Assembly: GCA_018825385.1 (NCBI GenBank)
Contig: JAHJEX010000017.1
Coordinates: forward strand, 1-37,553
Length of the DNA stretch: 37,553 nt
Direction: 5' to 3'
Origin: Patescibacteria group bacterium
GTDB lineage: Bacteria > Patescibacteriota > Patescibacteriia > UM-FILTER-42-10
The translations under genes were made by a program, and so were the position numbers. Positions 1 to 37,553 of this stretch are shown here, piece after piece. Each line of letters starts with the position of its first letter. Position 1 is the first letter of the stretch. The notes under the pieces were generated by a model. The model had not been told where the DNA came from. It did no database searches and saw only the letters and a list, made by a program, of their open reading frames with translations.

Positions 1-130
1 GATCAGTCTCCCTTCCTAATCACAAACGTTATTTGTTCAAAAAAAAATATTATGTTAAGATTAACAACTTATTTCTGCACATTGATTTGTCACTTTTCAC
101 GTTCAACCTCACTCTCAGCCTAAGGAGATA
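1..130. promoter_or_regulatory. Upstream region of purM, possibly divergent
   Basis: No gene is visible here. On the minus strand the first 25 bases hold a purine-rich run (AGGAAGGGAG in minus orientation, about positions 7-16) that would suit a ribosome binding site for a gene starting just off the left edge. On the plus strand an AAGGAG site (122-127) serves purM. The rest is AT-rich and presumably holds promoters for both directions, but I cannot place them with confidence. Confidence 0.35.
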
Positions 131-133
131 ATG

Positions 134-1177
134 ATGGCACAGGCCTACAAGGATGCTGGTGTTGATATCGACGCTGGCAACACGTTCGCCGGAATGGTGA
201 AGGAGAGGATCGCCCGAGCCTGGCCCGGAACGGAGAGAGAAATCGGCCGATTCGCCGGCCAGATGCCGATCCCAGGAGAATCCAAGGAGTTCTGCGGTTC
301 CGTGGATGGAACCGGCACAAAGGCGATTGTAGCTGCTCTTGCCGGTAACTTTGCCGGTCTCGGCCAAGACGCCGTGGCAATGGGCGCTGTAGACGCCTAC
401 GTCGCCGGTTTTCAGCCCACAGCGGTCATGGACACGCTGGCGGTAGGTAAACTTGACCGCGCCGCTCACATCAAGATCATAGACAGTGTCATCCGTGGCT
501 GTCAAATGGCTGGAGCTCATCTGATTGGCGGCGAGACCGCTGAACTACCCGGGATGTTCCGCCATACATGGATGGTCAATCTAGACGTGGCCGTAATCGG
601 CTTCCCAGACAAAAGATTGGCACTGGAACCGATAGCTACTGGTGACGTCGTCTACGGTTGGCCTTCCTACGGCCTTGGCTCCAACGGCTTCTCGCTGGTT
701 CGTCGGGTATTCCGGCTGGATAAGCGGCCTTCCCGGGCTCGGATACGACTCTGTCGGATTTGGCCGGAACTGAACGGTGCTCTGCTCTCGGACGTGCTTC
801 TGCGACCGACGCCCATCTGGATCCCCTGGATCAATTCCGCTATCGCGGAGGGTGTCAAATTCTCCGGGCATGCCCATATCACCGGTGGCGGCCTGGTCGA
901 GAACATTCCACGGATTCTGCCCAATAACCTGAAGGTGGTCCTGTACCGCTCCAGCTGGCAGGTAGATCCAATCTTCTGGCTGATCCAACGGCTGGGCAAA
1001 GTCTCCCTGGAGGAGATGGAGCGGGTGTTTAATATGGGACTGATGATCGTATCGACCGTGAAGCGCACTGGTAAGCGTCCCAAGATCGACGGAGCCAAAG
1101 CAATCGGCCATGTCATGGAACGGACGGGCGATGAACCCCAGGTTCAGCTCATGCTCGACTACAAGCAGACCATTTAG
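134..1177 (+). CDS. purM: Phosphoribosylformylglycinamidine cyclo-ligase (AIR synthase)
   Basis: PurM closes the imidazole ring in de novo purine synthesis, converting FGAM plus ATP to AIR in the cytoplasm. The protein shows the family landmarks in order: YKDAGVDIDAGN at the N-terminus, DGTGTK (usually DGVGTK), GGETAELPGMF, a SNGFSLVR motif, HITGGGLVENIPR and EMERVFNMG near the C-terminus. Length (347 aa) matches the usual 340-350. I prefer the ATG at 134 over that at 131 because it lies six bases after AAGGAG. The usual N-D pair after the first nucleotide motif is replaced (GAVDAYVAGFQP), so the sequence is divergent. It stands alone, is GC-rich relative to most neighbours and ends at its own terminator. 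No other purine gene is adjacent; purA and purB lie 0.7 and 18.5 kb away as similar single-gene units. Confidence 0.92.
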   Translation: MAQAYKDAGVDIDAGNTFAGMVKERIARAWPGTEREIGRFAGQMPIPGESKEFCGSVDGTGTKAIVAALAGNFAGLGQDAVAMGAVDAYVAGFQPTAVMDTLAVGKLDRAAHIKIIDSVIRGCQMAGAHLIGGETAELPGMFRHTWMVNLDVAVIGFPDKRLALEPIATGDVVYGWPSYGLGSNGFSLVRRVFRLDKRPSRARIRLCRIWPELNGALLSDVLLRPTPIWIPWINSAIAEGVKFSGHAHITGGGLVENIPRILPNNLKVVLYRSSWQVDPIFWLIQRLGKVSLEEMERVFNMGLMIVSTVKRTGKRPKIDGAKAIGHVMERTGDEPQVQLMLDYKQTI

Positions 1178-1190
1178 CGTGACTCGCTCT

Positions 1191-1223
1191 CCCGGATTGT
1201 TTCTAAGACTTCCGGGTTTTTTT
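1191..1223 (+). terminator. Rho-independent terminator of purM
   Basis: CCCGGA (1191-1196) pairs with TCCGGG (1211-1216), followed by exactly seven Ts (1217-1223), then AT. It lies 14 bases after the purM stop. Confidence 0.85.
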
Positions 1224-1331
1224 ATCCCCACACCAATTAGCAAGTTGATCCCATACTTATTTATATAATTACTGCTATATCAATAAGATATGGTTTATTT
1301 AAAATACAATATTGGTGTGGGGATAAAAAAA
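1217..1331. repeat. 21-bp perfect inverted repeat joining two convergent terminators
   Basis: Positions 1217-1237 (seven Ts followed by ATCCCCACACCAAT) are the exact reverse complement of 1311-1331. The left copy is the T-tract and tail of the purM terminator; the right copy is the same for the terminator of the convergent HsmA-like gene. The 73 bases between are AT-rich and contain no gene that I can support. Confidence 0.85.
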
Positions 1332-1351
1332 GAGGTTTTGAATAAACCTCT
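1325..1351 (-). terminator. Rho-independent terminator of the HsmA-like gene
   Basis: On the minus strand AGAGGTTT pairs with AAACCTCT (with a short loop), followed by seven Ts and ATCC. It starts 5 bases beyond the stop codon of the HsmA-like gene. Confidence 0.85.
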
Positions 1352-1355
1352 AGTT

Positions 1356-1709
1356 TCAGTGAGACAGCGCCCCACTAAAGAAATTGAGTGCCCACACTCC
1401 GCAGGCATATGGTGCGAATCTTCGGAATTTTTCCAGCGTATCGGCTTTGTACAGCAGAAGTCCTTTTCCTCCCATTATCACCAGCCGAAACATGAGCAGG
1501 AGAGAAATCGCCCCAATGACTGTATGCCAGTTAAAGGGAATGGTGTTAGTGTTCTGGTACATGGCCCAGCTACCCCAGCAGTCCAAGACCAAGCCACACC
1601 CGAAGAACATTTCCGCGGCTACATACTCGTACTTGCGAGAGTGTACTAAACCCACTATGTAGAATATGAAAGCAACGGTGACAAGAGCAATCGCCTGTTT
1701 TAAGTCCAC
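1356..1709 (-). CDS. HsmA-like small integral membrane protein
   Basis: A 117-residue hydrophobic protein with about four membrane segments (roughly residues 4-22, 33-50, 61-79 and 99-113). The order of features (short first helix, FGCGLVLDCWGS, an N-T-N-T loop, FNWHTVIGAISLLLMF, then a charged stretch and a final helix ending in FFSGALSH) resembles the HsmA-like family of conserved small membrane proteins, whose function I do not know. The GTG start at 1709 is set by an AGGAGG five bases upstream. It is a single-gene unit with its own terminator, convergent with purM. The family call rests on remembered pattern only; the membrane topology is the safer statement. Confidence 0.6.
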   Translation of the reverse strand: MDLKQAIALVTVAFIFYIVGLVHSRKYEYVAAEMFFGCGLVLDCWGSWAMYQNTNTIPFNWHTVIGAISLLLMFRLVIMGGKGLLLYKADTLEKFRRFAPYACGVWALNFFSGALSH

Positions 1710-1779
1710 AATGCCCTCCTAGAATATGGTCCAGAAAACGAAGCGGTAAAAAAACCTTACCACTTTTCCGATATTTGTC

Positions 1780-1816
1780 AAAAAAAATGGGAAGCAGATC
1801 TTTCAAAATACTTCCC
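1780..1816 (-). terminator. Rho-independent terminator of purA
   Basis: On the minus strand GGGAAG (1816-1811) pairs with CTTCCC (1794-1789) and is followed by A and eight Ts. It lies about 20 bases after the purA stop. Confidence 0.8.
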
Positions 1817-1837
1817 GCCATCCCTATTCAGGAACGG

Positions 1838-3178
1838 CTATGTGCAATACTGTTCGCGTTCCGGACCAACACCGACACCGATGATTCTCTTTCCAGTGAT
1901 TCTGGCAATTTTCGCCAGATAGATGCGTGCCTGCCGAGGCAAATCCTCAGTCTTGCGAATACCGGAGATATCGCCGGTCCAGCCAGGCATATTGATACCG
2001 TATAATGGATGACATTGCATGTACTCATCCCAGGTTTCCGGCAGTTCCGTGAACGGATCATCGTTGAGCACCAGCGCAGTCGCAATCGGAATCAGTGGAA
2101 TGTTGGTCAGCACGTCCAGCTTAGTGACGTAAATCACGTCACAGAACCGTGCCGCTTCCCGAAGTTCCAGCGCATTCAGCCAGCAGCAGTCCCGTTTCCG
2201 ACCGGTGGTAGCACCAAATTCGCCGCCAACCTCCTGGATCTGAGCTTGATACTCATTACCGATGTAAGTCGGCATCGGATGGTTACCTACCGCAGTCTGG
2301 TAGGCCTTGACGACACCGATGATCTTCCCAATCCATTCCTTCTTCATTTCCAGACCCAAGCCAGCGAACACAGCATTGGACGTGGTAATGGAAGAAGTAC
2401 AGCTAGGATAGCTGCAAAGCGCATCCACGCTCAGGAAACGACCCTGGCCACCTTCAGCCAGAACCCATTTATCAGAAACGCTCATCAGCGACTCGCGCAG
2501 CAAGTTGTGCAGTTGACACGCCATCGGTGTCAGCCACTCGCCAATCGGCTTGAGCTGTTCGAAGGCCTCGGCAATCGAGATCTCCGGCAACTCATCGTTC
2601 GAAAGGCCCAATTCCTGCTGGAGTCCCCGGATTGTGCAGTTGATTACCGGCACAACCACTTCCAAGCGCTTTTCGAGCACTTTGGGCCGGATCAGCTGAG
2701 CCACAGTGATGCCATCGCGGGAAATCGCGTTGGCATAGGCCGGACCGATTCCGCGTTGGGTGGTAGCAACGCCGCCACCTTCTTCGACCTTCTTGCCCAC
2801 AGCCTTGGCCCGGACACGGTCGATTGCCCAGTCCAGCATCTTGTCCCAGGGCATCACCAGTTTGGCCCCGGAAGAGACGTAAAGCCGGTTGATAACATCA
2901 ATGCCCAGTTTCACCAGCTGTTCCACCTCCTCGCGCAGACCGAACGGATCGATGATCATGCCCTGACCAAGACCGAGCTCGACCTTCTTGTGCATGACTC
3001 CCGAGGGAATCAGGTGAAGGATCAGTTTTTGATCGCCAACCGTTACGGTATGGCCAGCGTTGGCACCGCCCTGAAATCGGACGTTCCAAGAATACACCCC
3101 AGTGGCGAGCATGCGATCGACGATCGCACCTTTTCCTTCGTCTCCGCGTTGGAGACCAGTGATAATATCTAGTGGCAC
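1838..3178 (-). CDS. purA: Adenylosuccinate synthetase
   Basis: PurA makes adenylosuccinate from IMP, aspartate and GTP, the first step from IMP to AMP. Visible motifs: GDEGKG with the catalytic Asp near residue 13, NAGHTV with the catalytic His near residue 42, the TTQRGIGPAYA loop, the GRKRDCCWLNALELREA region, TKLDVLTNIP and the C-terminal GVGPEREQ. At 446 aa it is slightly longer than the usual 425-435. The start is GTG at 3178, preceded by GGGAGG on the minus strand. The usual QWGDEGKG is LQRGDEGKG and the usual GRPRRCGW is GRKRDCCW, so it is a divergent member. Base composition is richer in GC than the peroxiredoxin and suf genes beside it. It forms a single-gene unit bounded by its own terminator. 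Confidence 0.95.
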   Translation of the reverse strand: MPLDIITGLQRGDEGKGAIVDRMLATGVYSWNVRFQGGANAGHTVTVGDQKLILHLIPSGVMHKKVELGLGQGMIIDPFGLREEVEQLVKLGIDVINRLYVSSGAKLVMPWDKMLDWAIDRVRAKAVGKKVEEGGGVATTQRGIGPAYANAISRDGITVAQLIRPKVLEKRLEVVVPVINCTIRGLQQELGLSNDELPEISIAEAFEQLKPIGEWLTPMACQLHNLLRESLMSVSDKWVLAEGGQGRFLSVDALCSYPSCTSSITTSNAVFAGLGLEMKKEWIGKIIGVVKAYQTAVGNHPMPTYIGNEYQAQIQEVGGEFGATTGRKRDCCWLNALELREAARFCDVIYVTKLDVLTNIPLIPIATALVLNDDPFTELPETWDEYMQCHPLYGINMPGWTGDISGIRKTEDLPRQARIYLAKIARITGKRIIGVGVGPEREQYCT

Positions 3179-3275
3179 GGCCTTTCCTCCCTGTGTTGGA
3201 GATAAGAAGTTCTTGCGACAAGCTGGTCTATTATCTTACTTATAACCATACTTTTGGTCAAATAGCACAACTCAA

Positions 3276-3311
3276 AAGGGTAGGTTGGATGACATCATCC
3301 AACCTACCCTT
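3276..3311. repeat. Near-perfect palindrome between peroxiredoxin and purA
   Basis: A 17-base arm (3276-3292, AAGGGTAGGTTGGATGA) is followed after two bases by its exact reverse complement (3295-3311). On the minus strand it follows the peroxiredoxin gene and ends in four Ts, so it could terminate the suf-sod-peroxiredoxin transcript, although the T-tract is short. Confidence 0.7.
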
Positions 3312-3332
3312 GCAATTATCTACTTCTATGTT

Positions 3333-3941
3333 TTATTTTCCGTTTATTGTCTTCTCCCCCGGTTTCCAATCCACCTGACACAAACCGCCGCTTTGTAGAG
3401 CTTCCAATACTCTCAATACTTCATCAACATTGCGACCGACATCAATGTCATGGACCACTTGGTATCTCAATTCACCTTCTGGATCGATGATGAATAAACC
3501 GCGTTGAGCAACTCCTTCATCTGCCAGCAAAACACCATACTTGCTGCTTACCTCGTGAGTCATATCGCTAAGAAGCGGATAGCCAAGATCACCCAAATCC
3601 TTTAACCAAGCTTTGTGAGAATGGATACTGTCCGTGCTACAACCTAATACTTCTGTGTTCAGCTTCTTAAAGTCCTTTAATCGTTTTGAGAAAGCGGTAA
3701 TCTCAGTAGGACATACAAATGTGAAATCTAACGGATAGAAATATAAAACCACCCATTTTCCTTTGTAGTCGTTTAGATGATATTTTTTTACCTCTTCCTT
3801 CTTTACGCCTTCTAATTCGAATTTTGGCGCCGGTCTGTTGACTTGAATTTCATATTCGCAACAGCAGTCGTCGGTGGTTTCGCAACCACAGTCGCCTTGA
3901 TCAGCACATTCTCCCGTGCAATCGTGTTCGTTATTATGCAT
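3333..3941 (-). CDS. 2-Cys peroxiredoxin (AhpC/TSA) with Cys-rich N-terminus
   Basis: A thiol peroxidase that reduces hydrogen peroxide and organic peroxides. The peroxidatic Cys is in FTFVCPTE (near residue 77) and the resolving Cys in the C-terminal LCQVDWKPGEK, which is the typical 2-Cys AhpC arrangement. The core (about residues 33-202) has normal length. The first 28 residues are an unusual extension with seven cysteines (8, 12, 18, 20, 26, 27, 28) and many acidic residues, which could bind metal or form extra disulfides. A short AAAGGAA precedes the ATG. The gene follows superoxide dismutase by 19 bases and is probably the last gene of the suf operon. A likely reductant is the AhpF-type reductase at 13421-14344. 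Confidence 0.93.
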   Translation of the reverse strand: MHNNEHDCTGECADQGDCGCETTDDCCCEYEIQVNRPAPKFELEGVKKEEVKKYHLNDYKGKWVVLYFYPLDFTFVCPTEITAFSKRLKDFKKLNTEVLGCSTDSIHSHKAWLKDLGDLGYPLLSDMTHEVSSKYGVLLADEGVAQRGLFIIDPEGELRYQVVHDIDVGRNVDEVLRVLEALQSGGLCQVDWKPGEKTINGK

Positions 3942-3960
3942 GCTTTATTCCTTTCTAAAT

Positions 3961-4542
3961 TTAGATTAGTTTAATTACATTCCACCAGTTTTCAATATAT
4001 TCTGGTCTCTTGTTTTGATACTTCAGATAGTAGGCATGTTCCCAAACATCCAACAGTAAAATAGGTGTGTGTCCCCTCTGCAATGGATTGTCTTGATTTT
4101 GCAGTCCGTAAACATGCAACTTGCCGTCATTATCACGTGCCAGCCAAGCCCAGCCACTGCCAAATAATGTTTTTGCGGTATCTGTAAATTCTTTTTTGAA
4201 TGCGTCCACTGAACCAAAATCCTTTTCTAAATCATCAACTAATACCCCGTCTTTTTTGTTGGCCGGGTCCATGATTTCCCAAAATAATTTGTGATTGTAA
4301 TAACCACCGCCGTGATTGCGAAGAGCATTCCTGTCTTTGCTATCAATGTCCAAATCATTGATTCCTGTTAATATCTGCTCGATGGATTGCTCCGCGATGG
4401 TAGGATATGCTTCCAATACCTTGTTGAAGTTATCCGTATACGCCTGGTGGTGTTTGGAATGATGGATCTCCATCGTTTCCTTATCAATATACGGCTCTAG
4501 GGCATCATATGAATAATTAAGTTTAGATAATTCGTATTTCAT
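3961..4542 (-). CDS. sodA: Superoxide dismutase, Mn/Fe type
   Basis: Converts superoxide to oxygen and hydrogen peroxide in the cytoplasm. The four metal ligands are recognisable: the His in METMEIHHSKHH-like KETMEIHHSKHH near residue 27, the His in YYNHKLFW, and the Asp and His of LDVWEHAYY. A Gly in NHGGGYYNH and the Gln of NQDNP favour Mn over Fe, but this is a pattern judgement. I start at the ATG at 4542 (MKYELSKLNY), which matches the family; an in-frame TTG nine codons upstream has no better support. It sits 61 bases after sufU and 19 before the peroxiredoxin gene, whose product removes the peroxide it makes. Confidence 0.93.
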   Translation of the reverse strand: MKYELSKLNYSYDALEPYIDKETMEIHHSKHHQAYTDNFNKVLEAYPTIAEQSIEQILTGINDLDIDSKDRNALRNHGGGYYNHKLFWEIMDPANKKDGVLVDDLEKDFGSVDAFKKEFTDTAKTLFGSGWAWLARDNDGKLHVYGLQNQDNPLQRGHTPILLLDVWEHAYYLKYQNKRPEYIENWWNVIKLI

Positions 4543-4603
4543 ATAGTTTTGATTAATTGTGAGATACAAGCATACTACAGCCTAACCTAACAAAGGATAG
4601 GGT

Positions 4604-4978
4604 TTATTTTATAATTCCTTTTTTTAGTGCTTCCAGTGACAATAGAGCACATTTCATGCGGGAAGGTGTGAGAGTTTCTATACCCATGATATCCAGTACA
4701 TCCTGTGAAGACAGTTTTTCTATTTCCTTCATAGTTTTCCCTTTCACAGACTCAAACAGCATAGAAGCAGCTGCCTGGCTAACTGTGCATCCACCACCCG
4801 TAAATGCAATTTCTTTAATCTGTTTTTGCTCGTCAAGTTTTATCTGCAATGTAATAGTATCACCGCATACTGGATTGTTTTCTTTGTATTCAAAATCAAA
4901 TTCAGATAATTTTCCCTGATTGCGAGGGTTTTTGGCATGATCTAATATCTCTTCCCTATATATATCTGAAATGCTCAT
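4604..4978 (-). CDS. sufU: SufU/IscU-type Fe-S scaffold or sulfur-transfer protein
   Basis: Accepts sulfur from SufS and supports cluster building. The three conserved Cys are present in NPVCGD (near residue 38), GGGCTVSQAAAS (near 64) and MKCALLS (near 109), with Asp40 after the first. At 124 aa it is shorter than Bacillus SufU (about 147) because the insertion before the third Cys is missing, making this region IscU-like, while its position next to sufS and its N-terminal form are SufU-like. The start codon overlaps the last base of sufS (both include 4978), indicating translational coupling. Confidence 0.9.
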   Translation of the reverse strand: MSISDIYREEILDHAKNPRNQGKLSEFDFEYKENNPVCGDTITLQIKLDEQKQIKEIAFTGGGCTVSQAAASMLFESVKGKTMKEIEKLSSQDVLDIMGIETLTPSRMKCALLSLEALKKGIIK

Positions 4979-6201
4979 TATTTTAGTATTTTAATAGCTT
5001 TATTAACTGCTTCTACTAATTGATCTACATCCTTTTGATCGTTATAAAGGTAAAAGCTAGCTCGTGCCGTTGCCTCAGTACCTAAAGCGCGCAATAAAGG
5101 CTGAGCACAATGATGTCCAGCTCTGATTGCCACTCCTGCTTCATCCAAAATAGATGCTATATCATGAGGGTGTACTCCGTCAATGGTAAAGGATACTACA
5201 CCGCTTCGCTCGATTTTTTCTTTCGGGCCGTACACAGTCACGCCATCAATCGTTCGTACCTGATTTAGTGCGTAATTTACTATTTCCTGCTCATGTTTCC
5301 AAATTTCTTCCATTCCAACTGAGTTAAGATAATCGATAGCCGCGCCAAGTCCAACCACTTGTGCAATCGGCATTGTACCTGCCTCAAACTTTATTGGTAA
5401 ATCTTCAAACTGGGTATTTTCCATTGTAACTTCTTTTATCATACTGCCCCCGGACTGAAATGGAGGCATTTTTTCCAAAATATCTTCTCTTGCATATAAA
5501 ACACCAGTTCCAGTCGGTGCTAGCATTTTATGTCCGGAAAACGCAAAAAAATCACAGTCCATTTCCTTTACATTAACTGACATATGTGGAATTGACTGAG
5601 CACCATCTAATAATACAGGTACATTATTCATATGTGCTTTGGCAATAATTTCCTTTATAGGATTCACAACTCCTAAAACATTTGAAACATGAATTAGAGC
5701 CAGCAATTTAGTTTTCTTAGTAAAATACTGATCGATATTATCTAAATTTAGCTTTCCTTCTTTATCAACAGGAATAAATTTTAGAATAGCACCTTTTTCT
5801 TTTGCTAATAGTTGCCAAGGAACAATATTTGAATGATGTTCCATCTCGGTGAGCAGAATTTCGTCTCCCGCTTCAATGTTTTTTCTGCCCCAAGAGTAAG
5901 CCACTAAATTGATAGACTCCGTTGTACCCCGCGTAAAAATAATTTCCTCGGTTTTTTCTGCCCCAATAAATATTCTTACTTTTTCTCTAGCTTCTTCATA
6001 CAAAAATGTTGCCTTCTCACTTAACTGATAAATGCCACGGTGAGTATTCGCATTATACTTTTCATAAAACTCTGTGATTGTTTCAATAACCATTTTTGGT
6101 TTCTGAGTAGTCGCAGCATTATCAAGATATACTAATCGTTGATCATTCATTTTCTGATTTAGTATTGGAAAATCTTTTTTTACTTTTTTAATATCGAGCA
6201 T
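4978..6201 (-). CDS. sufS: Cysteine desulfurase, SufS type
   Basis: A PLP enzyme that takes sulfur from cysteine as a persulfide for Fe-S assembly. Motifs: YLDNAATTQKP near the N-terminus, NTHRGIYQLS, TEMEHHSNIVPW, the PLP lysine in FSGHKMLAPTG (near residue 228) and the catalytic Cys in RAGHHCAQPL (near 365). Length 407 aa equals the group II desulfurase norm. It is five bases downstream of sufD and overlaps sufU by one base, so it is in the middle of the operon. No Shine-Dalgarno site is evident. Confidence 0.97.
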   Translation of the reverse strand: MLDIKKVKKDFPILNQKMNDQRLVYLDNAATTQKPKMVIETITEFYEKYNANTHRGIYQLSEKATFLYEEAREKVRIFIGAEKTEEIIFTRGTTESINLVAYSWGRKNIEAGDEILLTEMEHHSNIVPWQLLAKEKGAILKFIPVDKEGKLNLDNIDQYFTKKTKLLALIHVSNVLGVVNPIKEIIAKAHMNNVPVLLDGAQSIPHMSVNVKEMDCDFFAFSGHKMLAPTGTGVLYAREDILEKMPPFQSGGSMIKEVTMENTQFEDLPIKFEAGTMPIAQVVGLGAAIDYLNSVGMEEIWKHEQEIVNYALNQVRTIDGVTVYGPKEKIERSGVVSFTIDGVHPHDIASILDEAGVAIRAGHHCAQPLLRALGTEATARASFYLYNDQKDVDQLVEAVNKAIKILK

Positions 6202-6205
6202 GGTT

Positions 6206-6820
6206 TTAGTTTAATTTATTTATTTCTTTGTCTAAAATTATTTCAATTTTTTTCTTTGCACTGATATCACCCAAATCGGCAACAACACTTTTTAAAAAAC
6301 CTCCGATAACTAGTTTTTCCGCGTCTTTTTTTGTAATCCCTCTGCTCATTAAATAGAAAATATTCTCCTCGTCTATTCTACCAACTGTTGTTCCGTGAGT
6401 ACAGCGGACATCATCAGCAAGAATTTCTAATTCCGGACTAGTATCAACGTGGGCATGATCACTTAAAAGCAAGTTATTATTTTTCTGATAAGCATTTGAT
6501 TTCTGGGCCTTGGGGTCTATTTTTATCATGCCTTGATAATTATAACTTGTTCTGTTAATAAACACCCCGTTAATCAACAAATCACTTTTTGTATTTGGCG
6601 CTCTATGATGCTGAAACGTTTTTATATTACTGCTACCTTCTATTCCTAAAATAGCACCTAGTATTTTTGCTTGTGCATTTCTTCCATTTAGTTCAACTGT
6701 TATGTTTTTATCACCAGGTTTTGTACCTAATAAAAAATAAACTAATGATTCGTTCTTTTCTACAGATAGAGTTACATTTTTTTTACTATTTCCCAACTGA
6801 TCAATTATTAGTTTAGTCAT
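6206..6820 (-). CDS. sufD: SufD, shortened to the core domain
   Basis: Partner of SufB in the SufBCD scaffold. The protein retains the C-terminal beta-helix core: NGRNAQAKILGAIL, FQHHRAP, YQGMIKIDPKAQ, LLLSDHAHVDTSPELEI, the DDVRCTHGTTVG motif with the functional His, and FYLMSRGI. It is only 204 aa, against about 400-430 for typical SufD, and lacks nearly all of the N-terminal helical part. No frameshift is visible and both ends fit tightly between sufB (2 bases) and sufS (5 bases), so it looks like a compact functional form, not decay. Confidence 0.9.
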   Translation of the reverse strand: MTKLIIDQLGNSKKNVTLSVEKNESLVYFLLGTKPGDKNITVELNGRNAQAKILGAILGIEGSSNIKTFQHHRAPNTKSDLLINGVFINRTSYNYQGMIKIDPKAQKSNAYQKNNNLLLSDHAHVDTSPELEILADDVRCTHGTTVGRIDEENIFYLMSRGITKKDAEKLVIGGFLKSVVADLGDISAKKKIEIILDKEINKLN

Positions 6821-6822
6821 AT

Positions 6823-8232
6823 TTATCCAACGCTCCCTTCCATTTGGAGCTGAATTAGCCTGTTCATTTCTAATGCATATTCTAGCGGCAACTCTTTTAC
6901 AATAGGTTCAATAAATCCGTTTACCACCAAAGCTTCCGCTGATGCTTCATCAAGCCCTCTGCTCATTAAGTAAAAAAGTTGATCTTCCCCTATTTTTGAG
7001 ACGGTTGCTTCATGTTCTACCTGAACATTTTGATTGTTTACTTTCATGTCAGGGTACGTATCAGAACGGGATGATTTATCCAGTATTAATGCGTCACAAA
7101 CAACCTTGGCTTTTGAATTATTAGCTCTTGGCGTCATCTGTAATAGCCCACGATAAGATGTTCGACCACCGTGCTGACTGATAGATTTTGAAATTACTCT
7201 ACCTGAAGTTTCCGGCGCTGCATGAATAATTTTTCCTCCAGCATCCTGATGTTGTCCTTTCCCGGCATAAGCTATAGAAAGAATCTCACCCCTAGCCTTT
7301 CTGCCCACTAAATAGCAGCTGGGGTACTTCATAGTAAGTTTTGATCCTAAGTTACAATCAATCCACTCACCAATCCCTTCTTCTTCTATGAGCATTCTTT
7401 TTGTTACAAGATTGTAAACATTGTTACTCCAGTTCTGAACGGTAGTATAACGAACGCGTGCGCCTTTTTTTACAATAATTTCTACAACAGCCGAATGAAG
7501 AGAATCAGTTGTGTAGATAGGTGCTGTGCAGCCTTCCACATAATGTACATAGCTTCCTTCATCTGCAATTATCAAAGTGCGCTCAAACTGTCCCATATTA
7601 GCAGCATTGATTCTAAAATATGCCTGCAGAGGGAGCTTAACTTTCACTCCTTTCGGAACATAGATAAAGGAGCCGCCTGACCATGTTGCTGAATTAAGAG
7701 CCGCAAATTTGTTGTCATTTAACGGAATAATCTTACCAAAGTATTCTTTCACTAAATCAGGATACTTTCTTAATGCACTATCCATATCTAGAAAAATTAC
7801 TCCGTCTTTGGTAAGTTCTTTCTTTAAAGAATGATACACCATCTCAGAATCATATTGAGCCCCCACTCCCGCTAGAAGTTTTTTCTCCGCCTCCGGAACA
7901 CCTATCCGATCATAAGTTGTTTTAATATCTTTTGGTAAATCTTCCCAGGTCCGGGCTTGTTTATCGGTAGGTTTGATGTAGTAATAGATATTGTTGAAGT
8001 TCGTCTTCGAAAGATCTCCGCCCCATTTGGGCATTGGCCTTTCTTGAAAGTATTTGTATCCCTTAAGGCGAATTTTAGTCATCCAACCCGGTTCATTTTT
8101 ATGCCATGATATTTCTTTCACCACTTTTTCATCAATTCCTTTTCGTGTTCGAAAAACAAAACTATCTGGCATAGAAAATCCAAATTTGTATTTGTCTGTA
8201 ACCAGTTTTTCTGTTTTTTTATCTTTTTGCAT
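6823..8232 (-). CDS. sufB: SufB, Fe-S scaffold subunit
   Basis: Core scaffold of the SufBCD complex on which the Fe-S cluster is built. Typical sequence blocks are present: [11 protein letters not shown]-like [81 protein letters not shown], the Cys in [10 protein letters not shown] (near residue 382) and [21 protein letters not shown]. The 469-aa length is normal. It starts two bases after the HD-domain gene and ends two bases before sufD. Confidence 0.97.
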
Positions 8233-8234
8233 AA

Positions 8235-8750
8235 CTAATCGTTGAGCTCAAGCTGGTCAAGTTGATATTTTTTTTCAAAATCAGTGTATCTCTCGCCATA
8301 CAATTCCACTTCTTCAGCAACTTTGGGATAGTTGTTACGAATATATTCAAATCTTTCATCTAACGATACTATTCTGTTATTGATTACTCTTTTATCAGAA
8401 TAATTTACAATCAATTCTTCAATAGTACATTCGTCATTAAAATTGTTGAGATAATGCTTGCGAATTATTTCTGCTATTTCGCTCCCCAGGTTCTCTTCTT
8501 CTGTTATCTCCGCTCCCATGGTTGCATGTTTATCCTCGGCATTTGTATTCACTGCAATTATTTTTGCTATATCGTGTAATAATGCTCCTCTGTTTATCAG
8601 TTCTTTATTAATCTCTACTCCTTGCTTTTCGATATGTTCTGCAACAGCATCTGCAACTTTCGCCACCTGACTTGAATGTCTTTTAATGTTTTCTGGCATT
8701 TGATATTTATTCCAAAGCTCAAAGCACTGTTTCAGAGTAGGTAGTTTCAT
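8235..8750 (-). CDS. HD-domain phosphohydrolase inside the suf operon
   Basis: A 171-aa protein with a complete HD superfamily metal motif: His in [13 protein letters not shown] (near residue 25), the HD pair in GALLHDIAK (near 59-60) and a later Asp in NYSDKRV. It resembles the short HDIG-type hydrolases that cleave phosphate esters or nucleotides; substrate unknown. It is placed exactly between sufC (whose stop codon begins at the next base) and sufB (2 bases away), which I do not recognise as a standard suf gene order. Translation coupling with sufC is likely. It may process a nucleotide linked to redox stress, but nothing in the sequence shows that. Confidence 0.82.
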
Positions 8751-9503
8751 CTATTTCTTTATTATTCCTTTATAGCCATCCTTTTCTATCCGACGAGCTA
8801 ACTCGGCATCTCCTGACTTTATTATTTTTCCATCTACCATAATGTGTACTTTATCCGGTGTGATATATTCTAGTATTCGCTGATAGTGAGTAATCAGCAA
8901 AATGCCCGTATTTGATCCGCTATGTATTGCATTAATTCCCTCAGCCACAATTCTAAGCGCATCCACATCTAATCCTGAATCAGTTTCGTCCAGAATCGCA
9001 TACTCAGGATCTAGAATTAATAATTGAAGTATTTCAGCACGCTTCTTTTCGCCTCCGGAAAACCCATCATTAATAGAGCGTCTAAGGAAATCGGGATACA
9101 TTTGGAGCAAATCCAGTTTCTCTTTAGCTAGCTTCTTAAAATCAGAAACAGAGATAGGGTTCTCTGCAGTACGCTTTGTCTGATTATAGGATGTCCTCAA
9201 AAAGTTCAGCAAACTAACTCCAGGAATTTCACTTGGATATTGAAAAGAAAGGAATAATCCTAAATGTGCTCTTTCGTCTGGAGATAAATTTGATATTTCC
9301 TTTCCGTCTATTTTAATACTGCCTGAATCAATCTGATATCTAGGATGACCCATAGCAGCTTGCGCGAGCGTACTTTTGCCAGAACCATTAGGTCCCATAA
9401 GAGCATGGATTTCTCCTTCGGGTATTTCTAAAGAAATCCCTTTGACGATGTTCTTTTTCTCAACGGACAGTTTTAAGTTTTTAATTGAAAATGCTTTTTT
9501 CAT
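8751..9503 (-). CDS. sufC: SufC, ABC-type ATPase of the SUF complex
   Basis: Cytoplasmic ATPase that drives SufBCD conformational change. Walker A is GPNGSGKST (near residue 38), the signature is FSGGEKKRAEIL and Walker B with switch residues is AILDETDSGLDVDAL. The 250-aa length is standard. Its ATG shares one base with the TAA of the exonuclease gene upstream (TAATG), and the HD gene begins right after its stop. Confidence 0.97.
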   Translation of the reverse strand: MKKAFSIKNLKLSVEKKNIVKGISLEIPEGEIHALMGPNGSGKSTLAQAAMGHPRYQIDSGSIKIDGKEISNLSPDERAHLGLFLSFQYPSEIPGVSLLNFLRTSYNQTKRTAENPISVSDFKKLAKEKLDLLQMYPDFLRRSINDGFSGGEKKRAEILQLLILDPEYAILDETDSGLDVDALRIVAEGINAIHSGSNTGILLITHYQRILEYITPDKVHIMVDGKIIKSGDAELARRIEKDGYKGIIKK

Positions 9504-10072
9504 TAAATTGGTAATGTTAGATTCATTGAGTGATCCTGGTTTTCAGGAGGAGTGAAGTTGACTTTTACTTCTCCCTTTCCCATTTTGTTTTCATAATGCA
9601 GTTTTTCATTCTGTTTACCATATTCATATATGTCACGGGTAAGACGCACATCTTGTAAACAATAGTCTTTAAGTTCTTCTAATTTACCTTCATTAAACAA
9701 TGTAACGGCTTGAAGTCCGGTACCAGATTTTCCTACATTCAACGTCGCTTTTGCTACATGGTCCAGTTTTACTCTGAATCCCAGCTCCTTGTAAATCACA
9801 TCCATGATGTCTAGTGTGGGGATTTTAGTTATATCGCCCGCATAATAATTATTCAGGATAGGCATATCAAAACCGTCCAGATTATAACCAATTATTCTTG
9901 AAGAGTGCTCCAATATCGGCCACAGTTCATTTAACTCTTTCTCTAAATATGATTCAAACTTATCAGTGTCATAGCGATAAATACCAACTAGCGATATTTT
10001 CATGTCCCTGTTGTTACAACCACCTGCGCCAAAACCGGTTTGCGTTTCAATATCTAATACGATTTCATTCAT
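9503..10072 (-). CDS. DEDDy 3'-5' exonuclease, YprB/RNase H-like
   Basis: A 189-aa nuclease-fold protein. Exo I is LDIETQTG (Asp7, Glu9), Exo II is IGYNLDGFDMPIL with the Asp, and Exo III is YCLQDVRLTRDIYEYG, a Y-x3-D arrangement that defines the DEDDy class. This resembles the predicted exonuclease domain of YprB-like proteins; RNA or DNA could be the substrate. It is the first gene of the suf transcript and overlaps sufC by one base. There is no known link of such a nuclease to Fe-S assembly that I can name. A hairpin (10091-10119) lies just upstream of its start. Confidence 0.82.
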   Translation of the reverse strand: MNEIVLDIETQTGFGAGGCNNRDMKISLVGIYRYDTDKFESYLEKELNELWPILEHSSRIIGYNLDGFDMPILNNYYAGDITKIPTLDIMDVIYKELGFRVKLDHVAKATLNVGKSGTGLQAVTLFNEGKLEELKDYCLQDVRLTRDIYEYGKQNEKLHYENKMGKGEVKVNFTPPENQDHSMNLTLPI

Positions 10073-10090
10073 TGTTTTTTCATTATAAAA

Positions 10091-10119
10091 GATTAAAGAA
10101 GGAAACTCCTTCTTTAATC
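10091..10119. terminator. Bidirectional hairpin between ferredoxin and exonuclease genes
   Basis: GATTAAAGAAGGA (10091-10103) pairs perfectly with TCCTTCTTTAATC (10107-10119) around a 3-base loop. On the minus strand it is followed by TTTT. It probably terminates or attenuates the ferredoxin transcript before the suf genes. Confidence 0.65.
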
Positions 10120-10159
10120 AATAGATTAATTTGGATTACTACCTATTCTTTTGGCCAGT

Positions 10160-10196
10160 CCCGCCTGCAAATAGTTTTAAAGCGAGTCTAGGCGGG
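10160..10196. repeat. GC-rich palindrome covering the ferredoxin stop codon
   Basis: CCCGCCT (10160-10166) pairs with AGGCGGG (10190-10196) in an otherwise AT-rich region. The right arm supplies the last codons and the TAG stop of the ferredoxin gene (...W-P-A-stop). The arm sequence is like the elements at 11107-11155 and in the tRNA copy at 29963-30135. Confidence 0.65.
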
Positions 10197-10433
10197 CCAG
10201 ATCTTGTTACCTTCTTCATCATACAAAATCACTGCATTAACCGGGCAGGACTGTGCTGATTCTAAAATCACGTCATCTGGATTGCCTTTTGGATCTTTAA
10301 CAACTGCTTTTCCCTCATCGTCAAGTTCAAATACTTCCGGTGCAATGTCTACACAACTAGCTACGCTTATACAAGCATCACGATCAACCTCAATCTTTGC
10401 AATTCTGGGAGTTTCTTTTTTTTCTTCGGCCAT
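10188..10433 (-). CDS. Small ferredoxin with a three-Cys motif
   Basis: An 81-aa electron carrier of the single-cluster type. The cluster motif is C-I-S-V-A-S-C (residues near 17-23) with the distant Cys in QSCPVNAVI; the middle Cys of the usual CxxCxxC is Val. Such CxxXxxC...CP ferredoxins typically bind [3Fe-4S], as in actinobacterial P450 ferredoxins; that is inference here. PEVFELDDEGKAVV is typical of this family. A candidate promoter (TTGACG at 10486-10491 and TATAAA at 10465-10470 on the minus strand, 15-base spacer) lies upstream. It sits between the Fur-type regulator and the suf genes. Confidence 0.9.
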   Translation of the reverse strand: MAEEKKETPRIAKIEVDRDACISVASCVDIAPEVFELDDEGKAVVKDPKGNPDDVILESAQSCPVNAVILYDEEGNKIWPA

Positions 10434-10464
10434 ATGATTGTTTTAAGGATTATTTCTCCTTAAC

Positions 10465-10491
10465 TTTATAGCATATTCATACGACCGTCAA
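10465..10491 (-). promoter_or_regulatory. Candidate promoter of the ferredoxin gene
   Basis: Minus-strand TTGACG (10491-10486) and TATAAA (10470-10465) are separated by 15 bases, slightly short of the usual 17. It lies between the Fur-type regulator gene and the ferredoxin start. An imperfect dyad AAGGA-N7-TCCTT sits immediately downstream (10445-10461) and might be an operator. Confidence 0.4.
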
Positions 10492-10503
10492 CACAAAAGG
10501 CCA

Positions 10504-11028
10504 CTATTTAATTGTATGGTACGAACATTCTTCCTGGAACCCGCAGACTTTGCAGGAAGTATGATTATCCTTTACATGCGGATCTATTTTCCCATGAGCT
10601 GCACATTCTGCATGCTCAACAGAGTCTGATTTTTTATAACATTTCTGACATAGTCCATGAAACATTATACTGGATCTTTGAACTATGAAACCTTCATTTT
10701 TTAATCTTCGTGTGTGGCTTTTTAAAAGATTAGGGTTTTTAATATCATACAGTTCACCACAACTGTCACATTTGAAGTGCAAATGTGCATCCACATGGCT
10801 GTCATATCGGCTCGGTTCATTGTGAATTACAATTTCTTCAACAAAACCCGATTCTCTTAAAGAATTTAAATTCCTGTAAACTGTTGCCAAAGAAACACTT
10901 GGTACGTTTTTTTTGACTTCCTTAAACACCATCTGCGAAGTAGGGTGAGTGGGCCAAAAGTCACGTACACAGCCTAAAATAGCCTTTTTCTGGGCAGTTA
11001 AACGGGTTGTTTTGCTAGGATTGGCCAT
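10504..11028 (-). CDS. Fur/PerR-family metalloregulator with Cys/His-rich tail
   Basis: A winged-helix repressor of the Fur family (174 aa). The recognition helix region is SVSLATVYRNLNSLRESGFVEE; the dimer domain has HLHFKCDSCGEL and LCQKCYKK, the two CxxC pairs of the structural zinc site. After about residue 135 there is a tail with CAAHGKIDPH, CKVCGF and CSYH that normal Fur or PerR (about 140-150 aa) lack and that could bind another metal. Its position ahead of ferredoxin, suf, superoxide dismutase and peroxiredoxin suggests it controls them in response to iron or peroxide. I cannot separate Fur, PerR and Zur from sequence by eye. Confidence 0.88.
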   Translation of the reverse strand: MANPSKTTRLTAQKKAILGCVRDFWPTHPTSQMVFKEVKKNVPSVSLATVYRNLNSLRESGFVEEIVIHNEPSRYDSHVDAHLHFKCDSCGELYDIKNPNLLKSHTRRLKNEGFIVQRSSIMFHGLCQKCYKKSDSVEHAECAAHGKIDPHVKDNHTSCKVCGFQEECSYHTIK

Positions 11029-11092
11029 GTTCTTATCAGGAATGATTCCTATTTAATCTACTACGGATATTGATCCCTGTCAAATCCTAATA

Positions 11093-11169
11093 AACACAGG
11101 CGCGAACCCCTGCCCGCCATCAGCCTACGGCTTCAAGCGTTAGCAGGCGGGGCGATTCGCGCCTGTGTT
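11093..11169. repeat. Hairpin with a second GC-rich palindrome in its loop
   Basis: The outer stem is AACACAGGCGCGAA (11093-11106) with its exact complement at 11156-11169. The loop (11107-11155) is itself a palindromic GC-rich element (CCCCTGCCCGCC ... GGCGGGG). It follows the FecR-domain gene on the minus strand and most likely was its terminator before the inner element entered the loop. Confidence 0.75.
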
Positions 11170-11187
11170 ACTTTTTTTACCCAATAA

Positions 11188-13395
11188 TTACTGTGCCACT
11201 CCGTCTGTTAAGGTAACCGTATTACTACATTTAACCTGATCTGCCTGATCAACAACACAAATCGAATAGTAATGTGTTCCATCTTCGAGATTCATATCCT
11301 CAGTTCGAGAACCAGATTTTGCTCCTTCGTCCTCATAACTCAATGAAGATACATTCGAGATGGCTTTAATATAACCATCAGATGGATATTGAGGTGTTGA
11401 ATCGGTCTGAGACCATACCAATTTGTAATACTTAAAATCAGCTTCATTTGATTCCGTCCAGCTAAGTATCATTTTTTCTCCGTCAAAGCTACCAGAGAGC
11501 GTCACGGTCAATGGAACTGCATTATTATTGATTGCTGTCACCTGTATGACATTACTACAATAGGTAGTATCTCCTACAGTACATATACGATAGTAATAGC
11601 TTGTTCCATTTACTGCAGAAAAGTCACGGTAGCTTGTTTCATCTTTTGACTTCACAGCAATATAACCATCATCAGGATATCTTAAGTTTGGATTTGTTTC
11701 AGATCGGACTACTTTATAATACTTGAACCCAGAATTGTCTGAAGTATCAGTCCACCATATACCCACACCAGATTCTTCTGCCACAACTGACATTACCGAT
11801 GCTGATCCTTCAGGTTCATTCTCATCTTCATCGTCAGAACCACTAGATGCAGTAACGGTTATGTCGTTGCTATAAACTAGACATTGTCCTGAACCATCAT
11901 ATTGACATACTCGGAAGTGATATGTTTTTCCATCTGTTAATTCCCATATATATTCTGTTGAAGAGTTGTCAGTCAGAAGTTTGTAGTCATTACCCGGATA
12001 TACTGGGTTTGCTGATGTACTTTTAACAACCTTAAATCCATTAGTGATTGTTATATTCTTAACTTCCCATTCAAGAGATATTCCGCTTGCCTGTGCTTCT
12101 CCTGATAAGAATATTCCTACTTCCGGTTCTGGATCGGGTTCAGGCACCGCTGTTTCCATTCCTTTCATATGAGCAACATTTGAACAGAATATCCTTTCTT
12201 CTGACATTACTTCACAGATACGATAGTAGTAGGTGCTGTTTTCTGAAACATCAGTATCAGTATATGACTCCTCCCCAATGTTCTTTAATGCTATATATCC
12301 ATCATCAGGATAACTTAGATCAGCGTTTGTTTCTGAACGTACAACCTTATAAAACTGGAATGTAGATCCTGTTGATTTATTCCAGGAAAGATGAACACCA
12401 TCGTCTTGTGTTTCCGCTTCCAATATAATTGGTGTTTCTGAGGCTGCTATTTGATAAATTATTTTCACTTCTTTAACTGTCTTGTATCCGCTGCTGTTTT
12501 CAGCAATTATTGTGAAAACGTTTTTCCCGGAAGACAAGGTTACAACATGAGAAAATGAACCGCTATCGTTAGTTACTTCAGTTTCGTTAATAGTAAGACT
12601 CGCACCTACATCAGAAACTGTTCCAACTATAGTAGCTTCAGATGTAGTAACTGTTGCACCGCTCTCAGGACTGGTAATAGTTATATCGGGACCTGCATAT
12701 GCTTCCAGCACTCCCAAATCATCGTCTTTCTTTGAATCTTCCTCCTTGTTCCATGTGTACCAATCATTAGTCAGGTTCTCTCTATCAATATCAGAGATTT
12801 CAAGGTTTTTATCTTTTATAATTGTAGCTTTTTTGCCTTCTCCCAATTCTTCTTTACCATCCTCTGTAATGATGTTGACCTTGCTTTCCACCACACTTAC
12901 ATCTACCTGTTCCGTTGTCTTAATAACATCAAAAGCGGTACCTAATGCTTGAACTGTGGCATTATCCGTTTCAACCTGGTATGTTCTGGAAACATTTTTT
13001 GCAACCCGGTTATAACTTGCTCCTGATACTTGATCAATTTTAACACTGGTTTTTTGTAAATTGGTCAATGATATCTCTGTTGAATATCCTAGTCGAATAG
13101 CATCGCCATTCTCCAGCTCAACTATTGCTTTACTGTCCACACTCGTTTTAATAGCATCACCCTCATGTAATACGGTGTCAGTTTCAACTACAGTCCATTC
13201 TTCTTTATCAATCTGTACTTGAACATCACCCTGCTGATAAGCTAAAGTTGCGGACAGTGTTTTTTGCTTTTCGTTTGATAGAGATGCATCTACAAATATT
13301 TCCTCAGTGTTGTATTGGGAGTACCAATAAACTCCAGCACCAACTATTATTGACAGTACAATTATTAGTATTAAATTTGCGTATTTTCCTTTCAT
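11188..13395 (-). CDS. FecR-domain surface protein with four Fn3-like repeats
   Basis: A membrane-anchored extracellular protein. From the ATG at 13395 (MKGKYANL) it has one N-terminal hydrophobic helix (about residues 6-24); an in-frame TTG five codons upstream is less likely. About residues 50-135 form a FecR-like domain (YQQGDVQVQ, LHEGDAIKT, GDAIRLGYSTEI). A single Ig-like module follows (ITITSPESGATVTTSEATI, near 235-310). Then come four repeats of about 90-110 aa, three with YYKVVRSETN-like and YPDDGYI motifs, each closed by a Cys pair (YRIC...CSN). No sortase motif or C-terminal anchor is visible. Likely role is adhesion or surface sensing; substrate unknown. AT-rich like the host genes. 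Confidence 0.8.
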   Translation of the reverse strand: MKGKYANLILIIVLSIIVGAGVYWYSQYNTEEIFVDASLSNEKQKTLSATLAYQQGDVQVQIDKEEWTVVETDTVLHEGDAIKTSVDSKAIVELENGDAIRLGYSTEISLTNLQKTSVKIDQVSGASYNRVAKNVSRTYQVETDNATVQALGTAFDVIKTTEQVDVSVVESKVNIITEDGKEELGEGKKATIIKDKNLEISDIDRENLTNDWYTWNKEEDSKKDDDLGVLEAYAGPDITITSPESGATVTTSEATIVGTVSDVGASLTINETEVTNDSGSFSHVVTLSSGKNVFTIIAENSSGYKTVKEVKIIYQIAASETPIILEAETQDDGVHLSWNKSTGSTFQFYKVVRSETNADLSYPDDGYIALKNIGEESYTDTDVSENSTYYYRICEVMSEERIFCSNVAHMKGMETAVPEPDPEPEVGIFLSGEAQASGISLEWEVKNITITNGFKVVKSTSANPVYPGNDYKLLTDNSSTEYIWELTDGKTYHFRVCQYDGSGQCLVYSNDITVTASSGSDDEDENEPEGSASVMSVVAEESGVGIWWTDTSDNSGFKYYKVVRSETNPNLRYPDDGYIAVKSKDETSYRDFSAVNGTSYYYRICTVGDTTYCSNVIQVTAINNNAVPLTVTLSGSFDGEKMILSWTESNEADFKYYKLVWSQTDSTPQYPSDGYIKAISNVSSLSYEDEGAKSGSRTEDMNLEDGTHYYSICVVDQADQVKCSNTVTLTDGVAQ

Positions 13396-13420
13396 AATGT
13401 TTTTGACCAATATTTAATTG

Positions 13421-14344
13421 CTATTTTAAATTATTCAAATAATTAACTGCGGAAAGTACTGCAACTACCCCCATTCCTGTGGCAATCGCTATTTGCTTAT
13501 ATGGTATATCGGTAACATCGCCTGCTGCAAAAAGTCCTTCAACATTTGTTTTTCCTAAACGGTCAACCATTATTTCCCCAAATTTGTTTTTTTCAACAAT
13601 ATCAAACATGCCAGAATTAGGAATATTTCCAATATGAACAAATACTCCCTGGACTTCCAGTTCTTTTTCTTCTCCCGAGTTCTTATCTTTGTATTTTAGT
13701 CCACTAACGAACTGCTCACCCCGGATTTCGCTTGTTTCTGCATTTGTAATTAGCTCTATATTTTTTGCAGCCATTACTTTGTCGATCAAAACTGTTTCTC
13801 CCGCCATTTCTTCATTCCGATTTATTAAATAAACTTTGCTCCCGATTCCAGAGAGCATGAGTGCTGATTCAAGTGCGGAATTTCCACCGCCAACAGTAGC
13901 GACTATTTTGCCCCGAAAGAGCGGGCCGTCGCATGTTGTGCAATAGGTAACACCCTTTCCTCTAAACTCATCCTCTCCGGGAATTCCAAGATGACGAGGC
14001 TCAACACCTGTTGCCACAATAACACTTTTGGCTTCGTAAGTTATCGCTTCACCATTCTTATCAGCTTCAATTTGAAATTTGTCACCATCTTTCTTTAATC
14101 CTCTTACTGCTACTACTGTTTCGGGAGTAACATTATTACTCAAAAGATGTTCCTTAAATTTTTCGCTCAGTGTTATTCCATCTGTTTTTGGATAGCCGGG
14201 ATAATTCCACACCTCACCAGATTTGGCCACTTCACCGCCTACATCCTTAGAAATAACAATAAAGTTGAGATTTCTTCTGGCCGCATAAATACCAGATGCA
14301 ATTCCAGCGGCAGATGCACCAATTATTATTAAATCATAAACCAT
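13421..14344 (-). CDS. trxB: Thioredoxin reductase-like flavoprotein, AhpF type
   Basis: A 307-aa FAD enzyme with an N-terminal GASAAGIASGIYAARR dinucleotide fold, the redox-active C-T-T-C in VTYCTTCDGP (near residues 134-137), a second fold VGGGNSALESAL and the C-terminal FAAGDVTDIPYKQIAIATG. The usual NADPH-binding HRRxxxR of TrxB is replaced by INRNEEMAGE, and the downstream blocks (FVHIGNIPNS, KFGEIMVDRLGKTNVEG) resemble the C-terminal part of AhpF, suggesting NADH use. The N-terminal thioredoxin-like domains of AhpF are absent. It may reduce the peroxiredoxin at 3333-3941 through a small thioredoxin encoded elsewhere. It is 10 bases after ispH and 26 before the FecR gene start. Confidence 0.9.
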   Translation of the reverse strand: MVYDLIIIGASAAGIASGIYAARRNLNFIVISKDVGGEVAKSGEVWNYPGYPKTDGITLSEKFKEHLLSNNVTPETVVAVRGLKKDGDKFQIEADKNGEAITYEAKSVIVATGVEPRHLGIPGEDEFRGKGVTYCTTCDGPLFRGKIVATVGGGNSALESALMLSGIGSKVYLINRNEEMAGETVLIDKVMAAKNIELITNAETSEIRGEQFVSGLKYKDKNSGEEKELEVQGVFVHIGNIPNSGMFDIVEKNKFGEIMVDRLGKTNVEGLFAAGDVTDIPYKQIAIATGMGVVAVLSAVNYLNNLK

Positions 14345-14354
14345 AGTCTTAAAA

Positions 14355-15290
14355 TTACTTTTTTAGTTTAGAACTCAGCTCATATGGCAAGGGAAATTTC
14401 ATGTTCTCTTTCACCTCTTCCACTTCCTCTATCTTCCGCGCGCCAAGATTCTGTAAATGCACTATTACCTGCTCGATTAGTTGTTCCGGAGCGGAAGCTC
14501 CGGCAGTAACACCAATAGCTTCTACACCCTCAATTTGTTCAGGTTTTATGTCAGAACTACTTTGGATCAAATATGCCGGGATACTACTCTGCTCGGCAGC
14601 TTCACGCAGACGATTTGAATTAGAACTTTCAGGATCACCAATTACAAATATTACATCACAATATTTAGTTAGACTTTTTACCGCTATTTGACGGTTAGTT
14701 GTTGCATAACAGATATCTTCTTTTGGCGGTTCCTTGAGTTTAGGATACTTTTTCCTCAAAACCTGTAATAGCCCCCTTGCATCATTTACGCTAAGTGTTG
14801 TTTGAGTCAGAACTGCTACTTTTGACTTATCTGGGATAACAAGTTCTTTAATATCTTTTTCTGTTTCAACTGTATAAGTATTATTTGGAGCTTCCCCGGC
14901 CGTACCTTTTAATTCTACATGCCCCTTATGACCTATTAAAACTATTGAATAGTTTTCTTTAGCAAATCTTATTGCCTCAAGATGAACCTTAGTCACCAGG
15001 GGACATGTTGCATCAATAATATCCAGACTTCTTTTCTTAGCACCCTCCCGAACCTGCGGAGATACCCCATGTGCACTAAATATTACTTTGCTCCCTTTTG
15101 GAATTTCTGAAAGAGATTCAACAAAAACGGCCCCTTTCTTTTCGAGGTCATTTACAACATGCTGATTATGAACAATAGCGTGTCTAACATAAATTGGTGG
15201 CCCAAACGTTTTTAGCGCTAAATCCACTGATTCAACAGCACGCGCTACCCCCGCACAAAACCCTCTTGGCCTTGCAATAAATACCTTCAT
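14355..15290 (-). CDS. ispH: 4-hydroxy-3-methylbut-2-enyl diphosphate reductase
   Basis: Last enzyme of the MEP isoprenoid pathway, a [4Fe-4S] reductase making IPP and DMAPP. The three cluster Cys are in RGFCAGVARAV (Cys12), DATCPLVTKVH (near 96) and DICYATTNRQ (near 193). AIVHNQHVV carries the substrate His, GHKGHVELKGT the second His and the catalytic Glu, and SSNSNRL the substrate Ser/Asn residues. 311 aa is normal. It is a direct client of the SUF pathway encoded 5 kb away; the partner ispG is at 17029. Confidence 0.96.
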   Translation of the reverse strand: MKVFIARPRGFCAGVARAVESVDLALKTFGPPIYVRHAIVHNQHVVNDLEKKGAVFVESLSEIPKGSKVIFSAHGVSPQVREGAKKRSLDIIDATCPLVTKVHLEAIRFAKENYSIVLIGHKGHVELKGTAGEAPNNTYTVETEKDIKELVIPDKSKVAVLTQTTLSVNDARGLLQVLRKKYPKLKEPPKEDICYATTNRQIAVKSLTKYCDVIFVIGDPESSNSNRLREAAEQSSIPAYLIQSSSDIKPEQIEGVEAIGVTAGASAPEQLIEQVIVHLQNLGARKIEEVEEVKENMKFPLPYELSSKLKK

Positions 15291-15375
15291 AAAAAGTTAG
15301 CAATAAACACTTTTTTACTATGTAATAGTATCATATCCGGCCGTTTTACGAAATATTTTTCTCGTATTAGTCTCT

Positions 15376-15984
15376 TCATAACCCCAACCGCATCAGTTCT
15401 TTGCGAAAGCTTTTAATTTCAGAAAACAATACCGTGCGTATCCCTAATTTGTCGGCAGGGACAAGGTTGGCTGCTTTATCGTCAATGTATATGCATTCAC
15501 TTGGTTTAATTCCGAATTCCTGGAGCTTATCGGCTAAAATCTGATAAATTTCCGGCTCTGGTTTTACCACACCGTGAGCATGAGAACTGATCATTAAAGT
15601 AAAGAGCTGATAAAAGGAATGGCGTTTTTTTGAATATTCGTCCCATTCCTTACCTTCATTATTCATCAGAGCCAATAAGTAATTGATATGCAGTTTTTTG
15701 ATAATAGTGTCCATACCCGCAATCGGTATCCTGGATTCTCTGACAATTTGCCTCATGCAGTTAATGTCCAAATTAAGGTTGGCTGCTTTATTACCCCTTT
15801 CCCAAAACGTATCTTCGTTTATTAGTCCTCGTTTGTAAAGCTGCCATGCTTCTCCCCGAGAATAGTTCTGGTAAATAAGATCAAAAGGTTGGCGGAATCG
15901 TTCCGCAATTTTTTGAGCCCAGCGTCTATGACTTTCGTCAATAACAACACCGGCATTATCAAAGATGATGGCTTTATATTTCAT
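15376..15984 (-). CDS. HAD-superfamily hydrolase
   Basis: A 202-aa protein with HAD motif I FDNAGVVID (nucleophile Asp9), a Lys in VVKPEPEIYQ and motif IV YIDDKAANL, plus a helical cap (about residues 16-85). The residue two after the nucleophile is Ala, where phosphatases have Asp; related epoxide-hydrolase-like HADs have Gly here. This makes phosphatase activity uncertain. It is monocistronic by spacing (85 bases from ispH) and host-like in composition. Substrate unknown. Confidence 0.8.
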   Translation of the reverse strand: MKYKAIIFDNAGVVIDESHRRWAQKIAERFRQPFDLIYQNYSRGEAWQLYKRGLINEDTFWERGNKAANLNLDINCMRQIVRESRIPIAGMDTIIKKLHINYLLALMNNEGKEWDEYSKKRHSFYQLFTLMISSHAHGVVKPEPEIYQILADKLQEFGIKPSECIYIDDKAANLVPADKLGIRTVLFSEIKSFRKELMRLGL

Positions 15985-16008
15985 GGTAAATCATCAGTAT
16001 TGTAGCAT

Positions 16009-16035
16009 AAAAAAACGAGATTTGAGAATCTCGTT
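16009..16035 (-). terminator. Rho-independent terminator of the ATP-grasp-like gene
   Basis: Minus-strand AACGAGATT pairs with AATCTCGTT around a 4-base loop, followed in total by seven Ts and ATGC. It begins 3 bases after the stop codon. Confidence 0.88.
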
Positions 16036-16037
16036 GA

Positions 16038-16838
16038 CTATCCCGCCGAAACATGGTCCAGTATCCACTGGCCAAGGGCGCGCACTGGTTCCTGGTGGTC
16101 AGGATAGAAGAAGTTAGCAATCGTGTTGACGTCCACGACCACGTCGTTGATGAATTCAACGTTGAGAAAGATCAAGGAAAAGTGCTCGCCGATCTGCTGA
16201 GCAACCTGTAGCTGAGTTTGGAAAACTGTGAGATCCGTAATCAGTTTACGGCTCTTCTTCTTGGACTGAAGCGCATCTTCCTTCCATCGTCCGTAGAAAC
16301 AGTCGTTGATTCCATAGATCGTCAGAACACGCCGGTCGCTGTTAGGAATTAACTCTTCCACATACACTGGGTCTTCAAAAGAGTGAATTCCATCGCGGGC
16401 ACAGCGTATTGTTTGATGTCCACACAGAGACTTCCAGACCACTGTTTCGCCTAGATCGCTGGGGATCGTAGCGGAACTGCCAAAGTAGAATCGGGGAACC
16501 CTCACCCCAATTCTTTTCAGTGACATGTTACGGGCAAGTGGGTGTTCGAACAGCTGAATAGCAGAAAGCGGATTGACCACCCTAGTTCCAGCCTGTTCGG
16601 CGTACGCAAGAAAGGGAGCCAGCCACGGCAGGATATCCTGGCTATGGTTCAGCACCAGGATAAAATCGGGTCGATTAGACCATTGGCCATCGGTGTGGCT
16701 CAGTACTTCAATCAGCGCTTTGCGGTTATGGGGACGGATAACCCGAATCCTCATCGAGTCAAAGACCTGATCAACTAGCCTCGTATCAAGGAAGTTGAGT
16801 AGATCAATAACCAGTACAGTAACGTTCGAATGAGTCAC
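16038..16838 (-). CDS. RimK-like ATP-grasp protein, divergent
   Basis: A 266-aa protein with an N-terminal Rossmann-like part and a probable ATP-grasp fold. Hints are NPLSAIQLFEHPLARNMSLKRIGVRVPRF split as in RimK relatives (short helix then V-P-x-F), VVWKSLCG with the ATP-binding Lys, VYVEELIP with the adenine-binding Glu, DRRVLTIYG, and FLNVEFINDVVVDVNTIANF, where DVN stands for the usual E-x-N magnesium motif. ATP-grasp ligases join a carboxylate to an amine or thiol; the substrate here is unknown. The GTG start at 16838 lies six bases after AAGGAGG. It is GC-rich, alone, and ends at its own terminator, while the genes on both sides are AT-rich. Confidence 0.65.
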   Translation of the reverse strand: MTHSNVTVLVIDLLNFLDTRLVDQVFDSMRIRVIRPHNRKALIEVLSHTDGQWSNRPDFILVLNHSQDILPWLAPFLAYAEQAGTRVVNPLSAIQLFEHPLARNMSLKRIGVRVPRFYFGSSATIPSDLGETVVWKSLCGHQTIRCARDGIHSFEDPVYVEELIPNSDRRVLTIYGINDCFYGRWKEDALQSKKKSRKLITDLTVFQTQLQVAQQIGEHFSLIFLNVEFINDVVVDVNTIANFFYPDHQEPVRALGQWILDHVSAG

Positions 16839-17024
16839 TTGATTCCTCCTTTCAAAGCTTCCGCTCAGCTGTCTGGTGACAAGGTACGTGAGTCAATTAG
16901 ATTAGCAAAAAACGATTCATTTGGCAAATTTATTTTTATACACTATTTTATTTACTGTTGTTTTCCTGTACAATAATACCAATTGACGGGAAAGAAACAG
17001 GAGAAAATTATCACCCCATTTTGT

Positions 17025-17030
17025 TATAAT
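17025..17030 (+). promoter_or_regulatory. TATAAT overlapping the ispG start codon
   Basis: A consensus -10 hexamer ends inside the ATG of ispG (17029-17031). If used, transcription would begin inside the gene, so it may be chance. An upstream candidate TACAAT (about 16970-16975) would give a leader of about 50 bases with GGAG near 17000, rather far from the start. Confidence 0.25.
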
Positions 17031-18087
17031 GATTACTCAACGCAGAAAAGCAAAAACAGTTCAAATTGGCGACAAGGCGATTGGAGGCCAAAATCCTGTT
17101 TTAGTACAGTCAATGTGCAATACAAAAACTACCGATGTTGAAAAAACAGTAAAGCAAATCAACGATCTAACAAAAGCAGGCTGTGAGATTATAAGGGTAG
17201 CTGTTCCTAATATACTGGCAGCAAAATCTTTAGGGAAAATAAAAAAACAAATAGCTATCCCCTTAGTGGCTGATATTCATTTTGATTATCGTCTTGCACT
17301 CGAAGCTCTAGAACAAGGGGTAGATAAACTGCGGATTAATCCTGGAAATATTGGATCAAAAGAGAAGACTGAAGCAGTGGTGAAAGTAGCCAAGAATAAA
17401 GGCGTGCCTATTCGCATAGGTGTAAATAGTGGGTCACTCCCTCAGGATATTCTGGAAAAGAATGAAATGCAGGTTACACCAGAGGGAATGGTGGAGGCCG
17501 CGTTACGTCATGTTGAGATTCTGGAAAAACTTAAATTCAAAGATACTATAGTTTCCCTCAAAGCTCCTGATGCACCGCGAATGATTGAAGCATACCGTCT
17601 ATTCGCCAAAGAAACTGATTATCCTATGCATTTAGGAGTCACCGAAGCGGGATTGAAGTTTGTCGGTACAATTCAGTCATCAATTGGCATTGGCACTTTG
17701 TTGGCAGAAGGGATTGGTGACACTATTAGAGTATCCTTAACAGATGAACCAGTTGAAGAAGTAAAAGTAGGTTGGGAAATACTGAAATCCCTGGACTTAC
17801 GACAAAGGGGAAGAAAATTAATCAGTTGTCCAACATGTGGTCGAACCCAAATTGATTTGATTAAATTAGCAAAGCAAGTTGAAGAGGCAACTAGAGGAAT
17901 TAAGAAAAATATAAAAGTGGCCGTGATGGGTTGTGTAGTAAATGGACCCGGAGAAGCCAGAGAAGCAGATATTGGAGTTACCGGAGGCAGAGGTGTCGGG
18001 ATTATTTTCAAAAAAGATAAGATACTAAAAACGGTTCCAGAAGACAAAATCATCGAAACTCTTTTGGAAGAAATAGAAAAACTTTAG
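17029..18087 (+). CDS. ispG: 4-hydroxy-3-methylbut-2-en-1-yl diphosphate synthase
   Basis: The sixth MEP-pathway step, a [4Fe-4S] enzyme turning MEcPP into HMBPP, the substrate of IspH. Visible are GGQNPVLVQSMCNT, VADIHFDYRLAL, KLRINPGNIG, IRIGVNSGSL, the two-Cys ISCPTCGRTQ and GCVVNGPGEA supplying the third Cys. 352 aa fits the bacterial two-domain form. The start gives the expected MITQRRKAKTV, although no Shine-Dalgarno site is near. It is one of few plus-strand genes and its TAG overlaps the TAA of the convergent glycosidase by three bases, with no terminator between. Confidence 0.96.
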   Translation: MITQRRKAKTVQIGDKAIGGQNPVLVQSMCNTKTTDVEKTVKQINDLTKAGCEIIRVAVPNILAAKSLGKIKKQIAIPLVADIHFDYRLALEALEQGVDKLRINPGNIGSKEKTEAVVKVAKNKGVPIRIGVNSGSLPQDILEKNEMQVTPEGMVEAALRHVEILEKLKFKDTIVSLKAPDAPRMIEAYRLFAKETDYPMHLGVTEAGLKFVGTIQSSIGIGTLLAEGIGDTIRVSLTDEPVEEVKVGWEILKSLDLRQRGRKLISCPTCGRTQIDLIKLAKQVEEATRGIKKNIKVAVMGCVVNGPGEAREADIGVTGGRGVGIIFKKDKILKTVPEDKIIETLLEEIEKL

Positions 18088-19607
18088 AAGCTTGGAACAG
18101 ACTTCTGAATATATTCCTGATAATCAGGATGTTCCTGCCAGAACTTCCATGGAATAGATGTGTGCACTGTCTTACCGCCGTAAATTACCGCCCGGGCTAT
18201 CGCCTCAACCGGATATCCGCCGTACGCATAAGAATTGAACAGTTTCACCCAGTTAGTATCATTTATTCTCAAATTCTCCAAAGCAAACTGCGATTGGAGT
18301 TTTTGTTTTAGTTCAGTTGCTTTTGCTTGTTCTGTTAAAATCGGAAGTCGCGCCTTGCCATATGCATACACAAATCTTCCTTTCACCAAATCCTTGCCAA
18401 TATACTCTGTATAATCATTACTTTCTTGCCAATAATTATAATGCATTTCGGGATGAATAGTTTTTCCCCCAAAACGCAATGACTGCACAATAGCAATCAC
18501 TGGGTATCCGCCATAAATATAGGCATTTACCAATTTATACCAATTCTCCTGCGTCACTGGAATTTTACCTTCACCAAAATATCTTTCTAAAACAGCTTTT
18601 AGTTCACTGGCATGTTTTTGTTCTAAACTGAACGATATCCTTTTTTGATCATACGGCCCATATGGAAGCTTTCTGTACCAATGCCAAGAAAGGCGCGGGC
18701 TCATATTCAAGTCCAATAGCCCAAAACTGTCCTCATATGAATCTCCAGTTTCTCTGTTGCGGACATTATAAAGAAAAATTTTATCAACAAACCCTGTTTC
18801 CAATAACAGCTTTGTCGCATCATCTAAATAATCTGCCTGAGACTGCTCCGTAACTTTTACTGACCCGGTGGAACATCCAAATTCTGTAATCCAAATTTGT
18901 TCACCCGGCCGGTATGTGCCCACAACACTTCTTAGCGTATCCAGATGAGACATCATTTCTTGAGAATTTTGGTTCTCACAATAATATCCATGCACCGCTA
19001 AACGGTCAAAATAGTCACCATAGTCCTGAAAAAGTCTTTCCGCAAAATACCAATTAAACCAACTGAGTCCCCCGTTTAAAACTAGGGCTTCAGGATCAAT
19101 ATTTTTGATTGTTCGATAAGCCCTTTCTAAAATTGGTCCGTATGTTTCCGGATTATGAGGCGTAAGATATGTTGGAGAGTCAGGTTCATTCCAAATCTCC
19201 CAGGCCTCTACCTTGTCTTTGTAGCGATACACCACTGACCGGACAAATTCCTCCCATACATCCAGATCCGGTTGGTAAAAATCCCCGTTTGTAACCCCAT
19301 AAGCCAGCATACCGAGCACTTTTATTCCTTCATCTTCATATTTCTCTAAAATAGAATCATAGCGTTCAAACCACGCTTCTGGATTTTCCACCATAAATAC
19401 TTCTGTATAAAAATGTTCCCTCACCCAAGTTGTTCTGCTTTGATGCAAGCGCTGTTGGTATAAATCGTCCATACCAAAACCGCCCAAAGCCCAATGGACA
19501 TTCAGGCCAATTCTGTCATTTGTTGCGACCCATGGATCAGCAGAATATGCTGTTATTGGAGCGACTAGAATGAATAAAATTAAAATGGCAAAAGTGATTT
19601 TTTTCAT
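18084..19607 (-). CDS. Secreted clan GH-A glycoside hydrolase with two C-terminal repeats
   Basis: A 507-aa exported protein. Residues 1-23 are a signal peptide with likely cleavage after AYSA. The catalytic domain (about 30-325) is a GH-A barrel, closest by eye to GH39/GH5-like enzymes: acid/base Glu141 in EIWNEPDSP and nucleophile Glu242 in IWITEFGCSTG. Two repeats of about 80 aa follow (about 338-418 and 420-500), each with a LEQ/TEQ helix, NW-KL-N-Y, YGGYPV-AI and FGGKTIH or YGGKTVH, then W-QE--DY-EYI. They may bind cell wall or a polysaccharide. It is convergent with ispG and overlaps its end. Target sugar unknown. Confidence 0.8.
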   Translation of the reverse strand: MKKITFAILILFILVAPITAYSADPWVATNDRIGLNVHWALGGFGMDDLYQQRLHQSRTTWVREHFYTEVFMVENPEAWFERYDSILEKYEDEGIKVLGMLAYGVTNGDFYQPDLDVWEEFVRSVVYRYKDKVEAWEIWNEPDSPTYLTPHNPETYGPILERAYRTIKNIDPEALVLNGGLSWFNWYFAERLFQDYGDYFDRLAVHGYYCENQNSQEMMSHLDTLRSVVGTYRPGEQIWITEFGCSTGSVKVTEQSQADYLDDATKLLLETGFVDKIFLYNVRNRETGDSYEDSFGLLDLNMSPRLSWHWYRKLPYGPYDQKRISFSLEQKHASELKAVLERYFGEGKIPVTQENWYKLVNAYIYGGYPVIAIVQSLRFGGKTIHPEMHYNYWQESNDYTEYIGKDLVKGRFVYAYGKARLPILTEQAKATELKQKLQSQFALENLRINDTNWVKLFNSYAYGGYPVEAIARAVIYGGKTVHTSIPWKFWQEHPDYQEYIQKSVPSF

Positions 19608-19639
19608 GAACTTCTATTATACACAATATTTAGCAATAT

Positions 19640-19691
19640 AAAAAAGGCTCCTGATAAGACCGGGGGTCTCGTCGGGAACCGTGACAGGAGC
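19640..19691 (-). terminator. Rho-independent terminator of purB
   Basis: Minus-strand GCTCCTG (19691-19685) pairs with CAGGAGC (19653-19647), with further pairing inside, then CC and six Ts. Confidence 0.8.
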
Positions 19692-19692
19692 G

Positions 19693-21051
19693 TTATGTCG
19701 CCTGTCGTGTGAAAATGTACTCGATGCCGGCGCGAGCATAGGCTTCGTGGTCGAAGAATGCCTGGAGCTCTTCCTGCCCCAAGATATCGCTCGCCGTACG
19801 AGTATCCTCATTACCCTTCACCATTTCGGAGATGGGCATTCTGGCTAGCTCGACGCTCAGATGCGTGCGATCATCATTCGCCTTGAAGGAACACGCCTGG
19901 ATTAGGCGATAGGCCGTCTCGTAGTCCAGTCCCGCATCTTCCAAAGCATGGCGAACTCTCTGGCCTGCCCAGACACCCAGCGACTCGTGCGTCAGACGAT
20001 GTAGCATCTTGTCTGGAAACACTTCTAGGTTCTCCACCATAACAGCCAACTTGGTCGCCATATAGTGCACGATCGTGGTAGCCCGACCGAAGATATGACG
20101 CTCCACGTTGGACTGGGAGATCTCCCGACCTTCGAAAGTGCCGATATCCTCCAGTGCACACATCGCGTCCGCCCGTAACATCCGGGGCATGCCCATGAAC
20201 TGCTCGGTCAAGATAGGGTTCTTCTTCCACGGCATGGCCGAGGAACCCTTCTGCTTCTTCTTGCGTGGTTCACGCAATTCCTGGACCTCAGACCGCATCA
20301 TAACCCAGAAGGTCTTAGCGATCTGTTCGAACACACCGCCACAAATGGCAAGCGTGGTGACCAATGAAGCATGGCGATCGCGTTGCAGGATCTGGGTTTC
20401 TGCCAGGGCTGGCGTCAGTCCCAAATGCCTTAGAGCATGCTTCTCTACATCGGGATTCAAACCGGCATAGCTGCCAACCGCGCCGGAGACCTTGCCTTCG
20501 GCCAGGTCGAATTCCAACACGATACGCAGTCTGGCAATACAACGACGGACTTCCTCGGCAAACACCAGCAGTAGATGACCGAACGTAGAGGGCTCGGCAT
20601 ACTGACCATGCGTGCGCATGATCATCCAAGTCCACTTGTGTTCCATCGCCTTCTGCTGCAATGCCTGATCCAGCAGTCCTAGTGCCCCCAGGTCCAGTTT
20701 GACCGCCTTGCGCAGCATCAGGATCAGCGCCGGATCCTCGATGTCGTAGGAGGTGATTTCCCGGTGGAACTGAACGTTGAGATGCCCAATGCCGGCAGCT
20801 TCCAGAGTTTCGTGTACCGCCGTGATGAAAGCAATCATGTCATGGTGGATTTCGGCGTCGATTTCGTCGATCCGCTGCACCGTGAACCCAGCATGTCGCG
20901 AGATATCACGCAGAGCGTGTTGAGGAGCTAACCCCAACTGCTCACGTGCTCGCAGTACCGCCAGTTCCACCTCGAGCCAGTGTTCAAACTTCGTTTCCTC
21001 TCGGAGCCAAAGTTCTTGCATCGGCGGCAAGGCATATCGCTTGATAATCAC
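19693..21051 (-). CDS. purB: Adenylosuccinate lyase
   Basis: Cleaves SAICAR in IMP synthesis and adenylosuccinate in AMP synthesis. The fumarase-superfamily signature is GSSAMPWKKNP (usually GSSAMPHKRNP) carrying the catalytic Ser; MRTHGQYAEPSTFGH holds the general acid His. I choose the GTG at 21051 (M-IIKRYALPPMQELW) because GAGGAG lies six bases upstream and this matches family N-termini; a TTG seven codons earlier includes that ribosome site inside the gene. The expected HYGLTSSDVVDTA block is HREITSYDIEDPA, so the enzyme is divergent. About 452 aa is typical. GC-rich, single-gene unit. Confidence 0.95.
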   Translation of the reverse strand: MIIKRYALPPMQELWLREETKFEHWLEVELAVLRAREQLGLAPQHALRDISRHAGFTVQRIDEIDAEIHHDMIAFITAVHETLEAAGIGHLNVQFHREITSYDIEDPALILMLRKAVKLDLGALGLLDQALQQKAMEHKWTWMIMRTHGQYAEPSTFGHLLLVFAEEVRRCIARLRIVLEFDLAEGKVSGAVGSYAGLNPDVEKHALRHLGLTPALAETQILQRDRHASLVTTLAICGGVFEQIAKTFWVMMRSEVQELREPRKKKQKGSSAMPWKKNPILTEQFMGMPRMLRADAMCALEDIGTFEGREISQSNVERHIFGRATTIVHYMATKLAVMVENLEVFPDKMLHRLTHESLGVWAGQRVRHALEDAGLDYETAYRLIQACSFKANDDRTHLSVELARMPISEMVKGNEDTRTASDILGQEELQAFFDHEAYARAGIEYIFTRQAT

Positions 21052-21111
21052 AAGTTTCTCCTCTCTATCCAAAGTAAAAAGGGCAAACGGTATGTCACCT
21101 TATCAAATATG

Positions 21112-21567
21112 TTACAGAAAATCAAGGTATTCTCTAAAGATACTATTTTTGAATTTCTGTTCAGCTTTATTTATATTTCCCTTAGAATAAATAATTTTCA
21201 TTCCTTTAACTAACTGAAGCTCCTTATTGATTTCCACATCCGATTTACATTGTTTCAAGTAGTTCAAATAGCAGTTTTGGTATTGATCCAGTGTTTTGCA
21301 ATTTAAAAAATTCTGGGGACCAAACAGTTTTTTATCCTCCTTATTCGAAGGATATAGTCCTACGGAAAAATATCCTTCTTTTTCATTCTTCAGTAGCTGA
21401 AAAAGTGGGCAGTTTTTACAATCATTTTTGCATAGCCTCACATCTTCCGTATCAAATACAAAGCGAAATCCTCGCCAATCGTCAACCACAATATTAATAA
21501 ACCCGTCATACTTTTTTGATAGTTCATTTAATTTTTTATATGCGATTTTTAAAATATCTTTTCTCAT
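21112..21567 (-). CDS. Hypothetical protein with a Cys cluster
   Basis: I do not recognise this 151-aa protein. It starts with a basic helix (MRKDILKIAYKKLNELSKKY), continues with INIVVDDWRGFRFVFD, then has a C-x3-C-x2-C group (LCKNDCKNCPLF near residues 45-53) and three later Cys in NCKTLDQYQNC...KQC. Six cysteines spaced this way suggest a zinc or Fe-S site. It is AT-rich like the host genes but lies between two GC-rich cassettes (purB and the radical SAM gene). Confidence 0.65.
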   Translation of the reverse strand: MRKDILKIAYKKLNELSKKYDGFINIVVDDWRGFRFVFDTEDVRLCKNDCKNCPLFQLLKNEKEGYFSVGLYPSNKEDKKLFGPQNFLNCKTLDQYQNCYLNYLKQCKSDVEINKELQLVKGMKIIYSKGNINKAEQKFKNSIFREYLDFL

Positions 21568-21587
21568 TATTTTTCTGATTAAAAATT

Positions 21588-21623
21588 ATTGATTGGGGCA
21601 GATATTAAACTACCCCAATCAAT
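21588..21623 (-). terminator. Rho-independent terminator of the radical SAM gene
   Basis: ATTGATTGGGG (21588-21598) pairs with CCCCAATCAAT (21613-21623); on the minus strand AATTTTT follows. It begins about 10 bases after the radical SAM stop. Confidence 0.82.
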
Positions 21624-21632
21624 TTCTGAATG

Positions 21633-22709
21633 TCAGTCCAAAAATGGAACAGGACACAACGGATAGCCACCAAACGGGTCACCCGTACCTTCAACAGTAG
21701 CTCGGCAGCCGCCTCGGCATTGATTCCATCTGGAACAGCTTGCGCATGGTTCGCCGACTGTTTCCTGCGAAAGCACAAGGCGATTGCAAATCAACGGCGA
21801 CTCGTATGCCTTGCGGATCGGGTCAGGATCAGTGATTCGAGCCAACTCCACAGTTGAATTGGAACAAGCACGAATATGACCATCAACCGCAAAGTACAGA
21901 CCCTTGTCATAGAACGGACATGACCCAAACACGTGCGGCATCAGAACTTCAGCCTCATCCAAGCCAAATTCAATTCGAACCGATTGGATTTTTCTAATCA
22001 TGACTGCCAACTGTTGCGGAGTCGGTGCCACCTGCCAGTAATCTGGTCCAATAGGCTCACCAGAACCCATTAGTTCCAGATCAGTGCCAATTCCCTGTTC
22101 CAGACACCACCGATAGTAATCTGGTACATATGCCAGGTTTTGCCTGCGAATTAGATTTTGCAACCGGAAGAGCGGATCGCGATATCCAACATTCTGGAAT
22201 ATCTTGATTGCCGCAAGCAATCGGTTCACCACTCTAGTTCCTCGCCCCAGCATCTTTCCCTGAAGAGGATACTGCAAAGGATCAGAGGGGTTAATGTTCA
22301 ATTTGCCAGTGATGTGCACATTTCGGTCATACAACCATTGTGCCAACTCGGGTGTAATTGCCAACATGTTGGTGAATATCCAGGGCAAAATTTCGCGACG
22401 CAGAAGTTCTTCAATAAATTCCTGTAAACACGGCCACAACAGCGGTTCGCCACCAAGCAAGTCCATTGTCTCAAGTTCTGCGCCACAGTAATCGCGACAC
22501 AGATCCAGAACACATACTGCCTGCTCCAGAGACATATCCCCTTTGTTAAGAGAATCGCGTCGAACCATGTAGCAACCCGGGCATGCACACTGACACCGGG
22601 TAGTAACCTCTACAATTCCATACCGAAGCCCTGCCGATTGAAGAGCCTCTTGGTAGCGCATGTCGATCGTCGTTGGGATCCCTCCAGCACAAGGTCGGTA
22701 TTCCTTCAT
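21633..22709 (-). CDS. Radical SAM enzyme with SPASM-type C-terminus
   Basis: The radical SAM cluster motif is Cys39-x3-Cys43-x2-Cys46 in TRCQCACPGCYM, followed by DLLGGEPLLWP (the GGEP SAM-binding motif). The last third has a SPASM-like set of Cys: GSCPFYDKG, IRACSNS, PCASCSRWNQCRGGC and PLCP, expected to bind one or two extra Fe-S clusters. Such enzymes modify peptides or proteins. The ATG at 22709 follows GGAGG by seven bases and is preferred over an upstream in-frame ATG at 22757. The gene is GC-rich and stands alone. No classic precursor peptide gene is next to it; small proteins of unknown role lie at 23350 and 23838. Substrate unknown. Confidence 0.85.
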   Translation of the reverse strand: MKEYRPCAGGIPTTIDMRYQEALQSAGLRYGIVEVTTRCQCACPGCYMVRRDSLNKGDMSLEQAVCVLDLCRDYCGAELETMDLLGGEPLLWPCLQEFIEELLRREILPWIFTNMLAITPELAQWLYDRNVHITGKLNINPSDPLQYPLQGKMLGRGTRVVNRLLAAIKIFQNVGYRDPLFRLQNLIRRQNLAYVPDYYRWCLEQGIGTDLELMGSGEPIGPDYWQVAPTPQQLAVMIRKIQSVRIEFGLDEAEVLMPHVFGSCPFYDKGLYFAVDGHIRACSNSTVELARITDPDPIRKAYESPLICNRLVLSQETVGEPCASCSRWNQCRGGCRATVEGTGDPFGGYPLCPVPFLD

Positions 22710-22750
22710 GACTAAACCTCCAAACTGTAAACGAGCATTTAGACTTTTGA

Positions 22751-22785
22751 AAATCAAAAGCCCCTTCTCTCTGTGAGAAGGGGCT
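22751..22785. terminator. Bidirectional terminator after the YerC-like gene
   Basis: AGCCCCTTCTC (22759-22769) pairs with GAGAAGGGGCT (22775-22785). Minus-strand TTTTGATTTT follows, serving the regulator gene at 22809; plus-strand GGTTTTAT is on the other side. Confidence 0.82.
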
Positions 22786-22808
22786 GGTTTTATATATTTT
22801 CCGCTATA

Positions 22809-23132
22809 TCAAAACAACCCTTTCCCAGAAGAGGAAGAGTTATGTCGATGACCATTAATTCTTTGAAGCATTTTTTTGTATCCGCCTTTGCTTTTTTTGA
22901 GCCATTTAGAGATTCTGGCAACTGTAGTAGAACTAAGTCCGGTTTTTTCAATAATCTGACTATAAGGTATGTTTTGGTTGAGCATCCGAGCAGCACGCCA
23001 ACGGTTGCCAAGTTCAACAATCTCTTGCTCAGTCAATAAATCACGAAAAAAATCTCTAGCTTCTTGTATATTCTTGAGAGACAGGATGATTTTATATAAT
23101 TCTTCTGTTCTTTTTGTATCCCATTTATTCAT
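22809..23132 (-). CDS. YerC/TrpR-family helix-turn-helix protein
   Basis: A 107-aa DNA-binding protein of the YerC/YecD group related to TrpR. The diagnostic stretch is FRDLLTEQEIVELGNRWRAARML followed by the helix-turn-helix YSQIIEKTGLSSTTVARISKWL (about residues 57-78). Trp-binding residues cannot be judged by eye. It is AT-rich, has its own terminator, and lies between the radical SAM gene and the 108-aa orphan. Its targets are unknown. The Ser-rich C-terminus (HNSSSSGKG) is probably disordered. Confidence 0.85.
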   Translation of the reverse strand: MNKWDTKRTEELYKIILSLKNIQEARDFFRDLLTEQEIVELGNRWRAARMLNQNIPYSQIIEKTGLSSTTVARISKWLKKSKGGYKKMLQRINGHRHNSSSSGKGLF

Positions 23133-23314
23133 TTTGGCTAAGATTAGTACTTTATTAAACTAAAGTGATACTACAAATACCAGTATATCACACCTAGATA
23201 TCCTGTCAATCCCGCTCCCTAAGTTTCGCATGCAAAAACTTGTTTTTGTCAGGAAAAAAATAACTATTCCATCAATCATCTTTAATATTCATTTATAATC
23301 AGATTTTTTCAGAT

Positions 23315-23350
23315 AAAAAAACCGCTACTATCTCAAAAGATGTAGGCGGT
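23315..23350 (-). terminator. Rho-independent terminator of the 108-aa orphan
   Basis: Minus-strand ACCGCCTAC pairs with GTAGCGGT with one bulge, followed by seven Ts and ATCT. The stem begins right at the stop codon. Confidence 0.8.
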
Positions 23351-23673
23351 TAAGCGCGAAGCGAAGGAACATTGATTGTCCAAAGAACCGAACCGTCCCT
23401 GGTTCTGGTAATGAAGCTTTCGCCTTTGGACATCAGCCGACCAATGAGCGAGCGGATCCGTTTTTGGTCATCGATTCCGGTAAACCGCAGGTCGGACGTT
23501 TCCAAATCCGGCGAAAGACTACCTGGGAAAATGTTCCCTATGATAATCCGGCCGTCCCATAATGCTCTTTCCACAGCAAGCGGGCCCAGTAGTGGGATGT
23601 CGTGCGGATCAATGACCCGCGCTCCCACTGTTCGGGCTACACTTTCGATAACCCTTTTTTCCCAGATTCCCAT
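23350..23673 (-). CDS. Orphan small protein, about 107 aa
   Basis: Not recognised. Starting at the ATG at 23673 (MGIWEKRVIESVARTVG), eight bases after GGGAGG, it is a compact mixed alpha/beta protein with no Cys and no membrane segment. IDPHDIPLLGPLAVERALWDGRII and RSLIGRLMSKGESFI look like structured core, and it ends in DGSVLWTINVPSLRA. GC-rich, single-gene, terminator at its stop. A hairpin lies in the leader (23694-23712). It is likely real because of the strong ribosome site, terminator and codon pattern. Confidence 0.65.
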   Translation of the reverse strand: MGIWEKRVIESVARTVGARVIDPHDIPLLGPLAVERALWDGRIIIGNIFPGSLSPDLETSDLRFTGIDDQKRIRSLIGRLMSKGESFITRTRDGSVLWTINVPSLRA

Positions 23674-23693
23674 CAAAAGAACCTCCCTATTTG

Positions 23694-23712
23694 ATGAGTT
23701 GTTTCAACTCAT
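23694..23712 (-). promoter_or_regulatory. Leader hairpin before the 108-aa orphan
   Basis: ATGAGTTG (23694-23701) and CAACTCAT (23705-23712) form a perfect 8-bp stem with a 3-base loop, a few bases upstream of the GGGAGG on the minus strand. It could be an operator or an RNA element affecting translation. Confidence 0.45.
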
Positions 23713-23769
23713 TGAACCAGTTAGTTCCAGATGTAAGGTAACAGAACTGCCCCGGCAGGTCAAATGGAT

Positions 23770-23816
23770 AAAAAAACCGCCTCAACCCTGGAAAGATTTG
23801 TTAGCGGTTTAGGCGG
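23770..23816 (-). terminator. Rho-independent terminator of the zinc-ribbon gene
   Basis: Minus-strand CCGCCT (23816-23811) pairs with AGGCGG (23782-23777), with an alternative AACCGC/GCGGTT pairing inside, followed by seven Ts and ATCC. Confidence 0.8.
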
Positions 23817-23837
23817 GAGAAAATCGCCTGGGTGAGT

Positions 23838-24161
23838 CTAGGGAAAGAGTGAAGGAGCGTTCTGGCGGTTAGCCTCATAGAATTGTTCCGGTTCATGCCG
23901 CAACACGGAACAGTGTTCTTCGCCAGATCCAATCTGGCCACCGCAGAGATTACACCGCGTGCCGTTAGGCACACACTGGACCATGTGAACTGGTCGCTCC
24001 TGGGAGCCGGGTTTGAGTGAAACACGATAGTGCTCACCTTTAACATGACGCTGGTGACATTCCGTGGCTCCCTTAAGCCAGAGTTCGCCACAAATGTTGC
24101 AGTTACCTTGCCAGTTACGCTCCGCTTGTACAACTCTATGGTTTGTTCGTGTCTCGGGCAT
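23838..24161 (-). CDS. Small protein with two matching zinc-ribbon-like units
   Basis: A 107-aa protein not recognised as a named family. It has an internal duplication: Cys21-x2-Cys24-x10-Cys35-x3-His39 and Cys70-x2-Cys73-x10-Cys84-x4-His89, 49 residues apart. The pattern resembles HNH or ribbon-type zinc sites and may bind nucleic acid. The second unit lies in RCNLCGGQIGSGEEHCSVLRH minus its ends. The ATG at 24161 follows AGGAGG by six bases. GC-rich, single gene, with its own terminator. Confidence 0.65.
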   Translation of the reverse strand: MPETRTNHRVVQAERNWQGNCNICGELWLKGATECHQRHVKGEHYRVSLKPGSQERPVHMVQCVPNGTRCNLCGGQIGSGEEHCSVLRHEPEQFYEANRQNAPSLFP

Positions 24162-24330
24162 CAGATCCCTCCTAGCTCTTCAAGATTTCAATTCAGGATC
24201 AATCCACGACAGAATTTCGTGAATCACGGCTATGTCGTTTGAACGGGTTGGATACTGAAACACGCTACAACAAAGTCTATATCAAGTAAAATCAAAACGC
24301 AATATGCAAAAGTAATCGCAATAAACAAAC

Positions 24331-24366
24331 AAAAAAGAGGCGGAATATCCGCCTCTTTGTTCTTTT
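24331..24366. terminator. Bidirectional terminator after the lipoprotein gene
   Basis: AGAGGCGGA (24336-24344) pairs with TCCGCCTCT (24348-24356) and T-rich tracts flank both sides. It serves the minus-strand lipoprotein gene ending at 24373. Confidence 0.88.
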
Positions 24367-24372
24367 TGAGAT

Positions 24373-24858
24373 CTACTCTGTTTGAGCCGTAGTAATAATT
24401 ACTAATGTTTTTCCTTCACTCTCAGAGATACTAACTGTCACCATCCTGTTATCCTTTTCTCCTCCTAAAGTCACCATACCTCCAAAAGCTAGAGTTGTAT
24501 TAACATCCCAACCATCATTTGCAAATTCCGTTTCATATTCCGTTTGCATTTCAGAAACTGATTTACTAGTCTCTACTGTGACAGAAAAAGCATCGTCAGA
24601 TGTCTTCGAAGCAAGCAGTATATCCCCATCTGCTACATGTACATCAGAAGGGAAGTCAGAAGGCAATGAAACATTTTCTCCAACTTCTAATGTACCTTCG
24701 TCAGTTTCTACTTTCATTGTATTGTTGTCTATGTCAACATCCGCACTGCCACCCGTTGCTGATTCAACAGCGTTTTCCGTTGCATTTTTGGTGCACCCAG
24801 CACCGGAAACTATTGCAACTGTAAGCAGCATAATTGCAATAAGCGAAATTTTTTTCAT
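24373..24858 (-). CDS. Predicted lipoprotein
   Basis: A 161-aa secreted protein with a signal sequence and lipobox (VSGAGC, Cys22). The mature part is acidic and rich in Ser and Thr, with PSDFPSDVHVADGDIL and a C-terminal domain (TYETEF-like QTEYETEFANDGWDVN, then VTVSISESEGKTLVIIT) that looks like a small alpha/beta module. In Gram-positive-like or CPR cells it would be anchored on the outer face of the membrane. Function unknown. It is 35 bases downstream of the prepilin-like gene. Confidence 0.75.
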   Translation of the reverse strand: MKKISLIAIMLLTVAIVSGAGCTKNATENAVESATGGSADVDIDNNTMKVETDEGTLEVGENVSLPSDFPSDVHVADGDILLASKTSDDAFSVTVETSKSVSEMQTEYETEFANDGWDVNTTLAFGGMVTLGGEKDNRMVTVSISESEGKTLVIITTAQTE

Positions 24859-24893
24859 ATTTTTTCCTTAATTATTAATTATAATTTGCGATT

Positions 24894-25493
24894 TTAACAC
24901 CCGGGTACCCAATCGGCAGTATAGTCGTTAAAGTACCCATTACTATATATTTCGTATAGATCATCACACACTCCGCCGTCACTTTCCATCAATTCATCAT
25001 TTTTTTCAAGTTTCACAGAAAGGTGATATTCGGTTCTACCATCAATCGGCACAATATAGTAGTAACGATAATTGTTGACTCCGTCATTAATCGGGTCCTC
25101 AATTACTAGCTCACTCCAATAATTATTGCTATACAAACCATCTATTGGGTAATCCGGATAGCCGTCATCAGGCGGACCAATAAAGCAACCAGTGCCCGAA
25201 GCACTCTCGCCATCTAAAAACTCATCTGACGTTGAACCATCTGTACTATAGAAAACACCATTATGCAATTCTGGAGATGAGGGTCCATCACCACACGGGT
25301 ATGCATCAAACTCATCATAAAAATCTTCTATTGATGCCTGAATTTGTTTAACTTTTACCGTTCGTTCAGTATCACGTGCATCGACACGAACTCCCTTATA
25401 AGCAACTACTGCAATAGTAGACAAAAGGCTGATGATGGAGATTGTTACCATTAACTCAAGCAGGGTGAATCCGTTTTTATTTCCTTGAAGCAT
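24894..25493 (-). CDS. Type IV prepilin-like / pseudopilin protein
   Basis: A 199-aa protein with the class III signal GNKNG-FTLLELMVTISIISLLSTIAVVAYKGV: cleavage after Gly8, then Phe, then Glu5 of the mature chain. The globular part has DARDTERTVKVKQIQASIEDFYDEFDAYPCG, typical of bacterial pseudopilins of the PulG-like group, then Asp/Tyr-rich loops and four Cys. It would join a type IV pilus or a secretion pseudopilus. No pilus assembly genes are in the window, so it is a stray minor pilin. Confidence 0.88.
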   Translation of the reverse strand: MLQGNKNGFTLLELMVTISIISLLSTIAVVAYKGVRVDARDTERTVKVKQIQASIEDFYDEFDAYPCGDGPSSPELHNGVFYSTDGSTSDEFLDGESASGTGCFIGPPDDGYPDYPIDGLYSNNYWSELVIEDPINDGVNNYRYYYIVPIDGRTEYHLSVKLEKNDELMESDGGVCDDLYEIYSNGYFNDYTADWVPGC

Positions 25494-25549
25494 GGGTTTA
25501 TTGTACCAAAAAACCGTTATTCTTAAAAGTTACCAGTGGTTTTCGAAAT

Positions 25550-25972
25550 TTACCTGCCAAGTGAACTTAACAGGTCTCTGCGATGTTCTTCTTCCTGCAT
25601 CAGAATGTCTTCCAAAATCCGGCGCATTCCGTACTCTCCCAGTTCCTCGGCTTGTTTGATTCTTTCCTTATATCTGGTGATAGCCAGTTCTTCGCCCACC
25701 AGGTCTTGCTCCAGCATTTCTTTCGCATTTTCCGAAACTTTGCGTTCTTCAACATCTATTACAGGCGCACCGTTCAAATCCGTGATTATACTGGAAACTT
25801 GAACCGCATGAGCCATTTCTTCGTTGGAATGAACAATTAATTCTGCTGAAATCGCATCGTATTCCGGACCGGTAATCACCGCCGCATGTTGGACATACTG
25901 AATGGCGGCCGCAAATTCCCATTCTAGATCTTTGTTTAGTTCTTTGATGAATTGTTCCTTTGAAATAGCCAT
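25550..25972 (-). CDS. Ferritin-like diiron protein (bacterioferritin-like)
   Basis: A 140-aa four-helix bundle protein. Likely diiron ligands are Glu19 in LEWEFAAAIQY, Glu52 and His55 in SNEEMAHA, a Glu in VGEELAITRY and Glu/His in LMQEEEHRRDL. The spacing resembles bacterioferritin and related ferritin-like proteins. It may store iron or remove peroxide by iron oxidation. That fits the Fe-S and stress gene set at 3.3-11 kb but it is 14 kb away with its own context. Its ATG follows a weak AAGGAA. Confidence 0.88.
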   Translation of the reverse strand: MAISKEQFIKELNKDLEWEFAAAIQYVQHAAVITGPEYDAISAELIVHSNEEMAHAVQVSSIITDLNGAPVIDVEERKVSENAKEMLEQDLVGEELAITRYKERIKQAEELGEYGMRRILEDILMQEEEHRRDLLSSLGR

Positions 25973-26004
25973 AAAAAATTCCTTTTTATAATGATTAATG
26001 ATAA

Positions 26005-26643
26005 CTAGCGTTCATGACCGATGGTTCGCAGTATTTTTTTCTTAAATTTATTGAGATTGAGAGCACGGACTTTCTCTAGACTAAAAATGTATTGCGCCTG
26101 TTTTTTTGCCTCTGCAGCATTTTGCACACCCGGGTCACGTCGGGCAATATCAAGTTGATTCTGAATGACTTGCAAACTGGTCCGCTGATTCTCAAAAACG
26201 GATGAGACATTGTGTTGATTGATTAAGCCAAAAATCTTCTGTTGTAACAAATCATTTTCGTCTTTTAGCCGCTCATGTTTTGTAATAATCCTGTTGATTT
26301 CTACAACCGGGTCACTTGTTTCTTCTTCCGATCCGGGGGATTGTGCCGTTTCCCTAACAGGTGCATCTGGCTGGGAGGGCGGTTTCTCATCTGTTAGACC
26401 GGGACGTATGCTACGGCGCGGTTCAAAATCAGGTTCTTCTTTACCATCCGGCTTTTTTGCTGGTTCCTCATCATTCCGCCGAAGTTCCCCTTCTGCTTTC
26501 AAATCCATCATTTCCATAGTTTCATCCGCAGACTCCAGCAGGCCGCGCTGGCGAGCTTCTTCTGTTTCTGGCGTGATTCCTTCTGCTTCTGGGTAGTTTA
26601 TTTTTTCACGGGTCATAAATACATTCTTAATAATATTAGCCAC
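26005..26643 (-). CDS. Hypothetical coiled-coil protein
   Basis: Not recognised (212 aa from GTG at 26643; ATG at 26616 is an alternative). Residues 1-40 are charged, 45-115 are low-complexity and rich in Glu, Pro and Asp, and 115-205 form a likely coiled coil (IITKHERLKDENDLLQQKI). No signal or membrane segment. It is the last of three minus-strand genes starting with the APH-like kinase, with 41 bases between it and its upstream neighbour. Confidence 0.6.
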   Translation of the reverse strand: MANIIKNVFMTREKINYPEAEGITPETEEARQRGLLESADETMEMMDLKAEGELRRNDEEPAKKPDGKEEPDFEPRRSIRPGLTDEKPPSQPDAPVRETAQSPGSEEETSDPVVEINRIITKHERLKDENDLLQQKIFGLINQHNVSSVFENQRTSLQVIQNQLDIARRDPGVQNAAEAKKQAQYIFSLEKVRALNLNKFKKKILRTIGHER

Positions 26644-26684
26644 CCCTATTCTAGCAAAGAAGGGGAATATGTCCAGTTAAAATA

Positions 26685-27446
26685 CTATCTAACAAACGCA
26701 TGTTTTTCCCACCATTCCTGATTATATTTCAGTTCATCAGGAGACTGCTTTTCTGGACGAGGAAGGCTGGGAGCCAGTATTCCGGTATAAGCGGTATAAA
26801 AATAGGGCTCGGAATCTTTACTTTGTTTTTTAATAACTATAATTAAATTGTCCGTCTTTGGTGCAGGAATTCCTCTTACTACATTTACTTCAATCTGATC
26901 TTTTGTCTCTCCCTTACCTCTTGGTTCTCGTTCCACCTGTCCTTGGATATTAGGAGTAATTTCTACCACAGAAGTTGTCCCTAATTTTTCTTCAGAACCT
27001 AAGCCCAGCATTTCTTTGTATTTATCCCCTGGTTCTGCCTGGAATTTTGCGGTCATTTCACCTGTCGCTGAATTCTCTATCCATGAAACTTGCCCAGCAT
27101 TTACCTCTTCTATCATCATTTCACGACAAACAGCAATAAGGATTTCCGGATCAGATATTTTATCATTAAATTTTGATCCTGCAGATTCTAATTGCACACT
27201 AATAAATTCTTTATCAACAATCACGGTTTTCCCTTCATCATCAATTTGAGTACCGATAAGTCTTTCTCTTACCTCACCCGATAGTTCTGTTAAATGCCTA
27301 GTGACATGCAGTACAGCCTCCTGCGGTATTTTCAGTAATTCAACATCACTTAGCTCAACAATTTGTGCTCTTTCTCCGTATATTCTAACTCCATCGCTTT
27401 CTATGTATGGGGAGTTAGGTTCAATATTTTCTGGTTTGAAGTTCAT
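26685..27446 (-). CDS. Hypothetical protein, possible toxin-like C-terminus
   Basis: Not recognised (253 aa). The first 60 residues include LSDVELLKIPQEAVLHVTRHLTELSG, the middle is mixed, and the C-terminal part (about 190-253) has NLIIVIKKQ, FYTAYTGILAPSLPRP and NQEWWEKHAFV, a layout I associate with small secreted or polymorphic enzyme domains in CPR genomes, but I cannot name it. It is 9 bases downstream of the APH-like kinase gene and probably co-transcribed with it. Confidence 0.6.
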   Translation of the reverse strand: MNFKPENIEPNSPYIESDGVRIYGERAQIVELSDVELLKIPQEAVLHVTRHLTELSGEVRERLIGTQIDDEGKTVIVDKEFISVQLESAGSKFNDKISDPEILIAVCREMMIEEVNAGQVSWIENSATGEMTAKFQAEPGDKYKEMLGLGSEEKLGTTSVVEITPNIQGQVEREPRGKGETKDQIEVNVVRGIPAPKTDNLIIVIKKQSKDSEPYFYTAYTGILAPSLPRPEKQSPDELKYNQEWWEKHAFVR

Positions 27447-27455
27447 GATCTTGTA

Positions 27456-28475
27456 TTATTGATTGTCCATCAGTTCTTGTGCTGCTGCCAGCTGTTCTTC
27501 AGCCATAGCAAAATCTGGTTCAGCTCTGCCAGCAAAGTACATGGAATTGCGCCAAAGTTGCCATGCGCGATACAACTTCATTTCTTCCTCAGGAACTTCC
27601 ACATCATCACCGTACCCCTTAAGAAATTCTTGTTGATACTCTTCTATTTTCTCGTTGTTAGTGAACCCCTGCTCGTGAAGCATGGTCTTTAGTTGTTCAA
27701 AGAACCCTCCAATATCTTTTGCGCGTGGAGCTATCATAATATCGGTAAAATCCATCAAACCAACTTTAGCGCTCTCATCTCGAATAACATTTTCAGGGTG
27801 TAAATCTCCGTGATTAACTACAAGTTCTGAACCCTTCACATATTCCTGTTCTCTCTCAACAATCTGGGCATAGAGATTATGAAGACGACTGAAAAAATCT
27901 TGGTTGCGTTCCTGAATTATTGCAAATGTATCTCGATTGACCGTCTGCATAATATGTTCGAGTAACGACGAAGTGTTTGTTTCTTTTGTGGCAATTGATT
28001 CTTTATCAATCTCATGTAGCTGTCTTGTTCTTTCACCCGTTGCCCGAAAGAATTCTAGGCGCTCAGCCTCGGATAGCTGCCCGAATGCTTCCAAACCATT
28101 GATTCCTGCAACTTCTTCATACAAAACTGCATCTGCATCTTCTAGAAAAGTAACTGGTCTTGGAACAGTCCCTCCTGGCATTTGCTCACTAATAGCTACC
28201 ATATTTTTATGCACTTCGGGCATTGAATGATTAGTATTCCTAGATATGTAAAAGCCTCTATTTTCTGAACCTGTATAGCCAACAACATATTTTTCCAATG
28301 ATCCATCCTCTTTGCGGCCTGCGCGAGCAATGTTGGCAAGTGTCAGTTGGACTTCTGCTTCTTGAGAAAGCCGATTTACATCAAAAACAGCCGGTGCTAA
28401 TTCACGCAACTCTTCAAGAGGCAAAGTTGATTTTTCTTTTCTATCTTCTGGTGGAGTGCCGAACTCGTGATTCAT
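27456..28475 (-). CDS. APH-fold kinase-like phosphotransferase
   Basis: A 339-aa protein of the aminoglycoside phosphotransferase/choline kinase fold. The catalytic loop is VVNHGDLHPENVI (near residues 222-232) and the magnesium-binding Asp is in GLMDFTDIMIAPRAKDIG. The N-terminal lobe is less clear. These enzymes phosphorylate small hydroxylated molecules such as sugars or homoserine; substrate unknown and antibiotic resistance should not be assumed. It begins the transcript that continues into the two hypothetical genes downstream. Confidence 0.85.
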   Translation of the reverse strand: MNHEFGTPPEDRKEKSTLPLEELRELAPAVFDVNRLSQEAEVQLTLANIARAGRKEDGSLEKYVVGYTGSENRGFYISRNTNHSMPEVHKNMVAISEQMPGGTVPRPVTFLEDADAVLYEEVAGINGLEAFGQLSEAERLEFFRATGERTRQLHEIDKESIATKETNTSSLLEHIMQTVNRDTFAIIQERNQDFFSRLHNLYAQIVEREQEYVKGSELVVNHGDLHPENVIRDESAKVGLMDFTDIMIAPRAKDIGGFFEQLKTMLHEQGFTNNEKIEEYQQEFLKGYGDDVEVPEEEMKLYRAWQLWRNSMYFAGRAEPDFAMAEEQLAAAQELMDNQ

Positions 28476-28551
28476 AGATTGAATGGCTCAGTATTTATAG
28501 TTTATGGTTATCATAACTAGTGGACTATCGTCAAGGAAACAAAATGAGATT

Positions 28552-28655
28552 TGGCTCCGGGGGCAGGACTCCCCCTCGCTCCGACTCGGGTACCTGGGCG
28601 CTGCGCACCGAAAGCTGCACCAGCTCGCTTTCTCTCGCGCCCTTCTCGTCCTGCC
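28552..28655 (-). pseudogene. Degenerate tRNA-Asn copy with inserted palindrome
   Basis: The 20 bases 28552-28571 repeat exactly the 3' end (with CCA) of tRNA-Asn at 28698-28717. Further into the copy only short matches remain, for example GAGCTGGTGCAGC against GAGCTGGTACAAC of the D arm (about 28609-28621). The rest is GC-rich sequence absent from the intact gene. GGCAGGAC (28562-28569) and GTCCTGCC (28648-28655) make a terminal inverted repeat. Confidence 0.6.
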
Positions 28656-28662
28656 AAAGTAT

Positions 28663-28696
28663 AAAAATAGTACCACTCAATGGTGATACTATTTTT
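28663..28696 (-). terminator. Hairpin terminator after tRNA-Asn 1
   Basis: AAAAATAGTA (28663-28672) pairs with TACTATTTTT (28687-28696), with additional CCACT/TGGTG pairing inside. It lies one base after the encoded CCA. Confidence 0.75.
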
Positions 28697-28697
28697 A

Positions 28698-28773
28698 TGG
28701 CTCCGGGGGCAGGACTCGAACCTGCGATATCCACGTTAACAGCGTGGCGTTGTACCAGCTCAACTACCCCGGA
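28698..28773 (-). tRNA. tRNA-Asn (GTT), copy 1, CCA encoded
   Basis: The minus strand folds as a complete cloverleaf: acceptor TCCGGGG/CCCCGGA, D stem GTTG/CAAC, anticodon stem CCACG/CGTGG with loop CTGTTAA (anticodon GTT), T stem GCAGG/CCTGC with loop TTCGAGT, discriminator G (28701) and encoded CCA (28700-28698). It differs strongly in stems from the second tRNA-Asn at 30174-30248. Confidence 0.95.
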
Positions 28774-28785
28774 ATAAACAAAAAA

Positions 28786-28810
28786 CCAGTCTCATATGAC
28801 TGGCATCTTT
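28786..28810. terminator. Short terminator upstream of tRNA-Asn 1
   Basis: CCAGTC pairs with GACTGG around TCATAT, with As on one side and CATCTTTTTT on the other. It separates the tRNA from the transcript of the 206-aa orphan, or acts on read-through from either side. Confidence 0.65.
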
Positions 28811-28927
28811 TTTGGAAACAAAACTAGGCCAGTCAGATCTGGTTATTATTACTATTTAGCTTAACAGTTTTCTTTTCCATATATAATGTTTATCGCAAAT
28901 AGGAAATATTGTCAAATAATCATTAAA

Positions 28928-28976
28928 AGAAAAACGACCCGTATCAGTATGGTTAACTGATGCGGGCCGCCGTTTT
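28928..28976 (-). terminator. Terminator of the 206-aa orphan
   Basis: On the minus strand a long imperfect stem (ACGGCGGCCCGCATCAGT with ACTGATACGGGTCGT) is followed by TTTTTCTTTTA. The 15 bases 28924-28938 recur exactly at 29923-29937 in the next terminator. Confidence 0.78.
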
Positions 28977-29041
28977 CAAGGCCAGAGAACTAAGGTTAAA
29001 GGCCAGAGAAGGCCAAAACTCTCAAGTCCAAAGGACTCAAG

Positions 29042-29662
29042 CTACTTTGCGAAGCGAACCGCAGGCTCACCGCCGTGCCAGACATCGTCGAGCCAGTTCC
29101 AGTACAACACCACCCCACCACCGCGCACGCACAGACACGGGACGTCGAGGCTACCATTGCGGCGCTGCACAACTGACTTCCAGAAATAGACGACAATGTT
29201 GCCAAACGCTTTCTGGAAAGAAGCGACTCCGAGCTTTTGGATAGCCAGGGCGTCCTGCAGGTTACCACAGGACCCAAGCATGTTGTTCTTCTTGAGATGG
29301 TTGTAGATCACTTGACCAGTGACGATGCCCTTTTTCTGGTTGTCGTGCAACCACAACGATATCGCCGTGGCAATGTCGTACTCGACAAGACCCGCGCTTT
29401 CCAACCCGGGATGCATGACCTTTTTCACGAAGTCAGGGTAGGTCGGCTTAATGGAACGATCGATGTGGACGATGGTAGTGACAGGAATTTCTTTCTTGGG
29501 CGCAATCGGAATGATAGTGGCAGATCCTTCAACAACCCGTTTGAATTGGGCAAGAAAGTCACCTTCACATGCACGTTTGATAAGTGTGTTGGTCCAGTCG
29601 CCGCGCCGGAACGCTGCTTTCAGTTCTCCGGCTTGATCAACGTCGAGCATTAAGTCACTCAT
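29042..29662 (-). CDS. CPR-type orphan protein of 206 aa
   Basis: No known function. The N-terminus (DVDQAGELKAAFRRGDWTNTLIKRACEGDFLAQF) and the C-terminus (aromatic and Gly-rich: YFWKSVVQRR, CVRGGGVVLYWNWLDDVWHGGEPAVRFA) match a layout I remember as frequent, and multi-copy, in candidate-phyla genomes; that memory is not verified here. The middle (60-150) is a mixed region with HIDRSIKPTYPDFVKKVMHPGLE. The ATG at 29662 follows AAGGAG by seven bases. GC-rich, single-gene. A very stable hairpin sits about 80 bases upstream (29739-29788), suggesting control at RNA level. Confidence 0.75.
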   Translation of the reverse strand: MSDLMLDVDQAGELKAAFRRGDWTNTLIKRACEGDFLAQFKRVVEGSATIIPIAPKKEIPVTTIVHIDRSIKPTYPDFVKKVMHPGLESAGLVEYDIATAISLWLHDNQKKGIVTGQVIYNHLKKNNMLGSCGNLQDALAIQKLGVASFQKAFGNIVVYFWKSVVQRRNGSLDVPCLCVRGGGVVLYWNWLDDVWHGGEPAVRFAK

Positions 29663-29738
29663 GGTTGACTCCTTTAGTTTTGCAACGGGGTTCTTACGAA
29701 CGGTGTTGCGGTTTTATATGCCAGCGGACTACGCTTTG

Positions 29739-29788
29739 TAGCCATAGCCAGAAAACCTCAATTCTTCAAGGTCTTTTGGCTATGGCTA
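29739..29788 (-). promoter_or_regulatory. Long stable leader hairpin of the 206-aa orphan
   Basis: A 20-base arm (29739-29758) pairs with 29769-29788 with 18 of 20 positions matching, around a 10-base loop. The closing 12 pairs (TAGCCATAGCCA/TGGCTATGGCTA) are perfect. No T-tract follows on either strand, so it is not an ordinary terminator. It lies about 77 bases before the start codon and may be a regulatory leader or small RNA. Confidence 0.6.
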
Positions 29789-29924
29789 TCTTACTATGCA
29801 AGTAGCTTTTCAAGGTGCTAGATGACAACCAATATTAGTATGGAATGGCCATTTTGTCAATAGTTTGACTTTCACCCGAATTCAATATAACCGAAAAAAT
29901 CCAATAATAAAACGAAATATTGAT

Positions 29925-29960
29925 AAAAGAAAAACGACGAGTATTAAACTCATCATTTTT
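29925..29960 (-). terminator. Terminator after the second tRNA-Asn locus
   Basis: Minus-strand GATGAGT pairs with ACTCGTC and GTTTTTCTTTTA follows. The tail is shared with the terminator at 28928-28976. Confidence 0.75.
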
Positions 29961-29962
29961 CT

Positions 29963-30135
29963 ATGGCTCCTGGAGTCGCCTGCCCGCCTTTGCTAGAGGC
30001 AAAGCCGATGGCGGGCGGGGACTCGAACCGACAACCCCGTATGTCGCTTCGCTCCTATGGGGCCATGCCTACCGGTTAACAGCCTCCGCCGGAGGCGGAC
30101 CCGCCTTTGGCGGGGGTTACCTAGCTACCAATATG
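29963..30135 (-). pseudogene. tRNA-Asn copy broken by three palindromic insertions
   Basis: Blocks of the intact tRNA-Asn at 30174-30248 recur in order here: the 3' end with CCA (29964-29978), the T arm ACTCGAACCGACAA (about 30021-30034), the anticodon region CCTACCGGTTAACAGCC (about 30068-30084) and a weak D-arm match near 30115-30130. Between them are GC-rich inserts at about 29978-30019, 30035-30067 and 30085-30114, each palindromic (for example TCCGCCTCCGGCGGA and CCCGCCAAAGGCGGG). The 5' acceptor strand is not recognisable, so it should not make a working tRNA. Confidence 0.78.
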
Positions 30136-30173
30136 GATAAAAAAACATTTTTTAAAAACAAAGATACACATTT

Positions 30174-30248
30174 TGGCTCCTGGAGTCGGGCTCGAACCGA
30201 CAACCTACCGGTTAACAGCCGGTTGCTCTACCATTGAGCTATCCAGGA
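30174..30248 (-). tRNA. tRNA-Asn (GTT), copy 2, CCA encoded
   Basis: Acceptor TCCTGGA/TCCAGGA, D stem GCTC/GAGC, anticodon stem ACCGG/CCGGT with loop CTGTTAA (anticodon GTT), T stem GTCGG/CCGAC with loop TTCGAGC, discriminator G at 30177 and encoded CCA. It is an independent isoacceptor, not a recent copy of the tRNA at 28698. Confidence 0.95.
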
Positions 30249-30292
30249 AGACAAAATGTGTATCTTTATGTTGTTTTTAGTATATCATTGAG

Positions 30293-30514
30293 CTACTTTC
30301 TACCTTGACCAGATTTAAGGAACTTTTCCCTGGCCATCGCCCCTTCCTTAGTCTGATGACTTTCACTATAGATCAGAATGAAAGGTTTATTTTCTCTTGC
30401 CCATTTATTACATCCTCGATTATGTTCAACAAGCCTTTCTGTAGCTGATTTACTGGTATATCCGACATATTTTTTCCCATTTTTCAGGCTTTTGTTAATA
30501 TATACTGTATACAT
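30293..30514 (-). CDS. GIY-YIG domain protein, short
   Basis: A 73-aa single-domain protein of the GIY-YIG nuclease family (UvrC N-terminal/YhbQ-like). It has YTVYIN, KYVGYTSKSATERLVEHN with the catalytic Arg, and the C-terminal AMAREKFLKSGQGRK with the Glu. Such small proteins cluster with host repair or are leftovers of homing nucleases; activity not known. The palindromic remnant TCCCCACCAAGGGCGGG lies just upstream (about 30537-30553). Confidence 0.85.
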   Translation of the reverse strand: MYTVYINKSLKNGKKYVGYTSKSATERLVEHNRGCNKWARENKPFILIYSESHQTKEGAMAREKFLKSGQGRK

Positions 30515-30633
30515 TTTTTACAACTTATATAGTCCCCACCAAGGGCGGGTCCAGGGATATATAATTTGCAAGCTTATCTGAAAATTATCACGTGAATATA
30601 TTTATAATCTATTCTTGGATTTTTGTAAAGTTT

Positions 30634-31896
30634 TTAGTAATCGCGCAGTTTCTTCATACCATCATGTACCTGGATCTTTTCTAATGCTTTCGCTTCGATT
30701 TGTCTGATTCTCTCACGGGTAACGCCAAACTCCTGACCAACTTCTTCCAAAGTATGAGCCACGCCGTCTAATAACCCAAACCGCATTTCCAATATTTTTT
30801 GTTCTCTCGGTGGCAGTTCTCTGATAATAGCTTTCACATGATCTTTTAAAAGTTGTAGAGAAGCCGAGCGGTCTGGTGTCATTGTTTTTACATCTTCTAT
30901 AAAATCTCCCAAACTTGAATCCTCATCATCTTCACCCACAGATGTTTCTAAAGAAACGGTGTCTTGAGAAATTTTTATAATATGGTTAATTTTCTCGACT
31001 GTCTGATCCATTTCAGCTGCTATTTCCTCTGGCAGTGGCTCTCTTCCTAAACTCTGAATTAATTGACGTTCTATTTGCTGAAATTTATTAATAGTCTCCA
31101 CCATATGAACCGGGATTCTAATAGTGCGAGACTGATCTGCCAACGAACGGGTAATCGCCTGCCGAATCCACCATGTTGCATATGTCGAAAACTTGTATCC
31201 TTTTCGATAGTCAAATTTTTCTACAGCACGAAACAAACCTACATTTCCTTCCTGAATCAAATCAAGCAAAGACAAACTGCGGCCCGTAAATTTTTTGGCG
31301 ATACTTACGACTAATCTAAGATTCGCTTCAATTAGTTTCTTTTTTGCTTCCTCAACATTTTTCTCTTTAAGTTTTGCTAATTTCACTTCTTCCTCTCCGG
31401 TCAATAAAGGAACTTTTCCGATCTCTCGAAGATACATCTGTACCGAGTCATTAGCAATGTCGCCTAAATCAAACTTTTTCTTTTCCTCTAGAGATTTTGC
31501 TTTTTTATCTAAAATCCAGGAATCCCCGTCTGTATCAAGGATTCCTTGTTTTGTTTCTATCACCTGAATTCCCTGTTCTTCAAACTCTGTCAGAATTTCT
31601 TCATATTCATCTAGGTACTCTTCTAGATCAGGCAAAGTATATAAAATCTCTGTTTCTGTAACAAAACCCCTTGATCTTCCTTTTTCTATCAGACGAGTAA
31701 CAACTTTTGGATCAATAGGCTGTAACTTTGCTTTTGGTTTGCGCTTAACTGTTTTTTTTGCTGCGGTTTTTTTTGTGGAAACTTTCTTTTTAGCAAGCGC
31801 TTTCTTTACCGCTTTCTTTGCCGGTTTTACCGCCTTCTTTTTAGGTTTCGCGTGCGAAGTTGTTTTCTTCTTGATTTTTGTTGTAGTTTTTGGCAT
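30634..31896 (-). CDS. rpoD: Primary sigma factor with a Lys/Ala-rich tail
   Basis: Housekeeping sigma-70 subunit that directs RNA polymerase to promoters. Region 1.2 is [16 protein letters not shown], region 2 is [40 protein letters not shown] (split around residues 215-255), region 3 runs through FQQIERQL and region 4 has the helix-turn-helix [25 protein letters not shown]. 420 aa. The first 60 residues are almost entirely Lys, Ala and Thr and look like a histone H1 tail; region 1.1 follows. A GGAGG lies 14 bases before the ATG, too far to be ideal. Confidence 0.97.
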
Positions 31897-31921
31897 AGAT
31901 TAAAACCCTACCTCCAAAACC

Positions 31922-31948
31922 ACCCTATTTATGTTATAGCAGGGTGCT
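31922..31948. terminator. Weak hairpin between rpoD and dnaG
   Basis: CACCCT (31922-31927) pairs with AGGGTG (31942-31947), with T-rich tails on both sides (minus GTTTT, plus CTTTCTTT). It may end the dnaG transcript before rpoD. Confidence 0.45.
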
Positions 31949-31966
31949 TTCTTTAGTAGTTAGTAG

Positions 31967-33775
31967 TTATTCCAAATTACGTAATTGATTTGTAAGTTGA
32001 TTGAAAGTTTCACTAAGTTGATCAAGTTCGTTTTGATTTTGATCACTTGGTTCCCCTTGCTCAAGAGCCTTAATGTTTTGCTCGATATTTTTTAGCTGAG
32101 CAAGTATATTGTTCTTTTTAAGTATATTAATTCTCTCTGTAGTATACTGTTTTACCTGATTATCATTCAATTTTTCAAATTCTTCAGCGCCCAGCAGAAA
32201 GAGTATATCTAAATAGGCAGAAAGGTTGTTTTCGTTCTGCTCTTCCGTATTGATAGTTTTTTGGAAGTTTGATACATCAAAATGTTCTTTTTTAGTATAA
32301 TAGACTACTATGTTTTTGTAAAGTTCTTTTTGTTTTTCATCTGTAAAGTATTCAGGCAACAATTTATCAATAGAAGTAGAGATAAAGTCCGGAAAATGGA
32401 TTATGAGACTTAATAATTCTTCTCCTATTTTAGCAAAACGATCAATAACCTTCACCTTTTGTTCTCCGGAAACTGTTTTTCTATTTGTTCTATTTGGTTT
32501 TGTCTTATTCGGAAGTCTGTCTCTCAATATATTTTCTTCCACGTCCAGCTTTTTGCTCAATTCTTTCAGCCAATGTGCCTGCTCAATTGTATCACCTATT
32601 TTAGCAATGACTGGCAAAAGAATGGCAGCCGCTTTTTTTTTATCTTGTACTTTTGAAGTATCTAGTTCTTGGAAAGTGTTATCAAAATAGAATTCCAAAT
32701 ACGGTTTGGCATTTTTCACTGCCCCTATAAATTCATCTTTGCTGTTCCTGATACATTCATCGGGATCCTTGCCGGATGGTAATTCAACTACTTTGACATT
32801 CATTTCATTTGCCAAAGCAACTTCTATGCCTCGTTTTGCCGCTTCTGCGCCGGCTGTATCCTGATCAAAAGACATAACCAAGTTCTCAGTAAAACGCTTC
32901 AACAGTAAAACCTGACCCTCAGTTAATGCCGTACCCGAAGAAGCTACAACATTTGTGATATCAGCTTGATAAGCAGAAATACAGTCGGTGTATCCCTCAA
33001 CAATTATTACTTCGCCCAGTTTGCGGATAGAAGTTTTAGATTTATCTAATCCGTACAATACGTTGCTTTTATCATAAATAAGTGTTTGGGGGCTATTGAT
33101 ATATTTAGCGCCTTCCTCCTTTTGTTGGAGTATTCTTCCGCCAAAACCAACCGTATTGCCATGAACATCATAAATAGGAAACATTAAACGTCCCCGAAAT
33201 CGGTCATAATACCCTACTCCCTTATCCTTCTTTACTGTTAATCCGGCTAAGAATACTTCTTCTTCAGAAAACCCTTTCTTTTTCAGAAAATCTGATAAAG
33301 AATCCCAGGAATCAGGAGAGTATCCGATCTTAAACCGATCAATTGCATCTTGATCTATATCTCTCTCTTCTAAATACTTTCTTGCGTACTCCGCTTGAGA
33401 AGAATCTAACAAGACTTTATGATAATAACTTGCGGTTAACTTTACTGCATCTAGTAATCGAGTTTTCTTGTTTTGAAGTTGAGGATCCTGACGCGTTACT
33501 TCCACTCCCGCCCGTTTAGCTAGAATACGTAGTGCTTCAGGGAACTCCACTCCTTCAATCTTCTGAATAAATCCAAAAATATCACCACCTTCACCACAGC
33601 CAAAGCAATGCCAGATCTGCTTTTCCGGTGATACCATAAAGGACGGCGTTTTCTCGCCATGAAAAGGGCAGACCGCTTTTAGATTGGAGCCCGCTTTTTT
33701 TAACTGAATATATTCCTGGATAATCTCTTTGATATCCAGCCGGGTTTTTATTTCTTCTATAGTATTGTCAGTCAT
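31967..33775 (-). CDS. dnaG: DNA primase
   Basis: Makes RNA primers for replication. The N-terminal zinc-binding domain has CPFHGEKTPSF and WHCFGCGEGGD (CHC2 type, residues about 38-66). The RNA polymerase core contains the ERDIDQDAIDRFKIGYSPD region and the TOPRIM motif VIIVEGYTDCISAYQ (near 255) with the DQD magnesium site (MSFDQDTAG). The C-terminal helicase-interaction part (about 440-602) is coiled-coil rich. 602 aa is normal. It is upstream of rpoD, as in the classic macromolecular-synthesis order without rpsU. Confidence 0.97.
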   Translation of the reverse strand: MTDNTIEEIKTRLDIKEIIQEYIQLKKAGSNLKAVCPFHGEKTPSFMVSPEKQIWHCFGCGEGGDIFGFIQKIEGVEFPEALRILAKRAGVEVTRQDPQLQNKKTRLLDAVKLTASYYHKVLLDSSQAEYARKYLEERDIDQDAIDRFKIGYSPDSWDSLSDFLKKKGFSEEEVFLAGLTVKKDKGVGYYDRFRGRLMFPIYDVHGNTVGFGGRILQQKEEGAKYINSPQTLIYDKSNVLYGLDKSKTSIRKLGEVIIVEGYTDCISAYQADITNVVASSGTALTEGQVLLLKRFTENLVMSFDQDTAGAEAAKRGIEVALANEMNVKVVELPSGKDPDECIRNSKDEFIGAVKNAKPYLEFYFDNTFQELDTSKVQDKKKAAAILLPVIAKIGDTIEQAHWLKELSKKLDVEENILRDRLPNKTKPNRTNRKTVSGEQKVKVIDRFAKIGEELLSLIIHFPDFISTSIDKLLPEYFTDEKQKELYKNIVVYYTKKEHFDVSNFQKTINTEEQNENNLSAYLDILFLLGAEEFEKLNDNQVKQYTTERINILKKNNILAQLKNIEQNIKALEQGEPSDQNQNELDQLSETFNQLTNQLRNLE

Positions 33776-33790
33776 TGAAATGTGTATCCT

Positions 33791-34525
33791 TTATAACACA
33801 GAAAATACTAATTTAAAAATCTCTCTCTGAAATTGAGCAAATTTCGTACTCTCAATTATGCTTACCGTCTCAGCATCGTAATCGATAAAGGCAACTTTAT
33901 TTTTATAGATTATTTGAGTAATGTTGAATTCAAAAGGATTTATGGAAGGAGGTACATATTTGGAATATCGTTCTAGTTGCTTGCTTCGGGCAGAATGCGT
34001 ATTTTTGTTCGTGATAACAAACTTTTCAATACTACTTTGCAGTTTCTTGCCAGCAATTTCCATGTACAAACGTGGATAATATTTTTTGTTCTTTTTATAA
34101 TCTTTTGGAGATTCATACCGATAAATAATATCACCCTTTTTTACCGTCTGAACTAAATCAGTATACACACGGCGGATTCCTTCTTTACCTTTAAAAAAAT
34201 ATATGGCAGGCTGGTTTTTACTTTTTGCGTAGTGCTGAAGTAAATCAGGCAGTGTTTGTTTAAATTCCTCTTCTAGGTTTCCAAAAAGTTTGCTCAGCGC
34301 AGTTGGGTTTTCAGCAATGTAAATAGTTCTTTTACCTAACTGTGAACGGGAAATCAAATTTCTTTTTTCGAGTGCTGCCAAAGCCTTATAAACAGTCGGC
34401 CGATACAGGCCGCTGGTTTTCGCAATCGTAGTTACAGTTTCTGAACCCAAATTTAAAACAGCCTGATACACTCGCGCTTCTGATTCGGTAAGACCAAGTT
34501 TTTGAAGGATGGTTGGTATTTTCAT
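33791..34525 (-). CDS. TrmB-family transcription regulator
   Basis: A 244-aa protein with a TrmB-type winged helix (LGLTESEARVYQAVLNLG, VTTIAKTSGLYRPTVYKALAALEKRNLI) and a C-terminal domain (about 105-244) that in TrmB relatives binds a small effector. AT-rich and 15 bases upstream of dnaG, so probably co-transcribed with it. A perfect dyad 1-2 bases before the start codon (34527-34550) is a likely autoregulatory operator. Confidence 0.82.
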   Translation of the reverse strand: MKIPTILQKLGLTESEARVYQAVLNLGSETVTTIAKTSGLYRPTVYKALAALEKRNLISRSQLGKRTIYIAENPTALSKLFGNLEEEFKQTLPDLLQHYAKSKNQPAIYFFKGKEGIRRVYTDLVQTVKKGDIIYRYESPKDYKKNKKYYPRLYMEIAGKKLQSSIEKFVITNKNTHSARSKQLERYSKYVPPSINPFEFNITQIIYKNKVAFIDYDAETVSIIESTKFAQFQREIFKLVFSVL

Positions 34526-34526
34526 A

Positions 34527-34550
34527 AAGTGTATTAGTGAATATACACTT
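34527..34550 (-). promoter_or_regulatory. Candidate operator of the TrmB-type gene
   Basis: AAGTGTAT, eight bases, ATACACTT: perfect 8-bp arms ending one base before the start codon. A further half-site like GTACACAT is at 34553-34560. TATATT inside it (minus strand) could be a -10 box, giving an almost leaderless mRNA. Confidence 0.6.
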
Positions 34551-34694
34551 TTATGTGTACTATTTACCCATCATTTAGTCAAGACCTGCCGTGTTAGTAG
34601 ATATCAACTACAGTTTGTAATTTATTTTATTACCACCGTGTAGTGTTTTGTTACTATTAAACTGTGTCCTAATTGCTCTTTCTAGGAGGCCAAC

Positions 34695-34892
34695 ATGAAA
34701 AACGGAAAAAAGAACCCCGATCCTGACAGACGGAAGAATGCTCTTGGCAAAGAAATAACCTTTGTTAAGCGCCTCGGAGGCGGAGCAAAGAAGTACGTCG
34801 ATGACCGAGGCAATGTGACCGTTGCTGGCAGAGACGAAGAGGGTGTTGGACTCCTCTTCCAGTACTACATGGACCGGGCTAACAGGCGCTAA
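34695..34892 (+). CDS. Orphan basic protein, 65 aa
   Basis: Not recognised. A small hydrophilic protein with a very basic start (MKNGKKNPDPDRRKNALGK), KRLGGGAKKYVDDRGNVTVAGRDEEGV in the middle and a short helix (LLFQYYMDRANRR) at the end. The ATG follows AGGAGG by six bases and the gene ends at a strong terminator 20 bases on, so translation is likely despite its size. Richer in GC than the surrounding spacer. Could bind nucleic acid, but this is a guess from charge. Confidence 0.68.
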   Translation: MKNGKKNPDPDRRKNALGKEITFVKRLGGGAKKYVDDRGNVTVAGRDEEGVGLLFQYYMDRANRR

Positions 34893-34912
34893 TCTAGCAT
34901 TCTAGCATAGGT

Positions 34913-34942
34913 GGGTAGAAAGCGAATTCTACCCCTTTTTTT
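34913..34942 (+). terminator. Rho-independent terminator of the 65-aa orphan
   Basis: GGGTAGAA (34913-34920) pairs with TTCTACCC (34927-34934), followed by C, seven Ts and ATTCC. Confidence 0.9.
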
Positions 34943-34985
34943 ATTCCAAAAACTTATATTACTCTCCCATTATGTTACATCCTTA

Positions 34986-35468
34986 TTAGAAGTGATTGTC
35001 TATGATGAATGTCAGTTCGGGATGCATTTTTTCTCCCCGAGTAATCATATCCTTTATCTCACTAATACTGAAAAATTCCAGCTTTTCAACTTCCTCATTT
35101 TTCATGCTTAACGGGCGGTCATATAGTGTCTTAAATATGGAAAGAAATTTCGTTATACTGTCTTTGTGGATATATTTATCCTTAAACATAAACTCAATTT
35201 CGGCGTCTATTCCGCATTCTTCCATTAACTCTCTTTTAGCGGCTTGACTATAGCTTTCACCTTTTTGAACATGACCTCCTGCAGAAGTAGTCCAATAAGA
35301 TGGGCAATAAGACATCTTATCAGATCGCATCTGTAATGCCAACTCATCTTTTTTATTAAAGACTAATACATGAACAATTCTATGGCTCAGCAGTTTTTTG
35401 TATAGTTCTTTTCGAGATACCTCGCCCACTATCTCGTCATTATCATTTACTACATCAAGATATTCCAT
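34986..35468 (-). CDS. Nudix hydrolase 1 (IPP isomerase-like layout)
   Basis: A 160-aa Nudix protein. The Nudix box is GGHVQKGESYSQAAKRELMEECG (near residues 64-86), complete. EYLDVVNDNDEIVGEVSRKEL and RIVHVLVFNKKDELALQMRS are typical of the IPP-isomerase-like/YfcD group, but Nudix boxes do not give substrate. It directly follows the second Nudix gene with no gap (35468/35469). Confidence 0.85.
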   Translation of the reverse strand: MEYLDVVNDNDEIVGEVSRKELYKKLLSHRIVHVLVFNKKDELALQMRSDKMSYCPSYWTTSAGGHVQKGESYSQAAKRELMEECGIDAEIEFMFKDKYIHKDSITKFLSIFKTLYDRPLSMKNEEVEKLEFFSISEIKDMITRGEKMHPELTFIIDNHF

Positions 35469-35894
35469 TTATACCAGCCCCTCATCAATAAGCATTTGCT
35501 TATGGTCATAAGCCATGTCCAAATCTTCTATTTCAGAAGGTTTAAACCATCTTACATCTTGCACTTCTTCGGGCTGATTTACTTTGGGCGTTCCTTTACT
35601 AATTTTGCAGATATGAGGAAGACAAATAGTGGTTTTAGTAGGATGTCTGTTTAGAGCATCATAATAACGTCCAGTAAATCTAACTACCTCGATTTCCACT
35701 CCCACTTCTTCCATTGCTTCACGTTTTAGGGCGCCTTCAACCGTTTCTCCCCAATCCATCATTCCGGAGATTAGTCCCCACTTGCCCGGAAAGTTTCTTT
35801 CACTTTCTGAACGTTTCATTAATAAGATATGACCCTCGTCATTCAGTATTATATTGTCTACCCCCACCCAAGGATGATCTTTAATGTTTTCCAT
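35469..35894 (-). CDS. Nudix hydrolase 2
   Basis: A 141-aa MutT-like Nudix protein with the box GMMDWGETVEGALKREAMEEVG (near residues 43-65) and VDNIILNDEGHILLMKRSE before it. It touches the next gene's start at both ends without spacing. Substrate unknown; nucleotide-sugar or nucleoside diphosphate pyrophosphatase is a common theme. Confidence 0.88.
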   Translation of the reverse strand: MENIKDHPWVGVDNIILNDEGHILLMKRSESERNFPGKWGLISGMMDWGETVEGALKREAMEEVGVEIEVVRFTGRYYDALNRHPTKTTICLPHICKISKGTPKVNQPEEVQDVRWFKPSEIEDLDMAYDHKQMLIDEGLV

Positions 35895-36338
35895 TCATAA
35901 TTGAATATTGGGATTACGATTAAAAAAATCAACTAAACCGCCTTCGATATTTTTTACATTTTTTATTTCTTCGAATTTCACCCATTTGTGTTCCGACGCT
36001 TCTGTAGGGTCAATGGTCAGCTCCTGATCTACTTTAACATGGAAAAACATTAAAAGTCTTGATACAGTTTTCTTTTTTGGAATAAGATACATAGAATCCT
36101 GACCGTATCCCAAAAACTTTGGATTTTCAATTTTTACTCCTACTTCTTCTTGCATTTCTCTTTCTAGAGCCTTTTCTAATCTTTCATCTCCCTCCGGTTT
36201 ACCTCCGGGAACGCGCCATGCTCCAAACTTGGGATCATTAACAACCAGAAACTTGCCATCTTTTTCTATAAAGGCACTGCAAATGATTCTTGGAAAATTA
36301 GGATTATCGTCGATCATTTTTTTCAAAAAGTTGGTCAC
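35895..36338 (-). CDS. Nudix hydrolase 3
   Basis: A 147-aa Nudix protein. The box is GGKPEGDERLEKALEREMQEEVG (near residues 45-67); the usual Gly before the final Glu of the first half is Asp, but the catalytic REMQEE is intact. It overlaps the upstream gene by 35 bases (36304-36338), implying coupled translation. Confidence 0.85.
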   Translation of the reverse strand: MTNFLKKMIDDNPNFPRIICSAFIEKDGKFLVVNDPKFGAWRVPGGKPEGDERLEKALEREMQEEVGVKIENPKFLGYGQDSMYLIPKKKTVSRLLMFFHVKVDQELTIDPTEASEHKWVKFEEIKNVKNIEGGLVDFFNRNPNIQL

Positions 36339-36735
36339 TCTGATATTTCTCTATAAATTCCTCCTGATTGCCGTATTCTACAAACTCTTTATGATGTTCC
36401 GGTTCAATGAAGTTTTCAGTTTTCGCATGTTTTATTCCGCACCAATACTTTTCCGTTTGAGCGGCTATTTCTGAAGTATAGCGCAACAGGCCGTTAGCAT
36501 ATCCGCAATAAACGCAATTAATCTTTTCTAATGGATCTAGATATTCCAATTTGTGACGATCTATTTTAATATATTTAGACCTTTCAACAAGCGGGATATT
36601 GTAAATAGGAAAACAGATCCTATGGTAAAACTCCATAAAAAAATCCAGAATTAATAAAGGAGCAACAATGCCCCATATAAATGGAACTGTTATTGTATGC
36701 ATTAGCGATCTCTCGGGATATTTTTTATTCTCCAT
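36304..36735 (-). CDS. Conserved membrane-linked protein with a CxxC site
   Basis: A 143-aa conserved hypothetical. Residues 13-33 are hydrophobic (TVPFIWGIVAPLLILDFFME), followed by YHRICFPIYNIPLVERSKYIKI, IDRHKLEYLDPLEKINCVYCGYANGLL (a Cys-x2-Cys) and YWCGIKHAK. I remember this as a widespread uncharacterised family. The Cys set suggests a metal or thiol site. It leads a minus-strand group with three Nudix genes. Confidence 0.75.
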   Translation of the reverse strand: MENKKYPERSLMHTITVPFIWGIVAPLLILDFFMEFYHRICFPIYNIPLVERSKYIKIDRHKLEYLDPLEKINCVYCGYANGLLRYTSEIAAQTEKYWCGIKHAKTENFIEPEHHKEFVEYGNQEEFIEKYQSDQLFEKNDRR

Positions 36736-36776
36736 AATACTATTTATTAATTCTCTTTTTTCTGATTAAGTTTTAA

Positions 36777-36864
36777 TGGCGGAAGGGGCGAGATTCGAAC
36801 TCGCGAGAGCTTTCACTCTACTTGCTTTCCAAGCAAGCGCACTAGGCCACTATGCGACCCTTCC
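36777..36864 (-). tRNA. tRNA-Ser (GGA), CCA encoded
   Basis: Class II tRNA with a long variable arm. Acceptor GGAAGGG/CCCTTCC, anticodon stem CTTGC/GCAAG with loop TTGGAAA (anticodon GGA), variable arm near TAGAGTGAAAGCTCTC, T stem CGCGA/TCGC type with TTCGAAT, discriminator G at 36780 and encoded CCA (36779-36777). Confidence 0.93.
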
Positions 36865-36877
36865 GAGATATCTTAAT

Positions 36878-37117
36878 CTAAGATACTAATTTCTTGAATG
36901 CTTCTCCTCCCTTATACTTTTTTATTTGTTTTTCTCTGAACCAAGCTGTCTTTTTATCTTTAAATTGTTCTCGAGGGACTAAGATCCATAAACCTTTGTT
37001 TCGAGTTGAACGGTTAGCACCAGAATTATGATGTCTTAGACGGTCTTCCAAATTGGCCGTCATCCCTATATAGTATTTGCCACTATTCTGACTTTGGATA
37101 ATATAAACTGTATACAT
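36878..37117 (-). CDS. GIY-YIG domain protein 2
   Basis: A 79-aa single-domain GIY-YIG protein: YTVYIIQSQNSGKYYIGMT, LEDRLRHHNSG with the catalytic Arg, and WFREKQIKKYKGGEAFKKL with the Glu. Similar to but distinct from the copy at 30293. A fragment of a third copy is immediately upstream (37180-37240). It is directly adjacent to tRNA-Ser. Confidence 0.85.
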   Translation of the reverse strand: MYTVYIIQSQNSGKYYIGMTANLEDRLRHHNSGANRSTRNKGLWILVPREQFKDKKTAWFREKQIKKYKGGEAFKKLVS

Positions 37118-37179
37118 GTGTGTAAATTAGCTTTTCCCGCTTTTAGCGGGACGATCTCTCCGTAGAGTTTTTATTCGGA

Positions 37180-37240
37180 GATTAGCTTTTTGAATGCCTT
37201 TCCTCCTTCATATTTCTTTGTTTGAATGAGTCCTTCGACT
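37180..37240 (-). pseudogene. C-terminal remnant of a third GIY-YIG gene
   Basis: The minus strand reads QTKKYEGGKAFKKLISE then stop, which matches REKQIKKYKGGEAFKKLVS of the intact gene at 36878. Upstream of the remnant the sequence changes abruptly into a palindromic element (about 37228-37320), so the 5' part of the gene is missing or separated. Confidence 0.75.
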
Positions 37241-37320
37241 ATGGTTCGACTTTGCTCACCACAGGCACTCAGGGACTAACATATTGCCTGAGTGGAGTGA
37301 AACGGAATCGAAGGCCTACT
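37228..37320. repeat. Imperfect palindromic element at the GIY-YIG remnant
   Basis: The element carries CCTTCGACTATGGTTCGA near one end and ATCGAAGG near the other, and its interior contains GCACTCAGGG and GCCTGAGTGG in opposite sense. This style of repeat (CCCTGAGTG ... GTCGAAGG) I recall as common in several bacterial genomes. Confidence 0.6.
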
Positions 37321-37469
37321 AATATAATTTTCCTCTTACACTGCCACTGCGGGGCGACCTCTCCTAAAGTATGACCTATTATACTTACTTTAGCATAAAA
37401 ATCAATACTATAGGGTAATGTCTAAACACATTTGGCACTTTCTACTAATATTAAGTAATGTGTATAAAT

Positions 37470-37553
37470 ATGCCAAAGAACATATTAGAAGAGAGAATAA
37501 GGTGGGTTAGAATGGTTGATGATGGTAAGGTTAAACTAAAGGATGTGTTGACA
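37470..37553 (+). CDS. Start of an open reading frame at the window edge, possible transposase
   Basis: The ATG at 37470 opens 28 codons that run off the window: MPKNILEERIRWVRMVDDGKVKL then KDVLT. The E-R-x-x-W and the helix-like pattern resemble N-termini of IS481-type or other helix-turn-helix transposases, but there is too little to be sure. An imperfect tract TGTCTAAACACATTTGGC about 55 bases upstream could be an IS end. Confidence 0.4.
   Translation, partial: MPKNILEERIRWVRMVDDGKVKLKDVLT

Follow-up and report, generated by a model that had tools for sequence, protein, structure and literature searches.

Two tRNA-Asn genes, each accompanied by a broken second copy of itself, raise the question of how a working tRNA gene comes to lie beside pieces of its own sequence. 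They are located in a stretch of 37,553 nucleotides of patescibacterial DNA, in the following called the window, which is one contig of a 1.27-Mb genome assembled in 90 contigs (G000) and containing 45 tRNAs. A first-pass annotation, made from the letters of the window alone, had described two intact tRNA-Asn genes, each followed on the same strand by a broken copy, and this description was borne out by ARAGORN, Rfam, and pairwise alignment, including the exact CCA ends of the downstream copies (20 nt at the locus designated A and 15 nt at the locus designated B) and their coordinates. It was incomplete in that it lacked the pieces of Asn B upstream of the intact gene and an open reading frame (ORF) for a GIY-YIG protein at 30293-30514. 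The features of the two loci are the following, with t denoting positions of the tRNA:

28552..28571, minus strand: displaced 3' end of tRNA-Asn A, t57-76 with CCA (20/20 identical)
28572..28658, minus strand: hairpin-rich insert preceding the displaced 3' end of A
28698..28773, minus strand: intact tRNA-Asn(GTT) A (ARAGORN; Rfam, 68.6 bits)
29925..29960, minus strand: terminator-like hairpin past the displaced end of B, common to the related genome G002; most likely native 3' flank
29964..29978, minus strand: displaced copy B, t61-75 with CCA (15/15 identical)
29979..30018, minus strand: hairpin insert 3 of copy B (fold -20.9 kcal/mol, p = 0.015)
30019..30036, minus strand: displaced copy B, t44-61, T arm (94.7% over 19 columns)
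30037..30067, minus strand: insert 2 of copy B, an imperfect palindrome, not significant alone (fold p = 0.55 versus shuffles)
30068..30084, minus strand: displaced copy B, t29-45, anticodon arm (17/17 identical)
30085..30116, minus strand: hairpin insert 1 of copy B, double CCGCC-N3-GGCGG (pattern matches at 30086 and 30101)
30114..30136, minus strand: D-arm region of displaced copy B in degenerate form, about t16-27 (comparison with tRNA B by eye)
30160..30173, minus strand: 3' arm of an inverted repeat enclosing intact tRNA B (fold; comparison with G002)
30174..30248, minus strand: intact tRNA-Asn(GTT) B (ARAGORN; Rfam, 71.8 bits)
30249..30267, minus strand: 5' arm of the same inverted repeat, pairing with 30160-30173 (compensatory changes in G002)
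30286..30295, minus strand: upstream fragment t8-17 of Asn B (TAGCTCAATG), whose TAG is the stop codon of the GIY-YIG ORF
30293..30514, minus strand: alpha-type GIY-YIG ORF beside Asn B (73 aa; PF01541, 51.1 bits; C end apparently truncated)
30524..30561, minus strand: weak t1-7-like piece (TCCCTGGA), then a GC hairpin, 5' of the nuclease (by eye, uncertain)

Between the two loci there is a 206-aa ORF (29045-29662) without a Pfam match. At Asn A, the displaced 3' end matches the intact gene with an E value of 2.8e-8 in the pairwise comparison, and the insert contains a D-arm-like stretch of 13 nt (28614-28626; match to GAGCTGGT), the D-arm match shared with the intact gene being 8 nt long; the copy as a whole folds with -43.6 kcal/mol, and no nuclease gene adjoins this tRNA. 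At Asn B, the blocks t29-45, t44-61, and t61-75 are kept in order and are exact or near-exact, with inserts between them. Three palindromic inserts had been proposed for this copy; the outer two are unambiguous hairpins, whereas the insert between them, which as cut folds no better than shuffled sequences, amounts at most to an imperfect palindrome. The upstream pieces of Asn B flank the GIY-YIG ORF, t8-17 lying on one side and the weak t1-7-like piece on the other, and the intact gene is nested within the pieces of the native one.

Neither ARAGORN nor Rfam detected a working tRNA in the broken copies. Were the copies interrupted tRNA genes that are spliced, for example by way of group I introns, relatives would provide a precedent, because tRNA-Asn genes there are interrupted at 34|35, with group I introns at the loci L093 and L094 (L074 is another of the interrupted genes) and an insert with an HNH-like ORF in the genome G001, whose tRNA halves are identical to the tRNA of G000. 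However, Rfam recognized neither a group I nor a group II intron in the window, the pieces are always adjoined by an intact tRNA, and they lack parts of the molecule. At this locus splicing is therefore refuted, and we give it practically no weight as an explanation.

Comparison with relatives bears on which of the two 3' ends at Asn B is the native one. In G001, the syntenic tRNA-Asn after rpoD is single and has no broken copies. In G002, the same place contains t1-12, a hairpin, about t13-27, the intact tRNA-Asn, t43-52, a hairpin, and t53-75, and the displaced 3' end with the terminator behind it is common to G000 and G002. The intact tRNA-Asn of G002 carries compensatory changes in the acceptor stem; its acceptor and T stems differ while the displaced end is native, which could be later drift and is not so in G000. 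As the 3' end and terminator are shared by both genomes and the intact gene of G002 has changed, sequence comparison indicates that the displaced 3' piece at Asn B most likely represents the original end of the gene. Two compensatory A-U to G-C changes between G000 and G002 in the inverted repeat around intact Asn B (30160-30267; 1475-1600 of L070) suggest that its pairing has been kept. A same-species pair with and without the element was not seen among the genomes compared.

Partial same-strand copies of their own sequence lie close to many of the 45 tRNAs of the genome. Exact same-strand matches of at least 12 nt within 300 bp were found upstream of 31% and downstream of 24% of the tRNAs, compared with 3.4% and 3.3%, respectively, when tRNAs were matched to the flanks of other tRNAs, and on the opposite strand no exact match of at least 12 nt occurred within 300 bp. 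Chance as the source of the copies is excluded by the 24% against 3.3% in the control and by the empty opposite strand. An insert-tolerant alignment placed about 12 of the 45 tRNAs above the 2% control level after removal of matches to neighbouring tRNA-like genes (those of Cys/Gly-gcc and Ala-cgc, which derive from such genes, are left out of the displaced-copy count), and more can be recognized by eye. The usual layout is that of 5' pieces upstream and 3' pieces downstream of the intact tRNA. The pieces of Ile-tat (t1-36 and t37 onwards) and of Phe-gaa (t1-22 and t23 onwards) are exactly complementary, so that the intact gene sits within a broken one. The retained parts vary widely between loci, and many of the tRNA blocks that lie between hairpins match the intact gene with 100% identity. 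A row of several broken units is found at tRNA-Tyr, suggestive of a repeated event, and at tRNA-Cys and tRNA-Ser older nuclease remnants and older pieces are found further upstream. Near-exact tandems of broken tRNA units, in two copies, precede the intact Glu-ctc, Ser-tga, Gln-ctg, and Leu-gag genes (L030, L043, L059, and L044).

Three loci, Asn A, Pro-tgg, and Gln-ttg, retain t57-end alone downstream, as would be expected if integrase-borne elements had entered tRNA 3' ends and had then been lost, leaving duplicated CCA ends as attachment-site scars. The duplication, however, is not limited to the 3' end: 5' pieces upstream are equally common, and some redundant copies are nearly whole. We rejected attachment-site scars on these grounds, and as inspection of the ORF list of the window also revealed no integrase beside the copies, we hold this origin to be very improbable.

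The second element of the arrangement is the nuclease gene. At Asn B, it is located 51 bp upstream of the tRNA, and a third tRNA of the window, tRNA-Ser(GGA), has the same arrangement:

36777..36864, minus strand: intact tRNA-Ser(GGA) (ARAGORN, Rfam)
36878..37117, minus strand: alpha-type GIY-YIG ORF 5' of tRNA-Ser(GGA), 50 bp from the tRNA (PF01541, 53.3 bits)
37130..37161, minus strand: displaced tRNA-Ser 5' piece with hairpin insert (by eye)
37171..37224, minus strand: C-terminal remnant of an older GIY-YIG gene (by eye)
37332..37364, minus strand: older tRNA-Ser-like 5' piece (by eye)

The genome contains 17 PF01541 matches, which fall into an alpha group, for the most part tRNA-adjacent, a beta group lacking this adjacency, and UvrC; about eight tRNAs are adjoined by a GIY-YIG gene. 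The alpha proteins have about 80 amino acids and a GIY-YIG catalytic domain (PF01541, 51-56 bits) in which Y5, Y16, G18, R27, H31, and E51 are invariant in eight of them. At several loci, the stop codon of the nuclease gene is a conserved TAG at t8-10 of the tRNA or tRNA piece. Beta-type genes (L052, L057, L058, and L066) are flanked by short repeats of the CCCGC-TTTC-GCGGG type.

With a single alpha protein as query, 80 named loci were obtained from Patescibacteria, Ignavibacteria, Bacteroidetes, Omnitrophota, Opitutaceae, and others; in 42 of them a tRNA is no more than 100 bp away, and in 41 of these it is on the same strand. Pieces of the same tRNA (exact matches of at least 12 nt) on the far side of the nuclease were present at 41% of the 29 loci with the nuclease upstream (control, 1.2%) and at 50% of the 18 loci with the nuclease downstream (control, 1.1%). 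This is an enrichment of 30-fold or more, and the end matches the side, 5' pieces being found if the nuclease is upstream and 3' pieces if it is downstream; the working gene and the displaced end are thus separated by the endonuclease. Near-complete redundant copies occur elsewhere (t17-77 at L170, t1-76 with one 22-nt hairpin at L156, and t7-76 at L150). A search of 95 genomes of the class, run with one query protein from each group, served as a control: a tRNA lay within 300 bp on the same strand at 17 of 30 alpha loci, whereas the sister group, beta, gave 1 of 30, on the other strand. Four of 12 scanned tRNA-less alpha loci of the class adjoin tmRNA or RNase P RNA. Alpha genes on the same strand as an adjacent tmRNA or RNase P RNA were observed at L226, L228, L243, and L241; no displaced copies were found at the tmRNA loci, and the RNase P locus yielded a 13-nt match only. 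Many alpha genes have no displaced piece, and some lack an RNA gene in their vicinity. The broken tRNA-Asn copies are part of this multi-phylum pattern, in which a small GIY-YIG gene lies beside a tRNA, the tRNA is intact, and pieces of it are displaced; the parallel decay at two Asn loci envisaged at first does not describe a pattern that is genome-wide, extends over several phyla, and includes tRNA-linked nuclease genes.

The hairpins between the pieces constitute a third element. A search of the genome, as had been suggested earlier, revealed related repeats: CCGCCNNNGGCGG has 30 copies, about 17 of them near tRNAs, versus 0 for the reversed control. The inserts are about 15-65 nt in length. 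Others of the same type lie inside three protein genes, glyS, prsA, and an OTC-like gene, where they keep the reading frame and are gaps against solved homologues in the PDB (GlyRS, PrsA, and OTC-like). They are apparently present within an open dnaJ frame too, and also in a broken copy of 5S rRNA that immediately precedes the intact gene (L042, about 7682-7900, contig C53 of G000). The in-frame palindromes of glyS, prsA, the OTC-like gene, and dnaJ were located in L103, L105, L050, and L102. That of prsA (L105, 463) nearly equals the palindrome in the displaced copy of Ser-tga (L043), and the sequence flanking it (CAGTCTTA/AAAACAGT) is similar to the anticodon arm of tRNA-Ser. Rickettsia palindromic elements (RPEs) are small palindromes that occur in frame in protein genes and within RNA genes. 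The resemblance to them that had been pointed out holds for behaviour, the Rickettsia elements belonging to another host group, and the hairpins are best seen as a palindromic family of their own, RPE-like in behaviour, that persists in redundant pieces.

These inserts lend some substance to a rival explanation in line with the first-pass annotation, according to which ordinary tandem tRNA duplicates decay and RPE-like palindromes enter the spare copies because this does no harm; the nuclease would then be a passenger. Inserts of this type also occur in protein genes and in the broken 5S copy, some redundant copies are nearly complete (L150, L170), and the exact tandem units before the Glu, Ser, Gln, and Leu tRNAs represent local amplification. 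Yet neither the tRNA adjacency of one GIY-YIG subfamily and not of its sister nor the far-side position of pieces with the matching end is explained in this way, and we consider decay as the whole explanation unlikely, though worth keeping in mind.

Insertion of hairpins into tRNA loops, which looked obvious by eye, was discarded as 9 of 20 inserts are in loops compared with 10.7 expected (p = 0.84). Insert sites do recur at the same tRNA positions (10 coincident pairs versus 2.6, p = 0.002, in a small hand-anchored set). The lack of loop enrichment and the wide variation in the tRNA parts kept at different loci also speak against the broken copies being functional RNAs that act as tRNA-like leaders or decoys in regulating either the nuclease or the intact tRNA. 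Such a role would fit the perfect identity of many blocks between hairpins, the covariation of the inverted repeat around intact Asn B, and the control of T4 homing endonuclease mRNAs by hairpins (PMC2988022), but identity to a nearby copy can equally reflect recent origin or gene conversion, and we regard regulatory RNAs as quite improbable.

We consider it probable that the small free-standing GIY-YIG genes are homing-type elements that land in tRNA genes, where homing itself is what we infer from the arrangement of the sequences. The nuclease would cut the tRNA gene of a recipient, and repair from the carrier would copy in both the nuclease and a substitute tRNA half, by which the intact tRNA would be re-made and the native half displaced. 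Repeated rounds would give rise to several pieces, and nuclease genes may be lost later. At Asn B, an upstream event, the nuclease of which is still there, and a downstream event would together place the intact gene within native pieces; Asn A would have undergone a downstream event whose nuclease has since gone. Redundant pieces would tolerate hairpins because they presumably no longer work, and the hairpins may also make the pieces less homologous to the intact gene or prevent renewed cutting; conceivably they guard the element against deletion by recombination as well. The earlier idea of duplicate copies as safe sites for insertion would accordingly cover no more than the later part of these events. 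The ends of the displaced pieces are scattered over many positions of the tRNA, and hence no single insertion site is defined; tandem duplication of a tRNA followed by insertion of the nuclease between the copies would look similar. A more far-reaching version is doubtful, but conceivable: a class of minimal GIY-YIG elements, found in many bacterial phyla, that specialises in genes for structural RNAs (chiefly tRNA, with some members beside tmRNA and RNase P RNA), re-makes the host tRNA on entry, and by its own nuclease also drives hairpins into the displaced copies, repeatedly at the same sites within conserved tRNA motifs.

The closest parallels are known from other systems. Mobile ORFs of fungal mitochondria carry a gene end with them, as in atp6 of Allomyces and in atp6, atp9, cox2, and nad3 of Glomus (PMC3630166). 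As in the loci described here, a free-standing endonuclease ORF separates a new gene end that works from the native end that has been displaced; their targets, however, are mitochondrial protein genes instead of bacterial tRNA genes (PMC3630166), and in our case either end can be displaced and the pieces contain hairpins. SegB of phage T4 is a free-standing GIY-YIG homing endonuclease that promotes inheritance of the T4 tRNA region, and it resembles the alpha genes in being an intron-less GIY-YIG gene among tRNA genes. It differs in that it is located between phage tRNA genes and targets the intergenic tRNA region, and the available part of the article describes no displaced, hairpin-bearing tRNA copies (PMC2988022). 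Published insertions in rRNA genes likewise include GIY-YIG ORFs outside group I and group II introns and many short inserts without ORFs, but they are inside the rRNA genes, no re-made copy is reported for them, and tRNA is not mentioned in the main text. In the literature searched, outside of which lie most subscription journals and preprints, we found these parallels only and no earlier account of tRNA-linked GIY-YIG genes.

A nuclease gene family thus appears to have colonised tRNA genes, which are essential and well studied, in several bacterial phyla. If this is true, it would provide a route for the replacement, duplication, and movement of tRNA genes and would account for the scattered tRNA pseudogenes of small genomes. 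It would also suggest what a set of small GIY-YIG proteins probably does, and offer a testing ground for the spread of RPE-like hairpins.
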